Source: Halorhodospira halophila (GTDB lineage: Bacteria > Pseudomonadota > Gammaproteobacteria > Nitrococcales > Halorhodospiraceae). Taken from it: a stretch of 64,000 bases of DNA. The stretch covers positions 1-64,000 of the forward strand of contig NZ_NHSN01000009.1 in NCBI RefSeq assembly GCF_016653405.1, written 5' to 3'. Numbering within the stretch: position 1 is the first letter of the stretch; the number at the start of each line of letters is the position of its first letter. A program made the position numbers and the translations under genes. The notes below the pieces were generated by a model. That model was not told the origin of the DNA. It worked only from the letters and a program-made list of their open reading frames with translations, and did no database searches. Positions 1-64,000 of the stretch are shown piece by piece.

Positions 1-854
1 CCCGGCTCGCCCGCCTGCGGCTCGCCAGCCGCGGCCGCGCCGGGTGGGGGCGGCGCCGAAGCGCTTTGCGCATCGTCGCCCGCGCCTTCGACCGCCGGCG
101 GCGACGCGTCCTTGCCGGGCGCTGCTCCGGGGCCGTAGAGGCTGTCGAGCAGCTGCTCGAACTCCTCCTCGGTGATCTCGTCGTCCCCGCCGCCCGAGGC
201 CGGTTCGGCGGCCTCCGCGGCCGGATCCTCGGCCACCGGCTTGCCCTGGTGCTGACCTTTGCCGTGGAGCTCGTCGAGCAGCTGCTCGAACTCAGCGTCG
301 GTGATCTCGTCGCCGCCTCCGGAGGTGGCGGCCTCGTCGCCGTCGTCCAGGGCGGTGAGCAGCTCATCGAACTCGGCGTCGCTGTCGTCGCCGGTCTGCT
401 CTTGCTGGGAGGCCGGCTGCTGCTCCTGCGCTGCCCCTGCGGCGGCGGCCGGCGGCGCACCGGCATCCGCCTGCTTGAGCCGGTCGAGCTCCTGGAGCAG
501 CTCCGCCGAGGCCGGTTCCGGGTCGCTGCCGTTCTCGATCTGCCCGAACTGCGCGACCACCACATCGAGCGCGCGCAGGACGGTGTCCATCAGCTCCGGC
601 GAGACCTGCTTCTCGCCATTGCGCAGCAGGTTGAAGACGTCCTCGGTGCGGTGGCAGACCTCAACCAGCGGATCGAGCCCGAGGAACCCGGCGCCCCCCT
701 TGATGGTGTGGAAGCCGCGGAAGACCGAATTGAGCAGATCCTGGTCCTCGCCGTGCTGCTCCAGATCCACCAGCTGCTCGCCCAGCCGGTCGAGGATCTC
801 CCGAGACTCGACCAGGAAGTCCTGCACGATGTCGTCGTCGAGGTCGATGGCCAT
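1..854 (-). CDS. cheA: Chemotaxis histidine kinase CheA, N-terminal part (runs off the window)
   Basis: The frame is open from the ATG at 854 to the left edge, so only about the first 284 residues are present. Residues 1-105 form an Hpt (P1) domain; the phospho-acceptor histidine is in FRGFHTIKGG (His49). After it comes a long Ala/Gly/Glu-rich linker with three short acidic repeats (DAEFDELLTALDDG, DAEFEQLLDELHG, EEEFEQLLDSLYG; about 348-389, 263-312 and 131-184). The dimerisation, ATPase and CheW-like domains lie outside the window. It follows cheZ in the fliA-cheY-cheZ-cheA order usual for polar-flagellum gammaproteobacteria. In the family it phosphorylates CheY under receptor control. Function is certain; the rest of the gene cannot be judged. 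Confidence 0.95.
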   Translation of the reverse strand, partial: MAIDLDDDIVQDFLVESREILDRLGEQLVDLEQHGEDQDLLNSVFRGFHTIKGGAGFLGLDPLVEVCHRTEDVFNLLRNGEKQVSPELMDTVLRALDVVVAQFGQIENGSDPEPASAELLQELDRLKQADAGAPPAAAAGAAQEQQPASQQEQTGDDSDAEFDELLTALDDGDEAATSGGGDEITDAEFEQLLDELHGKGQHQGKPVAEDPAAEAAEPASGGGDDEITEEEFEQLLDSLYGPGAAPGKDASPPAVEGAGDDAQSASAPPPPGAAAAGEPQAGEP

Positions 855-893
855 GCTCGGCCTCCGCTGTTGTTGGGCTTCTCGGTGCCCGGG

Positions 894-1688
894 CTAAAAC
901 CCCAGGCTCGACAGGAGATCGTCCACTTCGTCCTGCCCGCTGACCACGTCGTCGCCACCCTTGCCGGGCATGGTCGGCCCCTCGCCGCGGCGCATCCGCT
1001 CGCTGGCCACCTCGGCGTCCTCGGCCGGCCGGGTGGAGGGCTGCTGGCCTTCCTCCTCGAAGCGCTGCCCGGAGATGCGCACCAGCTGGACCAGGTTCGA
1101 CTCGACCTCCTCGACCAGGGCGATGACCTTGCGGATGATCTGCCCGGTCAGGTCCTGGTAGTCCTGGGCCATCAACGCCTCGTTGAGCTGATCGCTGATC
1201 TGCCGACTGTCTGCCTGGACCCGGTTGAGGAAGCCATCCAGCTCGCGGGAGAGCTCGCGGAAGTCCTCGACATTGAGCTCGCGGCGCTGGAAGGCCTGCC
1301 AGCGCTCCGCCAGCCGTGCCCCCTCCTCGGCCAGCTCCTGCGCCAGCGGCGCACTGCCCTCGATCACCGTCAGGGTGCGGTGGGCGGCCTGCTCGGTCAT
1401 CGTGATGACGTAGTTCAGGCGCTCGCGGGCATCGGGGATCTCCTGGGAGGTGATATCGGCCAGGCGCTCGTCGTAGTTGAACGCCTTGATCGCCTCGTGC
1501 AGATCCCGGGTCAGCGTCCCCAGCTCGCGGAAGAGCTCGGTCTCCCGCAGGTGGGTCAGGTCGTCGATGACCGTCTGGGCACCCTCGCTGTCCCCGGCGT
1601 CGACGTGCTCCAGTAACTGCTGCGCGGCGCGGCGGTACGCCTCGAGGTCGGCGCCGCTGCTGCCCTGCTCCCGGCGCATGCTGCTCAT
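894..1688 (-). CDS. cheZ: CheY-P phosphatase CheZ
   Basis: 264 residues, mostly long amphipathic helices as expected of the CheZ four-helix dimer. The catalytic helix is visible as [20 protein letters not shown], with the Asp and Gln (DLTGQ) of the active site. The C-terminal tail, [13 protein letters not shown], is the conserved CheY-binding peptide. The ATG at 1688 overlaps the cheY stop (ATGA), which implies translational coupling; an in-frame ATG at 1679 is the alternative start. CheZ dephosphorylates CheY-P and so resets the motor signal. It is followed by cheA after 39 bp. Confidence 0.96.
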
Positions 1689-2086
1689 CCCCCGCCTGCC
1701 TGGACCCGCTCGAAGATCTTGTCGATCTTCTCGCGCAGCGTCGCCGCGGTGAAGGGCTTGACGATGTAGCCGTTCACCCCGGCCTGCGCCGCCTCCATGA
1801 TCTGCTCGCGCTTGGCCTCGGCGGTGACCATCAGCGTGGGCAGGTCCTTGAGATTGGCGTCGGCACGGACGTGCTTGAGCAGTTCCAGACCGGTCATGCC
1901 CGGCATGTTCCAGTCGGTGATCAGAAAGTCGATCCCGCCCTTCTGCAGGATGGGCAGCGCCGTGTTGCCGTCGTCGGCCTCGACCACGTTGTTGTAGCCG
2001 AGTTCGCGCAACAGGTTCTTGATGATCCGCCTCATCGTGGAGAAATCGTCCACAACGAGGATCTTCATGTTCTTGTCCGCTGCCAC
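1685..2086 (-). CDS. cheY: Chemotaxis response regulator CheY
   Basis: 133-residue single receiver domain. The acidic pocket is Asp13-Asp14, the phospho-acceptor Asp58 ([10 protein letters not shown]), the switch Thr88 (VTAEAK) and the conserved Lys110 (VKPF). Phosphorylated by CheA, it binds FliM at the switch to change rotation. It lies 36 bp after fliA and shares an ATGA overlap with cheZ, so it is probably co-transcribed with both. Confidence 0.98.
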
Positions 2087-2122
2087 ATTGCCCCCCTATC
2101 TCGAGGCCTTGCCAAAGCCGTG

Positions 2123-2866
2123 CTACGCCGTTCGTTCCTGCTGCTCGCGCCGCCACTCCCCGAGACGGTTGCGCAGCTTGAGCATGATCCGGCCGTGGAT
2201 CTGGCTGACCCGCGACTCCGAGACCCCGAGCACCTCGCCGATCTCACGCAGGTTGAGTTCCTCATCGTAGTAGAGCGCCATGACCAGGCGCTCGCGCTCG
2301 GGCAGCTCCCGGATCGCCTCGGCCAGCTCGCCCTGGAACGCCTCGTCCTGCAGCATGGCCAGGGGGCCGGGGTCGTGCCCGGCGGGCTCGTGGGGCTCGC
2401 CGGTGCCCGGATCCTCCTGGTCGATGCTGAAGACCTTCGCCGAGGACACATCCTGCAGGATATTGTGGTATTCCGCCACCGAGATCCCCAGGGCCTCGGC
2501 CACCTCGTGGTCGCGGGCATCCCGCCCGGTCCGGTGCTCGATGCTGCGGATGGCTTCGGCCACCTCGCGGCCCTTGCGGTGGACCGAACGCGGCGTCCAG
2601 TCGAGCCGGCGCATCTCGTCGAGCATGGCGCCGCGGATGCGGATGCCGGCGTAGGTCTGGAAGCTCGCCCCCTGGGAGGAGTCGTACTGGCGCGCCGCCT
2701 CGAGCAGGCCGATCATACCGGCCTGGATCAGGTCCTCGAGCTGCACGCTCGGCGGCAGGCGGCTGGCCAGATGGTGGGCGATCCGCTTGACCAGCGAGGC
2801 GTGGCGGGTGACCAGATCCTCGTCGCCCTGCTGTGCCACCGCGGTGTACATCGCGTGACCATTCAT
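2123..2866 (-). CDS. fliA: RNA polymerase sigma factor for flagellar operons, sigma-28 (FliA)
   Basis: 247 residues from MNGHAMYTAV. Sigma region 2 (about 18-90: LVKRIAHHLASRLP, LEDLIQAGMIGLLEAARQYD, FQTYAGIRIRGAMLDEMR) and regions 3-4 (about 100-240, ending in the helix-turn-helix LNLREIGEVLGVSESRVSQIHGR) are complete. The start was chosen because TGATG overlaps the flhG stop; the longer upstream frame is inside flhG. It directs transcription from TAAAGnnT-N11-GCCGATAn promoters, three of which are seen here (both flagellins and flgM), and is held inactive by FlgM, encoded at 51121. Confidence 0.97.
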   Translation of the reverse strand: MNGHAMYTAVAQQGDEDLVTRHASLVKRIAHHLASRLPPSVQLEDLIQAGMIGLLEAARQYDSSQGASFQTYAGIRIRGAMLDEMRRLDWTPRSVHRKGREVAEAIRSIEHRTGRDARDHEVAEALGISVAEYHNILQDVSSAKVFSIDQEDPGTGEPHEPAGHDPGPLAMLQDEAFQGELAEAIRELPERERLVMALYYDEELNLREIGEVLGVSESRVSQIHGRIMLKLRNRLGEWRREQQERTA

Positions 2867-3747
2867 CAGGTCACCTCTCCCCCCATGCTGCTGTATTCGA
2901 TCAGTCGCTCGACGAAGAACTCCAGGTTCCCGGTGGCCCCCGAGGGGGTCGGCCACGCGTCGATTCGCCGCGCCAGATCACCGAACGCCCGCGCCGAGGG
3001 GCTGTTCGGGTAGGTCTCGACCACCGGCTGCTGCTTCTGCACCGCCCGGCGTAGGCGATCATCCTCCGGGATGGCGCCGATGAAGTCCAGGTTCAGGTCG
3101 AGGAAGCGCTCGGTGGCCACGGCCAGCTTCTGGTGCAGCATCTGCCCCTCGCGGCGGCTGCGCACGCGGTTGGCGACCAGGTGGAAGCGCTCGACCCCGT
3201 AGCGGTTGAGGACCTTGATCAGGGCGTAGGCATCGGTGATCGACGAGGGCTCATTGCAGGCGACGATGACCAGTTCGCGGCAGGCGCGCACGAAGCTGAC
3301 CACGCTCTCGGAGATGCCCGCCGCGGTGTCGACGAGCAGCACATCCACCTCGCGCTGGAGCTCGCTGAAGCAGCGGATCAGCCCGGCGTGCTCGGCGGCG
3401 GTGAGCTCGGCCATGCGCTGGGTGCCCGAAGAGGCGGGCACGATGGTAAAGCCGCCGGGGGCCTCGACGAGGACCTCATCGAGGCTCGCCTCGCCGGCGA
3501 GCACGTGGGAGAGGTTGAGCTTGGGCGACAGGCCCAGGGCCACGTCGACGTTGGCCAGCCCCAGATCGGCGTCGAAGAGCATCACCTCCTGGCCCATGCG
3601 ACTGAGCGCAGTGGCCAGATTCACGGAGACGTTGGTCTTGCCGACCCCGCCTTTGCCGCCGGTGACGGCGACCACCTTGACCGGTCTGGTTTTCGCCATC
3701 CTGCGCAACCCCGCCGCCTGATCGAGGCCTGGCTCTGTCAGGAACAT
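2866..3747 (-). CDS. flhG: Flagellar number regulator, MinD-like ATPase FlhG (FleN)
   Basis: 293 residues. The deviant Walker A of ParA/MinD ATPases is KGGVGKTN at about 32-39, with switch motifs DADLGLANVD and LLVDTAAGI. The N-terminal stretch TEPGLDQAAGLRRM carries the DQAxxLR-type helix known to activate FlhF. The C-terminus ends in a short amphipathic helix (FFVERLIEYSS) like a membrane-targeting sequence. The ATG at 3747 follows a GGGGGAGG ribosome site and overlaps flhF by 10 bp. In relatives it limits flagellum number and antagonises FleQ. Order flhF-flhG-fliA is conserved. Confidence 0.96.
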   Translation of the reverse strand: MFLTEPGLDQAAGLRRMAKTRPVKVVAVTGGKGGVGKTNVSVNLATALSRMGQEVMLFDADLGLANVDVALGLSPKLNLSHVLAGEASLDEVLVEAPGGFTIVPASSGTQRMAELTAAEHAGLIRCFSELQREVDVLLVDTAAGISESVVSFVRACRELVIVACNEPSSITDAYALIKVLNRYGVERFHLVANRVRSRREGQMLHQKLAVATERFLDLNLDFIGAIPEDDRLRRAVQKQQPVVETYPNSPSARAFGDLARRIDAWPTPSGATGNLEFFVERLIEYSSMGGEVT

Positions 3748-5492
3748 GCGCCTCCCCCACCGAGAGCCAATGCCAGGGCTTCCTCGTCGGCCTCCTGAAC
3801 GTGCTCGTCCAGCAGCGCACACGCCCGGTGCACGAGTGTATCACCCCTGGCCGCCTGAAGGTCTTCCGGCACCCGCTGCCCCACGGCCAGATAGGCGATA
3901 GGCAGCTTGGTGCGCAGGGCGCAGGTCATCGCCCCGCCCAGGCTGGAGGCCTCGTCGACCTTGGTGAAGATGCAGCCCACCGGCTCGGCGCCGGCGAAGG
4001 CGCTGACCGATTCGGTCAGCGTCGCCATCTGGGTGGCCGCTGAGAGCACCAGGTAGGTCTTCACCAGCCCCTCGGCGCTGCCCAGGGTCTTGAACTGCTC
4101 GGCCAGACGCACGTCGCGCTGGCTCATGCCCACGGTGTCGATGAGCACCAGGCCGCGGTCCATCAGATCGTCGACGATGGTCCGCAGCTCATGGCGGTTG
4201 GTGGCGGTGTAGACGGGCACATCGAGGATGCGGGCGTAGGTCAGCAGCTGGTCCTGGGCGCCGACCCGGTAGTTGTCGGTGCTCACCAGTGCCACCTGCT
4301 CGCGGCCGTGGCGCAGGGCGTAGCGCGCCGCCAGCTTGGCCACCGTGGTGGTCTTGCCGACGCCGGTGGGGCCGACCAGGGCGTAGACCCCGCCGCGGTC
4401 GACGATCTCGTCGCCGGCGATGGGCAGGTGCCGGGCGATCAGGGCCAGCGCCTTGCGGAAGGCGGTGTCGGGGTTCTCGTCGCCGCCAATGTGATCGGCC
4501 AGCTTGCGGCTGACTTCGGTGCCCATGCCGAGATCCGTGAGCCGTTTGATCACCGTGGCTCGGGCCGGGTGGCGGTGACCCATGCGGTTCCACTCGAGCA
4601 GCGAGAGCTGGTTCTCGAAGAGGCTGCGCAGGGTGCGGATCTCCTCGCGCATCTCCTGGAAGGCCGGCTCCTCCTCGACGCGACGGCGGCTCGCACCGGA
4701 GCCACCCCCGGTAGACGGGCCCTCCTGGTTGCCGGCGCTGGCCGCCTCGGCGGCGGCCCCCATGGCGGCGGCGTGCTCGACCCCGCCGAGCCCCTGGCCC
4801 CGGTCGCCACCGGGCTCGCCGCCGCTGGCCGCCCCGCCCCGACCACGCGCCGGCCGGGAGGCCGGCTCGCGTCGCGGCTGCTCGGCGCGCTTGCGCTCCA
4901 CCTCCTGGTGCTCGCGGCTGAGGGCGTCGAAGAGTTCGGCGTCCTCGTCGGCGCCGCCGACGCGCAGATCGATACGCGGCTCGCGGCGCTCGCCGCCGCC
5001 GGCGCCGCTGCGCTCCTGGCCGGAACTGCGATGGGCGGCCGCGTTGGCACGGGCCCGCTCCGCCGCGCCGGTGTCGATGCGCGGCCGCCCGCGGGACGGG
5101 CCGCCCCCCTCACGCTGCGGCAGGGCGTCGTCGGCCACCGCACCACCGGCGCGCAGACTGCGCAGGCGGGCCAGTGCCGCCTCGCGAGCACGGCCGGCCT
5201 CATCCTCGGCCGGCTCCGCCTGCCCGGACGGCTCGTCCTCGGCGGCGGGCAGGTCCGGCTCACCGGGGCGCGGGCCCGGCGAGCCGTCCAGGGGCGGGAT
5301 CTCGGCGGCCCGCGGATCCTGCGCGCGGGCCGCCGCCTGAACGGCGCGCTCGTCGTAGTCCACCGCCGAGATCACCTCGACGCCGCCGTCGACATTGCGC
5401 GACGAGATCACCACGGCATCCGGGCCGTGCTGCTCCTTGACCTTGCGCAGCGCCTCGCGGGTATTGGCGGCGAAGATTCGCTTGATTCGCAT
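3738..5492 (-). CDS. flhF: SRP-type GTPase FlhF, flagellar placement
   Basis: 584 residues, longer than most FlhF proteins (usually about 400-500). Residues 1-50 are the conserved B-domain start (MRIKRIFAANTREALRKVKE). Residues about 55-275 form a low-complexity linker rich in Gly, Ala, Glu and Arg. The NG GTPase follows, with the P-loop GPTGVGKTT at about 374-382, STDNYRVGAQDQL and DTVGMSQRD motifs and TKVDE (G4). In the family it marks the cell pole where the flagellum is built and cooperates with FlhG. It sits 6 bp after flhA. Confidence 0.96.
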   Translation of the reverse strand: MRIKRIFAANTREALRKVKEQHGPDAVVISSRNVDGGVEVISAVDYDERAVQAAARAQDPRAAEIPPLDGSPGPRPGEPDLPAAEDEPSGQAEPAEDEAGRAREAALARLRSLRAGGAVADDALPQREGGGPSRGRPRIDTGAAERARANAAAHRSSGQERSGAGGGERREPRIDLRVGGADEDAELFDALSREHQEVERKRAEQPRREPASRPARGRGGAASGGEPGGDRGQGLGGVEHAAAMGAAAEAASAGNQEGPSTGGGSGASRRRVEEEPAFQEMREEIRTLRSLFENQLSLLEWNRMGHRHPARATVIKRLTDLGMGTEVSRKLADHIGGDENPDTAFRKALALIARHLPIAGDEIVDRGGVYALVGPTGVGKTTTVAKLAARYALRHGREQVALVSTDNYRVGAQDQLLTYARILDVPVYTATNRHELRTIVDDLMDRGLVLIDTVGMSQRDVRLAEQFKTLGSAEGLVKTYLVLSAATQMATLTESVSAFAGAEPVGCIFTKVDEASSLGGAMTCALRTKLPIAYLAVGQRVPEDLQAARGDTLVHRACALLDEHVQEADEEALALALGGGGACS

Positions 5493-5498
5493 GGTGCG

Positions 5499-7619
5499 TT
5501 ACCCCTGCTTGCCCGATTCCTCCTGCCCCTGACCGACGTTGGCGATGATGCGCACCTGCCGGTCATCCGGGACCTCGTTGTAGGACAGGACGTAAAGCCC
5601 CGACGCCACGTTGCGGGACAGCCGCCGCAGCCAGTGGCGCAGCGGCGGTGACGTCAGCAATACGGCGGGCTGACCGGCGGCTTCTTGACGCTCCGCCGCC
5701 TGGGCGATCGAGCGCTGCATGCGCTCGGCCAGCCCGGGCTCGATGCCGCCGCCCCCGTCCCCGGCACCCTGCACGGAATTAAGCAAGAGTTGTTCCAGCT
5801 GCGGCTCCAGGGTGATCACCGGCACCTCGCGCTGCATGCCGACGATCTCCTGGACGATCATGCGGCTGAGCGCTTCGCGCACGTGCTGAGTCAGCTGCCC
5901 CGGGTCCTTGGTCTTCTGCCCGTGCTCGGCCAGCGCCTCGACGATGGAGCGCATGTCCCGGATGGGCACGCCCTCCTCGAGCAGATTCTGCAGCACCTTG
6001 ACCATCGTGGACAGGCTCAGGGTGTTGGGCACCAGCTCCTCGACCAGCTTGGGCTGGCTCTGGCCGAGCATGTCGAGCAGCTTCTGCGCCTCCTCGTGGC
6101 CGAAGAGCTGATGGGCGTTGCGCTGCACCTCCTGGGAGAGATGGGTGGCGATCACCGTGCTGGCGTCCACCACCGTGTAGCCCAGGGTCTGCGCGTAATC
6201 GTGCTGCGACGGCTCGATCCACACCGCGTCGAGACCGAAGGCCGGATCCTTGGTCGGCGTCCCGGAGAGCTCGCCGTGGACCGTCCCGGGGTTGATGGCC
6301 AGCTCGCGGCCGGGCTGCACGTCGCCCTCGGCCACGGGTACGCCGTGGATGCTGACCCGGTAGACGTTGGGTCCCAGATCGAGGTTGTCGCGGATGTGCA
6401 CCGGCTGGACCAGGAAACCCAGGTCCTGGGAGAGCTTCTTGCGCACCCCCTTGATCCGGGTCAGCAGCTGCCCGCCCTGATTGCGGTCGACCAGCGGGAT
6501 CAGGCCGTAACCCACTTCCAGGCCCACCGGGTCCACCGGGGGCACGTCGTCCCAGGTGAGCTCTTTCTGCTCGGGGTCCTCCCGCTCGGCATCGGCCTGC
6601 TCGGATGCCGCCGGCTGCTGAGCCGCGGCGGCCGCCTCGGCCTCGCGCCTGCCGGCGTACCACGCCCCCAGCGCGCACAGCCCGGCGAAGAAGAGAAACG
6701 GCACCGGCGGCAGCCCCGGCGCCAGACCAAGCAGGCCGATGATCCCGGCGACGACCCAGAGCACCCGCGGGTTGCTGAACAGCTGCTCCATGATGTCGTC
6801 GGTCATCCGCCGCGTATCCGAGCGGCGGGTGACCAGGATGGCCGTCGCGCTGGAGAGCACCAGCGAGGGGATCTGCGCCACCAGGCCGTCGCCGATGGTC
6901 AGCAGGGTGTAGTTGCGGGCGGCCTCGTCGGCCGGCATGCCGTGCTGGGTCATGCCGATGATCAGCCCGCCGACGATATTGATCAGCAGGATCAGGATGC
7001 CGGCGATCGCGTCACCGCGGACGAACTTGGCGGCACCGTCCATGGAGCCGTAGAAGTCGGCCTCCTGCGCCACCTCCTGGCGCCGGTTGCGCGCCTCCTC
7101 CTGGCTGATGATCCCGGCGTTGAGGTCGGCGTCGATGGCCATCTGCTTGCCGGGCAGCGCATCCAGGGTGAAGCGCGCCGAGACCTCGGAGATGCGCCCG
7201 GCGCCCTTGGTGACCACGACGAAGTTGATGATCACCAGGATGGCGAAGACCACGAAGCCGACCACGTAGTTGGCGCCAACGACGAACTCGCCGAACGACT
7301 GGATGACGTTGCCCGCCGCGTCGGTGCCGGTATGACCGTCGAGGAGGATGATCCGCGTCGAGGCGATGTTCAGCGCCAGGCGCAGCAGCGTGGCCACCAG
7401 CAGGATCGTCGGGAAAACCGCGAACTCCAGCGGCCGCATGATGTAGACGGTGACCAGGAGGATCGACAGCGACAGGACGATGTTGAAGGTGAACAGCATG
7501 TCCAGCGCCAGCGGCGGCAGGGGCACGATCATCATCGCCAACAGGGCAATGACCAGCAGCGGCGTACCCAGCCCCCGGGAGCCGAGGCTGCGGATCTGAT
7601 CGGCGATGGCCGAATTCAT
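5499..7619 (-). CDS. flhA: Flagellar type III export gate protein FlhA
   Basis: 706 residues, the usual family length. The N-terminal half has about eight hydrophobic segments with the FHIPEP signature region (RLALNIASTRIIL, SFGEFVVGANYVVGFVVF, cytoplasmic loop GRISEVSARFTLDALPGKQM). The C-terminal half (from about 360) is the soluble domain that forms the nonameric ring receiving substrates and chaperones. The start ATG overlaps the flhB stop by 4 bp (ATGA). It is part of the continuous fliLMNOPQR-flhBAFG run. Confidence 0.98.
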   Translation of the reverse strand: MNSAIADQIRSLGSRGLGTPLLVIALLAMMIVPLPPLALDMLFTFNIVLSLSILLVTVYIMRPLEFAVFPTILLVATLLRLALNIASTRIILLDGHTGTDAAGNVIQSFGEFVVGANYVVGFVVFAILVIINFVVVTKGAGRISEVSARFTLDALPGKQMAIDADLNAGIISQEEARNRRQEVAQEADFYGSMDGAAKFVRGDAIAGILILLINIVGGLIIGMTQHGMPADEAARNYTLLTIGDGLVAQIPSLVLSSATAILVTRRSDTRRMTDDIMEQLFSNPRVLWVVAGIIGLLGLAPGLPPVPFLFFAGLCALGAWYAGRREAEAAAAAQQPAASEQADAEREDPEQKELTWDDVPPVDPVGLEVGYGLIPLVDRNQGGQLLTRIKGVRKKLSQDLGFLVQPVHIRDNLDLGPNVYRVSIHGVPVAEGDVQPGRELAINPGTVHGELSGTPTKDPAFGLDAVWIEPSQHDYAQTLGYTVVDASTVIATHLSQEVQRNAHQLFGHEEAQKLLDMLGQSQPKLVEELVPNTLSLSTMVKVLQNLLEEGVPIRDMRSIVEALAEHGQKTKDPGQLTQHVREALSRMIVQEIVGMQREVPVITLEPQLEQLLLNSVQGAGDGGGGIEPGLAERMQRSIAQAAERQEAAGQPAVLLTSPPLRHWLRRLSRNVASGLYVLSYNEVPDDRQVRIIANVGQGQEESGKQG

Positions 7620-8791
7620 CGGCGGCTATCCCCTCCTGGCTCATCGGATGGTGCACCGCCGCCGGCGTCGTAGCCCGACGGAACCTCCGGCTCGGGCCGC
7701 TGCGGCGGCGTCCAGCCGCGGCGCTGCGCGGCCTGGAACTGGTAGACGTAGGCCAGCACCTGGGCGACGGCGAAGTAGAGCGCGCCCGGGATCTCCTGGT
7801 CCAGATCGGCGGAATGATACAAGGCCCGTGCCAGCGGCGGGGCCTGGAAGATCAGGATGTCGTTCTCCTCGGCGATCTGGCGGATGCGCGCAGCAAGCAG
7901 GTCGGCGCCCTTGGCCACCACCGTGGGCGCACGCATGGACGACTGATCGTATTTGAGCGCCACGGCGTAGTGGGCCGGGTTGGTGATGACCACATCGGCA
8001 TCGGGGACCTGCTCCATCATGCGCCGGTTGGTCATCTCCCGCTGCTGCTCGCGAACCCGCTGCTTGACCTCCGGCTTGCCCTCGGTCTGCTTGAACTCCT
8101 CTTTAACCTCCTGGCGGGTCATGCGGATCTTCTGGGTGTGGTCGTAGATCTGGTAGGGGATGTCGATGGCCACCACCACCAGCATCGACAGTGCCAGCAG
8201 GAAGAAGAAGATGTAGAACAGCCGCATGCCCTCGGCCATGGAGGGCTCGAGGGGGGCCCGGCTCATGGTGTAGAAGTTGTCCCAGAAGAGGACAAACAGC
8301 CCGACGGCGGTGCCGCCGATGACCAGCACCTTGCCCAGGGCCTTGCCCAGCTCCACCGCCGCCTTGGTCCCGAACATGCGCTGAAACCCCTTGATGGGGC
8401 TGAGCTTCTCGGGCTTGGGCTGCATCGGGTGAAAGGAGAAACTCCACCCGCCCAGGGCGGTGGGGGCGATCAGCGCGGCGAGCAGCATCACGGCGATGAA
8501 CGGCAGCACCGTGAGCAACCCCCGCCCGAGCGCCTCGTGCAGCCGCTCGATGAGGATCCCCGGATCGTAGATGTGGCTACGATCAATGGTGAATGACCAC
8601 TCGAGCAGCGACGTCAGCTGACCGCCCATGAAGGGACCGAGCGCCAGCAGCGCGCCGGCGGCCACCAGCAGCACCAGCATGGTGGTCAGCTCCCGCGAGC
8701 GCGGGATCTGCCCCTTCTTGCGCGATTCCTCGCGCCGTTTCGGGGTCGGATCCTCGGTTTTTTCCTGCCCGTCTTCGCTCTCCTGGGCCAC
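7616..8791 (-). CDS. flhB: Flagellar type III export switch protein FlhB, with NPAH in place of NPTH
   Basis: 391 residues. The N-terminus (EKTEDPTPKRREESRKKGQI) is typical, followed by four membrane segments and the cytoplasmic domain. FlhB autocleaves between Asn and Pro of a conserved NPTH motif and this permits the switch from rod/hook to filament substrates. Here the motif is Asn271-Pro272-Ala273-His274 (ITNPAHYAVAL), read directly from the GCC codon at 7975-7973. The scissile Asn-Pro and the His are kept, so cleavage is probably retained. The C-terminus is extended by about 40 Pro/Gly-rich residues. Three bases separate it from fliR. Confidence 0.97.
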   Translation of the reverse strand: MAQESEDGQEKTEDPTPKRREESRKKGQIPRSRELTTMLVLLVAAGALLALGPFMGGQLTSLLEWSFTIDRSHIYDPGILIERLHEALGRGLLTVLPFIAVMLLAALIAPTALGGWSFSFHPMQPKPEKLSPIKGFQRMFGTKAAVELGKALGKVLVIGGTAVGLFVLFWDNFYTMSRAPLEPSMAEGMRLFYIFFFLLALSMLVVVAIDIPYQIYDHTQKIRMTRQEVKEEFKQTEGKPEVKQRVREQQREMTNRRMMEQVPDADVVITNPAHYAVALKYDQSSMRAPTVVAKGADLLAARIRQIAEENDILIFQAPPLARALYHSADLDQEIPGALYFAVAQVLAYVYQFQAAQRRGWTPPQRPEPEVPSGYDAGGGAPSDEPGGDSRR

Positions 8792-8794
8792 GGC

Positions 8795-9586
8795 CTACCC
8801 CCCGATCCCCGGTGTACCGAGCAACGATCCGATGGTGTTGTACGCCTCGCTCCACATCATGGCCATGCGCGCCGGCAGCGCCGGCAGGACCAGGATGGGC
8901 ATCAGGACGCCGCCGACCAGGATGGTCAGCGGCAGACCGACGGAGAAGACGTTCATCTGCGGCGCGGCGCGGGTCATCACGCCCAGCGAGAGGTTGATGA
9001 CCAGCAGGACGGTGACCAGCGGCAGCGCGATGAGTACGGCACCCGCGTACATCTGCGTCCCCCAGGCCGCGACACCCCAGAACACGTCCCGATCCAGGGC
9101 GATCTCGCCGATAGGCACCGCCGCGAAGCTGTCTGCCAGCAGCTGGATCAGCATCAGGTGCCCGCCGACGGCGAGGAAGAGCAGCGTGACGATGGTCAGC
9201 AGCAGCTGGGAGATCACCGGCACCGACATGCCCGTCTGCGGGTCCACCATGGTGGCAAAACCCAGCCCCATGGCCAGGGCAATGCTCTCACCGGCGATCA
9301 CCGCCGTGTTCAGCGCCAGGGCCAGGATCATGCCGATGGTCAGCCCCACCAGCACCTCCTGGACGGCGATCAGCAGACCGTCCGCCGAGAGCGGATCCAC
9401 CGGGGGCACCTCGCCCACCGCCGGAAGCACGGCGATGGTCAGGGCCACGCCGATGAACACCCGCACCTGCAGCGGGATCATGTCGTTGCCGAACACCGGC
9501 GCCACCAGGGCCGCCGCCCCGATGCGCATCAGCGGGTACATGAAGGTACCCACCCACGCGGCCGCTTCGGCGCTGCTGATCTCCAT
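8795..9586 (-). CDS. fliR: Flagellar export apparatus protein FliR
   Basis: 263 residues, hydrophobic throughout, with about six membrane segments; the pattern MYPLMRIGAAALVAPVFG, LALNTAVIAGESIALAMGLG and the C-terminal NLSLGVMTRAAPQMNVFSVGLPL is characteristic of FliR. With FliP and FliQ it forms the helical export gate core. The ATG is immediately next to the fliQ stop (TGA-ATG), suggesting coupling. Confidence 0.97.
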   Translation of the reverse strand: MEISSAEAAAWVGTFMYPLMRIGAAALVAPVFGNDMIPLQVRVFIGVALTIAVLPAVGEVPPVDPLSADGLLIAVQEVLVGLTIGMILALALNTAVIAGESIALAMGLGFATMVDPQTGMSVPVISQLLLTIVTLLFLAVGGHLMLIQLLADSFAAVPIGEIALDRDVFWGVAAWGTQMYAGAVLIALPLVTVLLVINLSLGVMTRAAPQMNVFSVGLPLTILVGGVLMPILVLPALPARMAMMWSEAYNTIGSLLGTPGIGG

Positions 9587-9862
9587 TCAGCGCAGGATCT
9601 CCGGGATGCTGCGGATGAGCCCCTCGGTGAAGTCGGTCAGGACCTGGGTCATCCACGGCGTGAGCAGGAACAGCACCACCGCCAAGCCGGCGAGCTTGGG
9701 CACGAAGGAGAGGGTCTGCTCGTTGATCTGCGTGGCCGCCTGGAACATGCCGACGATCAGGCCGATGATCAGCGCCGCCAACAGGATCGGCCCGGCCAGG
9801 AGCGTGGCCACGGTGAGCGCGTCCGTGCCCAGCTGAATCGCCCGCTCGGGTGTCATAGACAA
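9587..9862 (-). CDS. fliQ: Flagellar export apparatus protein FliQ
   Basis: 91 residues with two membrane helices (about 15-40 and 52-75), containing GLIVGMFQAATQINEQTLSFVPK, the FliQ hallmark. The start at 9862 follows GGAGG; a second in-frame ATG two codons later is also possible. Unlike its neighbours it is separated from the upstream gene fliP by 135 bp, which hold an unusual palindrome-rich repeat array (see 9877-9976). Confidence 0.96.
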   Translation of the reverse strand: MSMTPERAIQLGTDALTVATLLAGPILLAALIIGLIVGMFQAATQINEQTLSFVPKLAGLAVVLFLLTPWMTQVLTDFTEGLIRSIPEILR

Positions 9863-9876
9863 CCTCCATTAAAGGC

Positions 9877-9976
9877 TTGCCGCTAGCGGCCGGCACCGGC
9901 CGACCGGCTCCGGCCGGGCCGGCAGCTTTTTGCCGTTCGGCGCCCCGCCATTGCCGCCGGCGGCAAGGTCTTGCCG
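9877..9976. repeat. Phased TTGCCG/CGGCAA hexamer array in the fliP-fliQ gap
   Basis: The 135 bp between fliP and fliQ hold TTGCCG at 9877, 9930, 9951 and 9971 and CGGCAA at 9961. Successive copies from 9930 on are 21, 10 and 10 bp apart. TTGCCGCCGGCGGCAA (9951-9966) is a perfect palindrome. A degenerate CGGCAG lies at 9920. I found no matching sigma-54 site next to it. Similar arrays occur at 26395, 34190 and 48203. It may be a protein-binding array, or an mRNA hairpin region in the middle of the operon. Confidence 0.6.
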
Positions 9977-9997
9977 CCCGGCGGGGCACCCGGGCGG

Positions 9998-10738
9998 TCA
10001 CAGGAAGAAACTGGACGCCAGGGTGCCCATCACCAGTGACCAGCCATCGACCAGGACGAAGAGCATGATCTTGAACGGCAGCGAGATGATCATCGGCGAG
10101 AGCATCAGCATGCCCATGGACATCAGCGTGCTGGCCACCACCAGGTCGATGACCAGGAACGGCAGATAGAGCACGAAGCCGATGATGAAGGCGGTCTTCA
10201 GCTCGCTGGTCATGAATGCCGGGATCAGCACCGACATGGGCACGTCGTCCGGGCTGTCCACCTCGCCGTAGTCGGCGATGCGCAGGAACAGGGCGATGTC
10301 GTCCTCGCGGGTCTGGCGGATCATGAACTCGCGCATCGGCTCGCTGGCCTGCTCCAGCGCCTGCTCGGCGTTCATCTCCTCGGCCATGTACGGCTGCAGC
10401 GCGGTCTCGTTGATCTCGTCGAAGACCGGCATCATCACGAACAGGGTCAGGAACAGGGCCAGCCCGATGAGCACCTGGTTCGACGGCGTCGAGGCGGTGC
10501 CGAGCGCCTGGCGCAGGATGGCAAGGACGACGATGATCCGCGTAAAGGCGGTCATCATCAGCACCATCGCCGGCAGCAGCGTCAGCAGGGTCATGAGGAC
10601 GAGGACCTGGACGCTGAGGCTCCAGGTCTGCCCGTCCTCGGTCTCCTCGATGGTCAGCGCCTCCAGCCCGGTCTGGCCGTAGGCCAGCACCGGGCAAAGA
10701 AACAACGCCACGAGAAGCAGAATACGGAGTGTGGGCAT
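9998..10738 (-). CDS. fliP: Flagellar export apparatus protein FliP
   Basis: 246 residues. An N-terminal signal-like segment (LRILLLVALFLCPVLAYG) precedes four membrane helices, with the FliP signature MTAFTRIIVVLAILRQALGTASTPSNQVLIGLALFLT and the C-terminal LVVASTLMSMGMLMLSPM. FliP is the main subunit of the export gate core. It lies 3 bp after fliO. Confidence 0.98.
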   Translation of the reverse strand: MPTLRILLLVALFLCPVLAYGQTGLEALTIEETEDGQTWSLSVQVLVLMTLLTLLPAMVLMMTAFTRIIVVLAILRQALGTASTPSNQVLIGLALFLTLFVMMPVFDEINETALQPYMAEEMNAEQALEQASEPMREFMIRQTREDDIALFLRIADYGEVDSPDDVPMSVLIPAFMTSELKTAFIIGFVLYLPFLVIDLVVASTLMSMGMLMLSPMIISLPFKIMLFVLVDGWSLVMGTLASSFFL

Positions 10739-10741
10739 GGA

Positions 10742-11203
10742 CTACTGCTGATTGGATTGCTGCATCAAGCGACGCAGCCGCGCCGCGAACGGGCCGCCCT
10801 GCCCGCCGTCGGCCTCGCCGCCGACGCCGGTCACTGGGGTTTCCAGTATATGCAAGGTCTGTACCCGCCCGGGCGCTACACCGAGCAGCAGCTGGGTCTC
10901 CCCCACCTGAACCAGCACCACGCGCTCGCGCTGGCCCACCGGCAGCGAGCCGAGCACACGCATGGCCCCGGTGCCGCCCACGGCCCCGCCGCCGAAGCGC
11001 CGGAGCAGCCAGGAGAGCCCGACAATCACCGCCAGCACCACCAACAGGGCGACAATCACCCGGACGATGGCCTCGGCCTCGACCCCGGGGACGGTCTCGG
11101 CCACCGCCGGCGCCGAGAACGCCAGCAGATTGACGCCCAGCGCCGCCCCCGCCAGGCGCGAGCGCCGGAGGAACGTCACCCACGAGCGCGATCGAGGGGC
11201 CAT
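10742..11203 (-). CDS. fliO: Flagellar biosynthesis protein FliO
   Basis: 153 residues. A signal-like N-terminus, a periplasmic stretch, one strong membrane helix (about 47-66, VRVIVALLVVLAVIVGLSWLLRRF) and a small cytoplasmic domain with VLGSLPVGQRERVVLVQVGETQLLLGVAPGRV, the pattern that identifies FliO. It assists FliP assembly. The start overlaps the fliN stop as TGATG. Confidence 0.93.
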   Translation of the reverse strand: MAPRSRSWVTFLRRSRLAGAALGVNLLAFSAPAVAETVPGVEAEAIVRVIVALLVVLAVIVGLSWLLRRFGGGAVGGTGAMRVLGSLPVGQRERVVLVQVGETQLLLGVAPGRVQTLHILETPVTGVGGEADGGQGGPFAARLRRLMQQSNQQ

Positions 11204-11742
11204 CAGCGCAGCTTCTTCACCCGCTCGGCCGGGCTGATGACGTCGGTCAGGCGGATGCCGAAGCGCTCGTTGACGACCACCACCTCGCCGTGGGCGATCA
11301 GCGTGCCGTTGACCATCACGTCCAGGGGCTCGCCGGCCAGGCGGTCGAGCTCCACCACCGAGCCCTGGTTGAGCTGGAGCAGGTGGCGGATGCTGATCTG
11401 CGTCCGGCCAATCTCCATGGACAGCGTCACCGGGATGTCGAGGATGACATCGATGTTCTGGTCATCCTCGCCGGCGGCGCGCGTGGCGGCCGGATCGAAC
11501 TCGTCCAGATCCACCGATCGGCCGCCGCCGCCTTTTTCGGCAGCGCCGGACTGGCCGCTCTCCCGACCGCCCGAACCGGCCGTCTCGGTGGCCTCGGCGC
11601 CCTCCTCCATGGCGGCCGCCCACTCCTCGGCCAGGGCCTCGTCGTCGATGTGCTCTCCCTCCTGCTCGCCCTGCCCCTTCTGCTCGGCCAGGGCGTCGGC
11701 CCAGTCGTCATCGGCCGACGGCCGGTCGTTCTCGTCACTCAT
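11203..11742 (-). CDS. fliN: Flagellar motor switch protein FliN
   Basis: 179 residues, longer than the usual 130-140. The first about 95 residues are highly acidic and low in complexity (Glu, Asp, Gly, Ala). The last 80 form the SpoA domain (LDIPVTLSMEIGRTQISIRHLLQLNQGSVVELDRLAGEPLDVMVNGTLIAHGEVVVVNERFGIRLTDV in several segments), which with FliM builds the C-ring. Start overlaps fliM by 4 bp (ATGA). Confidence 0.97.
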   Translation of the reverse strand: MSDENDRPSADDDWADALAEQKGQGEQEGEHIDDEALAEEWAAAMEEGAEATETAGSGGRESGQSGAAEKGGGGRSVDLDEFDPAATRAAGEDDQNIDVILDIPVTLSMEIGRTQISIRHLLQLNQGSVVELDRLAGEPLDVMVNGTLIAHGEVVVVNERFGIRLTDVISPAERVKKLR

Positions 11743-12884
11743 GACTCATCCACCCTCTGGCTGCTCTGGGGGCGCTCCGGCGCCTCGTGGGACTCCTCGG
11801 CGCCGCTGCGCTGCTCGGCGGTGAGCCGGTTGATGCGCTGCTGAACCGGCTCCTCGTCCCGTTCGCGCTCCTCGCGGCGGACCTGGTCGCGCTCCGGCAG
11901 CAGTGTCTCGCGCTCCGGCGCCTGCACCTTCTCGTCAATGCGCAGCGCCGCATGGCCCTCGCACACCCCATAGGTACCGTAGAAGACCGGCACCTCCTCG
12001 ACCTCGACCACCACCCGCTCGGGCATCTCGATGGGGATCACATCCCCGGCCTTGAGGTGCATCAGATCGCGCAGGGTGATCTCCGAGCGCGCCAGGGTAC
12101 TGTGCATGGTCACCGGAGCGGTCTTCATCTCTTCGCGCAGCGCCTTGGCCCAGCGGTCATCGACGTCGTTGCGATCGGACTGCACGCCGGCGTCGAGGAT
12201 CTCGCGGATCGGCTCGACCATGGTGTACGGCAGGGTCACGTGGATGTCGCCACCGCCGCCGTCGAGCTCGACGTGGAACTTGCTCACGACGACCACCTCG
12301 GTGGGGCTGACGATGTTGGCGAACTGCGGGTTGACCTCCATGTTCACGTACTCGAAGTCCACGCCGAGCACCGGGTTCCACGCCTCGCGCAGGTCGTCGA
12401 AGGCCTGATCGAGCATCAGCCGGATAACCCGCTGCTCGGTGGGCGTGAACTCGCGCCCCTCCACCTTGAGGTAGAAGTGCCCGCCGCCGCCGAAGAAGTT
12501 GTCCACCACCAGGAAGACCAGCTTGGGGTCGATCACGAACAGACCGGAGCCGCGCAGCGGCGGCACGCGGATGATGTTCAGGCTGGTGGGGACGAACAGG
12601 GTGTGGACGTACTCGCCGAACTTCATCATCTCCACGCCGGTGACCGAGACCTCCGGCGTGCGGCGGAGCATGTTGAACAGGCCGATGCGAAAGAGCCGCC
12701 CGAAGCGCTCGTTGATCATCTCCAGGGTCGGCATCCGGCCCCGGACGATGCGCTCCTCGGCGGTAAAGGTGTACGGCCGGAGTTCGCCGGTATCCTCTTC
12801 GTCCTCGGTGTCGACGTCGCCGTCGTCGATCCCGTGGAGGAGCGCGTCGATCTCGTCCTGGCTGAGGATATCCTGCTGCGACAT
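11739..12884 (-). CDS. fliM: Flagellar motor switch protein FliM
   Basis: 381 residues. The N-terminus, DILSQDEIDALLHG, is the CheY-P binding peptide. The middle domain (about 45-235, ending near LPYTMVEPIREILDAG) and the C-terminal SpoA domain (about 255-325) are complete. A roughly 55-residue Glu/Arg-rich C-terminal tail extends beyond the usual length. It couples CheY-P binding to rotation direction. It lies 12 bp after fliL. Confidence 0.97.
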   Translation of the reverse strand: MSQQDILSQDEIDALLHGIDDGDVDTEDEEDTGELRPYTFTAEERIVRGRMPTLEMINERFGRLFRIGLFNMLRRTPEVSVTGVEMMKFGEYVHTLFVPTSLNIIRVPPLRGSGLFVIDPKLVFLVVDNFFGGGGHFYLKVEGREFTPTEQRVIRLMLDQAFDDLREAWNPVLGVDFEYVNMEVNPQFANIVSPTEVVVVSKFHVELDGGGGDIHVTLPYTMVEPIREILDAGVQSDRNDVDDRWAKALREEMKTAPVTMHSTLARSEITLRDLMHLKAGDVIPIEMPERVVVEVEEVPVFYGTYGVCEGHAALRIDEKVQAPERETLLPERDQVRREERERDEEPVQQRINRLTAEQRSGAEESHEAPERPQSSQRVDES

Positions 12885-12896
12885 GACGACCGCCCG

Positions 12897-13349
12897 CTAC
12901 TGCATTACGAAACTGGTGAAGTAGACCGCTTCGACCTCGCCCTCGATCCCGCGCTCATCGAGGATGTCGTTGATCTCCTCGAGCGAGGCGTGCCGCAGAT
13001 CCTCGCGCCCGGCCCGGGTGTTGAGCGCCTCGAAGCTCTGATCAGCGAAGAGCATCAGCAGGTTGTTGCGGATCACCGGCATGTGCCGCTCCACGCCCTC
13101 GAGCGCCTGGTCGGTGCGCGCCATGACCTCGACCTCGGCCTGCAGGTAGCTGATCCGCTGACCCCGCTCGAAATTGACGGTCAAAGGCGGCTCCAGCTTG
13201 AGGTACTGCGGATCCCCCAGGTCGGGCTCTGCGTCCGCATGCATGCCCGGCGGCGTGATGTAGCCGAACGCCAGGGCCCCCACGGTGCCCATGGTCACGA
13301 CCATCATCAACGCCATGATCCCCATGAATATGTAGACAATCTTCGGCAC
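12897..13349 (-). CDS. fliL: Flagellar basal body-associated protein FliL
   Basis: 150 residues: one N-terminal membrane helix (YIFMGIMALMMVVTMGTVGAL) and a periplasmic stomatin-like domain with LEPPLTVNFERGQRISYLQAEVEVM and the C-terminal VYFTSFVMQ motif. It stabilises stators around the motor in relatives. The start is GTG (13349-13347), preceded by GGGGAGG. It is the first gene of the fliLMNOPQR-flhBAFG run, with a sigma-54-type promoter just upstream. Confidence 0.94.
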   Translation of the reverse strand: MPKIVYIFMGIMALMMVVTMGTVGALAFGYITPPGMHADAEPDLGDPQYLKLEPPLTVNFERGQRISYLQAEVEVMARTDQALEGVERHMPVIRNNLLMLFADQSFEALNTRAGREDLRHASLEEINDILDERGIEGEVEAVYFTSFVMQ

Positions 13350-13375
13350 TGGTATGCCTCCCCGTGCCCTATCAA

Positions 13376-13391
13376 TGCACTGACTGTGCCG
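13376..13391 (-). promoter_or_regulatory. Sigma-54-type promoter for fliL operon
   Basis: On the minus strand CGGCACAGTCAGTGCA keeps the GG-N10-GC spacing of sigma-54 promoters and matches TGGCACG-N4-TTGCA at most positions. It ends 27 bp before the fliL start. In Pseudomonas the fliLMNOPQR genes are FleQ/sigma-54 dependent, which agrees. Confidence 0.6.
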
Positions 13392-13452
13392 TGACGCCGG
13401 CGCTGCTGCTGCCGACTCCCCATGCTACCGCATCACCCGCCGGCGACGCCTG

Positions 13453-13482
13453 TTGACGCCTTGTTGCATTTGCAACTAGATT
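13453..13482 (+). promoter_or_regulatory. Promoter with internal palindromic operator for zinc cassette (candidate Zur site)
   Basis: TTGACG (13453-13458) and TAGATT (13477-13482) are 18 bp apart. The spacer contains the perfect palindrome GTTGCATTTGCAAC (13463-13476), placed where a repressor would block RNA polymerase. Because the downstream genes are a zinc-uptake set, Zur is the likely binder. The sequence is not the enterobacterial Zur consensus, so this assignment is inference. Confidence 0.5.
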
Positions 13483-13613
13483 GCACTGGACGCCGGAGGC
13501 GGCCGCTGTGGACTCTCTTGTGCTATCGGCCACCAGCGCCGGGAACTTGACCACAGCAGCGCGACAGCGGCCACAACCGCCCGGCGCGTCACTCAATCCA
13601 GGGGAGCCCGAAC

Positions 13614-14975
13614 ATGTCACGATACCACGCCCAATGGCGCCGATCGGCCCTGCTGGCCACCGGTTTGGGCGGCGCAGCCCTGCTGCTCGGCAGTGCCCAC
13701 GCCCAGTCGCCCACCGACGAACCCACCGTCGAGCAGGGACCGGAACCCACCGTCAGCGCCGACCCCGGCCCGATGCAGCGGGCCACCGCCTCCAGCGAGC
13801 AGATCGGCGCCGGCACACTGATGAACCCGTCCATCTCCGTGATCTTGGACGGCGTGTACGGCAACGAGTTCTCCGGCCACGTCGATGACCCCGGCGGCTT
13901 CGGCATGGGCCACAGCCACGGTCACGGCCACGACCACGCCCACGGGATCGAGGACGGCTTCCAGCTGCGCGAGACGGAGATCGCCTTCGAGGCCTCGGTG
14001 GACCCGTATTTCGACGCCTTCGCGATGCTGGTCATCGAGGGCACCGACCACATCGACCTGGAGGAGGCGTACTTCACCACCCGCAGCCTGCCCTGGGGCC
14101 TGCAGGTGAAGGCCGGCCGGTTCCTCTCCGACACCGGCTACATCAACAGCCAGCACCCCCACGAGTGGGACTTCGTGGACCGCCCGCTGGTCAGCGAGCA
14201 CCTCTTCGGCGACCACGGCATCCAGGAGACCGGCGTGCAGCTCAACTGGCTGGCGCCCACCCGCACCTACCTGAAGTTCGGTGTCGAGACTCTGCAAGGT
14301 GAGAGCAGCGGAATCGCCCCGTACGAGGGGCACGACCACGGCTTCGACGATGTCTCCGGCCCGCGCCTCGGGACCGCCTTCGCCAAGTGGGGACCGAACC
14401 TCGGTTACAATCACAACGCGCAGTTTGGGGCATCCGCAGGCTACGCCCGTGCCTTCCAGAAGGGCGATATCGACGACGAGGAGGACGCCTGGGACGGCGA
14501 CAGCTGGTTCGCCGGCCTCGACGCGATCTATCGCTACGACGCCGGTGGTTATAAGGGCCAGGGCGACTGGACCGTACAGGGCGAGTACTTCTACCGGAAC
14601 ATCGAAGCCGACTTTTATGACGACGGAGATTTCGAATACGCCGGCACCAGCAAGCAGGACGGCCTCTATCTCCAGGCGGTCTACGGCATCGCCCCGCGCT
14701 GGCGGACCGGCCTGCGCGCCGAAGCCCTGGGCATCACCAACGACGCCTTCGGGCACGATGAGATCGAGGCCCTAGACACCAGCTACCGCTACGCGGCCAA
14801 CGTGACCTTCTACCCGTCGCACTTCTCGTACATCCGGGCTCAGGTCAACTACTCCGACTTCGCCGGTGGCGCTGGGCATGGGCATGGGCACGGACACGAC
14901 CACGGGGAAGACGCCTGGCAGGCGATGCTCCAGTACAACCTGAGCCTCGGCGCCCACGGCGCCCATCCGTTCTGA
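13614..14975 (+). CDS. Histidine-rich outer-membrane protein, probable zinc-regulated channel
   Basis: 453 residues with a signal peptide cut after AHA (30/31). The body alternates aromatic and polar residues as in outer-membrane beta-barrels and ends in ...HPF, a C-terminal Phe typical of barrel proteins. Two His/Gly clusters are seen: residues 99-110 (GHSHGHGHDHAH) and 421-430 (GHGHGHGHDH), both able to bind Zn(II). No TonB box or plug domain is recognisable, so it is unlikely to be a TonB receptor. It starts after AGGGGAG and lies 32 bp before znuA, behind the candidate Zur-controlled promoter. I infer passage or capture of zinc at the outer membrane; the exact family name is uncertain. 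Confidence 0.7.
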   Translation: MSRYHAQWRRSALLATGLGGAALLLGSAHAQSPTDEPTVEQGPEPTVSADPGPMQRATASSEQIGAGTLMNPSISVILDGVYGNEFSGHVDDPGGFGMGHSHGHGHDHAHGIEDGFQLRETEIAFEASVDPYFDAFAMLVIEGTDHIDLEEAYFTTRSLPWGLQVKAGRFLSDTGYINSQHPHEWDFVDRPLVSEHLFGDHGIQETGVQLNWLAPTRTYLKFGVETLQGESSGIAPYEGHDHGFDDVSGPRLGTAFAKWGPNLGYNHNAQFGASAGYARAFQKGDIDDEEDAWDGDSWFAGLDAIYRYDAGGYKGQGDWTVQGEYFYRNIEADFYDDGDFEYAGTSKQDGLYLQAVYGIAPRWRTGLRAEALGITNDAFGHDEIEALDTSYRYAANVTFYPSHFSYIRAQVNYSDFAGGAGHGHGHGHDHGEDAWQAMLQYNLSLGAHGAHPF

Positions 14976-15007
14976 GCGCGCCGCGCCGCCATCGAAAAGG
15001 GAGTCGA

Positions 15008-15910
15008 ATGATGTTCAAGCGCATCCTTGCCACCGCGGTCCTCGCCACCGCCCTCGCCGCCGGCCCCGCCGCGGCGGAGCGGCTGCAGGTGGCCGCGACC
15101 ACCACCAACATGGCCATGATCACCCAGCAGGTCGGCGGCGATCATGTGGAGGTCACCAACATGGCCCCGCCGGACCGGGACGCCCACTACCTGGAGGCGC
15201 GTCCGTCGATGATGGCCGCCCTGCGCGGGGCCGACCTGGTGGTCTCGGTGGGCGCCGAGTTGGAGGAGGGCTGGCTGCCCGCCGCCATCCGCGGCGCCAA
15301 CAACCCGGACGTGCAGATCGGTCAGGACGGCTACTTCGAGGCCGCCGCCCAGGTGGAGCTGATCGGCCAGACCGGTCACGCCGACCGCGCCCGGGGTGAT
15401 GTCCACCCGGCAGGCAACCCCCACGTCTACCTGGACCCCGTCCGCATGGCCGAGGTAGGCCAGGCCCTGGCCTCGCGGCTGGGCGACCTGGCCCCGGAAC
15501 ACGCCGAGCACTTCTACAGCAACGCCGATGACTTCCAGGCCGCCGTCGAAGAGCGGTTGCCCGGCTGGGAGGAGCGCGTCGCCGACGCCCCCGGGGTGCT
15601 GGTCTTCCACGCGGACATCGACTATCTGGTGCACCGCCTGGACGTGCCCCTGCACGGCTACCTGGAGCCGCTGCCCGGCGTACCGCCCACCGCCCGCCAC
15701 CTGCGGCGGCTGGTCAATGAGCTGGCGGACGAGCGGGGCGTAACGCTTTTCGCCGACTTCCAGCCGGCGGACGGGGCCCGGTTCATCGAGCGGGAGCTGG
15801 GCTGGTCCTACTACAGTCTGCCCACCCAGGTCCCGGTGGACGGCGATGCCGACGACTACTTCGCGGTCATCGACGAGCTGGTTGAGGCCATCGCCTCGCC
15901 GGCCTCCTGA
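15008..15910 (+). CDS. znuA: Zinc ABC transporter, periplasmic binding protein ZnuA
   Basis: 300 residues with a signal peptide cut near AAA-ERLQ (about 23). Cluster A-I metal-binding pattern: His60 (RDAHYLEARPS), His139 (GNPHVYLDP), His201 (LVFHADIDYL) and Asp250 (LFADFQ). The long His-rich loop of many ZnuA proteins is missing; the nearby outer-membrane protein carries His-rich stretches instead. Two ATGs in tandem (15008, 15011) follow AAGGGAG; the second is better spaced. It delivers Zn(II) to ZnuB/ZnuC. Mn(II) specificity cannot be excluded from sequence alone. Confidence 0.85.
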   Translation: MMFKRILATAVLATALAAGPAAAERLQVAATTTNMAMITQQVGGDHVEVTNMAPPDRDAHYLEARPSMMAALRGADLVVSVGAELEEGWLPAAIRGANNPDVQIGQDGYFEAAAQVELIGQTGHADRARGDVHPAGNPHVYLDPVRMAEVGQALASRLGDLAPEHAEHFYSNADDFQAAVEERLPGWEERVADAPGVLVFHADIDYLVHRLDVPLHGYLEPLPGVPPTARHLRRLVNELADERGVTLFADFQPADGARFIERELGWSYYSLPTQVPVDGDADDYFAVIDELVEAIASPAS

Positions 15911-15920
15911 GCCGACCCGG

Positions 15921-15996
15921 CGGTACCGGCTGGCCAGCCGGTACCGCGCCCCTTACCATGACGCGACCCGGACGGGGCACGGTCCCGCCCGGGTCG
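15921..15996 (+). promoter_or_regulatory. Two consecutive hairpins between znuA and znuC
   Basis: 15921-15946 is a perfect 26-bp palindrome (CGGTACCGGCTGG followed by its complement). 15964-15996 is a second inverted repeat with 13-bp arms (CGACCCGGACGGG / CCCGCCCGGGTCG, one G-T wobble) and a 7-base loop. No T-run follows. They could be a partial terminator or an mRNA-stabilising element that keeps znuA transcript more abundant than znuCB. Confidence 0.6.
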
Positions 15997-16023
15997 TTCT
16001 TCCCCACGACAAGGATCCATCTC

Positions 16024-16623
16024 GTGGCGCAACCGCTTCTCGAGATCGAACAGCTGCGGGCTGGCTACGGCGAGCCGGTGGTCGGCCCGGTTTCTCTGCA
16101 GGTCCACCCCGGCGAGGTGATCGGCCTGGCCGGCCCCAACGGCTGCGGCAAGAGCACGGTGCTCAGTGTCCTCACCGGCCAGGCGCAGCGCTTCGGCGGC
16201 CAGGCCAAAACGGCTGCCGGCGCCGGCATCGCGTGCCAGTCCCAGGCCCCGTACCAGGGCGGCGAGCTACCGCTGCGCGGCGACGAGCTCCTGACGCTGA
16301 TGGGCGCCGACCCCGCCACCCTGCCCGAGCCGCTGCAGCCGCTACTGCGCCGGCGCATCGACCGCCTCAGCGGCGGGCAGCGCCAGAGCCTACTGGTCTG
16401 GTCCGTCCTCGGCCACCCCGGGGCCCTGGTGCTCCTCGATGAACCCACCAACAACCTGGACGCCCGCGGCCGGCAGCTGCTCATCGAGGGGCTGAATCGC
16501 CTGGACGCCGGGCGCGGGGCGCTGGTGATCAGCCACGACGCCGACTTCATCCGCCAGGTCTGCCACCGGGTGGTCACCCTGGAGCCGGGCGGGCATCTGC
16601 AGCGAACGGAGACGGCCGCGTAA
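16024..16623 (+). CDS. znuC: Zinc ABC transporter, ATP-binding protein ZnuC
   Basis: 199 residues, short for an ABC ATPase (usually 230-260). Walker A is GPNGCGKST, the signature LSGGQRQ and Walker B ALVLLDEPTNN, followed by the His switch (ISHD). I chose GTG at 16024 because AAGGAT lies 8 bases upstream; an in-frame ATG at 15958 would lie in the hairpin region and add 22 unconserved residues. The stop overlaps the znuB start (TAATG). It powers zinc import through ZnuB. Confidence 0.85.
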   Translation: MAQPLLEIEQLRAGYGEPVVGPVSLQVHPGEVIGLAGPNGCGKSTVLSVLTGQAQRFGGQAKTAAGAGIACQSQAPYQGGELPLRGDELLTLMGADPATLPEPLQPLLRRRIDRLSGGQRQSLLVWSVLGHPGALVLLDEPTNNLDARGRQLLIEGLNRLDAGRGALVISHDADFIRQVCHRVVTLEPGGHLQRTETAA

Positions 16624-17411
16624 TGGAACTGCTCTTCGACCCCCTGTTCCGTCTGCCGTTCTTCGCCGGGCTGACCGCCGCCGTGGCGGTGGCGGTGGTC
16701 GGGCTCTACCTGCGCCTGCGCGGCGAGTGGCTGGCCGCCCTGGGCTTCGCCCACCTGGCCGGCGCCGGCGGCGTGGCGGGCCTGCTGCTCGGCGCCCCGC
16801 CGCTGGTCGCGGCCCTGGCGGCGAGCGCCGTGGCGGTGGCGATCAAGGGCGCCCTGCACCGAACCGGCAACGACGTCTACGCCTGGCTGATCCTCTTCGG
16901 TTGGGCGGCGATGATGCTCGGCGCCTCGATGACCTACCACGCCAAGCTCCTCGGCGAGAACCTGATGGAGGGGCAGCTCTACTTCGTCGGTGCCGAGGAG
17001 TTGTGGGCGACGCTGATCGTCGCCGGTGCCGCCGCCGTGCTCCTGCCGATCATCTCGCGCCGGCTGCTGCGCCACGAGCTCTTCCCCGGCCACGACGCCG
17101 CCAACGGCAAGCCGCTGTGGCCGGTGACGCTCGGTTTCGATCTGATCGCCGCGGCGGTAGTGGCGATCACGGCGCTGGTGATGGGGGTGATGGCCGCCTT
17201 CGCCCTGGTCTTCATCCCGGCCTGGCTGGCCTTCGCCCTGGCGGGCGGATGGCGGCGCGCCGTGGCCTGGGCGGCGGGGCTGGCCGCTGCGATCTACACC
17301 GCGGCGTTCGTCACCGCCATGGCGCTGGATCTGCCCTTTGCCACGGTCCTGGTGGGCATCGCGGCGGCCGTGGCGCCGCTGCGCCTGCTTGCCGGGCGGC
17401 TTCAGGCGTAG
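16623..17411 (+). CDS. znuB: Zinc ABC transporter, permease ZnuB
   Basis: 262 residues with about eight hydrophobic segments and no charged interruptions, as in the ABC-3 metal permease family. It contains VYAWLILFGWAAMMLG and the late segment LVMGVMAAFALVFIPAWLAFALAGGW, which corresponds to the conserved family region. Coupled to znuC by TAATG. Its 3' end overlaps the convergent fliK by 10 bp. Confidence 0.85.
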   Translation: MELLFDPLFRLPFFAGLTAAVAVAVVGLYLRLRGEWLAALGFAHLAGAGGVAGLLLGAPPLVAALAASAVAVAIKGALHRTGNDVYAWLILFGWAAMMLGASMTYHAKLLGENLMEGQLYFVGAEELWATLIVAGAAAVLLPIISRRLLRHELFPGHDAANGKPLWPVTLGFDLIAAAVVAITALVMGVMAAFALVFIPAWLAFALAGGWRRAVAWAAGLAAAIYTAAFVTAMALDLPFATVLVGIAAAVAPLRLLAGRLQA

Positions 17412-18820
17412 TGGTCGATCAGCCCGCGGCCGCTACTGCCGGCTGCGGCGGCCTCCCCGGCGTCCTCGCCTTCTGACTCGGCGGCCTGCAGGGACTCACC
17501 GCCGTCGGGATCGGTCTCGTCGTCACCGCCGTCGCCCTGGGAGATATTCACGTCCACCTCCCCCTGACCCTGGTCGGCCAGGAACTGCTTGAGCCGCTCC
17601 AGGTCCTGCTCCAGGGCCTCGCGGGTGGCCGCGTTGTGCGTGGTGATGTTCACCGTGGTGCGCTCGTCACCGACGTTGACCTGGATGTCCAGCGGGCCGA
17701 GGCCGGGCGGATTGAGCTGCAGCCGGGCCTGCTGGACATTCTCGTTGACCATCCACACCACCCGCTCGCCCACAGCGGGGGTGAAACCCTGTTGACCCAC
17801 CGGCTGCTGCACGGTGAACTGCAGGCCGCCGCCGCGCTGACTGCCCTCCAGCCCCTGGGCGGCAGCCAGCAGTCCGCTGAACTCGCCACGAGCGGCGCCC
17901 TCGTCCCGACCGCGCTGGCCCGACTGCAATGCCTGCAGCAGCGCCTCGGCGGCGGCGCCCCGCTCACCGCTGCCGGTCTGCCCGCCCTGGCCACCGGGGC
18001 TCTGGCCGCCGGCGGGGTCCAGCCCGCCGGAGACGGCGTTAAGCAAACCGCCGGCGCGCAGCTCCCGGGCGATCTGGTCGCCGAGGGCGCCCTGGCGCGC
18101 GCCCTCGGCGTCATCGCTCCCCCCGACTCCGGAGAGCATCGCGGTGGTGGCGGCCGCAATGGCGGCCAGGCCACCCTCCCCGGCCTGCTCTTCGACCTGC
18201 TCTTCGGCGGGTTCCGCGGCCAGACCGGCACCGTCGAGATGGGCCAGGCGCTCCTGGAGCGCGGCCACCAGCTCCTTGCCCGAGAGCCCCTCGTCCTCCA
18301 GCTCGGCCAGCGCCTGCAGGACCTCGGCACGCTCGGCAGCCAGCTGACGCTGGCCCTCCAGCCACGCCTCAAGGCGCTCGAGCTTGTCCGTCTCGCCCTC
18401 CAGCAGCGCCTGGAGCTTGCTGGAACGCTCCTGTGGGTCGGCGTTGCCCAGCTCTTCGAGCAGCGCCGGGTCGAGCTCCGCCAAGGCCTGCTCGGCGTCC
18501 CCTTCGCCCATCCCCGCCAGGGCGTCCATGACGGCCTGCAGTTTCTCGGAGAGCTCATCCAGGTCCGGCGCCACCTCCTCCAGCTCGGCCGGCAGTGCCT
18601 CGCCGTCCAGCGGCAAGGCCTCGCCGTCAAGCTTGCCGCCGAGGGCATCGAGCAGCCCCTTGAGGTCAGCCTCATCAAGGCCCGCCTCCTTGAGCGCGGG
18701 ACTCGCCAGCAGCGCCTCAAGGAACCCGCCGGCCTCGCCCCCGCCGTTCAGGGCTGCGCCCTCCGGGCGCTTGCGCACCGAGGCGTCGAGGTCGAGCGTG
18801 GCGGGGTCGATGGGTGGCAT
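17402..18820 (-). CDS. fliK: Flagellar hook-length control protein FliK
   Basis: 472 residues. The first about 330 are acidic, Ala/Gly/Glu/Gln-rich and variable, as in FliK rulers, and contain a short repeat (LDGEALPLDGEALP). The C-terminal domain (about 340-420) is conserved: GERVVWMVNENVQQARLQLNPPGLGPLDIQV followed by an amphipathic helix. This domain contacts FlhB and triggers the substrate switch once the hook is long enough. GGAGGAA precedes the start and a sigma-54-type site lies 45 bp upstream. The stop overlaps the convergent znuB gene. Confidence 0.9.
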   Translation of the reverse strand: MPPIDPATLDLDASVRKRPEGAALNGGGEAGGFLEALLASPALKEAGLDEADLKGLLDALGGKLDGEALPLDGEALPAELEEVAPDLDELSEKLQAVMDALAGMGEGDAEQALAELDPALLEELGNADPQERSSKLQALLEGETDKLERLEAWLEGQRQLAAERAEVLQALAELEDEGLSGKELVAALQERLAHLDGAGLAAEPAEEQVEEQAGEGGLAAIAAATTAMLSGVGGSDDAEGARQGALGDQIARELRAGGLLNAVSGGLDPAGGQSPGGQGGQTGSGERGAAAEALLQALQSGQRGRDEGAARGEFSGLLAAAQGLEGSQRGGGLQFTVQQPVGQQGFTPAVGERVVWMVNENVQQARLQLNPPGLGPLDIQVNVGDERTTVNITTHNAATREALEQDLERLKQFLADQGQGEVDVNISQGDGGDDETDPDGGESLQAAESEGEDAGEAAAAGSSGRGLIDHYA

Positions 18821-18864
18821 GCGGCTTCCTCCAGCGATGGCGACGAACGCGTCCCCGGATCAGG

Positions 18865-18880
18865 TGCAAGATCCGAACCA
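18865..18880 (-). promoter_or_regulatory. Sigma-54-type promoter for fliK
   Basis: Minus-strand TGGTTCGGATCTTGCA keeps GG-N10-GC and differs from TGGCACG-N4-TTGCA at two positions. It lies in the 77-bp gap between fliJ and fliK, 45 bp before the fliK start, and would give fliK its own transcript. Confidence 0.6.
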
Positions 18881-18897
18881 GCACGGCGCCCCCGGGG

Positions 18898-19362
18898 CTA
18901 CCCCCCCTGGCCGGGCAGATCCCCGCGCTGGATGGCCTGGTAGAGCATGCGCGCCACCTCGTCGGACTCCTGGCGCTCGCGCCGCTCAGCCGCCGCCTGC
19001 TCGGCCTCGGCGCGGCGCTCGACGACCTTCTCGATGGTGCGGTGCTCGCCCCAGCGGCGCAGCCACTCCTTGTGCAGCTGGGTGACGCGGCGCTGCTGCT
19101 GGGCGATCTGCTGGCGCTGCTGGACGATGGCCTCGTCGAGCCGCGTCAGGAAGGCGTTGAAATCGCGCAGGCGGGCCGCTTCGATGGCGTTGTCCTGGGT
19201 CAGCTGGCGGCGGTACTCCTGGCGCATCTCGAGGATCTCCTCCAGGCGCGCCTCGCCCTGGCGCAGCTCCCCCTCGGCCCGGGCCAGCTGGCTGGCGGCC
19301 TGCTCCTTGCGCTGGTCGGTCAGCCGCTCCACCGGGCGCAGTCGCTCGGCCCCCTTGCTCAT
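18898..19362 (-). CDS. fliJ: Flagellar export chaperone FliJ
   Basis: 154 residues, almost wholly charged coiled coil (Glu, Arg, Gln, Ala), the FliJ fold. It contains [20 protein letters not shown] near the N-terminus and [14 protein letters not shown] in the middle. It inserts in the FliI hexamer and links ATPase to FlhA. The start overlaps the fliI stop (ATGA). Confidence 0.92.
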
Positions 19363-20708
19363 CCGCTCACCTCACCGGTCAGTCGTCCCAGGGATGCCAG
19401 GGACTCGTCGAAATCCACCGCCTCGCTCACATCCTGCTGCAGGAAGGCGCGCAGCCGGGGCTGGTACTGAATGGCCTGGTCGACCAGCGGGTCCGAGCCG
19501 CGCTGGTAGGCGCCCACGCTGATCAGATCCTCGTTCTGGCGGTAGGCGGTATAAAGCTCCCGGAAGCGCTGCGCCGCCTTCTGGTGGGCGCCGTTGGTGA
19601 TGGCCATCATGGCGCGGCTGATCGAGGCCTCGACGTCCACCGCCGGGTAGACGCCGGAGTCGGCCAGACTGCGCGAGAGCACCAGGTGGCCGTCGAGGAT
19701 GGCCCGCGCCGAGTCGGCGATGGGCTCCTGCTGGTCGTCGCCCTCGACCAGCACGGTGTAGAAGGCGGTGATCGAGCCGCCCCCGTCGGCGCCGTTGCCG
19801 GCGCGCTCGACCAGCCGCGGCAGCAACCCGAAGACCGACGGCGGATAGCCCTTGGTGGTGGGCGGCTCGCCGATGGCCAGACCGATCTCCCGCTGCGCCT
19901 GGGCGTAGCGGGTCAGCGAGTCCATCAGCAGCAGGACGTTGTAGCCCTGGTCGCGGAAGTACTCGGCGATGCTGGTCGCGCGCATGGCGCCGTGGAGCCG
20001 GAAAAGCGGCGACGTGTCGGCCGGTGCGGCGACCACCACCGCCCGCGCCAGGCCGTGGCGGCCCAGGATCTCGGTGATGAACTCGCGCACCTCGCGCCCC
20101 CGCTCGCCGATCAGCCCCACCACCACGACATCGGCGGTGGTGTAGCGGGTCATCATGCCCAGCAGCACGCTCTTGCCCACCCCGGAGCCGGCGAACAGGC
20201 CCATGCGCTGGCCTCGGCCAACGGTGAACAGGGCATTGATCGAGCGCACCCCGACGTCCAGCGGCGCGGCGATGGGGGCGCGCTCGAGGGGGTTGATCGG
20301 CTCGGCCATGAGCGGTGTGCGCTCCCGGGCCTTAAGCGGACCGCCGCCGTCGATGGGCTGCCCGCCGCCGTCGATGACCCGGCCGAGCAGCTCCTCGCCC
20401 ACCCGGGCCTGGGCGCCGCTGCCCCGGGGCACGACCCGGGCATTGGGCATGACGCCGCGCAGATCGCCGGTGGGCATAAGGTAGAGGCGGTCTCCGGCGA
20501 AACCCACCACCTCGGCCTCGACGCCGCCCTGGCCGTCCTCGATGGTGCAGCGCGCCCCGAGCGGCGCCCGACACCCCTCGGCCTCCAGGGTCAGGCCGAC
20601 CATGCGCCGCAGCACGCCCTCCACCGGGGGGCGCACGGGCTCGATGTGCTCGACCCGGCGGCGCACGCGGGCGGTCCAGTCCTGGGCCAGACCAGCAACG
20701 GTGCTCAC
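19359..20708 (-). CDS. fliI: Flagellum-specific ATPase FliI
   Basis: 449 residues, family length. Walker [12 protein letters not shown], Walker B region [19 protein letters not shown], and [10 protein letters not shown] are as in FliI/type III ATPases. Starts with GTG overlapping the fliH stop (GTGA). It energises or assists entry of export substrates, in complex with FliH and FliJ. Confidence 0.98.
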
Positions 20709-21625
20709 CGACCGCCCCCGTCATCGCCGGCCGGGGCCTCGGCACCCTCGCCACCGGCCTCACCCGCCGTATCGTCCTCCTCGGCGCCGGGGGCACGACC
20801 GCGATAGCTGCGCTGCACGGCCTCGCCCCCCTCGCCGGCGTGGGCGTCGCCGAGCAGCTGCTCGGCGACGGCGTCCAGGCGCCGCTCCACGGTGGCGTCC
20901 ACCCGAGAGGTCTCGGTGGTGACGATGCACCCGCCAGGGGTGAGGTGGGCGTCGGCCACCACCGACCAGCCCTTGTCGCCGACCTCGGTGCCCAGCTGCT
21001 CGGTGATGAAGCCGTGCTCCTCCGGGTGGACCTGTATGGTCAGGCCGCGCTCCTGCGCCGGTAGCTCGCGCAGCGCCTGGCGCACTGCCGCCAGGGCGTG
21101 CTCCGGGTCGGTACGCAGCTCCTCCAGGGCCAGCCGCCGGGCCACGGAGAAGACCAGGTGCAGCAGCTCATCCTCGGCGTCCCGATCGAGCTGCTCCAGC
21201 GGCCGGCCCAGGGTATCGAGCAGGGCCCGCAGCCGGCGCACCAGCACCGCCCCGGCCCGCCGGCCGTCGCTCTGCCCGGCCTGCAGGCCCTCGGGGTAGC
21301 CGGCGTGGAAGCCTTCGTGACGACCGGCCTCGTAGCCCTCCTGGTGGCCCTGGCGGCGAGCCGTGGCCCGGATCTCCTCGATCTCCTCGACCGTCGGCAG
21401 CGAGCGCCGTGCCTCGTCCTCCAGGCGCAGGCGCTCGGCCACTGCCTGGCGGCGGCGCTCGCGACGGCGGCGGCGCTTCTCGCGCTCGATGCGCCGGGCC
21501 TGCTCCTGCTCGGCCTGGCGCTGACGGTCGATCTCGGGCTGGTCGAAGTCGGGCGTCTCCCACGCCTCGGCCGTCTCGGCGAACTCTCCAGGGATGATCC
21601 GCAGGCGTCGATCGCCACTGTCCAT
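20705..21625 (-). CDS. fliH: Flagellar assembly protein FliH
   Basis: 306 residues. The N-terminal third has a very basic stretch ([12 protein letters not shown]). About residues 93-124 is a glycine ladder with Gly at every fourth position ([28 protein letters not shown]), the GxxxG-type helix known in FliH. The C-terminal part (about 125-270) matches the FliH/YscL fold that binds and restrains FliI. It ends in an acidic Gly/Ala/Asp-rich tail. Its stop is inside the fliI start. Confidence 0.93.
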
Positions 21626-21682
21626 CCGCGCCCTCCCGGCTGCGACACGCCCCCGGGCTCAGCGGCACCGGGGGGGTGGGGT

Positions 21683-22678
21683 TCAGACGTACTGGTCGGA
21701 GCTACTGACCAGGTTGATGGTGCCCTCGTCGGCCATGCGCTTGGCAACGGCGAGGACCTCCTTCTGTGCGGCCTCGACGTCGGACAGACGCGCCGGCCCC
21801 ATGGCCTCCAGGTCCTCCTGGAGCATCTCGCCGGCACGGCGCGAGAGGTTGTTCATGAACTTGGCCTGCAGGTCCTCGCTGGCGCCCTTCAGGGCCAGGG
21901 TCAGCGAGCCGGTGTCGATCTCGCGCAGGACCTGTTGCATGGAGCGGTCGTCCATCTGCTTGAGGTCCTCGAAGACGAACATCAGCTCCTGGATGCGGTC
22001 GGCGAGCTCCTCGTCGAGCTCCTTGACGTTGTCCAGAATGGCGGTCTCGGTCTGCCCGTCCATGTTGTTGAGGATGTTCGCCGCCGACTGCAGGCCGCCG
22101 ATGGTCGAGGACTTCAGGCGCTGCTGACCGGAGAACTGCTTCTCCATGATCTCGTCGAGCTCCTGCAGTGCGCGGGGCTGGATGCCCTCAAGGGTGGCCA
22201 CGCGCATGACGATGTCGTGGCGAACGCGCTCGGGCATCTCGGCGAGCACCAACCCCGCCTGATCCGCCTCCAGGTAGGAGAGCACGATGGCGATGATCTG
22301 CGGGTGCTCGAGGCGGATCATCTCGGCGATGGTCCGCGGATCCAGCCACTTGAGCTGATCCAGCCCGCGGGTGGTGCCGCCCATGACGATGCGGTCGATG
22401 ATCGAGCCGGCCTTCTCCTCGCCCAGGGCCTTGACCAGGGTGCTGCGGATGAAGTCCGTGGAGCCGATCCCCAGCGAGGTCTGCTCGGCGGCGGTCTGGA
22501 TGAACTCGTCGAGGACCTCGTCGACCTGCTCGCGGCTGACGTTGCCGATCTGCGTCATGCCCAGGCCGAGCTTCTGTACCTCGCGCGGGCCGAGGTAGCG
22601 CATGATCTCGGCGGCAGCGTCCTCGCCGAGGGTGAGCATGAGGACCGCGGCGCGGTCGGTACCCTTCATCATCGCCAT
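21683..22678 (-). CDS. fliG: Flagellar motor switch protein FliG
   Basis: 331 residues, family length. The N-terminal domain binds FliF, the middle has the EHPQIIAIVLSYL motif, and the C-terminal torque domain contains MFVFEDLKQMDDRSMQQVLREID, with the conserved charged residues that face the stator. Coupled to fliF by a TGATG overlap. Confidence 0.98.
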   Translation of the reverse strand: MAMMKGTDRAAVLMLTLGEDAAAEIMRYLGPREVQKLGLGMTQIGNVSREQVDEVLDEFIQTAAEQTSLGIGSTDFIRSTLVKALGEEKAGSIIDRIVMGGTTRGLDQLKWLDPRTIAEMIRLEHPQIIAIVLSYLEADQAGLVLAEMPERVRHDIVMRVATLEGIQPRALQELDEIMEKQFSGQQRLKSSTIGGLQSAANILNNMDGQTETAILDNVKELDEELADRIQELMFVFEDLKQMDDRSMQQVLREIDTGSLTLALKGASEDLQAKFMNNLSRRAGEMLQEDLEAMGPARLSDVEAAQKEVLAVAKRMADEGTINLVSSSDQYV

Positions 22679-24465
22679 CAGCCCTTGCGCTTGTCGTCTT
22701 CATCGAGCCAGGCCTTGACGGCGTTGGCCGCCAGCTCCGGTTCGTTCTCGACGAGCTCGAGCACGGCCTGGAGCTTGGCCTCGTAGGGGCGCTCGCGCAT
22801 GTCGCTGAGCTGCTCGCCGCTGATCCCCGCCAGGCGCATGGCGGCTTCGCTCTCCTGCCCACCGCCGGGACTCTCCAGGCTCTCGCCGGCCGGGCGCTCC
22901 AGCCCCTCGGTCTCGGCCCCGCCGCGCTCCTCGTCCATTTCGTCCTCGCCCCCGAGCATACGGTTGACGATCGGGCGGATGGCGACGATGTAGATCAACA
23001 ATCCGATGGCAGCAAAGACCGCCAGCCGGATCAAGTCGCGCACCCACTCCTGCTCCCAGACCTCCTCGGGCGGATCCGGCGGCTCAACGATCTCGGCGAA
23101 GGGCACGGTGGCCACGCTCACGGCATCGCCGCGATCGGCGTCGAAGCCCACCGCGTCCTGGACGAGATTCTCCAGGGTCTGGATCTCGTCGTCGGAGAGG
23201 GCCTCGCGGACCACCTCGCCGTCCTCGTTCTCGACGTAGCGGTGATCGACCAGAACCCCGACGGTCAGCCGATCGATCACGCCAATGGCCGGCTGCACCT
23301 CGCTCAGCGTCCGGCCTACCTCCCAGTTGCGGGTCTCGTCGGAGCTGAACGGCGTGCCGCCCCCGCCCTCGGGCTCCTCCCCGTCGAGGGTCCCCGGGCC
23401 GGGCGGCTGATTGGTCAGCGCACCGGGGATGCCGATGGGCCACTGCCCGCCCCCGCCGCTGCGCTCACTCATCTGCTCGCTGCGGATGGCGCTGCGCTCC
23501 GGGTCGAAGAGCTCTTCGATCTGGCGGCGCTCGTCGAAGTTGAGCCGGGCGCTGACCTGGGCGCGGACGCGGTCCGGGCCGATGATTGGCTCGACCATGT
23601 CCTCGACGCGGCGCTGGATGCGTTCCTCGAGCCGGCGGGTGAGCTCGAACTGCTGCGCCGAACGGGTCGCCTCGGTGGGCTCATCCTCGGCGGTGAGCAG
23701 ACGGCCGCGGTGGTCGACCACGCTGACATTGCCGTGCTCGAGATCGGAGACGGCGCTGGCCACCAGGTGGATGATCCCCTCCACCTGACGGTCGGGCAGC
23801 TGCCGGTCTTGGTCCAGCTCGAGGACCACCGACGCCTTGGCATCGCGGCGGTCGCGGACGAAGACCGACTCCTCGGGGTCGTCCAGGTGGACGCGGGCGC
23901 TGACCACGCCGCGCAGGGTCTCGATGGAGCGCGCCAGCTCCGTCTCCAGCGCGCGGTCGAAGCGGGCGTGCTCCATGAACTCGCTGACGCCGAACCCGGG
24001 GTCTTCCTCGAGCATCTCGTAGCCGAACCCGGTCCCGCGCGGCAGCCCCTCGGAGGCGAGGAAAATGCGCGCCCGGTGGACGGCGCCTTCCGCAACCTTG
24101 ATATCCCCGGTGCGCTCGTCGAACTCGACGCGCACGCCCTGCTCCTCGAGGGCGTTGATGACCTCGGCGGCGTCGTCCGAGGAGAGATCGGCGTAGAGCG
24201 TACGCAGCTCGGCGGGCTCCTGCGCCCAGAAGAAGATCGCCACGCCCAGCCCGGCCACCGCCAGCAGCCCGGCGCCGAGACCGAGCTTGCGCAGCGGGTT
24301 GTCGCCGAGGACACGGGTCAGCTGCTCACGCCAGTCCTCAGGCACGAACCGGCCCACGCCGGCAAAGCCACCCGCCTCGGCTCCGGCACCGCCCTGGCCG
24401 CCGCTGTCCAGCGGCGACGGCGGCGAGGAGCCGCTCGATTCGGTCATGGCCTGGCTATCCGCCAT
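22678..24465 (-). CDS. fliF: Flagellar MS-ring protein FliF
   Basis: 595 residues. Membrane helix 1 is near 60-82 (LGLGAGLLAVAGLGVAIFFW) and helix 2 near 482-500 (LAVFAAIGLLIYIVAI). Between them are the periplasmic ring-building motifs, including GTGFGYEMLEEDPGFGVSEF and ETELARSIETLRGVVSARVHL. The C-terminus (RPYEAKLQAVLELVENEPELAANAVKAWL) is the FliG-binding peptide. The first 40 residues are Ser/Gly-rich and longer than usual. Confidence 0.98.
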   Translation of the reverse strand: MADSQAMTESSGSSPPSPLDSGGQGGAGAEAGGFAGVGRFVPEDWREQLTRVLGDNPLRKLGLGAGLLAVAGLGVAIFFWAQEPAELRTLYADLSSDDAAEVINALEEQGVRVEFDERTGDIKVAEGAVHRARIFLASEGLPRGTGFGYEMLEEDPGFGVSEFMEHARFDRALETELARSIETLRGVVSARVHLDDPEESVFVRDRRDAKASVVLELDQDRQLPDRQVEGIIHLVASAVSDLEHGNVSVVDHRGRLLTAEDEPTEATRSAQQFELTRRLEERIQRRVEDMVEPIIGPDRVRAQVSARLNFDERRQIEELFDPERSAIRSEQMSERSGGGGQWPIGIPGALTNQPPGPGTLDGEEPEGGGGTPFSSDETRNWEVGRTLSEVQPAIGVIDRLTVGVLVDHRYVENEDGEVVREALSDDEIQTLENLVQDAVGFDADRGDAVSVATVPFAEIVEPPDPPEEVWEQEWVRDLIRLAVFAAIGLLIYIVAIRPIVNRMLGGEDEMDEERGGAETEGLERPAGESLESPGGGQESEAAMRLAGISGEQLSDMRERPYEAKLQAVLELVENEPELAANAVKAWLDEDDKRKG

Positions 24466-24481
24466 GGCGACCCCTCACGCG

Positions 24482-24793
24482 TTACACCTGCATGTTGGCG
24501 ATTTCCTGGTAGGCCTCCAGGAGCTGGTTGCGGACCTCCTTCATGGCCTCGAAGGAGACATCGGCCTTCTGGGCGGCCATCATGACGTCGGTGAGCTGAA
24601 CGTCCTCACCGCGGAGGAACTGATCCTTGAGCTCACTCGACTGGACCTGACGCTCATTGACCTGCTCGACGGCATCCCGCAGGAGATCCGAGAACTCCTC
24701 CACCGGCGGCGCGTCCTGCTCCGGCTGCTGCACCGGCTGCCCGCCGATGGCGCGCATCTCCGCGAGGGCCTGCTCGATACGAAAATCCGACAT
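24482..24793 (-). CDS. fliE: Flagellar hook-basal body complex protein FliE
   Basis: 103 residues, the typical length, ending in the conserved helix DVMMAAQKADVSFEAMKEVRNQLLEAYQEIANMQV. It connects the MS ring to the rod. It lies 10 bp after fleR and 16 bp before fliF, so it is transcribed with both. Confidence 0.97.
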   Translation of the reverse strand: MSDFRIEQALAEMRAIGGQPVQQPEQDAPPVEEFSDLLRDAVEQVNERQVQSSELKDQFLRGEDVQLTDVMMAAQKADVSFEAMKEVRNQLLEAYQEIANMQV

Positions 24794-24802
24794 GGCGCGA
24801 CC

Positions 24803-26245
24803 TCAGTTGCCGTAGGCGTAGAGCATCCCGGAGCGCTCGGGAATCTCGACGCCCTCCTGACGCATGCGCGCCAGCTTGTACCGCAGGGTGCGGCTGCTGA
24901 TCCCCAGCCGCGCCGCGGCCTCCTTGCGGTTGCCACCGACCCGATCGAGCGTCTCGAGGATACGGCGGTACTCGCGGCTCTTGAGATCCTCCTCGAGGGT
25001 CGCTGCGGCGTCCTGGCCGGCAGCGGCCTCCGGCCGCACCGCCGGACCGGGGGTGCCCTCCGCCGCGGCGACCCCGGCGACCGGAGCGCTCGCGCCCGCC
25101 GACTCCCCGGTGCTCGGAGCGTCGGCGCCAGCGCTGACGGTGACGGGCTCGAAACGGATCGCCTCGGCATCGATGGCGCTGCCCTCGGCGAGGATCAGCG
25201 CGCGCTGGACGACGTTCTCGAGCTCGCGGACATTGCCCGGCCACGGGTGCTGGATGAGCAGCCGTTCCGCCTCGGGGGTAAAGTCTGCGCCGCAGCCGCC
25301 GCCAAGCTGGGCGTACTTCTGGGCGAAGGAGCGAGCGAGCGGGATGATGTCCGCGGCGCGCTCGCGCAGGGGCGGCAGATGGATCGGGAAGACGTGCAGA
25401 CGATAGAAGAGGTCCTCGCGGAAGCGCCCGTTGCGCACCGCCTCGCGCAGATCGCGGTTGCTGCTGGCGAGCACGCGGACGTCGAGCGGGATCGGCGTCT
25501 GCCCGCAGAGGCGCTCGATCTCCTTCTCCTGCAGGGCCCGGAGCAGCTTGGCCTGGAGCCCCGGCTCGATCTCCGAGACCTCGTCGAGCAGCAGCGTGCC
25601 GCCCTGCGCCTGCTCGAACTTGCCGGCGTGGGCCCGGTTGGCCCCGGTGAAAGCGCCCTTCTCGAAGCCGAAGAGCAGGGCCTCGAGCATGTTCTCGGGG
25701 ATCGCCGCGCAGTTGACGGCGATGAAGGGGCCATCGGCACGGGGCGAGCGCTCGTGGATGTAGCGGGCGAAGATCTCCTTGCCGGTCCCGGACTCACCGG
25801 TCAACAGGACGGTGACGTCCTTGCCGGCGACCCGCTGGGCAAGCGCCATCAGCTGACGGCTGCTGCGATCCTCGGCCACCAGCTCGGGACCGGCGTCGGT
25901 GACCCGGGCCACGGCGGCAGCCAGCTCGCCGGCCGGGGCCTCCTCGGCGACGTAGTCCGCCGCCCCGTCGCGCATGGCGGCGACGGCGCCGCTGACCTCG
26001 GCGCGGGCGGAGATGACGATCACCGGCGGAGCCATGGGGTGCCGGGTAAGCACCCGCCAGTTGTCCCCGTCACCGGCGTCCTCGAAGCAGACGACGGCAG
26101 CGATCCCGCCCTGCTCCAGGAGTTCGTGGGCGGAGCCGGTGTCTTCCGCCTCGGCGGTCACGAACCCGGCGTCGTCCAGGCGGCGCCGCTGCTCGCTGCG
26201 GCGGCCCGGCTCGCGGGCCACCACGAGCACGCGTTGCTGACCCAT
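24803..26245 (-). CDS. fleR: Sigma-54-dependent flagellar activator FleR-type, with degenerate receiver
   Basis: 480 residues. Residues 1-115 are receiver-like but lack the phosphorylation site: the acidic pair is replaced (VVAREPG), the acceptor region reads CFEDAG with Phe54/Glu55 at the expected Asp, and the Lys becomes Glu (YVAEEAP). The AAA+ domain is intact: Walker A GESGTGKE (150-157), GAFTGA (197-202) and GGTLLLDEV, so it can drive sigma-54. The C-terminal helix-turn-helix is [26 protein letters not shown] at 26245 follows GAGGGGG. Position between fleQ and fliE is that of FleR, but the usual fleS kinase gene is missing. Confidence 0.88.
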
Positions 26246-26308
26246 ATGGATTGTCCCCCTCAGCGCAAATCCGCGCCGCGGTGGTACCCCGCGGCGGCCC
26301 CTTCTGAA

Positions 26309-26323
26309 GCAAGGGGCGTGCCA
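26309..26323 (-). promoter_or_regulatory. Sigma-54 promoter for fleR-fliEFGHIJ
   Basis: Minus-strand TGGCACGCCCCTTGC is an exact match to the sigma-54 consensus TGGCACG-N4-TTGC. It lies 64 bp before the fleR start and about 75-140 bp downstream of a hexamer array, the normal distance for an enhancer. Confidence 0.88.
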
Positions 26324-26394
26324 GGGGTGGGGTGGTGCGCTAAACGCCGGATTCCACGCGGCCGGCGAGGCGCTGCCGCCGCCGCGGGCGGAAC

Positions 26395-26462
26395 CGGCAG
26401 TCAAAGTTATGTCGACCGGCAAGACCGGCAACCGCTTGCCGCTTGACGGTCGGTGCTTGCCG
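26395..26462. promoter_or_regulatory. Hexamer array upstream of the fleR sigma-54 promoter (candidate enhancer)
   Basis: CGGCAG at 26395, CGGCAA at 26417 and 26426, TTGCCG at 26436 and 26457. Same-orientation copies are 22 bp (26395/26417) and 21 bp (26436/26457) apart. Its place upstream of a consensus sigma-54 promoter suggests binding of FleQ or another activator; this is inference. Confidence 0.6.
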
Positions 26463-26485
26463 ACCGGCGGCCCGAGCGTGCCGGC

Positions 26486-27886
<1,401 letters not shown>

Positions 27887-27927
27887 CGCTCCCCTCCGAT
27901 GACGGATCGCCTGTCTGCGAGGGGGCG

Positions 27928-27956
27928 AGTTTACGCCGGGTTAACCAGGCCGTCAA
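27928..27956 (-). promoter_or_regulatory. Sigma-70 promoter for fleQ
   Basis: TTGACG (27956-27951), a 17-bp spacer and TAAACT (27933-27928) on the minus strand, about 42 bp before the fleQ start. A run of seven T just upstream of the -35, after a GC-rich stretch with weak dyad symmetry, may also end the fliT transcript. Confidence 0.75.
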
Positions 27957-27987
27957 AAAAACGACACAGGCGCCGGCAAGGTGTTTC

Positions 27988-28332
27988 CTAGCCGGAACAG
28001 CGCGAGTAGGCGTCTTGGACCTCGCGGTGGTGCTGCTCGTCGCGCGAGGCGGCGCCGAGGCGATCGCGCTCGGCCTCCATCAGCGCCCGGACCGCGCGGT
28101 CGCACTCGAGCGATTGGGCCAGCGCGCGGCGGGCCAGGTCAGCGCCGGGGTGGTCCGGGTCTTCGGGCAACCCGCGGGCGTGCGCCTGGCGCAGTCCATT
28201 GCGCTCCATGACCCCGTCCCAGTCCCCGGCCTCTGCGCAACGGCGCATCTGCCGGGACAGCTCCAGCAGGCGTCGGGCCGAGGCGGCCACCGCCGCCCGC
28301 CCGTCGCCGCCCTTGGCGCTGCCGCCGCCCAC
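27988..28332 (-). CDS. fliT: Flagellar chaperone FliT-like protein
   Basis: 114 residues, all helical and charged. It has the size, position (after fliS, before fleQ) and helix pattern of FliT, which chaperones the filament cap FliD, but little diagnostic sequence. GTG start at 28332 with AGGGGGG overlapping the fliS stop. The assignment rests mainly on context. Confidence 0.7.
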   Translation of the reverse strand: MGGGSAKGGDGRAAVAASARRLLELSRQMRRCAEAGDWDGVMERNGLRQAHARGLPEDPDHPGADLARRALAQSLECDRAVRALMEAERDRLGAASRDEQHHREVQDAYSRCSG

Positions 28333-28340
28333 GCGCCCCC

Positions 28341-28769
28341 CTACTGGCCGCGGGCGGCGGCCGCCTCGGCAGCGTCGCGGGTACGCACCTCCGGCGGGAT
28401 GGCGTCCCAGGCGCTCTTGATCTCGCGCATCAACGAGGCGACCTCATCAAGGTGCTGGACCTCGTTCTGGGCGTTCGCCTCCACCAGGCGGCGCTGCATG
28501 TAGGTGTAGAGCTCCTCGAGGTTGCCGGCGATCTCGGCACCGCGCTCGTGGTCGAGCCCGGAACGCAGGCCGTCCAGGATGGAGATGGACTTGCTGATCA
28601 GCTCGCCCTTGAGGGCGATCTCCTGGCGCTCCATGGCGCCGCGGGCCTGGGCGACTCGGTCGAGGAACCCGTCCATGAGCAACTGCACCAACCGGTAAGG
28701 GTCGGCGTAGGCCGTGCTGGAGTAGGTCCCGACTTGTTGGTATTGGTTTATGCCGCGATGCATGCTCAT
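28341..28769 (-). CDS. fliS: Flagellin export chaperone FliS
   Basis: 142 residues. The N-terminus INQYQQVGTYSSTAYADPYRLVQLLMDG is the FliS signature, followed by IALKGELISKSISILDGLRSGLD and LEELYTYMQRRLVEAN. It binds flagellin C-termini and prevents premature polymerisation. The upstream 106-bp gap to fliD has a hairpin (28845-28860, CGGAAC-CTCC-GTTCCG) and no clear promoter. Confidence 0.95.
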   Translation of the reverse strand: MSMHRGINQYQQVGTYSSTAYADPYRLVQLLMDGFLDRVAQARGAMERQEIALKGELISKSISILDGLRSGLDHERGAEIAGNLEELYTYMQRRLVEANAQNEVQHLDEVASLMREIKSAWDAIPPEVRTRDAAEAAAARGQ

Positions 28770-28875
28770 ATCCCGTTCCTACTCTTGGGGGTAGTTGGTT
28801 CGCGCTCTATCCTTTTAGCGGCTGCTACCCATGATCCTTGAGGGCGGAACCTCCGTTCCGGAAGCTTCTGACCGC

Positions 28876-30306
28876 TTAATCCCGACTGTTCATGGCCGCC
28901 AGGCGCTGCTCGAGGAACTCCGAGGTCTGATTGAGTTCAGCGACCCGCGAGTCCATCCGCGAGAACTGGCTGCGCAGCTGCTCCTCGCGCCGCTCCATGC
29001 GCCGGTCGAGGCGCTCGCGATCGTCGGCGATACCGTCGAGGCGGCGCTCGACCCCCTCGGTGCGCATGTCGATCACGCTGTCGCGGCCGAGGGCGTTGTC
29101 GAGCACCCCCTCCAACCGCGACATCACCCCGCTTTCCGGGTCGGTCATCATGCGCGTGACCAGCTCCGAGTGCTCGCCAACCATCTGTTGCAGGCGCTCG
29201 CCACCGAGTTCCAGGGTGCCGTCCCGGTTGGTGCGCACACCGAGATCCCCCAACGATGAAATCGGCGCCCCGTCCAGGGCCTCCACTGGCTCGTTGAGGG
29301 ACCGGCTCAGCTGCGAGAGGAGGTTGCGCAGGGTGTGGTCCCCCTGCAGCGGGCCAGCCTTCTCGGCCTCGGGGTCGTAGTCCGAGAGCTGGTTGAGCTG
29401 CGCCCGGACCTGATTGAACGAGTCGACCAGACGCTGGATGTTCTCTTCGGCCAGCCCGGTCTGCTGTTCGATGGAGATGCGGCTGCGCCCCTCGTCCTGG
29501 AGGCTGATGGTGGCGCCCTCGATGGCCCCCTCGATGCGGTTCTCAGGGCGGGTGACGCGCATGCCGTCGATGGTGACTACGGCGTCGCTGGCCGGGCGAA
29601 TCTCCTGAAAGGCGCCGGCGGGCTCGCCGGTCTGGGGATCGGCGACGTTGTACTGCAGGGCGGAGAGATCGCCCTCGCCCGCTTCCGGATCCTGCTCGGC
29701 GCGGATCTGGGTAATGGCATTGGTCTGACCGGTCTGCTCGGTAGCCAGGGCCAGCCGCGGCCCGGCGCCATCATCGACCACCGAGGCGCGCACGCCCTCG
29801 GCCTGGGCATTGATGGCGTCGCGGATGCCGAGCAGGGTGGCCGACTCCTCGTCGATGGTGACCGCCTGCTCGTTGCCCTGGCCGTCGGTGATCATCAGCC
29901 GGCCGGTGCCGACCGGATCGGCGCTGTCCTCGAACACGCCGCTGGCCGTGGCGATGCGCTGGGTCCGCGCCAGCTGCTCCACCTCCACGTCGTACTGGCC
30001 CGGGCGCGCCTCCTCGCTGGCCGAGACCCCGGCCACACTGGTGTTGCTCGATTCCGCATCGATGCCGGAGTAAGCGCCGGGATCGCCCAGCCCCTGGACG
30101 GCCTCCTGGAGTTCGCCGATGACCCCTCGCATCTGCCCCAGGGCCTCGAGCTTCTCCTGCAGTTCTTCCTCGCGCCGGCCCAGGCGCTGCTCCGTGGGTG
30201 CCCGCTCGGCCTGGACCAGGTCCTGGACCATCTTGTTGGTGTCGATGCCGGAGCCGACGTCCATCTGGCTCGGCATGTTCGGCATCTGATCCAGCGGTGA
30301 GACCAT
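28876..30306 (-). CDS. fliD: Flagellar filament cap protein FliD (HAP2)
   Basis: 476 residues. The N-terminus (GSGIDTNKMVQDLVQAERAPTEQRLGRREEELQEKL in parts) and the C-terminal coiled coil (LDGIADDRERLDRRMERREEQLRSQF...SEFLEQRLAAMN) are the conserved cap contacts. The middle is variable and acidic. It caps the filament and aids flagellin insertion. It lies in flaG-fliD-fliS-fliT order. Confidence 0.97.
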   Translation of the reverse strand: MVSPLDQMPNMPSQMDVGSGIDTNKMVQDLVQAERAPTEQRLGRREEELQEKLEALGQMRGVIGELQEAVQGLGDPGAYSGIDAESSNTSVAGVSASEEARPGQYDVEVEQLARTQRIATASGVFEDSADPVGTGRLMITDGQGNEQAVTIDEESATLLGIRDAINAQAEGVRASVVDDGAGPRLALATEQTGQTNAITQIRAEQDPEAGEGDLSALQYNVADPQTGEPAGAFQEIRPASDAVVTIDGMRVTRPENRIEGAIEGATISLQDEGRSRISIEQQTGLAEENIQRLVDSFNQVRAQLNQLSDYDPEAEKAGPLQGDHTLRNLLSQLSRSLNEPVEALDGAPISSLGDLGVRTNRDGTLELGGERLQQMVGEHSELVTRMMTDPESGVMSRLEGVLDNALGRDSVIDMRTEGVERRLDGIADDRERLDRRMERREEQLRSQFSRMDSRVAELNQTSEFLEQRLAAMNSRD

Positions 30307-30383
30307 ATCGGGTCACCTCTCGAGGTATCGCTAGCGGGCCTGCCCGGTGGACCCTTCCGGCGGCGGATGCGTTCCGGCCACGC

Positions 30384-30797
30384 TCAGGCCTCCCCGTTGA
30401 AGAGCAGCCCCTGAACCTCGCGCATGCGCGCGGCGATGGCCAGCATCTCTTCCGGGGGGATCTGACGGACCACGTCGTCGGTGCCGCGGACGTAGACAGT
30501 GACCACCGTCTTGCCGGTGTTGTCGTCGACCCGGAACTCCAGGTCCCGGCCGACGCGCTGCATGAATTGCTCCATGCGCTCCACCGCCCGGGCAAGCGCC
30601 TGGGGATCCTCCGCCTTGAAGTGATCCAGCGGCTCGAGCTCGGACAACGGCACGCGGGAGCGCTCTTCCGTCTCGGCGGCGGGGACCGGTGCTGCCGTGT
30701 CCTGCTCGGGGGCAAGGCGCCCCCCGTCCCCCTGCTCGGTTGGCCGCGACCAGTTGATGCTGCTGGTCACGGAACTCACCTTGTGCATTTCACTCAT
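30384..30797 (-). CDS. flaG: FlaG family protein
   Basis: 137 residues. The N-terminal half is disordered and acidic. The C-terminal 80 residues form the FlaG domain: LEFRVDDNTGKTVVTVYVRGTDDVVRQIPPEEMLAIAARM. FlaG affects filament length in several gammaproteobacteria. It lies between flagellin and fliD as in Pseudomonas. Confidence 0.92.
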   Translation of the reverse strand: MSEMHKVSSVTSSINWSRPTEQGDGGRLAPEQDTAAPVPAAETEERSRVPLSELEPLDHFKAEDPQALARAVERMEQFMQRVGRDLEFRVDDNTGKTVVTVYVRGTDDVVRQIPPEEMLAIAARMREVQGLLFNGEA

Positions 30798-30809
30798 ACA
30801 GCCTCCCGA

Positions 30810-30838
30810 CCGGCCCTGCTACCAGGCCCCTGGGCCGG
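30810..30838 (-). terminator. Hairpin after flagellin gene 1
   Basis: Arms CCGGCCC (30810-30816) and GGGCCGG (30832-30838), with an inner CCAGG-CC-CCTGG that extends the stem. It lies 35 bp past the flagellin stop, before flaG. No T-run, so it may protect the flagellin mRNA or partly terminate. Confidence 0.5.
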
Positions 30839-30872
30839 GTTCCGGAAGGCTCCCCGGAGGTCCCGGCCGTCG

Positions 30873-32351
30873 TTACTGCTGCAACAGCTGTGCCACTTGC
30901 TGCGGGATCTCGTTGGCCTGACCCAGCACCGAGGTCCCCGCCTGTTGCAGGATCTGCGTCCTTGTCATCTCGGCCGTCTCCTCGGCGAAGTCGGCATCCA
31001 GGATCCGCGAGCGGGATGCGCTCAGGTTCTCCGAGGAGATGTTCAGGTTGTTGATGGTGGCGTCAAACCGGCTCTGGATCGCGCCCAGATCGGCCCGGGT
31101 GTTGTTGATCTGCTGCAGGGCGAAGTCCACCGCCACGATGGTATCGGAAGCGGTCTCGCGGGTGCGCACATCAACCGGGTCGACCCCGCCGATGGTGTAC
31201 GCCTCCGCCTGCAGGTCCTCGTAGTCATCGCCGGGCTGCCAGTTCTTCAGGCCGATCTGCCCCAGGTCTGCATCGTCGTCGCCATCCACCGGTTCGACCC
31301 GCAGCTCGCCGCCGATCTCGGTGGAGAGGGTGATGCCGCGCTCGACGATGAGCCCGGTGCTCTCCTCGTCGGCGCGATCCAGCCCCTGGCCGATCTCGGT
31401 CCCACCAACACCGATGGCATCTTCGGCGTCGTCCGAGAAGTACTCGAGCTCGAAGTCGCTGTTGGAGACGAAGGACCAGCCGTTTTCCCCGTTCTCCAGG
31501 CGCACCCCGGTCTCCGAGGCCCGGTCGTTAACCCGGGCGGCCAGTTCGCCGATGTCCGTGACGCTCTCGTCAAGCTCGATGGCGTGGTCGTTGATACGCA
31601 GCTGACCGCGCTCGCCCTCACCCAAGCCGTCAAACTCTACCGCCTGGGTCTCGGCCCGGTCGGCGCGCATGGCGGACACGCCGGTTTCGGCCTGGCGCTC
31701 GTTGATCTCGCGCGCCACGTCGTTGAGCCCGCGCGCATCGCCCAGGTCGATCTCGTGACCGTTGACCTGCAGCCCGCCCGGGAGCTCCACACCGGGACCA
31801 CCGGCGGCCTGATGCACCGCCCGCCCCTCGGCCACATTGGCGCCCAGGTTCTCGGCGCGGACGTCCACGCCGCCGGCGTTGATGGTCTGGCCGCGGTTCG
31901 GCCCGACCTGGAAGACCAGCTCGCGCAGGGTGCCGTTGAGCACGTTCTGCTGGTTGAACTGGGTTGTCTCGGCGATCCGGCCGATCTCCTGCACGGCGGC
32001 CTGCACCTCGCGGTCGAGCGCGGCGCGATCCGACGGCGAGTTGGTGTCGTTCGCCGCCTGCACCGCCAGCTCGCGGACCCGCTGGAGCAGGTTGCTCATC
32101 TCTTCCATGGCGCCTTCCGCGGTCTGGGCGAACGAGATGCCGTCGTTCGCATTGCGGGCGGCCTGATCCATGCCGTTGATCTGGCCGGTGAAGCGCTCGC
32201 TGATCGCCAGCCCAGCCGCATCGTCCCGGGCGCTGTTGATGCGCAGCCCCGAGGAGAGCCGCTCCAGGGCCACCTCCTGATCGCCCCGGGAAGAATTCAA
32301 GTGCCGTTGCGCGTTCAGCGATGCAACGTTGGTGTTGATCACCTGTGCCAT
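30873..32351 (-). CDS. fliC: Flagellin 1
   Basis: 492 residues from MAQVINTNVASL. Conserved D0/D1 ends: ALERLSSGLRINSARDDAAGLAISERF at the N-terminus and SRILDADFAEETAEMTRTQILQQAGTSVLGQAN at the C-terminus. The LQRVRELAVQAANDTNS segment matches the conserved D1 region also seen by TLR5 in enteric flagellins. The central D2/D3 part (about 180-400) is very acidic. The start was set at MAQV since five upstream residues are not conserved. Own sigma-28 promoter at 32454-32480. Confidence 0.97.
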   Translation of the reverse strand: MAQVINTNVASLNAQRHLNSSRGDQEVALERLSSGLRINSARDDAAGLAISERFTGQINGMDQAARNANDGISFAQTAEGAMEEMSNLLQRVRELAVQAANDTNSPSDRAALDREVQAAVQEIGRIAETTQFNQQNVLNGTLRELVFQVGPNRGQTINAGGVDVRAENLGANVAEGRAVHQAAGGPGVELPGGLQVNGHEIDLGDARGLNDVAREINERQAETGVSAMRADRAETQAVEFDGLGEGERGQLRINDHAIELDESVTDIGELAARVNDRASETGVRLENGENGWSFVSNSDFELEYFSDDAEDAIGVGGTEIGQGLDRADEESTGLIVERGITLSTEIGGELRVEPVDGDDDADLGQIGLKNWQPGDDYEDLQAEAYTIGGVDPVDVRTRETASDTIVAVDFALQQINNTRADLGAIQSRFDATINNLNISSENLSASRSRILDADFAEETAEMTRTQILQQAGTSVLGQANEIPQQVAQLLQQ

Positions 32352-32453
32352 GACCCGTCTCCTCACGTCTGACGCCGTTACGGCGCCGTTTCGCTGACCC
32401 CAGCACGAGCGAACCTGTTCGCTTGGGCTCGCGTCTCGCGCTCTTGCCCAAAC

Positions 32454-32480
32454 GTATCGGCGCTCCCTGGCAAAGCTTTA
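32454..32480 (-). promoter_or_regulatory. Sigma-28 promoter for flagellin 1
   Basis: Minus strand: TAAAGCTT (32480-32473), 11-bp spacer, GCCGATAC (32461-32454), a full match to the FliA consensus but for the last base. It is 103 bp before the flagellin start. The rest of the 327-bp gap (32352-32678) shows only the terminator hairpin of flagellin 2. Confidence 0.92.
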
Positions 32481-32639
32481 ACGGTTCCGTTGTCCACCAA
32501 CGGTCACCGCCGGGGTCGGCCCGCGTGGGTTCAGGTCATGGCCGGCGTCTCACCTCCTTCTCTTTATCCGCGTCCGTTCACGGAAGAATCCCGAATCTGC
32601 TGCGGGTCATGGCACCGGTCTCGGGGTCAGCGAGCCGGT

Positions 32640-32671
32640 GGCGGAGCCCGGGGGGTCAGCCGGGCTCCGCC
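32640..32671 (-). terminator. Strong hairpin after flagellin gene 2
   Basis: Perfect 12-bp arms GGCGGAGCCCGG (32640-32651) and CCGGGCTCCGCC (32660-32671) with an 8-base loop, 8 bp past the stop codon. There is no T-run after it; it is likely a terminator or mRNA stabiliser. Confidence 0.7.
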
Positions 32672-32678
32672 TCGGGTC

Positions 32679-34085
32679 TTACTGCAGCAGGGTCAGGACG
32701 TTCTGCGGGGCCTCGTTGGCCTGGGCCAGGACCGAGGTACCGGCCTGCTGCAGCACCTGGGCGCGGGTCATGGCGGCGGTCTCGGCCGCGAAGTCCGCAT
32801 CCAGGATCCGGGAACGGGAAGCTTCCATGTTCTCGGAGACGTTCTGCAGGTTGCTGGTGGTGGCCTCGAAGCGGTTCTGCACCGCACCCAGGTCGGCCCG
32901 GGCGTCGTTGATCTGCCCCAGGGCGAAGTCCACCGTACGGATGGCGTCATCGGCGTCGGTCCGGGTGGCCACGCTCAGCGCATCCGGCCCGCTGACCCGG
33001 TGACGGCTCATCTCCATTTGCTCGTCGGACATCCCGAGCGCCCCGAGGGTGTCGGCGTCACCATTGACGTCGATCCGCTGGCCCAGGTCAGTGGAGAGCT
33101 GGATGCCGCGCTCGAAGCGCATCCCACTCTCCTCGCCTTCGAGCCCGAGATCGCCGATGGGGCTGTCGTCACCCGGCTCGATGCGGAAATCGGACTCGGA
33201 GACGAAGCGCACTTGGTCGCCGTCCATCTCGGCACGGACGCCGGTGTCGCCGGAGGCGGCGTTCACCTCGTCGACGAACTCGCCGACACCGGCATCCTCA
33301 CCAACGCTGATGGTGGTGCCGTTGATCTCCAGGCTGGCGCCACCGTCATTGTTGAAGTCGAACAACTCGGTGGTGGCCCGGTCAGCGCGGAACGCCGTCA
33401 CACCGGTGGCACGGGACTGGGCGTTGATGGCGTCCATGGCGTCGGAGACGTTGCGCGAGCCACTGACGTCAATATCCAGCCCGTTGATGTTGATCGAGCC
33501 ATCCAGGTCCAGATCGCCGTAGTTGCCTTCCTCATCAAGGGCGCGCTGCACCGCCTGCCCCTCGCCGATCTCGGCACCGAGGTTGTGGCCGCGCACGTCC
33601 ATACCACTGGTGTTGATGCTCTGGGCCCGGTTGGCACCTACTTGGAAGACCAGCTCGTCGAGCGACCCGTCCAGGATGTTCTGGTTGTTGAATTGGGTGT
33701 TGGCGGCGATCCGGTCGATTTCCTGCACCGCCTGCTGCACCTCGGCCTCCAGGGCCTGGCGATCCTCGGCGGTGTTGGTGTCGTTGGCCGACTGCACCGC
33801 CAGCTCACGAACCCGCTGCAGGAGGTTGCCCATCTCCTCCATGGCGCCCTCGGCGGTCTGGGCGTAGGAGATGCCGTCGTTGGCGTTGCGCTCCGCCTGG
33901 TTCATGCCGCCGATCTGCGAGGTGAAGCGCTCGCTGATCGCCAGGCCGGCGGCGTCGTCGGCCGCGGAGTTGATCCGCTTGCCCGAGGAGAGCCGCTCCA
34001 GGGCCTGCTGCTGCTCGGCCTGGCTGCTGCTCAGGTGCCGCTGACCGGTCAGGGACGCAATGTTGGTGTTGATGACCTGTGCCAT
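32679..34085 (-). CDS. Flagellin 2
   Basis: 468 residues from MAQVINTNIASLTGQRHL. D0/D1 ends are close to flagellin 1 (ALERLSSGKRINSAADDAAGLAISERF; SRILDADFAAETAAMTRAQVLQQAGTSVLAQAN), while the central acidic domain differs strongly in sequence. It has its own sigma-28 promoter and a hexamer array, so the two flagellins may be expressed differently. A longer frame upstream (17 residues) is unconserved; the start at 34085 follows AGGAGCAAAGGCA. Confidence 0.96.
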   Translation of the reverse strand: MAQVINTNIASLTGQRHLSSSQAEQQQALERLSSGKRINSAADDAAGLAISERFTSQIGGMNQAERNANDGISYAQTAEGAMEEMGNLLQRVRELAVQSANDTNTAEDRQALEAEVQQAVQEIDRIAANTQFNNQNILDGSLDELVFQVGANRAQSINTSGMDVRGHNLGAEIGEGQAVQRALDEEGNYGDLDLDGSININGLDIDVSGSRNVSDAMDAINAQSRATGVTAFRADRATTELFDFNNDGGASLEINGTTISVGEDAGVGEFVDEVNAASGDTGVRAEMDGDQVRFVSESDFRIEPGDDSPIGDLGLEGEESGMRFERGIQLSTDLGQRIDVNGDADTLGALGMSDEQMEMSRHRVSGPDALSVATRTDADDAIRTVDFALGQINDARADLGAVQNRFEATTSNLQNVSENMEASRSRILDADFAAETAAMTRAQVLQQAGTSVLAQANEAPQNVLTLLQ

Positions 34086-34175
34086 TGCCTTTGCTCCTTG
34101 TGCTCCGCTGTTTGGAAGGCCCCGGCGGCGAGCCATTGCCGCCTGCCGGTACCCAGTCTTTCGCCTTCACTTACC

Positions 34176-34202
34176 GTATCGGCGATCGGCGGCAAGGCTT
34201 TA
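34176..34202 (-). promoter_or_regulatory. Sigma-28 promoter for flagellin 2
   Basis: Minus strand: TAAAGCCT (34202-34195), 11-bp spacer, GCCGATAC (34183-34176). It is 91 bp before the start codon. One CGGCAA hexamer of the array described at 34190 lies within its spacer and -35 edge. Confidence 0.92.
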
Positions 34203-34258
34203 CCCCTTTGGCGGCAAAAATTTTCCATACGCGGCAATCCGGTGGCACAGATCGGCAA
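34190..34258. promoter_or_regulatory. Four CGGCAA direct repeats at 20-22 bp spacing upstream of flagellin 2
   Basis: CGGCAA begins at 34190, 34212, 34232 and 34253, all in the same orientation, spaced 22, 20 and 21 bp (two helical turns). Two more lie at 34368 and 34380. The array overlaps and extends upstream of the sigma-28 promoter. A DNA-binding regulator on one helical face is likely; which one is unknown. Confidence 0.65.
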
Positions 34259-34417
34259 GCAGGGGCCACATCCTCGTATCTGACTGTTTGGGCAGGGTAT
34301 TCAGGGGCAGCATGTTGCCACGACAGGCAACCGAGAGCACCACGGAGGGTGACCCGACGGCGGCGGGCGGCAAGCGCAGCGGCAAGAGCGGGTCGCGCCG
34401 CGACCCGTGAGGCGGGC

Positions 34418-34450
34418 AAAAAAGTGCCGGGGAGGATGCCCTCCCCGGCA
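34418..34450 (-). terminator. Rho-independent terminator after the TonB receptor gene
   Basis: Perfect 11-bp arms TGCCGGGGAGG (34425-34435) and CCTCCCCGGCA (34440-34450) with a 4-base loop, followed on the minus strand by C and six T (34423-34418). It lies 87 bp past the receptor stop codon. Between it and the flagellin promoter (34203-34417) I see only the hexamers. Confidence 0.92.
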
Positions 34451-34536
34451 ATCAGGCGCCGATCGTTCGGCTGGAGGAAGCCGCCAAGGCGGCAGGCATG
34501 AGCACCCCTAAGCTGCGGGTGACCCGTGACGTGGGA

Positions 34537-36834
34537 TCAGAAGTCGACGCGCATCCCCGCCCAGTAGGTCCGCGGCGCGCCGGGCCGTGCCCCCGCCGGG
34601 CGGTGGTGGGCGACATAGGTCTCGTCGGTGAGGTTCTCGATGCTCCCGAGCAACCGCACGTTGTCCATCAGCTGATAGTGGGCGGAGAGATCGAACAGCC
34701 AGCGGGAGTCGATCTTCAGATCGTCGTAGTCCCGATCCGCCAGCGCGCGGGTCTCGGAGACGTAGTTGGCGTTCAGGTTGACGCGCCAGTCAGCCTGGCC
34801 CACGCCGGCACTGAGGTTCAGCTGGTGCTCGGGGATCTCCGGCAGGCGGTCACCCTTGCGGGCGTTGGCCAGCTGATTGGGGCCATCGTCGATGTCTTGA
34901 CGAAACTCGCTGTCGGTGAAGGTGTAGCTGACGCTGACCGGGAGCTGGACGGGCAGGTCCTGGCTCTGACCCAGATCGTGCATCCACAGCGCCTCCAGGC
35001 CCCAGACGTGAACCTCGCCAGCCGAGACCAGTTCATCATCGGTCTGGCAGGCCCCGCCGACGTTGGTGCACTCGTAATTGATGTTGGAGTAGTCGTTGAA
35101 GAAGCCGATGACCTCCGCCTGGGTATACATGTCGCTGAACCGGAAACCGGCCTCGTAGTTGACGCTGCGCTCCTCATCGGCCTGCGGGTCGGCACCCGAC
35201 GGCGCGAACCCGCGGTGGACCCCGCCAAGGACGCTCCACTGATCATCGATGGCGTAGGTGGCGCCCATGCCAGGGACCCAAACCCGATAGGTGTTGGAGT
35301 AGGAACCGTCCGCATCGAGGTTGGCGCTGGTGCGCCCCGGACCATCCCACTGCTTGCGATCCACATCGATGTTCTCGTAACGCACACCAGGAACCAGGGT
35401 CCACGACCCGCGCTCCATGGTGTTCTGCACGTGGAACGCATAGGCCTCGGCGGAGGTGACCCGATTGGTGGTCTCACCCGGTTCCTCGTGTTCGTAGAGA
35501 ACCATCATGCCGTTCTGCATCTCGAACGAGTCCTGCCACTGCTCACGGTCCTCCTCGTCCTCGTGGTAGCGGAAGCCCACCTCCATGTCGTGGTCCCAGC
35601 CGAAGGCCTGGAAGAGATGGCCGACCTGCACCTGGATGCCCTGGGCGTAATACTCGCGATTGTTGGCGCGGACGTTGCCGCGGGCGCCGTCCTCAATGCT
35701 AAGCCCCGCGTCATAGGCGGTGCCGAAGCCACCGAGGATCCAGGCCAGCTCATCCTCATGGTCACCGGGGTCGCGGAGGATGTCGGAGATGCCCTCAAAA
35801 TCACTGTTTCCGTCACCACGTACCTCATGCAGCTTGTACCAGTTGCGCACGGTGTCGGTGCGGTAGAGCGTGGTGGTGACGTCGGTATCCACCGTGGGCT
35901 GGAAGTAGTGGCGGACCTGGTAGAGGTCGTTCTCGGTGTTGATCTCGTCGAGCTGCGAACCGGCGTAACGCCGGTGCGGGTTGTCGTCGAAGTCGTCGGG
36001 CAGCAGGCCCAGGTAGGTGTCGTGGATGGTCCGCCGGTCGCGGGCGTATTTGAACTCCACTTCCTGGTAGACCTCGGCGGTGGGGTCGCTGGCCCACATC
36101 CCCTTGGCGACGAAGTTGTTGCGGTCGAAGCCGGTGTTCGGCACCGGATTGTTGGGCTTGTTGGACTGATCCCCGGAGAGCGGATGGTCGAGTTCCTTGA
36201 AGCCGTCGCTCTGCTCCGTGTAGCTCTCCAGCAGCCAGCCGAACTGCCCCTCGCGGCCGCCGATGTGGGCGTGGGCGCGCCGCCCGTTGTCCGAGCCCAG
36301 GCGCCCCTCCACCTTGCCGGAGCGCTCCTGGGGGATCGGCGTGGAGGTCATGTTCAGGGCGCCGCCGACGGTGTAGGGGCCGTGCTTGATGGCGCTCGAG
36401 CCCTTGCGCACCTCGACGTTGTCCATGCGCCCCATGGGCGGGAAGTAGTAGGCCGCCGGTGCGGCGTAGGGCGCCGGCGAAGCCGTCAGCACCCCGTCTT
36501 CCATGACCGTGATGCGCGCGTTCCGCTCCGGGTTCACGCCGCGCATGCTGATGTGCGGGAACTGGCCATAGCCCTCCTCCTCCGCGACATTGACCCCGGG
36601 GATCTGGCGCAGGATGCGGTGCGGATCGGTGTACCCCTGCCGATCGATATCCTCCCGGCTGAGCACCTGCGCCGAGCCGGCGGTATCCTGCACCCGGTCC
36701 GGGCCACCGGTGATCATGATGCGATCGAGCAGGCGGGTCTCCGCATCGCCGGATTCCGCGTGCGCCGCGCTCAGGGCGCCCCCTGCCAGGACCGCAGCAG
36801 CCGCAACCCCCCAAGGCCTTACTGTCTGACTCAT
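34537..36834 (-). CDS. TonB-dependent outer-membrane receptor (siderophore/ferric chelate type)
   Basis: 765 residues with a signal peptide cut after AHA (about 26). A TonB-box-like segment (LDRIMITGG) is followed by the plug domain (about 40-160: TAGSAQVLSREDIDRQGYTDPHRILRQIPGV, PHISMRGVNPERNARITVMEDG) and a 22-strand type barrel ending in aromatic YWAGMRVDF. It resembles FecA-like receptors, and a Fur-type box overlaps its promoter, so ferric iron uptake is likely; the exact ligand is unknown. No partner ABC transporter or TonB gene is adjacent. It interrupts the flagellar locus as a single gene with its own promoter and terminator. Confidence 0.85.
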   Translation of the reverse strand: MSQTVRPWGVAAAAVLAGGALSAAHAESGDAETRLLDRIMITGGPDRVQDTAGSAQVLSREDIDRQGYTDPHRILRQIPGVNVAEEEGYGQFPHISMRGVNPERNARITVMEDGVLTASPAPYAAPAAYYFPPMGRMDNVEVRKGSSAIKHGPYTVGGALNMTSTPIPQERSGKVEGRLGSDNGRRAHAHIGGREGQFGWLLESYTEQSDGFKELDHPLSGDQSNKPNNPVPNTGFDRNNFVAKGMWASDPTAEVYQEVEFKYARDRRTIHDTYLGLLPDDFDDNPHRRYAGSQLDEINTENDLYQVRHYFQPTVDTDVTTTLYRTDTVRNWYKLHEVRGDGNSDFEGISDILRDPGDHEDELAWILGGFGTAYDAGLSIEDGARGNVRANNREYYAQGIQVQVGHLFQAFGWDHDMEVGFRYHEDEEDREQWQDSFEMQNGMMVLYEHEEPGETTNRVTSAEAYAFHVQNTMERGSWTLVPGVRYENIDVDRKQWDGPGRTSANLDADGSYSNTYRVWVPGMGATYAIDDQWSVLGGVHRGFAPSGADPQADEERSVNYEAGFRFSDMYTQAEVIGFFNDYSNINYECTNVGGACQTDDELVSAGEVHVWGLEALWMHDLGQSQDLPVQLPVSVSYTFTDSEFRQDIDDGPNQLANARKGDRLPEIPEHQLNLSAGVGQADWRVNLNANYVSETRALADRDYDDLKIDSRWLFDLSAHYQLMDNVRLLGSIENLTDETYVAHHRPAGARPGAPRTYWAGMRVDF

Positions 36835-36876
36835 AATCCCCTCGTTCTGTTATCCGTGCCGATGTGCGCAATACGT

Positions 36877-36905
36877 ATACTAGTGATAACGATTCGCGTT
36901 TCCAA
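36877..36905 (-). promoter_or_regulatory. Promoter with Fur-like box for the TonB receptor
   Basis: TTGGAA (36905-36900), a 17-bp spacer and TAGTAT (36882-36877) on the minus strand. The spacer contains, on the plus strand, TGATAACGATTCGCG (36884-36898), whose left half matches the Fur repeat TGATAATNATTATCA well and the right half weakly. Iron repression is inferred. The rest of the gap 36906-37063 shows nothing clear. Confidence 0.6.
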
Positions 36906-37063
36906 GAGACGGCCATGCCGCCGGCAGGCCTTTCCCATCGGCGTTTTCGATAACCGGAACCCCAAGGGATTGACTTTGCGCAAACCCGGGCGGCCACGGC
37001 ACCCCTCGGACCGGCACCAGCGCGGCACGCCGGCCCGGCCAGGCAACGCATTGGCGGGAGAGA

Positions 37064-38332
37064 CTAGATGTAGTCGAACAGGGAGAGGTTCTGCACGCGG
37101 CCGAAGGTGGATTGGGCCGCCTCGAGCCCGGTGAGCTCCTGGTTGAAGCGGCCGGTGGCCTCGGCGTAATCCAGGTCGCGCTCGTCGGAGGTGGCCTGCT
37201 TGAGGTCGATGATCGCCGCCTCGTTGCTGGCCTTCTCGCTATCGAGGGTGGACAGGCGGGCGCCGATCTCCGCCCGCACCCGGAAGGTGTTCTCCATGGC
37301 CAGGTCCAGATCGCCCAGGGCGCGGTCGGCGGCGTTGCGGAAGTCGGGCCCCTCACCCTCCTTAAGGGCGCCGATGAGCTCATTGACGGTGGCGAAGATC
37401 GACTGGGATCGGCTACCGGTGACCGTGAACCGGTCGCCGTCCTCGAAACCCCCCTGGCCCGGATCGGGGTTGCCCTCGATCTTCACCCGGACGCCGTCGT
37501 CCACCTCGATGGTCGCCCCCGGCTCATACAGCGGGGCGTCCTCCACCGCCGGCGGCCCGCCGTTCTCGCCGTTCACCCACTCCCAGGCGTTCTCGTCCTC
37601 GGGGTTGTGGGTGCGTTGGATGGCGTAGCGGGTGTTTCCGTCCGCGTCCTCGGCGAAGCGCACGCGGTACTGCTCGGCATCCAGGCCCCGGACCTTGCCG
37701 TCGACCACGCTGACCACGCCGGTGCCGCGGTTCTCCTCGCCCTGGAAGGCCTGGTACTGGCCGTTGCCGTCGGGGACCTTCATGAAGGCGTCGAAGCCGG
37801 AGTGATCCACGCCGATCTGGCGTCCGGGCCCGATGCGCACCTCGCGGCTGTTCTGGTCGCCGTGGTAGGTCACGTGGCCATCGGTGCCCATATTGAACGG
37901 CTGGGTGCGGGTGCGCGAGCCGGAGAAGAGATACTCCCCATTGCCGTCGCGGCTGTTGCCGAGTTCCACCAGCTGCTTGTAGCGCTCCTCGATCTCCGCG
38001 GCGATGTAGCTGCGGGTGTCGGCGTCTTGGCTGCCGTTGGCCGCCTGGACGGTGAGTTCGCGGATGCGCTGGAGCTCGTTGCCGGCCTGCTCCAGGGCGG
38101 ACTCGGACATGGACAGCCGGGTCCGCGCCAGATCGCCGTTGCGGTTGAACCGCTCCACCGACTCGGTGGCCCGTTTGAGATCCAGGGTGCGCGCAGCCGA
38201 GGTGGGATCATCCGACGGCCGCAGCACCCGGCGCCCGCTGGAGAGCTGGGTCTGCGTGTCGTTGATCTCGCTCTGCTGGCCGGTCATGTTCTGAACGGCC
38301 GTGTTCTGCATGTGGCTCGTGGATACGCGCAC
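37064..38332 (-). CDS. flgL: Flagellar hook-filament junction protein FlgL (HAP3)
   Basis: 422 residues. The flagellin-like N-terminus (MRVSTSHMQNTAVQNM, LSSGRRVLRPSDDPTSAARTLDL) and C-terminal helix (FNQELTGLEAAQSTFGRVQNLSLFDYI) are conserved; the middle is acidic and variable. Last gene of the flgB-flgL run, 11 bp after flgK. Confidence 0.96.
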   Translation of the reverse strand: MRVSTSHMQNTAVQNMTGQQSEINDTQTQLSSGRRVLRPSDDPTSAARTLDLKRATESVERFNRNGDLARTRLSMSESALEQAGNELQRIRELTVQAANGSQDADTRSYIAAEIEERYKQLVELGNSRDGNGEYLFSGSRTRTQPFNMGTDGHVTYHGDQNSREVRIGPGRQIGVDHSGFDAFMKVPDGNGQYQAFQGEENRGTGVVSVVDGKVRGLDAEQYRVRFAEDADGNTRYAIQRTHNPEDENAWEWVNGENGGPPAVEDAPLYEPGATIEVDDGVRVKIEGNPDPGQGGFEDGDRFTVTGSRSQSIFATVNELIGALKEGEGPDFRNAADRALGDLDLAMENTFRVRAEIGARLSTLDSEKASNEAAIIDLKQATSDERDLDYAEATGRFNQELTGLEAAQSTFGRVQNLSLFDYI

Positions 38333-38343
38333 GGCTCACCCCC

Positions 38344-40401
38344 TTAGCGACGCACCGCGTTGAGCATCTCCTGGAAGACCTCGTCGGCACTGGTGATGAT
38401 CTGGGCGGCGGCCTGGTAGGCCTGCTGATACTCCATCATGTTGGCCGCCTCCTCATCCAGGTTGACGCCGGAGAGCTCCTCCCACTGCTCCTTGGCCTGG
38501 TTGAGCAGGGCCTCCTGGGCATCGCGATTGGTCTGCACCCGCTGGCTGAAGCCGCCGAGCTCGCCGACCATGGCGCTGTAGGCCTCCTGGAAGGTGCTGT
38601 TGCCGTTGTCCATGACGGTCTCTTCCATCAGCTCGGCCATGCGCAGGGCGTTGGTGTTGTCGCCCACGCCCTCGTAGTTGCCATAGAGCCCGAAGCGATC
38701 CCCGTCATCCGGCACGCCGGAGATGCGCACCGAGACATCCAGCGCCGCCAGCGTCTCGGCCTGGGCGCTGCCGGCCGGCTCCACGTCCTCGGCCAGGTTC
38801 ACCACCTGGCCGCGCTCGATGTCCTCGGGGGCGTAGTCGAAGGTGCCCGCCGTCTCGCCACCGATGGTCACGGTGAACGTGCCGTCATCGGCGTAGGTCA
38901 TCTCGACTCCCTGCTGCAGGGCACCCCCCTCCTCCAGGGCTGCCATGACGCCTTCGGCCCGCCCGACATCCGGCGGACCGATCTGCGCGCGCCCGGTGTT
39001 CTCGGTCTGACCGTCGGCGCGCGGCGCCTCGCCGGTGACCACCGGTGCGGCCGCCGCCACCTGGGTCGGCCGCGCGAGCCGGCCCTCGATCCCCTGAGCC
39101 GCGTCCCGGGTGGGCTGGATCAGGAAGCGGTCGCCCTCCTCGACGGCGCCGTCGCCGGACTCCGGCGGATAGAGGATCAGCCCGTCGAAGCGGTAGCCGC
39201 CGTCCGCGTCGGGCTGGATGTCGGCATCCCCGCCCTGGCCGAGGGTACGCACCTCGTTGGCGTCCTGAGTGGCCACCTGCCACTGCCCGTCAACGAGGCG
39301 CACCTGGTAGTTCTCGCGGCGCAGCTCACCGATACGCTCCTCGTCGACGATCACCTGCGGCTGGCCCTCGCCGGCGTTGCCGCGGTGGGCGGAGACCCCG
39401 GCCTCTCGGGCGTAGTCGAAGAAGTCGTCACCGGCCTCGGGGTAACCGCTGTCGAACTGGATGCCGCTGCGGTGCTGCTCGTTCATGGCCCCGGCCAGGG
39501 AGGTGGCCACCCGGCCGATCTCATCGCGGGTCTCGTCCAGCACACCGTTGCGGAACTCCAGCAGCCCGCCCAGCGAACCGCCCTGAACGGCGTCGGTGAT
39601 CTGAACGGCGCGATCGCCCCGGCGGACAGCCAGCTCCGGGCGCTCCGGCTCGAAGGCGTTGCGCGTGACTTCCAGGGTGTTGGCGCGGTCGCCGGTGACC
39701 AGCGGCTGGCCATTGCCAATGCCCACGTTCAGCGACCGGTCGTCCTGCTCGGTCACCCGGACCGTGACGTGCTCGGAGAGCTCGCGGATCTTCTCGTCGC
39801 GCTGGTCGAGCAGGTCGTTGGGCGGGCGCTGCGGGTTGGTCCAGCGGCTGCGGATCTCGCCATTGAGCTCGGCGATGGACTCGGCCAGGCCGTTGACCTT
39901 GTCGGTCTCGGCCCGCACCCGCTTGTTGACGTCCTCTTCCAGGGTCAGCAGTCGGTTGTCCAGGGTCTGGAAGCGATCGGCCAGGGCCTGCCCCTGGGTG
40001 AGCAGCTGCTGCCGGGCAACGGTGTTCGAGGGGTCGTTGGCCACCTCCTCGACGGCGTCGAAGAACTGACGCAGCGCCGGGCTCAGCCCGGCGTCCTGGT
40101 CGGCAACCAGGTTGTCGATGCGCCCGGTCATCTCCGCGAGTCGATCCAGGCGCTCATATTCAGCGTGGTTGTTGCGCAGGGCGTCGACGCGGTGATCCTC
40201 GGTCAGGCGCTGGATGGTCTGCACCTGCGTGCCGGTGCCGACGGCCCCGCGGGAGTGGTAGTGCGGGATGCTCGTATCCTGCTCCACCCGTTGGCGGCTG
40301 TAGCCGTCGGTGTTGACGTTGGAGATGTTGTGCGACGTGGTCGCCAGCCCGCGCTGGGATGCGCGCAGCCCGGAGATGCCCGTCTGCAACAGATCAACCA
40401 T
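38344..40401 (-). CDS. flgK: Flagellar hook-associated protein FlgK (HAP1)
   Basis: 685 residues. The rod/hook-type N-terminus (LLQTGISGLRASQRGLATTSHNISNVNTDGYSRQRVEQ) and C-terminus (GVNLDEEAANMMEYQQAYQAAAQIITSADEVFQEML) form the D0 coiled coil. The central part is acidic. It joins hook and filament together with FlgL. The 42-bp gap to flgJ holds a short weak hairpin. Confidence 0.97.
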   Translation of the reverse strand: MVDLLQTGISGLRASQRGLATTSHNISNVNTDGYSRQRVEQDTSIPHYHSRGAVGTGTQVQTIQRLTEDHRVDALRNNHAEYERLDRLAEMTGRIDNLVADQDAGLSPALRQFFDAVEEVANDPSNTVARQQLLTQGQALADRFQTLDNRLLTLEEDVNKRVRAETDKVNGLAESIAELNGEIRSRWTNPQRPPNDLLDQRDEKIRELSEHVTVRVTEQDDRSLNVGIGNGQPLVTGDRANTLEVTRNAFEPERPELAVRRGDRAVQITDAVQGGSLGGLLEFRNGVLDETRDEIGRVATSLAGAMNEQHRSGIQFDSGYPEAGDDFFDYAREAGVSAHRGNAGEGQPQVIVDEERIGELRRENYQVRLVDGQWQVATQDANEVRTLGQGGDADIQPDADGGYRFDGLILYPPESGDGAVEEGDRFLIQPTRDAAQGIEGRLARPTQVAAAAPVVTGEAPRADGQTENTGRAQIGPPDVGRAEGVMAALEEGGALQQGVEMTYADDGTFTVTIGGETAGTFDYAPEDIERGQVVNLAEDVEPAGSAQAETLAALDVSVRISGVPDDGDRFGLYGNYEGVGDNTNALRMAELMEETVMDNGNSTFQEAYSAMVGELGGFSQRVQTNRDAQEALLNQAKEQWEELSGVNLDEEAANMMEYQQAYQAAAQIITSADEVFQEMLNAVRR

Positions 40402-40443
40402 AGACTCCGCCTCGCTGGGGCCCGCAGGCCCACCCTGCCCTGT

Positions 40444-41430
40444 CTAACCTCTCGGCACGGAATCGGAAATCTTGAGGGTCTCACCGCCGATCCGCACCCC
40501 CTGCCCGTCGTCACCAAGCTCCATGATCCGCTGCAGCTTCTCCGCGTACTGCGGATCGGTGGCGTACCCAGCCCGCTGGAGGGCCTCGACATACCGCTCC
40601 GGATCGTCGCCGACCTCCAGGGCCTCACGGTAGCGCGGGTTGCGCTCGAGGAAGTCGGCGTAATCGGCAAAGCTCTCGGCCACCGAGTCGTAAGCGCGGA
40701 AGTCGGCCATCTCGCGCTGCGGGATACCATCCCGGTACTCCAGGGTGGGCACGCGCACGGCATCGCCCTGCCAGTCCGCGGAGTGGGCCTTGATATTGAA
40801 CAGATTGTTGGCGCTGCGCCCGTCCCCGTCGGCCACCATGTGCTGGCCCCACCCGGTCTCCAGAGCAGCCTGGGCCACCAGGGCCACCGCTGGCACCCCG
40901 AGGCGCTCGGCGGTCTCCCTGGCCGCCGGGGTGATGTCCTCGACGAAGTCCTGCGGGCTCGACCAGCCGGCCCCCTTGCCGCCGAGGCCGCCACTGCGGC
41001 CTTGCGCGCCGTCGCCCGCGTCCGCCGCCGCGAGCTCCCCGGCATCGGGCTGCACCGGCACCGCCGAGTGGCGGTAGTCCGAGATCTCCTGCGGCAGCCC
41101 CTGCATCCGGTCGGTCTCGAAGCCCGCATTCTCGCGCAGCTGTTCTTCGATCATCGGGGCCAGCCCCAAGCCCTCGCCGTCACGGGACATCTGCACCGCC
41201 ATCTGCCGGTCGAAGAGGTCGCGGTACGTCTCCTCGGCGTTGCCGCCGAAGATCTCATCGCCCGGGGTGGCCTGGCGCATCTGGCCGAGCATCATCTCGA
41301 CGAACACCGCCTCGAACTGCCGCGCCACCTCGGCGAGGTCCTCCTCGCTGGGGTTGCGCGTCATCGAGCGCAGCTGCTGCAGACCCTGGGGCTCGAGGGC
41401 GTTACCGAGGGCACCGCTGCTGTTGTGCAT
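40444..41430 (-). CDS. flgJ: Flagellar rod-capping muramidase FlgJ
   Basis: 328 residues with both FlgJ domains. Residues 30-100 are the rod-cap domain (EVARQFEAVFVEMMLGQMRQATPGDEIFGG). Residues about 155-320 are the glucosaminidase domain, with the catalytic Glu191 in AALETGWGQHMV and NNLFNIKAH. A Gly/Ala-rich linker joins them. It opens the peptidoglycan for the rod. The domain fusion is typical of gammaproteobacteria. Confidence 0.97.
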   Translation of the reverse strand: MHNSSGALGNALEPQGLQQLRSMTRNPSEEDLAEVARQFEAVFVEMMLGQMRQATPGDEIFGGNAEETYRDLFDRQMAVQMSRDGEGLGLAPMIEEQLRENAGFETDRMQGLPQEISDYRHSAVPVQPDAGELAAADAGDGAQGRSGGLGGKGAGWSSPQDFVEDITPAARETAERLGVPAVALVAQAALETGWGQHMVADGDGRSANNLFNIKAHSADWQGDAVRVPTLEYRDGIPQREMADFRAYDSVAESFADYADFLERNPRYREALEVGDDPERYVEALQRAGYATDPQYAEKLQRIMELGDDGQGVRIGGETLKISDSVPRG

Positions 41431-41440
41431 GGTCGCCTCC

Positions 41441-42553
41441 CTAGATGATGGTCAGCTCGGCACGCAGCGCACCGGCGCGCTTGAGGGCCTCGAGGATAGC
41501 CACCAGGTCGCCGGGGGCGGCGCCCACGGCGTTGATGGCGTCGACGATCTCGTTGAGATCGGCGCCGGCTTCGAAGACGAAGGCCGGATTCTCACCCTCG
41601 AGGCCCTCCATGTCCTCGTCGGGGACGATCAGCGGCTCATCCAACCCGAAGGGGTCGTCGGCCACCTGTTCCGGGCCGCCGGCGCCAATGGCCACGGTCA
41701 TGTTGCCGTGGCTGACCGCCGCCGGGCGGACGCGGACATTGGAGCCCATGACGATGGTCCCGGTGCGGGCGTTGACGATGACCTCCGCCGGCGCCTCACC
41801 GGGCTCGACACGCAGCTCCTCGAGGAAGGAGATGAAGCTCACCCGCTGATCCGAATCCCGCGGCGCGCGGACCCGCACCGAGCCGGCATCACGGGCACGG
41901 GCGGTGTTCGGCCCGAGGTTGTGGTTGATCACCTCGGCGGTACGGCGGGCGGTGGTGAAATCCGGCTCGTGGAGGTTGAGCACCACCTCGTCGCGATCCT
42001 GGAAACCGGTCTCGATGCGCCGCTCGACCATCGCGCCGTTGGGGATGGAGCCGCCAAGCTGGTTGTCCACGGGGATCTCGGTGTCCTCGGCGCCGAAGCC
42101 GCCGATGACCACACGCCCCTGGGCCACCGCGTAGACCTCGCCGTCGGCGGCACGCAGCGGCGTCATCAGCAGCTCGCCGCCCTGCAGGCTGTCGGCATCG
42201 CCCAGCGACGAGACACTGACATCGATCTGCTGCCCGGGACGGGTGAAGGCCGGCAGCTCGGCGGTGATCATCACCGCCGCGGTGTTGTCCGCGTCCGGAT
42301 CCACGTCGTGGGGGATGTTGACGCCCTGGCTGGCGAGCATGGAGCGCACGCTCTGCTCGGTGAACGGCGTGTCGTCGCCGGTCCCGTCCAGACCCACCAC
42401 CAAGCCGTAGCCAACCAGCTGGTTGCTGCGCACCCCGGCCACCGAGGCGATGTCCTTGATCCGCTCGGCCGCTGAGACACTCGCCGCGAGCATCACCAGG
42501 AGCACCCCCGCGGCGACCTGGATCCAGCGTGTGTCGATCCTGCGCATTCTCAT
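41441..42553 (-). CDS. flgI: Flagellar P-ring protein FlgI
   Basis: 370 residues from MRMRRIDTRW; a signal peptide is cut near SAA-ERIKD (about 29). Conserved start of the mature protein: RIKDIASVAGVRSNQLVGYGLVVGLDGTGD. The start was chosen after GGGAGG; a frame extending 14 residues upstream is not conserved. It forms the periplasmic ring around the rod. Confidence 0.97.
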   Translation of the reverse strand: MRMRRIDTRWIQVAAGVLLVMLAASVSAAERIKDIASVAGVRSNQLVGYGLVVGLDGTGDDTPFTEQSVRSMLASQGVNIPHDVDPDADNTAAVMITAELPAFTRPGQQIDVSVSSLGDADSLQGGELLMTPLRAADGEVYAVAQGRVVIGGFGAEDTEIPVDNQLGGSIPNGAMVERRIETGFQDRDEVVLNLHEPDFTTARRTAEVINHNLGPNTARARDAGSVRVRAPRDSDQRVSFISFLEELRVEPGEAPAEVIVNARTGTIVMGSNVRVRPAAVSHGNMTVAIGAGGPEQVADDPFGLDEPLIVPDEDMEGLEGENPAFVFEAGADLNEIVDAINAVGAAPGDLVAILEALKRAGALRAELTII

Positions 42554-42602
42554 CACCTTGCGTCCTCCCGAGCGCGCCGTCCATCGCGGCGGCACCCGCC
42601 GT

Positions 42603-43289
42603 TCAGTAGCGCCTCATCAGAAAACGCGTCAGCCACCCCGGTTGGGCGGAGTCGCTGAGCGCCTCTTCGCCGGTGTAACCGACCTGCATGTTCGCCACCC
42701 GGTTGGACGAGACCTCGTTGTTGGCCCCCACGTCGTCGGTGCGCACGATCCCGGAGATGCGCAGCGTCTCCTGGCCCTGACTGACCCGTACGTTCTTCTC
42801 GCCGCGGATGACCAGATGTCCGTTGGGGGTGGTGTCCACCACCACGGCATTGATCGTGCCGGTGAGGTTCGTCTCCTGGTCCGCGCTCCCGCCGCCCTCG
42901 AAGCTGGCCTCGCCCTCCTGCTCGAAGGCGAAGGGGCGGCCGAAGATCTCCAGGTCCTCGCCGCCGATCTGCGGCGCCGGGATATCCGCCTCCTGCTGGC
43001 GCGCCATCTCGGAGTTGATCGAGCGATCGCCGGCGGTCTCCTCCTCGATGACCACGGTGATCAGATCCCCGGTGCGCCGCGCGCTGCGGTCCTCGAACAG
43101 CCGCATGCTGCGCTGTTCATCAAAGACCGAGCCGGTCCGCTCGTCCGGGTCATCGGGGATGTCGACCCGCGGCGCGGTGATCGGCGACGGATCCGGCGCC
43201 TCCTGCGGCATCGGGGTACACGCCGCTGCCGCCACCCCGGCCACCATGGCCGCGGCACAGCCGCGTACCCACCGATGCCAGCGCATCAT
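42603..43289 (-). CDS. flgH: Flagellar L-ring lipoprotein FlgH
   Basis: 228 residues with a lipobox (VAAAAC, Cys24), so anchored in the outer membrane. Conserved FlgH motifs: RRTGDLITVVIEEETAGDRS, NGHLVIRGEKNVRVSQGQETLRISGIVR and RVANMQVGYTGEE. It forms the outer-membrane bushing of the rod. Lies 49 bp upstream of flgI in the run. Confidence 0.97.
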   Translation of the reverse strand: MMRWHRWVRGCAAAMVAGVAAAACTPMPQEAPDPSPITAPRVDIPDDPDERTGSVFDEQRSMRLFEDRSARRTGDLITVVIEEETAGDRSINSEMARQQEADIPAPQIGGEDLEIFGRPFAFEQEGEASFEGGGSADQETNLTGTINAVVVDTTPNGHLVIRGEKNVRVSQGQETLRISGIVRTDDVGANNEVSSNRVANMQVGYTGEEALSDSAQPGWLTRFLMRRY

Positions 43290-43300
43290 CTCAGCCGCCC

Positions 43301-44086
43301 TCAGACGTTCTGGTTGAGGAACTGGAGCATCTCATCGGTGGTCGAGATGGCCCGGGTGTTGGTCTCGAAGCCGCGCTGGTTCTCGATCATGTTCACCAGC
43401 TCCTCGGCGATGTTCACGTTGGAGGTCTCCAGGGCCCCCTGCATGACGTTGCCCAGGGCCCCCTCCCCCGGGGCACCCACCTCGGGGGCGCCGCTCGAGG
43501 CGGTCTCAAGGAACATGTTCTCGCCCACCGGCTCGAGGCCGGAGGGGTTGATGAAGTCGGCGAGCTCGATCTGGCCGATCTCCTCGGGCTCCTCGTCGCC
43601 GGGGATCTTGGCGCTGACCGTACCGTCGCTGCCGATGCTGATGGTCTCGGCCTCCTCGGGGACCTGGATGGCCGGCTCGAGCAGGTAACCGCCGGAGGTG
43701 ACGATCTCACCGTTCTCGTTGAGCTGGAAGGCGCCGTCCCGGGTATAACCCACCTGCCCGTCGGGACGGAGGATCTGGAAGAAGCCCTTGCCCTCGATGG
43801 CGACATCAAGACTCCGCTCGGTCTGCTGCACATTGCCCTGGGAGTGGATCTTCTCCGTACCCATGACCCGCGAGCCGGTGCCGAGCATCAGCCCCGAGGG
43901 CAGCAGGTTGTCCTGGCTGGCTCGGGAGCCGGGCTGGCGGACGGTCTGATAGAACAGGTCCTCGAAGTTGGCCCGGTCCTTCTTGAAACCGTTGGTGTTC
44001 ACGTTGGCCAGGTTGTTCGACGTCACCTGCATACTCTTCTGCTGGGCGTCGAGTCCGGTCTTGGCTACCCAGAGGGCGGGATCCAT
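43301..44086 (-). CDS. flgG: Flagellar distal rod protein FlgG
   Basis: 261 residues, family length. N-terminus ALWVAKTGLDAQQKSMQVTSNNLANVNTNGFKKDRANFEDL and C-terminus EELVNMIENQRGFETNTRAISTTDEMLQFLNQ are hallmarks. Between are SQGNVQQTERSLDVAIEGKGFFQI and the distal-rod domain. Confidence 0.98.
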   Translation of the reverse strand: MDPALWVAKTGLDAQQKSMQVTSNNLANVNTNGFKKDRANFEDLFYQTVRQPGSRASQDNLLPSGLMLGTGSRVMGTEKIHSQGNVQQTERSLDVAIEGKGFFQILRPDGQVGYTRDGAFQLNENGEIVTSGGYLLEPAIQVPEEAETISIGSDGTVSAKIPGDEEPEEIGQIELADFINPSGLEPVGENMFLETASSGAPEVGAPGEGALGNVMQGALETSNVNIAEELVNMIENQRGFETNTRAISTTDEMLQFLNQNV

Positions 44087-44139
44087 GGCGTCACCTCATT
44101 GTTGTTCGTTTGTCACGGCAGTGGACAGCTCGCGCCACC

Positions 44140-44880
44140 TCAGCCCGGGTGGTTGAGCAGCTGGGCGCTGGTCTGCTCGTTCTCCTCGGCGGCGGTCAGC
44201 ATCTTGATGTGCGTCTCGAACTGCCGCGCGTGATCGATCATGTTCACCAGCGATTCCGCCATGTTCACGTTGCTGCCCTCGAGCGCGCCGCCGCGGACCT
44301 TCACTTGCGCGTCGTCAGCGGCCGGTTCGCCCTCGGCGTGGCGGATCAGCCCGTCCTCGCCCTTGACCAGCTGCGTCGGGTCCGGATTGACCAGGCGCAG
44401 CCGGTCGAGCTCGATGGGCGCCCCGGCTCCGTCCTGCGGGGTGGCCGTGATCACCCCGTCGTCGGCGATGTCCACCTTGGTGTCCGGCGGGATCGAGATG
44501 GGCCCGGCCTCGCCCATGACCAGGTGGCCATCGCCGGTGGTCAGCAGCCCCTCGGGCGTCGTCTGGAAATCGCCGCGCCGGGTGTACGCCTCGTCGCCGT
44601 CCGGGGCCTGGACCACGAACCAGCCCTCGTCCTGGATGGCCACATCCAGGTCGCGCCCGGTGGTCTCGATCGGCCCCGGGTTGAAGTCGGTCCCGGCACG
44701 CAGCTCCTCGGCGTAGGCCCGGGTGGCGAAGCCGGGCCCGTAGACCGGCGCCTGGTAGAAGCTGTCCAGGTCGGCGCGGAAGCCCGGGGTGCTGGCGTTG
44801 GCCAGATTCTGGTTGTTGTGGTGCTGCGCCTCCAGGGAGTGCTTCGCCCCGGTCATGGCCACATACAGTTGACGATCCAT
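44140..44880 (-). CDS. flgF: Flagellar proximal rod protein FlgF
   Basis: 246 residues, typical of FlgF. N-terminus MDRQLYVAMTGAKHSLEAQHHNNQNLANASTPGF (in two stretches) and C-terminus ESLVNMIDHARQFETHIKMLTAAEEN fit the rod family; the VAMTGAK start distinguishes FlgF from FlgG. The 46-bp gap before it contains a small hairpin but no promoter. Confidence 0.97.
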   Translation of the reverse strand: MDRQLYVAMTGAKHSLEAQHHNNQNLANASTPGFRADLDSFYQAPVYGPGFATRAYAEELRAGTDFNPGPIETTGRDLDVAIQDEGWFVVQAPDGDEAYTRRGDFQTTPEGLLTTGDGHLVMGEAGPISIPPDTKVDIADDGVITATPQDGAGAPIELDRLRLVNPDPTQLVKGEDGLIRHAEGEPAADDAQVKVRGGALEGSNVNMAESLVNMIDHARQFETHIKMLTAAEENEQTSAQLLNHPG

Positions 44881-44926
44881 ACGCCTCTACCCGTTCTGCC
44901 CCGCTGCGGCGGGAGGGGACACCCCG

Positions 44927-46186
44927 TTAGCGGATGTTGAGGATCTCCTGGGTCACCTGATCCTGGGTGCTGACCATCTGCGCATTGGCGGAGAAGTTGC
45001 GCTGCGCGGTGATCATGTTCACCAGCTGATCGGAGACCTCCACGTTGGACTGCTCCAGGGCGCCGTTCTCGATGCGGCCAAACTGGCCCTGACCGGCCAC
45101 GCCGATCAGCGGATCCCCGGCATCGCGGGTCGCCTGCCAGGAGGTCTCGCCCACGGACTGCAGGTTCTCCTCCGACGGGAAGCTGGTCAGCGCCACCTGA
45201 CCGACGGCCTGGGCCTCGCCGTTGCTGTAGCGGGCCAGGATGGTGCCATCGCCCTCGACGTTGATGTTCTCGAACTCGCCGGCGGTGTAGCCGTCCTGGG
45301 AGACGTTGGTGACGTTGAACGGCCGAGCGAACTGGGTCATCTCGCCGAAGTCGATGTCGATGTCCAGGTCGTCCACCTCGGCGAGCAGCGGGATCTCCTC
45401 GAGGCTGGCGATCCGGCCTTCATCATCGCCCTCGGCATCGACCAGCGAACCGGAGGTGTCGAAGGTGAGACGGTGCGGGCCAAAGAAATCCTCACCCTCG
45501 GCACCCGCCGCGTCGTAGTCCACCCCGTCGATCTGGGTGTAGACATCCCACTCGTTGTTGCCCGCCTTGCGGAAGTAGAAGGTCGCGTCCCGGGCCGAGC
45601 CCTGGGAGTCGTAGAGGGTGGTCGTCGTCGACTCGGTGAAGGTCTCGCTGTCGTCCGGATCGAACGCCACACCCTCATCGATCACCTCGGCATCGGCGCT
45701 GAGGTTGGCGGCGATCTCGACGTTCTCGCTGGCACGCGCCGGGATCCCGTCGGTGGGCAGCTGGAGTTGGTCGCGACCGTCGCCGATGCGGCTGCCGTCC
45801 TCGTCGGTCTGGAAGCCGGTCAGGCGCTTGCCGGTGTTGTTGACGATGTAGCCGTCGCGATCCACCTCGAACTGACCGGCCCGGGTGTAGCTGACCTCGC
45901 CGTCGTCCTCAAGGCGGAAGAAGCCGCGCCCCTCGATACCCAGATCCAGGCTGCGCTCGGTGAACTCGAAGGACCCCTGGCTGAACATCTGGCCGACGTT
46001 GGCCAGCCGCGACCCCTGCCCCACGGCCAGCTGCGGGATGCCCATCGGGCCCATGGCGAAGAGGTCGTTGAACTCCGCCCGCGACTCCTTGAAGCCCGTA
46101 GTGCCGGCGTTGGCCAGGTTGTTGCTGGTGGTCTCCAGGTCCTTGGAGGCGGAGTTGATCCCGGTTAGCGAGATGTTGAATGACAT
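44927..46186 (-). CDS. flgE: Flagellar hook protein FlgE
   Basis: 419 residues. N-terminus SFNISLTGINSASKDLETTSNNLANAGTTGFKESRAEFNDLFA and C-terminus DQLVNMITAQRNFSANAQMVSTQDQVTQEILNIR are conserved. The central D1/D2 domains are markedly acidic (many Asp/Glu), consistent with exposure to high salt. It polymerises into the universal joint. Confidence 0.97.
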   Translation of the reverse strand: MSFNISLTGINSASKDLETTSNNLANAGTTGFKESRAEFNDLFAMGPMGIPQLAVGQGSRLANVGQMFSQGSFEFTERSLDLGIEGRGFFRLEDDGEVSYTRAGQFEVDRDGYIVNNTGKRLTGFQTDEDGSRIGDGRDQLQLPTDGIPARASENVEIAANLSADAEVIDEGVAFDPDDSETFTESTTTTLYDSQGSARDATFYFRKAGNNEWDVYTQIDGVDYDAAGAEGEDFFGPHRLTFDTSGSLVDAEGDDEGRIASLEEIPLLAEVDDLDIDIDFGEMTQFARPFNVTNVSQDGYTAGEFENINVEGDGTILARYSNGEAQAVGQVALTSFPSEENLQSVGETSWQATRDAGDPLIGVAGQGQFGRIENGALEQSNVEVSDQLVNMITAQRNFSANAQMVSTQDQVTQEILNIR

Positions 46187-46222
46187 GGCTGATCTCCTCG
46201 ATCCCCGCTGCTCTTGTTCGTC

Positions 46223-47107
46223 TTATCGGATGCGCTTGACGTCGGATAGCGACATCTCACCGAGCCCGGCCACGCTGAGCTCCGGCGGCCGGCCGTCCAT
46301 CCCCACCGAGACACTGGTCACCGGCGCACCCACCAGGGTGGGCACCGGCTCGCGCTCATCACCGTCCTCAACGTAGGCGTTGACCTGGTACGTGCCCTGG
46401 GGCATGGGCTGGCCGTCGTTGTCGGTACCGTCCCAGGTGAAGGGGTGTTCGCCCTCTTCCATCTCGCCAAGCTGCTCACGATGGACCCGCTCTCCGGCCT
46501 CGTTCTCGATCTCGACGGTCAGATTGGGGGCCGAGCGCTCGAGCTGGAGCAGCGCCTCCATCTCTCCATCCTCGGGCAGATAGGCCTCGCGGCTCTCGGT
46601 GACCACCTCACGGCCGACCAGCTGCGAGGCGCGCAGCGACTGATCCGAGCGCATGTGCTCGAAGAACTCGCGGAAGTCCGACTGCAGCTGCTCGATCCCC
46701 GAGGCCGTGGTGAACTGGGCGATCTGCCCCATCATCTGCTCGGTGTCCTGCGGGTCGGTCGGATCCTGGTTCTCGAGCTGGACCATCATCAGCTCCAGGA
46801 AGTCCTCGTGGCCGATGCTCTGCGGGTCGCCGTCGTCCTTCTCGTCGGGGATGCTGCGCAGGTCCTCGGGCAGCGCCTCATAGCCCGACCGGGCGACCGA
46901 ACCGGACGGCTCGCCGCGCGAACCGCCGGCGGGGCCACTGCCCACGGGCTTCTCGGCCGCCTTCTGCGCCGCCTGCACACCCTCGGCGACGCCCTGCGTG
47001 GCCCCGCCGCCCGGCTTACCGGATCCGCCGTCACCGGCGTTCGGCGGTTTGGGGGCCTTCTGGCCGCCACCGGCGGCCCCGCCCATCAGTTGGCTCGGAT
47101 CGAGCAT
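46223..47107 (-). CDS. flgD: Hook-cap (hook scaffolding) protein FlgD
   Basis: 294 residues, against about 220-240 usually. The first about 85 residues are an added Gly/Ala/Lys/Pro-rich stretch. The conserved core follows: HEDFLELMMVQLENQDPTDPQDTEQMMGQIAQFTTASGIEQL, then a tudor/Fn3-like part with FTWDGTDNDGQPMPQGTYQV. It caps the growing hook. Confidence 0.96.
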   Translation of the reverse strand: MLDPSQLMGGAAGGGQKAPKPPNAGDGGSGKPGGGATQGVAEGVQAAQKAAEKPVGSGPAGGSRGEPSGSVARSGYEALPEDLRSIPDEKDDGDPQSIGHEDFLELMMVQLENQDPTDPQDTEQMMGQIAQFTTASGIEQLQSDFREFFEHMRSDQSLRASQLVGREVVTESREAYLPEDGEMEALLQLERSAPNLTVEIENEAGERVHREQLGEMEEGEHPFTWDGTDNDGQPMPQGTYQVNAYVEDGDEREPVPTLVGAPVTSVSVGMDGRPPELSVAGLGEMSLSDVKRIR

Positions 47108-47124
47108 GGTCGCTCCTCCCGGAT

Positions 47125-47694
47125 TCAGCGGCCGAGGCGCAGGGTCTCGAGCATGAGATCCCGCGAGGTGTTCATGACTTCGACGTTGTTCTGGAACGAC
47201 CGCGAGGCGGAGATCATGTTGGTCATCTCCTCGACGGAGTTCACGTTGGAGCGGTAGACGTAGCCGTCGTCATCCGCCTGCGGATGGTGCGGCTTGTACA
47301 GCGGCTCAATCTCGGCGTCGCTCTCCACCACCCCCGGCATGAAGACCGGCACGCTGGGCGACGGGCTGGCCCAAGGGTCGCCGGCCGCCGGCACACCGGC
47401 GGGCTCGCCGCCAAAGAACTGACGCTGGAAGCTCACCGGGCTGACCCGATCCACCGGCCCGCCGGATTCGGCCCAGCCGGGGGTTTGCGCCGGCTGCGGT
47501 CCGCCACCCTGCGGATAGCCGCCCTGGGCCTGGTGGAGCGCCGCGGCGAAAACCGGCTGCCGGGCGCGGTACGCCTCCTCGGGGCTGGAGGCGACCGTCT
47601 CGGCGTTGGCCAGGTTGCTGGCCACGGTGTTCAGGCGCAGCTGCTGGGCGTTCATCCCGGTGCCGGCGACGTCGATGGCGTGCATCAAGGACAT
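47125..47694 (-). CDS. flgC: Flagellar proximal rod protein FlgC, with insertion
   Basis: 189 residues; most FlgC proteins have about 135-150. Both ends are conserved: MSLMHAIDVAGTGMNAQQLRLNTVASNLANAETVASSPEEAYRARQPVF (in parts) and GYVYRSNVNSVEEMTNMISASRSFQNNVEVMNTSRDLMLETLRLG. Between them about 45 extra Gly/Pro/Gln/Ser-rich residues (about 55-105) are inserted. Start follows the flgB stop by 6 bp. Confidence 0.96.
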   Translation of the reverse strand: MSLMHAIDVAGTGMNAQQLRLNTVASNLANAETVASSPEEAYRARQPVFAAALHQAQGGYPQGGGPQPAQTPGWAESGGPVDRVSPVSFQRQFFGGEPAGVPAAGDPWASPSPSVPVFMPGVVESDAEIEPLYKPHHPQADDDGYVYRSNVNSVEEMTNMISASRSFQNNVEVMNTSRDLMLETLRLGR

Positions 47695-47700
47695 GTTCGC

Positions 47701-48108
47701 TTACTCCCCTCGGATGGCGCCGGTGAGCTTCTGGATCCGGCCGTTGAGGAAGTCCACGGCGGCCTGGTAGTTCACGGCGTTCTCGGCGAACTTGGCCTGC
47801 TCGACGTGCATCTCGACGGTGTTGCCGTCGAGCGAGGCGGCGTGGGGCTCCCGGTATAAAGATTTCGGATCGCCTGCCGCCATGGTGGGTGACGGCGGCG
47901 GTTGCACGTGCTGCGCATGCGTCGCCTGCAACGGCTGGGGCTGCGGTTCGCTGGCCTGGCGCATGGCCTCGCGGAAATCCATATCACGCGCCTTGTAGCC
48001 GGGCGTGTCCGCGTTGGCGATGTTCGAGGCGAGCAGCTCGTGCCGCTCGCCGCGCAGGCGCATGGCCTGCTCGGGTACCGAGAAGGCCTGATCGAAGCCG
48101 ATCCGCAT
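47701..48108 (-). CDS. flgB: Flagellar proximal rod protein FlgB
   Basis: 135 residues, family length. RGERHELLASNIANADTPGYKARDMDFREAM is the signature, and the C-terminus has VEMHVEQAKFAENAVNYQAAVDFLNGRIQKL. First gene of the long flgBCDEFGHIJKL run; CGGGAG precedes the ATG and a sigma-54 promoter lies 37 bp upstream. Confidence 0.97.
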   Translation of the reverse strand: MRIGFDQAFSVPEQAMRLRGERHELLASNIANADTPGYKARDMDFREAMRQASEPQPQPLQATHAQHVQPPPSPTMAAGDPKSLYREPHAASLDGNTVEMHVEQAKFAENAVNYQAAVDFLNGRIQKLTGAIRGE

Positions 48109-48144
48109 GGCGGGCTCCCGTGGTGTTCGTTCACGGGACTTTTA

Positions 48145-48160
48145 TGCAGATCGCGTGCCA
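48145..48160 (-). promoter_or_regulatory. Sigma-54 promoter for flgB operon
   Basis: Minus-strand TGGCACGCGATCTGCA matches TGGCACG-N4-TTGCA with one mismatch and correct GG-N10-GC spacing. A hexamer array lies 43-79 bp upstream. In Pseudomonas the flgBCDE operon depends on FleR and sigma-54. Confidence 0.85.
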
Positions 48161-48202
48161 GGCACGCGGGGTTGGCGGATCAACGACTAAGCCGGAAGAA
48201 GG

Positions 48203-48239
48203 CGGCAACGGGCGGCAAGCGCTTGCCGCCCGGCGGCAG
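48203..48239. promoter_or_regulatory. Hexamer array and 20-bp palindrome upstream of flgB promoter (candidate enhancer)
   Basis: CGGCAA at 48203 and 48213, TTGCCG at 48223, CGGCAG at 48234: spacings 10, 10 and 11 bp. 48211-48230 is the perfect 20-bp palindrome GGCGGCAAGCGCTTGCCGCC. It ends 10 bp before the cheR stop, so it could double as a hairpin terminator for cheR, though no T-run follows. Confidence 0.6.
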
Positions 48240-48249
48240 GGTCTGTCCG

Positions 48250-49077
48250 TCAGCCGCGGCGCCGGTAGACCACACCGCCATCGAGGCGGACCAGCTCGAA
48301 CTCGTCGGAATGCCGGGCGAGGGACTCCGACGCCCCGACGATCAGGTACCCGCCCGGGCGGGTCACCTCGGCGATGCGCTGGACGATATCCCGCCGCGAT
48401 TCCCAGCCGAAGTAGATGAGCACGTTGCGGCAGTAAACGATGTCGAATCGACCCAGACCGGCGTAGCTCTCCAGCAGGTTGTGGACGCGGAAGCTGGTCC
48501 GCCGGCGCACGGCGGGCTTGACCTCCCAGGTGTTCTCGCCCACGGCATCGAAGAACCGCTGCTGGCGTTCCGGCGCCAGCCCGCGGCGCGCCACGTTGGC
48601 GGTATAACGCCCCCGCCGCGCCTCCTCGACCATCGCGATGGAGATGTCGGTCCCGAGGATCTCGGCCTCCATACGCCCGCCGCTGTCGTTGTACTCGTCG
48701 ACGGTCATGCTGATCGAGTACGCCTCCTGCCCGGAGGAGCAGGCCGCGGACCAGATGCGCACCGGCCAGACGCGGCGGCGCTCCATCTCGGGGAGCAGGT
48801 GCCGACGCAGGACGTCGAAGGGGAAGCGGTCGCGGAACCACTGGGTCTCGTTGGTGGTCATCGCCTCGATAACCCGCCCCTTGAGATCGGCGGTGGGGCG
48901 CTGCTCGAGCCGCTGGACCAGGGTGGCCAGATCCGGGATGCGCTCGGCCTCGAGCAGCGGCCCGAGCCGGCTGGCCACCAGGTACTGCTTGCTCGGCCCA
49001 AGGACGATCCCGCAGGCGCGCTCCAGGAACCGTGCGAACGCCTGGTACTCCTCTTCACCCACGGAAAGCGCGGCCAA
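48250..49077 (-). CDS. cheR: Chemotaxis protein methyltransferase CheR
   Basis: 275 residues: N-terminal helical domain (about 8-80) with the SAM-dependent methyltransferase domain after it (WSAACSSGQEAYSISM, AEILGTDISIAMVEEARRGRY, FDIVYCRNVLIYF). Start is TTG (49077-49075) behind AAGGAGGA; an upstream ATG is out of frame. It methylates receptor glutamates for adaptation. Adjacent to cheV as in Pseudomonas. Confidence 0.96.
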   Translation of the reverse strand: MAALSVGEEEYQAFARFLERACGIVLGPSKQYLVASRLGPLLEAERIPDLATLVQRLEQRPTADLKGRVIEAMTTNETQWFRDRFPFDVLRRHLLPEMERRRVWPVRIWSAACSSGQEAYSISMTVDEYNDSGGRMEAEILGTDISIAMVEEARRGRYTANVARRGLAPERQQRFFDAVGENTWEVKPAVRRRTSFRVHNLLESYAGLGRFDIVYCRNVLIYFGWESRRDIVQRIAEVTRPGGYLIVGASESLARHSDEFELVRLDGGVVYRRRG

Positions 49078-49095
49078 ACCGTCCTCCTTGCATGC

Positions 49096-50031
49096 TCATC
49101 CCCCTCGCTCGGCCAGCCGGGCGCCGACCCGCTCGGCCAACTCCCGGGAGTGGAACTTGGCCAGGAACTCGTCGGCCCCCACGCGACGCACCATCTCGGT
49201 GTTGAAGACACCGCTGAGCGAGGAGTGGAGCAGGACGTGGACCCCGGCAAGCCCCGGATCCTGCCGGATCGATCGGGTCAGGGTGTAGCCGTCGAGCACC
49301 GGCATCTCGATGTCCGAGACCACCATCAGCAGATCGTCGAGCCCGGAGGGATCCTGATCCTTCCAGGTGCGCAGCTGCTCCAGCGCCTCGCGGCCGTTGT
49401 TCTTGGTGACCACGCGCACACCGATCTCCTCGAGCGTGCGCTTGATCTGCCCCCGGGCGACCGCCGAGTCGTCCACCACCAGGACCTTGTAAGCCTCGGA
49501 GCCCTCGGCGTGATCCACGCCACCGCCCTCGGTGACCTCCGGATCGGCGCCGCCGGCACGCTGAACCTCGGCGAGGACCTTCTCGACGTCGACGATCTGG
49601 ATCATCTGCCCGTCGTAGCGCGCCACGGCGGTCAGGTAGCTGCCGGCGCTACCCCCGCTCGGCGGCGGCAGCACGTCCTGCCAGTTGATGTTGACGATCC
49701 GGTCCACCCCGCCGACCAGGAACCCCTGGACCTGACGGTTGTACTCGGTGACGATGATGTAGTTGCCTTCTTCCTTGGTGATGGCGCCGTTGCCGGTGGC
49801 GTAGCTCAGATCGAGCACCGAGAGGGTGTGGCCGCGGACGTAGGCGATGCCGAGTGAGGCCGGATGGGCATGCGGCACGTAACTGAGCTCCGGGGCCGGT
49901 ATGACCTCGCGGACCTTGAACACGTTGATCCCGTAGCGCTGCCGCCCCTCGAAACGGAACAGCAGCAGCTCCATGCGGTTATGGCCAGCCAGCTGGGTCC
50001 GCTGGTCGACGGAGCTCATGATTCCGGCCAT
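49096..50031 (-). CDS. cheV: Chemotaxis coupling protein CheV (CheW-receiver fusion)
   Basis: 311 residues from MAGIMSSVDQ: CheW domain about 15-165 (ELLLFRFEGRQRYGINVFKVREVI) and receiver about 185-305 (KVLVVDDSAVARGQIKRTL, VVSDIEMPVLDGYTLTR, LAKFHSREL) with Asp pair, acceptor Asp and Lys. Start at 50031 was chosen for AAGGGAG nine bases upstream; an upstream extension of 20 residues is unconserved. It links receptors to CheA and may buffer phosphate. Confidence 0.95.
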   Translation of the reverse strand: MAGIMSSVDQRTQLAGHNRMELLLFRFEGRQRYGINVFKVREVIPAPELSYVPHAHPASLGIAYVRGHTLSVLDLSYATGNGAITKEEGNYIIVTEYNRQVQGFLVGGVDRIVNINWQDVLPPPSGGSAGSYLTAVARYDGQMIQIVDVEKVLAEVQRAGGADPEVTEGGGVDHAEGSEAYKVLVVDDSAVARGQIKRTLEEIGVRVVTKNNGREALEQLRTWKDQDPSGLDDLLMVVSDIEMPVLDGYTLTRSIRQDPGLAGVHVLLHSSLSGVFNTEMVRRVGADEFLAKFHSRELAERVGARLAERGG

Positions 50032-50131
50032 CGCTGACGGCTCCCTTATCGGCGTGCGTCCCGGGGGCTGGCCCCCGCCCGTTGGCGTCATGTTAATCCG
50101 GTAGCCGGATCAGGGAAAGCGGCCGACGCCG

Positions 50132-50147
50132 CGGCACACCCTTTGCA
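50132..50147 (+). promoter_or_regulatory. Sigma-54-type promoter for flgA
   Basis: CGGCACACCCTTTGCA has GG-N10-GC spacing and matches TGGCACG-N4-TTGCA but for two bases. It ends 26 bp before the flgA ATG. The divergent cheV side of this 142-bp gap shows a GGGGG-CCAG-CCCCC hairpin and no convincing promoter. Confidence 0.78.
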
Positions 50148-50173
50148 TAGTTCTCCGGAGGATCACCAACCGA

Positions 50174-50956
50174 ATGGAGGTTGCGCGCGGACCGATGAGC
50201 AGACCCGCCGGCGCCACCCCCGCCCGCAGGGTCGGGCGCAGTGCGCGACCGTCGCCCGCCTGGCGCCTGGCCGTCGTATTGTTGGCGCTGACGGTCCTGG
50301 CCCCGGCGGCGGCGCAGGCCAGCACCCAGTCGCCGGAGGCCATCCGTGAGACGGCGGAGGTGTTCCTGCGCGAGGCGCTGGCCGGCGAGTACGACGAGGT
50401 GGAGGTCGAGGCCCGCGGGGTGGACGGCCGGTTGAAACTGCGTGCGTGTGACGGCGAGCTGGAGGGGTTCATCCCCCGCGGGCGCAGCCCCCACCAAGCC
50501 GGTACCGTGGGGGTGCGCTGCAGCGGAGAGGCACCCTGGACCGTTTACGTGCGCATGGAAACCACCTTGAAGACGGAGATGGTGGTGGCCGCACGCAGCT
50601 TGCGCCGCGGACAGCGGCTCGCGGCGGCGGATCTGCGCACCGCTACGCGGGATGCGCGCCGGGTCCGCGGCGAGTTCTACCGCGACGCCGGCGATCTGGT
50701 CGGCCAGGAGGTACGCCGGAGCCTGCGCGAGGGGGTGGCCGTGACCGGCAACCACGTGCAGCCCCCGACGCTGGTCGAGCGCAACGACCGGGTCACCATC
50801 GCCGCCGGCCGGGGCGATGCCATCCAGATCAGCAGCCGTGGCCGCGCCCTGGAGCACGGCCAGAAAGGCGACCGGATCCGGGTGGAGAACCTGGACTCCG
50901 GACGGGAGATCCAGGCACGGGTCGTCGGCGAGGGCCAGGTCCGGGTCGGCGATTAG
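50174..50956 (+). CDS. flgA: Flagellar P-ring assembly chaperone FlgA
   Basis: 260 residues with a signal sequence (about 30-48, LAVVLLALTVLAPAAAQA). The SAF-type C-terminal domain shows RSLRRGQRLAAADLRTA and GDLVGQEVRRSLREGVAVTGNHVQPP, and ends with GDRIRVENLDSGREIQARVVGEGQVRV. The ATG at 50174 follows GGAGG by 11 bases; a second ATG at 50195 is an alternative. It helps FlgI form the P ring. Confidence 0.94.
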   Translation: MEVARGPMSRPAGATPARRVGRSARPSPAWRLAVVLLALTVLAPAAAQASTQSPEAIRETAEVFLREALAGEYDEVEVEARGVDGRLKLRACDGELEGFIPRGRSPHQAGTVGVRCSGEAPWTVYVRMETTLKTEMVVAARSLRRGQRLAAADLRTATRDARRVRGEFYRDAGDLVGQEVRRSLREGVAVTGNHVQPPTLVERNDRVTIAAGRGDAIQISSRGRALEHGQKGDRIRVENLDSGREIQARVVGEGQVRVGD

Positions 50957-50972
50957 GCCGCAGGCGGCGGGA

Positions 50973-50990
50973 GTTGCCGTCAGTGGCAAC
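50973..50990 (+). terminator. Small hairpin after flgA
   Basis: GTTGCC-GTCAGT-GGCAAC inverted repeat, 17 bp past the flgA stop and upstream of the flgM promoter. Weak, with no T-run. Confidence 0.35.
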
Positions 50991-51017
50991 CTGGGTCACA
51001 GTAACCGGAACCAGGAC

Positions 51018-51044
51018 TCAAGTTCCTGCCCGGGCCGCCGATAG
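51018..51044 (+). promoter_or_regulatory. Sigma-28 promoter for flgM
   Basis: TCAAGTTC (51018-51025), 11-bp spacer, GCCGATAG (51037-51044), close to TAAAGTTT-N11-GCCGATAA. It is 77 bp before flgM, so the anti-sigma factor is under the sigma it inhibits, as in other systems. Confidence 0.82.
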
Positions 51045-51120
51045 ATACGGATAGCACGGGTCCATGCAGGCCAGGGAGCGGCGCTGCAGCCCGCATAGGA
51101 AAGGTTTTGAGGAGAGCCCG

Positions 51121-51429
51121 ATGTCCAATCCGATCGAAGGAGGGGGTCCGCGCCCCGTCGGACCCGCGACCGCCCAGCCGGGCAAGGGCCCGAAGAGCGG
51201 CGGCGCCGACGAGGCGTCGAACGCCCCGCCCCGGGGCGCAGGCGGCGCCGACGAGGCCGAGACCTCGGAACGACTGCAGACGGTCCGCGAACGCATCGAC
51301 CAAACCCCGGAAGTCGACCGGGATCGGGTCGAAGCCATCAAGGAGCGGATCGCCAACGGCGACTACCCGGTGGACGCCGAGAAAGTCGCCAAGAAGTTCG
51401 CTGAGCTTGAGGCGCTGGTCGAGTCGTGA
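51121..51429 (+). CDS. flgM: Anti-sigma-28 factor FlgM
   Basis: 102 residues. The N-terminal half is disordered and Gly/Pro/Ala-rich. The C-terminal half binds FliA: RLQTVRERIDQTPEVDRDRVEAIKERIANGDYPVDAEKVAKKFAEL in parts. Start at MSNPIEGGG after GAGGAG. Secreted when the hook is complete, freeing FliA. Confidence 0.95.
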   Translation: MSNPIEGGGPRPVGPATAQPGKGPKSGGADEASNAPPRGAGGADEAETSERLQTVRERIDQTPEVDRDRVEAIKERIANGDYPVDAEKVAKKFAELEALVES

Positions 51430-51956
51430 TGACGCCGGCGGAGCACGGCCGCTCTGACCGCTTTCCGCGCCAGACGCTGGACGCGGAGCTGGCGCAGCGC
51501 CTGGCCGTGCGCGTCGAGCGCTGCCAGGCGCGCGCCGGGGAACTCGCCGCCACCCTCGAGGCCGAGGCCCGGCAACTGATCGACCGGGACCTGAACGGCT
51601 TCGACGAGCTCCTGCGCCGCAAGGGCGCCCAGGTCGAGGCCCTGGAAGAGGCCGAGCAGCAGCTGCGGCGGGTTCTCACCGAAGCCGGCTATCCGCCGGG
51701 GACCGCTGGCGTGCGGGCGGTGTTGCGTACTGCACCGGAGTCGCTGCGCTCCGCCTGGGGCGAGCTGGAGCAGTTGCTGCGCACCATCCAGGCCCGCAAC
51801 GAGGCCAATGGCCGCCTCATCCACCGCAACCTCGACCATACCCGGCGCCTGCTCGACCTGGCCACCGGCGCCCACGAGCGGGCCGATGAACTCACCTACG
51901 GCACCCACGGCCGCTACACCGCCAGCGACCGCTCCCGGCGCATCACGCGCGCCTGA
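51429..51956 (+). CDS. flgN: Flagellar chaperone FlgN
   Basis: 175 residues, helical, with LIDRDLNGFDELLRRKGAQVEALEEAEQQLRRVL and QARNEANGRLIHRNLDHTRRLLDLAT, the second being the FlgK/FlgL-binding region. ATG at 51429 overlaps the flgM stop (TGATG); GTG at 51426 is possible. Position after flgM is standard. Confidence 0.92.
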   Translation: MTPAEHGRSDRFPRQTLDAELAQRLAVRVERCQARAGELAATLEAEARQLIDRDLNGFDELLRRKGAQVEALEEAEQQLRRVLTEAGYPPGTAGVRAVLRTAPESLRSAWGELEQLLRTIQARNEANGRLIHRNLDHTRRLLDLATGAHERADELTYGTHGRYTASDRSRRITRA

Positions 51957-52034
51957 CAATACCCGCTCCGGCAACCTCCGAACCGGGCCGCTGCCCGCGT
52001 GCTATCTTCAGGGGATGGAACGACGGAGGCAGCC

Positions 52035-52427
52035 ATGACCGAGATCGACCCTGCCACGGCCAGCCACGAAGCGATCCGCTCCCACCACGCCGAGCACGCT
52101 GCCGAGCAGCGTCGCCAGGAGGCCCTGCGCCCGGAACGGGACGGGGAGACAACGGGGACGGAACGGATCCGGGAGGAGCGCACCGAGGCGGCCGGCAACC
52201 GGGATGCGGAGTCGGTGCGCGCCAGCGACCCGGTGGCGGTCAACGCCTCGGGGCCGGATTCGGCCACCGGCGAGGTGCCACGAGATCGGGAGGAAGCCCG
52301 CGCCCTGGCCGAGGAGACCCGGGAACGGATCCTGGACAATCCGGAGCGGGCGGCGGAGTCCGTGCGCGATACCGCCCACGAGCCCGCCGCCAGCCGGATG
52401 AGCCGGGCAATCGAAGCCCTTAGTTGA
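52035..52427 (+). CDS. Unrecognised small acidic protein downstream of flgN
   Basis: 130 residues, not recognised. ATG at 52035 follows GGAGG, which supports expression. No signal peptide or membrane segment. Very rich in Ala, Glu and Arg; the first 90 residues look disordered, the last 40 ([24 protein letters not shown] onward) look helical. Next to flgA-flgM-flgN, in the same direction, 78 bp after flgN. It may be a flagellar accessory or export-related protein, from context alone. Its stop overlaps the convergent rplS stop by 8 bp. Confidence 0.65.
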
Positions 52428-52773
52428 TCTTCTCCTTGATGCGCGCCGCCTTGCCGCTGAGCTCGCGCAGGTGGTAGAGCTTGGCCTGGCGCACGTCGCC
52501 GCGGCGCTTGACCTTGATGCTCTCGATCTGCGGGCTGTAGGTCTGGAAGACCCGCTCGACGCCCTCGCCGTGCGAGGTCTTGCGCAGGGTGAACGAGGAG
52601 TTCAGGCCGCGCTTGCGCTTGGCGATGACGACACCCTCGAAGGGCTGGACGCGCTCGCGACCGCCCTCACGCACCCACACCTGCACCAGCACGGTGTCGC
52701 CCGGGGCGAACTCCGGCACCGTGTGCTTGCACGCCTCGATCTGCTCGCGCTCCAGTTCGTCGATGACGTTCAT
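52420..52773 (-). CDS. rplS: 50S ribosomal protein L19
   Basis: 117 residues, family length. [38 protein letters not shown] and [43 protein letters not shown] are conserved. Last gene of rpsP-rimM-trmD-rplS. L19 lies at the subunit interface. Confidence 0.98.
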
Positions 52774-52790
52774 GACGATTCCCCTCGGTT

Positions 52791-53585
52791 CTACGTTTCT
52801 TCGTGATCGTTGCCGGCCCGCGCCCCTGCGCGGTGCTCGACGATGAATTCATCCAGCAAGCGGCGCTGCCGCTCGTCCAGCTCCCGCCCGGCGAGCAGAT
52901 CCGGGCGACGCAGCCACGTCCGCCCCAGGGCCTGCTTGAGCCGCCAGGTATCCACCGCCCCGTGATCCCCGGAGCGCAGCACCTCCGGCACCCCCTGCCC
53001 TTCGTAGACCTCCGGGCGGGTGTAGTGCGGATGGTCGAGCAGCCCGGTGGCGAAGGAGTCCTCGGCCGCCGAGTCCTCGTGCCCGAGCGCCCCCGGGACC
53101 AGCCGCGTAGTGGCGTCGATGGCGACCATGGCGGCGAGCTCGCCGCCGCTGAGTACGTAGTCGCCGATGGACAGCTCCTCGTCCACCTCGGCCTCGAGCA
53201 GCCGCTCGTCGATGCCCTCGTAGCGGCCACAGAGGTAGATCACCCGCTCGCGGGCCGCCAGGCGCGCCACCCCGTCCTGATCCAGCCGCGCCCCCTGGGG
53301 GCTGAGGTGAATCACCCGGGCCGGGCGCGGATCCGCTGCCCGAGCCGCTTGGATGACCCGGCGCAGCGGCTCCACCTTCATCACCATGCCGGGACCACCG
53401 CCGTAGGGCCGGTCGTCCACGGTGGCGTGCCGATCGGTTGCGTAGTCCCGCGGGTTCCACGCAGCCAGCTCGATCAGGCCCCGCTCGGCCGCCCGGCCGA
53501 CCACCCCGAACCGGGCCACCTGCTCGACCATCTCCGGGAAGACGGTGACGACGTCGATGCGCCTAGAATTCGGGGTCCCAGTCAA
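52791..53585 (-). CDS. trmD: tRNA (guanine-N1)-methyltransferase TrmD
   Basis: 264 residues. [15 protein letters not shown] start, [31 protein letters not shown] and [13 protein letters not shown] form the trefoil-knot SAM site. Start appears to be TTG at 53585, inside the 3' end of rimM (23-bp overlap), since no ATG exists near. It makes m1G37 in tRNAs. Confidence 0.97.
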
Positions 53586-54075
53586 CCTCGATGACGCCTT
53601 CCTGCTGATCGACCCGCTGAACGACGTGGTCGAGGGTAAACGGGATCAGCCGCTCTCGCTCGCCGCGCACGACCATGACGTCGTTGGCGCCGGTCTCGAA
53701 CAGGTGGCTGACAGCCCCCAGCTCGACGCCGTCGACGGTGCGCACCGCCAGCCCCTGCAGATCGACCCAGTAGTATTCGCCGGGATCCGGCTCCGGCAGC
53801 AGCTCCCGCGCTACCGCGATGTCGCTGCCAACCCACTGCCGCGCTTCGTCGCGATCATCGATGCCGGCGACCCGGGCGATCAGGCCTTTGCCCTGCTCCT
53901 GCCCCGCCTCGAGCCGAACAGCCCGCCAGCCGTCGGCGGTGGCCAGCTCCCAGTCGGCGTAAGCGAACAGGTTGGTTTTCGGCTGGGTGTAGGAGTAGAC
54001 CTTGACCCACCCCGCCACACCGAACAGCCCGACGATCCGGCCGACGACGACCCGCCTGGGCTCACGATCCGGCAT
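53563..54075 (-). CDS. rimM: Ribosome maturation factor RimM
   Basis: 170 residues: [22 protein letters not shown] at the N-terminus, PRC-barrel part with [39 protein letters not shown]. It binds S19 during 30S assembly. Between rpsP (15 bp) and trmD (overlap). Confidence 0.97.
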
Positions 54076-54090
54076 GGACCGCGGACCGGC

Positions 54091-54351
54091 TTACTGAGCC
54101 GGTTGCTCGGCGCGCTCGGCCTGCCGGATCAGCTGAGCCGCACGCTCCGTCGGCTGCGCACCCTTGGCGATCCACGCCTTCGAGCGCTCGACGTCCAGCT
54201 TCAGCGGCGCCTCCTGCCCCGAGGCCACGGGGTTGAAGTAGCCCAGGCGCTCGATGAAGGCGCCGTCCCGCGGCTTTTTCGCCTCGGTAACTACGATGTG
54301 GTAGAAGGGCCGCTTCTTCGCGCCCGCCCTTGCCAGTCGAATGGTAACCAT
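54091..54351 (-). CDS. rpsP: 30S ribosomal protein S16
   Basis: 86 residues. [40 protein letters not shown] is the S16 signature. First gene of the operon; ATG at 54351 follows AAGGGCG. A promoter-like and hairpin region lies upstream. Confidence 0.98.
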
Positions 54352-54387
54352 ATGCGCCCTTGCGATTCCCGTTACGTTGAGTCATCG

Positions 54388-54436
54388 GCCCCGCGGCGGG
54401 GCTTCTGATACGTACTTGAGTAAACCGGGCATTGTA
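54388..54436 (-). promoter_or_regulatory. rpsP leader: -10 element and GC hairpin
   Basis: TACAAT (54436-54431, minus strand) is a good -10; the -35 is weak (TTCCCT about 16 bp upstream). Between it and rpsP is the hairpin GCCCCGCGGCGGGGC (54388-54402), possibly an attenuator or leader structure. The rest of 54352-54485 shows nothing else. Confidence 0.5.
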
Positions 54437-54485
54437 CTCGCTTTGTCACTGAAGGGAAGGGTCTGCACGGAGAAAAGCGCCTCGC

Positions 54486-54899
54486 TCAGTCGGCGCCGTC
54501 CTCCGGATCGGCGTTGCTGAAACGCCTCAGCAACCGATCCCGGTAGCCCTGCTCGGCGACGTACAGGGCATCGGCGTCGTGGCCGCTGCGCTCGAGCCGG
54601 GCGCGCAGCAGCGACAGCCGCCGCTCGGCCTGGCTGCGCTGCTCCGCCGCCTCGGCGGAGGCATCGGCGTAGAGGGCGTCGATGAGGTCCTCGAGGCTGC
54701 GGATCTCCTGGCGCTCGGCCAACTCCGGTGGGATGCAGTTGGCGTTCTTGAGCACCCGGTAGGCGGTGCGCAGATGCTCGGGGATCATGGAGTCGTCATC
54801 GAGCTCCAGCGGCTGCCCGGCGCCGGGCAGGTCCTGGAGCTCGCCCTGCTCCACGGCCTCTTCCAGTCGGCGTTCGGCAATCCGGTCGATGAGGCTCAT
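54486..54899 (-). CDS. DUF1992 (DnaJ subfamily C28-like) protein
   Basis: 137 residues. [65 protein letters not shown] (in parts) is the DUF1992 pattern found in small bacterial proteins and in eukaryotic DNAJC28. Function unknown. ATG overlaps the upstream helicase stop (ATGA), so the two are probably translated together. Confidence 0.85.
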   Translation of the reverse strand: MSLIDRIAERRLEEAVEQGELQDLPGAGQPLELDDDSMIPEHLRTAYRVLKNANCIPPELAERQEIRSLEDLIDALYADASAEAAEQRSQAERRLSLLRARLERSGHDADALYVAEQGYRDRLLRRFSNADPEDGAD

Positions 54900-56803
54900 A
54901 ACACGCCCTCCCAGAAGGCCTTCACATCCTCGACACGGCGGGTCAGCGGCATCGCCGGCAGGCTGTTGCGGAACAGTCGGCCGTAGGGTTTGCCCAGCAG
55001 GCGCGGGTCCGCAATCATCAGCACGCCGCGGTCGGCGTCGTCGCGGATCAGGCGCCCGGCCCCCTGTTTCAGGGCGATGACCGCCTCGGGTAAGAGGATA
55101 TCGCGAAACGCCACCCCGCCGGCATCCTCTACCGCGCGCTGCCGGGCGGCGGTCACCGGATCTCCCGGGGCGGCGAACGGCAGGCGGTCGATGATCACCG
55201 CCGAGAGCGCCGCCCCGCGGATGTCCACCCCCTGCCAGAAGCTCGCCGTACCCAGCAGGACGGCGTCGCCGGCTTGGGCGAAGGCCTCCAGCAGCCGCCC
55301 CTGCGGGGCATCGCCCTGGACCAGCAGCGGTCGCCTCAGGGCCGTCTCCAGCTGCTCGCGGGCCAGGCGCAGCGCCCGATGACTGGTGAACAGCAGGAAA
55401 ACCCCGCCCGGCGTGCAGTCGATCACCTCGCGGGCCCGCGCCACCACCGCCTGATCGTACCCCGCCTGGTTGGGCAACGGGAGCCCGCTGGGGCAGTAGA
55501 GCAGGGACTGGCCGGCGTAGTCGAACGGACTGGGCAGCTGCTCGGTGCGCACCGTATCGGCCAGCCCGAGGCGGCCCCGGAACGCAGCGAAGGAGCTACC
55601 CACCGCCAGCGTGGCCGAGAGCAGAACCCAGGCATCGGCCTCCCGCTCCATGTGCCGGCGAAAACTGCCGCCCACATCCAGGGGTGTCCGGTGCAGGGCG
55701 AAACCCCGCCCGCGGGTCTCGTACCACTGGACCTCGCCCTCCGCGGGGGCGAGGAAGCAGCCGAGGGCCTCCTCCAGCTCACCGGCGCGCCGGTGGCACG
55801 CCTCCAGCTCGGGGCCACGCTCGGCCACCAGAGCGAGGGCTTGCTGCAGGCCAGCCGCTGCCCCGCGCAGGGCTTCGGCCGCCTCGGCGCCCCCCGATTC
55901 GGCCACCGTGTACCAGGCATCCCGCTGCTCCCCCCCTTCCAGGGCCAGGCGCAGCCCGGCGACCGCCGCCTCCAGGGTATCGATGGCCGCGCGCAAATCC
56001 GGCATGTCGCCCGCTTCGCGCCGGTCGGCGATACGCACATCGCGAACCAGATCGCGGATCGCCCGCGCCGAGACCGAGTGACCGAAGAAACGCGCGGCCG
56101 TGTCCGGGAGCAGGTGGGCCTCGTCGAGGATCACCGCTTCCGCCTCGGGCAGCACGGCCCCGTAGCCGGCATCCTTCACCGCCCAGTCGGCCAGCAGCAG
56201 GTGGTGGTTGACCACCAGCACGTCGGCCTCGTGGGCACGCCGGCGAGCCTCGTAGAAGAAGCACGTGTCGTAGGCCGGGCAACCCTGACCGAGACAGCGC
56301 TCGGGCGTGGCGGTGATGCGCTCGGCCACCCCCTCGACGCCCTGCGGCGCCTCGGCCAGGTCGCCGCTGTCCGTCGCCCGCGCCCACTCCGCCGCCGTCT
56401 GGATGGCCGCGACCTCGTCGGGGGCGGTGAACGGCCCTTCCTCCACGGCCCGCTGCAGCCGGTAACGGCACAGGTAGTTGGCCCGCCCCTTGAGCAGGGC
56501 GGTGCGCATCGGCTGCGGGGATGCGCCCTGCAGCGCCGCCCGCACCCGGGGCAGATCGCGGTGGAAGAGCTGATCCTGCAGGGTCCGGGTGCCGGTGGAG
56601 ATGATCACCCGGCGGCCGTCGAGGAGCGTGGGCACCAGGTAGGCGTAGGTCTTGCCGATACCGGTGCCCGCCTCGGCCACCAGCACCTCGCCGTCGGCTA
56701 GCGTGTCGGCCACCGCGGCGCCAAGCTGCAGCTGCCCCGGGCGCGCGGCGAACCCTTCGATGGCCCGGCTGACCGCCCCGCCGACATCGAGTTCGGCGAC
56801 CAC
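54896..56803 (-). CDS. yoaA: ATP-dependent helicase, YoaA/DinG (XPD-like) family
   Basis: About 635 residues from the GTG at 56803, the length of E. coli YoaA. Walker [34 protein letters not shown] (DEAH box), and late motifs with [15 protein letters not shown] and [13 protein letters not shown]. Four cysteines typical of the XPD 4Fe-4S cluster are visible ([21 protein letters not shown]). The start is uncertain: GTG at 56866 and an open frame to 56914 overlap the neighbour. Family members unwind DNA and resolve damaged forks. Confidence 0.9.
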
Positions 56804-56831
56804 GGCCCGGGCGAAGGCTCCCCCGGGCGGC

Positions 56832-57452
56832 CTAGAATCGGCCAAGGCCACCGTCTCCGGTATCACCGAAGCTTCGCGCCGAGGAGGCCGCGTCCCGGGC
56901 GCCGCCCCGGTCACCGCGCTCCATGCGCGCCGCCGCCACCAGCCACCACGCCTCGCGCATCACGGCGAGGTCGTCGCCGCCGGTGTCTACGGCGCGCAGG
57001 GCAAGCTCCTCGGCCCGCTGGTGGTGCCCCTGCTGGTAGCGCACCGCCGCCAGGTTCTGCCACAGCACCGCCCGCTCCGGCGCCTGGTCCAGGGCCTGCT
57101 CCAGGTGCTGTACCGCCCGGTCGTAGTCGCGCCTCTCGTAGGCCTCCCGCGCCTGCTGCGCCAGCGCCGCGATCTCATCGGCACCGCCGCGGGTCTCCTG
57201 CCGGGCGTCGGACTGTGGCTGCGACCACCAGCCCCCCTGTTCCTGCTCCGGCTCCTGCTGCGGCTGCGGCTGCGACCACCAGCCACCCTGCTCCTGCTGT
57301 GCCTCATCCCGGTCGTCCTGCCGGGGCGCTTCGGCCTGCGTGCGCGCGTCGCCACCGCCATCGGCAATGCCGTCATCAGGAGGCACATAGCAGGCCAGCG
57401 GCGCCAGGCAGACCAGTGCCGGCAGCGCGGAGAGCTTCCGCCATCGCATCAT
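56832..57452 (-). CDS. TPR-containing lipoprotein
   Basis: 206 residues. Signal sequence with lipobox ending at Cys21 (LAPLAC). Residues about 50-95 are Gln/Glu/Trp-rich with two copies of [10 protein letters not shown]. Residues about 95-190 form two or three TPR units ([42 protein letters not shown]). No specific function assigned; it likely scaffolds proteins at a membrane. Divergent from the receptor gene at 57629. Confidence 0.75.
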
Positions 57453-57526
57453 TCGGGGGCCTCGTTACAGAACCGGGCTTTGCTGCCGCCAAGGATACCA
57501 GAGCCGGGCGGAACCCGGCGCGACGC

Positions 57527-57556
57527 TTTACGGCCGGACAGCCGCCACGCTATAAG
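57527..57556 (+). promoter_or_regulatory. Possible sigma-70 promoter for receptor gene 1
   Basis: TTTACG (57527-57532), 18-bp spacer, TATAAG (57551-57556), 72 bp before the ATG at 57629. No sigma-28 or sigma-54 site was found in this 176-bp gap. Confidence 0.45.
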
Positions 57557-57628
57557 GGGCACGCGCGGGCACCGCGGCCCGTTGGCGGGATCCGCAGCCG
57601 CACGGCACCCACAGCCAGGAAAGAACGC

Positions 57629-58948
57629 ATGGACACGCCCCCGGAACACGCACACCCCGACGCCCGCGCGGTCACCCGCTCGCGCCAGGAGGTCGCCGAG
57701 CAGGTGGCCGAGCGCAGTTCGGCGATCGGCATTGAGGCGGTGCAGATCACCGAGGTCCTCAACGCCCTGGCCGCCGCCTTCGAGCGGCAGAATGAGTCGT
57801 TCAGCGACCTGCGCACCAACGCCCGCAGCATGGCCCGCAGCAACGAGGTGGTCCACCAGGCCGTCGACCGCGCCCAGCAGGTGGCCACCGAGGCCGGCAG
57901 CAACGTGGAGCACTCACGGGCCCGGATCCAGAAGGCGCTGGAGGAGATCCGCGAGCTGGCCGAGTCGGTGACGCGGGTGGAACGCCAGCTCGGTGCCCTC
58001 AACGAGGCGCTGCAGGGCGTTTCGAAGGTCTCCAGCGAGATCGCCACCATCGCCAAGCAGACCAACCTGCTCGCGCTCAACGCCACCATCGAGGCCAACC
58101 GGGCCGGCGAGGTCGGCCGCGGCTTCGCCGTGGTGGCCGAGCACGTCAAGGCGCTGGCCAAGCAGACCGCCGACGCCACCGATGACATCCACACCATCCT
58201 CGACGAGCTGACCCACATCATCGACCGCCTGGTCCAGAAAGGCGGCGAAAGCACGCTGCAGGCCGAGGCGGTGCGCGACGGCACCGAGGCGATCCAGGAG
58301 ATCATGGAGACCGCCGGCAGCGCCATGGCCGATATCGACACCGACTCGGGCCGCGTCCGCGAGTCGGTGCATACCATCGACCACTACTGCCGGCGCACCG
58401 TCGAGGGGCTCGAAGAGCTGGCCGACACCGTGCGCCGGGCCACCGACACGCTGCAGGCCGCCGACCAGCGCGCCGAGAAGATCAGTCGCCACGCCCACGA
58501 GCTGATCCGGCGCACCGCCGTCGACGGGGTGGAGACCCGGGACACGCGGCTGATCCGGCGGATCCGCCGGATCGCCGCCGAACTGGGCGAGACGCTGCCG
58601 GCCGAGGCCGGCGCCGAGCAGATCGCCGCCCAGGCGCGCTCCGCCCTCGAGCAGCTCGTCGAGGGAGAAACCGGCGTACGCGCCGCCCTGATCTGCGACG
58701 CCGAGGGGCACTGCCTGGCGGCCACCGTGCCGCCGGGCGGCGCGACCGGCCTGCGCGATGCTCTGCAGGGACAGCGGCTCGACGACCGCCCCACCCGCTC
58801 GGCCCTGCGCAGCCGCGAGCCGTACCTGCTGCAGACCTACCGGCTGCAGTACGGCGGCGCGGGGCCGGTGGTCCAGGAGATCAGCGCACCGGTGCAGGCC
58901 GGGGGGCAGGTCCGGGGCTGCCTGCGGGTGATCTACGGCGGCGAGTGA
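57629..58948 (+). CDS. Soluble methyl-accepting chemotaxis protein 1
   Basis: 439 residues and no membrane segment. The signalling hairpin tip is at about 140-172: [36 protein letters not shown]; the usual EAARAGE reads EANRAGE. Helical bundles flank it. The C-terminal module (about 353-439), [17 protein letters not shown] to [15 protein letters not shown] and [11 protein letters not shown], aligns by eye with that of the next receptor but lacks the YIPTHN motif. ATG at 57629 after AGGAAAG. Cytoplasmic sensor; ligand unknown. Confidence 0.88.
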
Positions 58949-58971
58949 ACGATAGCGACGGAGCAGCGGGT

Positions 58972-60438
58972 ATGGCGTTCATCGATTTCTTGAGGGGCCG
59001 TGGCTTCCTACCGGGGCGCTCCGGCGCTCCCCGGGCGGATACCGGACGGGACGCCCGGGAGCACGCCCTGGCGCAGGCCATCCGCGGCGTCTCGGAGGAG
59101 ACCAGCCAGCTGGGCCTGGAGGTCTCCGACGTGCACGGCAACGTGGACGACACCGCCGCGCAGATGGAGCGCGAGGCGCGGTTGTTCCAGGAGCTGCGCG
59201 AGTCGTGCCAGCGCCTGTCCGAGGCGAACAAGGTCGTCGACGCGGCGGCCCGTAACGCCCAGCACGTCTCCGGTGCAGCGCGGGCCGACATGCGCCGCTC
59301 CGAAGACCGCATCCGCGATGCTCTGCAGCGGATCGCCGGGCTGAGCACCTCGGTGCGCGAGATCGAGAGCGACCTGGAGCATCTCAACGAGGCGATGCAG
59401 CGGGTCACCAAGGTGGCGCGGGGGATCGGCGCCATCGCCAAGCAGACCAACCTGCTCGCCCTCAATGCGTCCATCGAGGCAGCCCGTGCCGGCGATGCCG
59501 GCCAGGGGTTCGCCGTGGTGGCCGAGCAGGTCAAGTCCCTGGCCGCCCAGACCAGCGAGGCCACCGGGGACATGGACCGCACCCTGCAGAACCTCACCGA
59601 GCAGACCCAGGAGCTGATCGCCATCGGCCACCACAGCACGCGCCGGGCGCAGCGGGTGGAGCAGACCACGGGGCAGATGCAGAGCCTGTTCGAGCAGCTC
59701 GAGCAGTCCATGGCGTCGGTGGATGCCGAATCGGCGCGGATCGCCGAGGCGGTCCAGGAGATCGACACGCAGAGCGAGCACACCATCGAGCGCTTCGACC
59801 ACAACACCGCCGAGCTGGAGGCCTCCCACTCTGACCTCGAGCGCGGCCGGGCCCAGATCGACCGCTTCCTCGCTTTCACCGAGGAGCTGATGAACCTGGC
59901 CAACGCCTCGGACGTCGATACCGAGGACACCCCATACATCGTCCGGGTCATGGAGGTCGCGCGGCAGGTGTCGGAGCGCTTCGAGGCGGCCATCCGCGAA
60001 GGCGAGATCAGCGAGGCGGACCTCTTCGACCGCGACTACCGCGAGGTCCCGGGGACCGACCCACAGCAGTATGAGACGCGGTTCGTGGCCTTCACCGATC
60101 GGGTCCTGCCCGAGCTCCAGGAGCCGCCACTGGAGGATGCGCACATCTCCGGGTGTTTCGTCATCGACAACCGGGGCTACATCCCCACCCACAATCGCCA
60201 CGTCTCGCACCCGCAGCGTCCCGGCGACCCACAGTGGAACGCCCGCCACGCCCGGCAGCGGCGTATCTGGGAGGACCGCACCGCACAGTCGGCGGCGCGC
60301 AACGAGAAACCCTTCCTGCTGCAGACCTACCGGCGGGACATGGGCGGCGGCCGCTTCGAGTTGATCCGCGACGTCTCCGCCCCGATCCAGGTCCGGGGCA
60401 AACACTGGGGGGCGGTGCGGATGCTCTACGAGCCATAG
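58972..60438 (+). CDS. Soluble methyl-accepting chemotaxis protein 2
   Basis: 488 residues and no membrane segment. Signalling tip at about 154-185 ([36 protein letters not shown]). The C-terminal module (about 391-488) has [28 protein letters not shown] and [21 protein letters not shown], a Cache/PAS-like sensor known at the C-end of some cytoplasmic receptors. ATG at 58972 chosen for GGAG eight bases upstream; a GTG at 58945 overlapping the previous stop is possible. Probably an operon with receptor 1. Confidence 0.9.
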
Positions 60439-60446
60439 CCGCCACC

Positions 60447-60476
60447 GGCCGGGGCGCCGGCGCCACCGCCCCGGCC
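60447..60476. terminator. Bidirectional hairpin between receptor 2 and sufS
   Basis: Arms GGCCGGGGCG (60447-60456) and CGCCCCGGCC (60467-60476) with a 10-base loop, in the 45-bp gap between the two convergent stop codons. Confidence 0.7.
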
Positions 60477-60483
60477 GCGTCGG

Positions 60484-61734
60484 TCAGCCGAACAGGCGGC
60501 GGACCTTCTCCAGGGCCACCACCAGGCTCTCCACCTCGTCGTGGGTGTTGTAGACGCCGAACGACGCCCGTGCCGTGGCCGGCACGCCGTAGCGCTCCAT
60601 CAGCGGCTGGGCGCAGTGGTGACCGGCGCGGATGGCGATCCCCTGCTCGTCGAGGAGCATGGCCACGTCGTTGGGGTGCGTCCCCTCCATGATGAAGGAG
60701 ACGGCCCCGGCCCGACGCTGCGGCCGGCCGATGAGCTGCACCCCCGGCACCGCGGCGATGGCCTCGGCCGCGTGGCCGACCAGTTCTTCCTCCCGAGCGG
60801 CGATCCGTTCGCGGCCGATGGCCTCGATATAGCGCAGTGCCTCGCCCAGGCCGATGGCGCCGGCGATATTCGGCGTCCCCGCCTCGAAGCGCGCCGGCGG
60901 CTCGGCGTACTCGGTGCCCTCGAAGGAGACGTGGCGGATCATGTCGCCCCCGCCCTGATACGGCACCATCCCGGCCAGGTGCTCATAGCGGCCCCACAGG
61001 ACGCCGATGCCGGTAGGCCCGTAGGCCTTGTGGCCCGAGAAGGCGTAGAAGTCGACCCCCAGCTCCTGGACGTCCACCGGCAGATGGGGAGCGGCCTGCG
61101 CCCCGTCCAGGAGCACGGGCACCCCTTCGGCCCGGGCCATGGCGGCGATCTCCGCCACCGGGTTGACGGTACCGAGGGCGTTGGAGACGTGGACCACGCT
61201 GACCAGCCGGGTGCGCTCATGGATCATGCCGCGCACCGTTTCCAGATCCACGTCGCCGTTGTCGTCGATGGGCACCACCCGCAGGGTGGCACCGGTCCGC
61301 TCGCAGACCAGCTGCCAGGGAACGATGTTCGAGTGGTGCTCCATGTGGGTGACGAGGATCTCATCCCCCGGCCCGACCCGGGGCGCGACGAAGCTGTGCG
61401 CCACCAGATTGATCGCCTCGGTGACCCCGCGCAGGAAGATGACCTCCCGCTCGCTGGGGGCGTTGAGGAAGCGCTGGGCCTCGGTCCGCGCCCCCTCGAA
61501 GGCCGTGGTCGCCTCCTGGGAGAGGGTGTGCACCCCGCGATGGACGTTGGCGTAGTAGTGCTGATAGCAGCCGAGTTCGGCATCGATCACCGACTGCGGC
61601 TTCTGCGCACTGGCGGCGCTGTCGAGGTAGATCAGCGGCCGTCCGTTGACCTCGCGGCGGAGCACGGGGAAGTCGGCGCGCAGCCGGTCCACATCCACCG
61701 CCCCCGGGCGGGTCGCCTCCTCGACCATGCTCAT
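60484..61734 (-). CDS. sufS: Cysteine desulfurase SufS
   Basis: 416 residues, family length. PLP lysine in FSGHKAYGPTGIGVL, and the catalytic Cys in AGHHCAQPLM, the SufS type. IYLDSAASAQKP near the N-terminus. It supplies sulfur for Fe-S cluster assembly. Start overlaps the sufD stop (ATGA). No sufE is visible downstream. Confidence 0.97.
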   Translation of the reverse strand: MSMVEEATRPGAVDVDRLRADFPVLRREVNGRPLIYLDSAASAQKPQSVIDAELGCYQHYYANVHRGVHTLSQEATTAFEGARTEAQRFLNAPSEREVIFLRGVTEAINLVAHSFVAPRVGPGDEILVTHMEHHSNIVPWQLVCERTGATLRVVPIDDNGDVDLETVRGMIHERTRLVSVVHVSNALGTVNPVAEIAAMARAEGVPVLLDGAQAAPHLPVDVQELGVDFYAFSGHKAYGPTGIGVLWGRYEHLAGMVPYQGGGDMIRHVSFEGTEYAEPPARFEAGTPNIAGAIGLGEALRYIEAIGRERIAAREEELVGHAAEAIAAVPGVQLIGRPQRRAGAVSFIMEGTHPNDVAMLLDEQGIAIRAGHHCAQPLMERYGVPATARASFGVYNTHDEVESLVVALEKVRRLFG

Positions 61735-63068
61735 GCCTCAAAACCCTCCAGTTGCTCGCCGCCCGGCAGGAACCGGCGCAGGAGCGCACGCTCGTACGCG
61801 GCGGCCTGCGGGCAACGCACGGTCTCCACCACCTCGGCGACGAAGGCGTAGGTCAGCAGGCTCTTGGCCACGACGGGATCGATGCCGCGGGCGCGCATGT
61901 AGAACAGCGCCTGCTCATCGAGCTCGCCCACCGTGGAGCCGTGGGTGCAGCGCACGTCGTCGGCGAAGATCTCCAGGCGCGGATTGGAGTGGGCCAGCGC
62001 CCGCGGGCTGAGGATCAGGTTGCGGTTCTCCTGCTCGGCGTCGGTCTTCTGCGCCCCCGGATGGACCTTGATCAGGCCGTCGAAGACGGTCTCCGAGCGC
62101 CCGTCGAGCACGCCCTTGAAGACCTGGCGACTGCGCGTGTGCTCGGCGTCGTGGTGGACCCAGGTGTGGTGGTCGACGAAGCGCTGGCCGTCGCTGAGGT
62201 GGATGCCGGTGAGATCCCCCTCGCCGTTATCGCCTTGTACGGTCGCCTCGATGTCCACACGCACCTTGTCGCCGCCCCAGACAAAGGAGTGGGCGCCGAC
62301 CCGGGCATCGCGGGCAGCGGTGCCGCTGACCGCCCCCAGCTGGCAGCCGGCGTCGCCCTCCTCGCTGATCCGGGTCAGATCCACCTGGGCGCCGGCATCG
62401 GCGATGAGCTCGGTGACCGGACAGCTGAGGTAGGCCGCCTGCGGATCACCGCTATGGTACTCCACCACACGCAGGTGGCTGGCCTCCTCGCCGTGGACGA
62501 TCACACGCGGGTAGACGGCGTGGCCGGCAGTGGCAGCGCTGGTGTAGCAGACGATAAGCAGCGGCGCCTCGACCATCGCCCCGCGGGCCACCTGCACGGC
62601 CACTCCCTCGCCCATCAAAGCGGTGTTCAGGGCGATGAACGGGCTGTTGGCCGGGTCGGCGTGGGCGGCCAGATGCGTCTGCAGCCAGGCGGGTTCCTCG
62701 GCCAGCGCCTCGCTCAGGGGGCGCACCGAGACCCCGGCGGGCAGCTTGGCGTAATCCGAACGCGCCGGATCCAGCTGCCCATCAACGAAGACCAGCCGGG
62801 GCCCATCGCCGGGCGGGAGAAGTTGATCAAGCCGCCCGGTCAGGCCGTCGTCTACCTCGCCCGGGCCCTGCGGCGGGCGAAAGTCGCTGCGCAGCACCGG
62901 GGTCAGGTCGATGTGCTTCCACGCCTCCCAGCGCCGGGTCGGGAAGCCGTGGGCGTCGAAGGTGGCCATGGCCGCGCGACGACGCTCGGCCAGCCAGGCC
63001 GGCCCCGGGTCGGCGAGGTCGTCGAAGACCGCGCGCGGGTGACTCTTGAGCTCTTCCACCGCTCCCAT
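61731..63068 (-). CDS. sufD: Fe-S cluster assembly protein SufD
   Basis: 445 residues. The C-terminal beta-helix has HHTWVHHDAEHTRSRQVFKGVLDG, DAEQENRNLILS and CTHGSTVGELDEQALFYMRARGI, typical of SufB/SufD. The N-terminal part (WEAWKHIDLTPVL) fits SufD. Lies 1 bp past the sufC stop. Confidence 0.96.
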   Translation of the reverse strand: MGAVEELKSHPRAVFDDLADPGPAWLAERRRAAMATFDAHGFPTRRWEAWKHIDLTPVLRSDFRPPQGPGEVDDGLTGRLDQLLPPGDGPRLVFVDGQLDPARSDYAKLPAGVSVRPLSEALAEEPAWLQTHLAAHADPANSPFIALNTALMGEGVAVQVARGAMVEAPLLIVCYTSAATAGHAVYPRVIVHGEEASHLRVVEYHSGDPQAAYLSCPVTELIADAGAQVDLTRISEEGDAGCQLGAVSGTAARDARVGAHSFVWGGDKVRVDIEATVQGDNGEGDLTGIHLSDGQRFVDHHTWVHHDAEHTRSRQVFKGVLDGRSETVFDGLIKVHPGAQKTDAEQENRNLILSPRALAHSNPRLEIFADDVRCTHGSTVGELDEQALFYMRARGIDPVVAKSLLTYAFVAEVVETVRCPQAAAYERALLRRFLPGGEQLEGFEA

Positions 63069-63069
63069 G

Positions 63070-63822
<753 letters not shown>

Positions 63823-63847
63823 GGTCCGCTTCTCCTGGGAATCTGTC

Positions 63848-64000
<153 letters not shown>

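Follow-up and report, generated by a model that had tools for sequence, protein, structure and literature searches.

The linker between the P1 and P3 domains of a widespread type of flagellar CheA carries short repeats, with the core [I][ST]xxEF[DE]xLLDxL, often followed by HGxG. These repeats recur beyond chance in CheAs class-wide. Judging from their likeness to the N-terminal peptide of FliM and from their retention in genomes where neither ParP nor CheZ is detected, it is reasonably probable that docking of CheY on short putative binding motifs replaces the P2 domain in this CheA, with some copies perhaps also acting as the ParP-binding LID. Loss of P2 from CheA is already published; a FliM-like motif in place of P2 would be the new part. 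No earlier report of the motif in CheA was found in a literature search that included exact motif strings and had thin coverage of subscription journals.

The window is the whole stretch of DNA that was analyzed, 64,000 bases long (C9:1-64000, on a contig of 110,345 bases). Its cheA is an open frame on the reverse strand (3..854), 284 aa long and cut by the contig start. A sequence-only reading of the window had pointed out three short units after the Hpt domain of this truncated gene and had compared them with peptides of FliM and CheZ encoded nearby. Position mapping confirmed the three units, and both peptides are encoded as described, at 12831-12869 and 897-938. The features concerned are as follows.

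3..854, - strand: cheA, N-terminal 284 aa (P1 plus linker), from the ORF list and Pfam; ends at the contig edge
552..833, - strand: Hpt (P1) domain, residues 8-101, with HTIKGG (PF01627, E 4.4e-20)
3..527, - strand: low-complexity P1-P3 linker with repeats; continues beyond the contig end
339..380, - strand: repeat 1, DAEFDELLTALDDG, residues 159-172 (position mapping)
261..299, - strand: repeat 2, DAEFEQLLDELHG, residues 186-198; extended form DEITDAEFEQLLDELHGKGQHQG at 243-311
132..170, - strand: repeat 3, EEEFEQLLDSLYG, residues 229-241; extended form DEITEEEFEQLLDSLYGPGAAPG at 114-182
894..1688, - strand: cheZ (PF04344)
897..938, - strand: CheZ C-terminal peptide, 14 residues (position mapping)
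1685..2086, - strand: cheY (PF00072)
12831..12869, - strand: FliM N-terminal peptide, ILSQDEIDALLHG (position mapping)

At the DNA level, the repeats of the window cheA appear as two 84-nt copies with 76% identity, together with a 26-nt family. One strict DNA pattern has a single genome-wide match, at repeat 3, and misses repeats 1 and 2. The remainder of the window cheA was not detected in the assembly, where the only H-kinase_dim match belongs to a complete CheA on contig C28. Contig C8 terminates in a ParP-like gene followed by cheW (L013 2210-2890) and probably lies across the cheA gap from the window. By the gene order of relatives, this gap probably holds the rest of cheA along with cheB, motC/D and parC. 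Compared with published descriptions of flagellar clusters, the window cheA would be a widespread flagellar P2-less CheA of the F6 type.

A search for P1 covered 276 genomes sampled across the class, own genome included. Matches at E <= 1e-18 were found in 117 genomes at 119 places, and 113 places were fetched, leaving out the window and five contig-cut rows. By regular expression, the core is present in 104 of the 113 CheA places, as a single copy in 9, two copies in 43, three in 42 and four in 10. The nine core-less places comprise L149, whose variant EFERYLDELYG the expression skips, two CheAs with a domain in the P2 position, three frames longer than 1,180 aa and three of about 800 aa. A scan of named genomes for the relative L119 confirmed 576 matches; the top 80, among them the L119 record itself, were kept and sample one neighborhood of the tree. 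All of these best 80 of 576 loci carry the core, 77 of them with three copies and 3 with four; the genera include Vibrio, Photobacterium, Aliivibrio, Shewanella, Aeromonas, Pseudoalteromonas and others.

The consensus of 424 distinct copies reads D-[ED]-I-[TS]-[DE]-x-E-F-E-x-L-L-D-x-L-H-G-x-G. The glutamate preceding the phenylalanine is conserved in 98% of copies, the two leucines of LL in 90 and 99%, the following D in 94%, L in 86%, H in 80% and G in 86%. The central F is imposed by the regular expression; loosening this residue to the hydrophobic class added two sites, one of which (L148) is motif-like. A stricter version of the F-type core occurs in no other ORF of at least 80 aa on the cheA strand of the 113 loci. 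Variant repeats are found in L131 and L132 (genomes G298 and G210), where they follow LPEGxDPDx and LLQMRE or LLNQRD replaces LLDxLHG; in both clusters, cheW lies directly 3' of cheA.

A published survey (PMC10782961, accessible part) describes a majority of CheAs as being without P2 and as having an unstructured P1-P3 region, which raises the question of how such kinases select and hold CheY. The CheAs studied here share both properties, and differ in bearing a candidate docking motif, none being given for P2-less CheAs in the accessible part of that survey. The window locus was compared with 23 relatives of the same CheA, drawn from a near-relative search of 40 genomes (own included) with matches in 30. 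The sequences of 21 of the 23 relatives extend as far as P3. In these near relatives, the Hpt domain is followed by the spaced units, an alanine/proline/glycine-rich stretch and then directly by the dimerization domain, as in SVRVDTAKLDEIMNLVGELVLVRNRL. In six complete motif-type CheAs, Pfam reports above its cut-offs only Hpt, H-kinase_dim, HATPase_c and CheW, plus SHOCT on a repeat in two of them; the P2 (PF07194) and CheY-binding (PF09078) models have no match in the six. Neither model exceeds its cut-off anywhere in the 40 genomes, own included, and both also miss a domain that occupies the P2 position of second CheAs, which marks them as low-powered. One sub-threshold match (13 bits, E 0.33) lies inside that domain in the second CheA of G010.

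Across 101 linkers, 126 to 342 residues long, 83% of the residues outside the motifs are A/P/E/S/G/K/T/D/Q, and the large hydrophobic residues F/W/Y/I/L/M make up 6.5% outside the motifs, in contrast to 21.5% of the whole CheA. With so many disorder-promoting and so few large hydrophobic residues, a folded domain hidden in the linker is unlikely. An AlphaFold model of P1 plus linker from the relative L116 predicts the P1 domain, followed by a linker mostly below a pLDDT of 55 with short helices. The helices, at 378-390, 412-422 and 460-471, coincide with three of the four motifs and have flanks below 50, while the first copy is non-helical. Three of the four repeats in this model take the form of short helices in a disordered segment. 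Neither the model of this one relative nor the composition of the 101 linkers gives any sign of a folded alpha/beta domain in the P1-P3 interval. The sequence-only reading had supposed that the repeats either stand in for a P2 domain or add to one, and had named a P2 further along the protein as the check. No folded P2 appeared in the relatives (Pfam on six complete CheAs; AlphaFold on L116), which favors the first alternative over the second. The repeats would share with P2, or a CheY-binding domain, the position in the protein and the presumed job, and differ in being short motifs in a disorder-like linker where no folded domain is seen.

A different arrangement is found in second CheAs of the same genomes. 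Thirteen were fetched and ten parsed, the three unparsed ones being left out of the counts. All ten have a conserved domain of about 86 residues in the P2 position (recognized in seven by pattern and in three by eye and alignment), and all ten are without the motif. Likewise, the second, complete CheA of the own genome (L012 2417-4543, contig C28) has the P2-position domain and no motif; its gene clusters with cheW and a chemoreceptor gene. In the genomes examined, motif and P2-position domain are mutually exclusive. PDB look-ups with a second-CheA linker, an F6-type linker and a profile of the P2-position domain returned no P2 relative, and the term P2-position domain is therefore a description and not a family assignment. 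A whole-CheA profile matches CheA structures in the PDB mainly over P1 and P3-P5.

The likeness of the repeats to known CheY-binding peptides was assessed at the profile level. In the motif loci, the typical FliM peptide is LSQDEIDALLHGV, and the typical CheZ tail is a 14-residue C-terminal peptide. In a profile-profile alignment, ITDxEFEALLD of the repeats falls in register on LSQDEIDALLH of FliM. The hhalign values, obtained with short profiles, are a probability of 2.8% (P 0.0055) for repeats against the FliM N-terminus, 0.6% (P 0.05) for repeats against the CheZ C-terminus and 14.6% for FliM against CheZ. Low hhalign probabilities are usual for profiles so short. As controls, 818 twenty-column windows were taken from 11 other flagellar and chemotaxis proteins (fliA, the twelfth, gave none) and from the rest of FliM and CheZ. 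None of the 818 exceeds the score of 15.4 between the repeats and the FliM N-terminus, the top control being 13.8, in FlhA; against the CheZ C-terminus, 10 of the 818 score higher (98.8th percentile). On a matrix built from the FliM and CheZ peptides, CheA outscores every other ORF in 55 of 90 loci with about 17 ORFs each, 14 further loci having been dropped by an overlap filter. Shuffled linkers reach a 99.9th percentile of 11.7 bits with this matrix, compared to a real median of 5.1, so the likeness is partly one of acidic composition, since shuffled linkers can outscore real ones. For the three copies in the window itself, the in-register scores are only 2.9, -6.8 and 3.4 bits.

The acidic-hydrophobic pattern that the sequence-only reading had seen in all three peptides is better borne out for FliM than for the CheZ tail. 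The repeats keep the sequence register of the acidic-amphipathic core of these peptides, at low hhalign probability. With the FliM N-terminus (LSQDEIDALLHG) they share the register I/L-[ST]-x-[DE]-E-hydrophobic-[DE]-x-L-L, matched above all 818 controls; unlike FliM and CheZ, the CheA copies have F instead of I/V at the central position and no Q, and they further differ from FliM in an extra DxL(HG) tail and in lying inside a kinase, mostly as several copies. With CheZ they share E-hydrophobic-acidic-x-LL-x-x-L-[HG], but the profile match is weaker and the CheZ peptide is terminal and single.

On the CheY side, 99 proteins from motif loci were aligned. All 99 retain I95, Y106, K109 and K119 (numbered as in E. 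coli), and R92, Q94, V103 and K117 occur in 84, 95, 97 and 84 of them, respectively. The latter four positions reportedly change in CheYs that switch partner from CheA-F6 to CheA-F7, and three of the four are read by the authors as P2-facing (PMC7184735, in the part available). If the F6 CheA is without P2, these three residues may face the repeats instead.

Structure prediction of a repeat with CheY, suggested by the sequence-only reading as a check, was uninformative as to docking. The CheY and CheA of L116 were modeled in one frame, with the DNA read through, stops treated as residues and the chain aligned with 22 similar segments. Confidence over the motif helices, as means of 10-residue blocks, is 78-85 with CheY in the chain and 78-83 without, and AlphaFold confidence was dropped as docking evidence because the control is equal. 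A structure look-up with this model returned CheY in 49 of 50 rows and PleD in one, and probes little outside model residues 2-130.

In the mechanism that we propose, a long disordered tether would join P1 to P3 and carry a short helical motif, from a single copy up to four. Each copy would be a low-affinity dock for the alpha4-beta5-alpha5 face of CheY, bound in a FliM-N-like manner. Docked CheY would be kept near phospho-P1, enriching substrate locally, the role that P2 has in model CheAs, and several interchangeable weak sites would replace the single P2 site, in which case multivalency would matter. The receiver domain of CheB may be a further ligand. FliM-type peptides prefer phosphorylated CheY and can also favor its phosphorylation. 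The former preference is not ideal for a substrate-docking site; given the latter, the repeats might not only hold CheY but also prime it. In species with ParC/ParP, at least one copy, perhaps through its HGxG tail, may double as the LID site for ParP.

The main competitor to CheY docking is that the repeats are the CheA-LID itself, a grip for the CheW-like AIF domain of ParP in polar arrays, with CheY docking uninvolved; we regard this as rather improbable. The LID has been placed between P2 and P3 of ParC/ParP-associated CheAs (PMC7534058, PMC5706961, in the parts available), and in three Vibrio CheAs (L233, L235 and L236) the stretch so placed contains only repeats, making it possible that one or more of them form the LID. 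Region and CheA type are the same, and toward the end of contig C8 the own genome carries a ParP-like gene that, used as a query, finds the ParP-like genes of other loci. CheAs of ParP-bearing genomes also have more copies (a mean of 2.76 compared to 1.73 in ParP-less ones), and 49 of 55 have at least one HGxG tail, in contrast to 6 of 15 ParP-less CheAs (Fisher p 2e-4, kinship uncorrected), a pattern in keeping with an additional role of the tail, or of extra copies, in connection with ParP. The repeats persist, however, where ParP is not detected. Genomes without a clear ParP in the locus, 25 in number, were scanned with a ParP profile, which gave 210 and 217 bits in two controls that have ParP; a match of at least 64 bits turned up in eight of the 25, and in 17 none rises above 35 bits. 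The 17 include G169, whose locus does hold a divergent ParP that the profile threshold missed; other divergent ParPs may have escaped in like manner. The other sixteen motif-bearing genomes, from ten families, have no ParP match above 35 bits and all keep the core, weakly in L148; the motif appears not to be confined to CheAs with ParC/ParP. Six of the sixteen (G040, G280, G211, G091, G049 and G185) show a weak match that extends to the ParP-typical end of the profile and possibly have a divergent ParP; the remaining ten have no match as far as this end. In seven of the sixteen (G298, G210, G047, G190, G059, G062 and G040), there is no ParA-like gene between cheA and cheW. On these comparisons, it is unlikely that the LID alone explains the repeats.

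CheZ as the only partner was ruled out, as four motif-bearing genomes (G190, G059, G124 and G169) have no CheZ match. Two of these, G190 and G059, belong to one genus and keep the motif with no ParP match above 35 bits and no CheZ genome-wide, which leaves CheY as the natural remaining ligand. The retention of the motif in the 16 genomes without detected ParP, and in this genus without CheZ, suggests CheY as the partner. The original proposal that the repeats are CheY docking sites thereby gains from this retention and from the resemblance to the FliM N-terminus, and is qualified in that some copies may serve ParP.

Two other accounts leave CheY aside. The repeats could be SHOCT-like or self-association helices, pairing among themselves or with another domain of CheA. 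Of eight CheAs scanned, two (L138 and L132) have a repeat that scores above the cut-off of SHOCT (PF09851), four have one below it and two have no match, and AlphaFold predicts the helices confidently without any partner. The match covers only the second half of the model (positions 10-27 of 28), however, the motif is single in 9 of 113 places and the FliM register match accounts for the same residues; we consider this account quite improbable. Docking of the CheB receiver domain, or of some other receiver protein, by the repeats in place of CheY has a very slim chance. P2 is described as docking both CheY and CheB (PMC11978298, in the part available), and many clusters have a REC-containing gene 3' of cheA, but the motif clusters L131, L143 and L144 have no such gene after cheA in the stretch read, and the similarity of the repeats is to CheY-binding peptides.

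A broader reading of CheY docking by the repeats is that in gammaproteobacterial F6-type CheAs, a FliM-mimicking multivalent array has replaced P2 and shares the output face of CheY with the motor and the phosphatase, extra copies having been co-opted as the ParP LID. We put this forward tentatively, as something just short of an even prospect. If true, kinase, motor switch and phosphatase would be rivals for CheY, each using its own version of one peptide, CheY would be handed between the three on variants of it, and the "P2" and "LID" of Vibrio-type CheAs would be copies of one repeat. As the motif is conserved and countable, binding assays on peptides and point mutants of a laboratory strain would allow a direct test of how P2-less CheAs select and hold CheY.

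Some minor observations concern annotation and gene order. The above-cut-off SHOCT matches on the L138 and L132 repeats are a likely source of misannotation. A 516-aa open frame at 66-1616 (+ strand) of the window, antisense to cheA and cheZ, is probably a high-GC artifact. In L116 (11815-13425), from a genome without a CheZ match, cheY lies directly before a cheA with four repeats.
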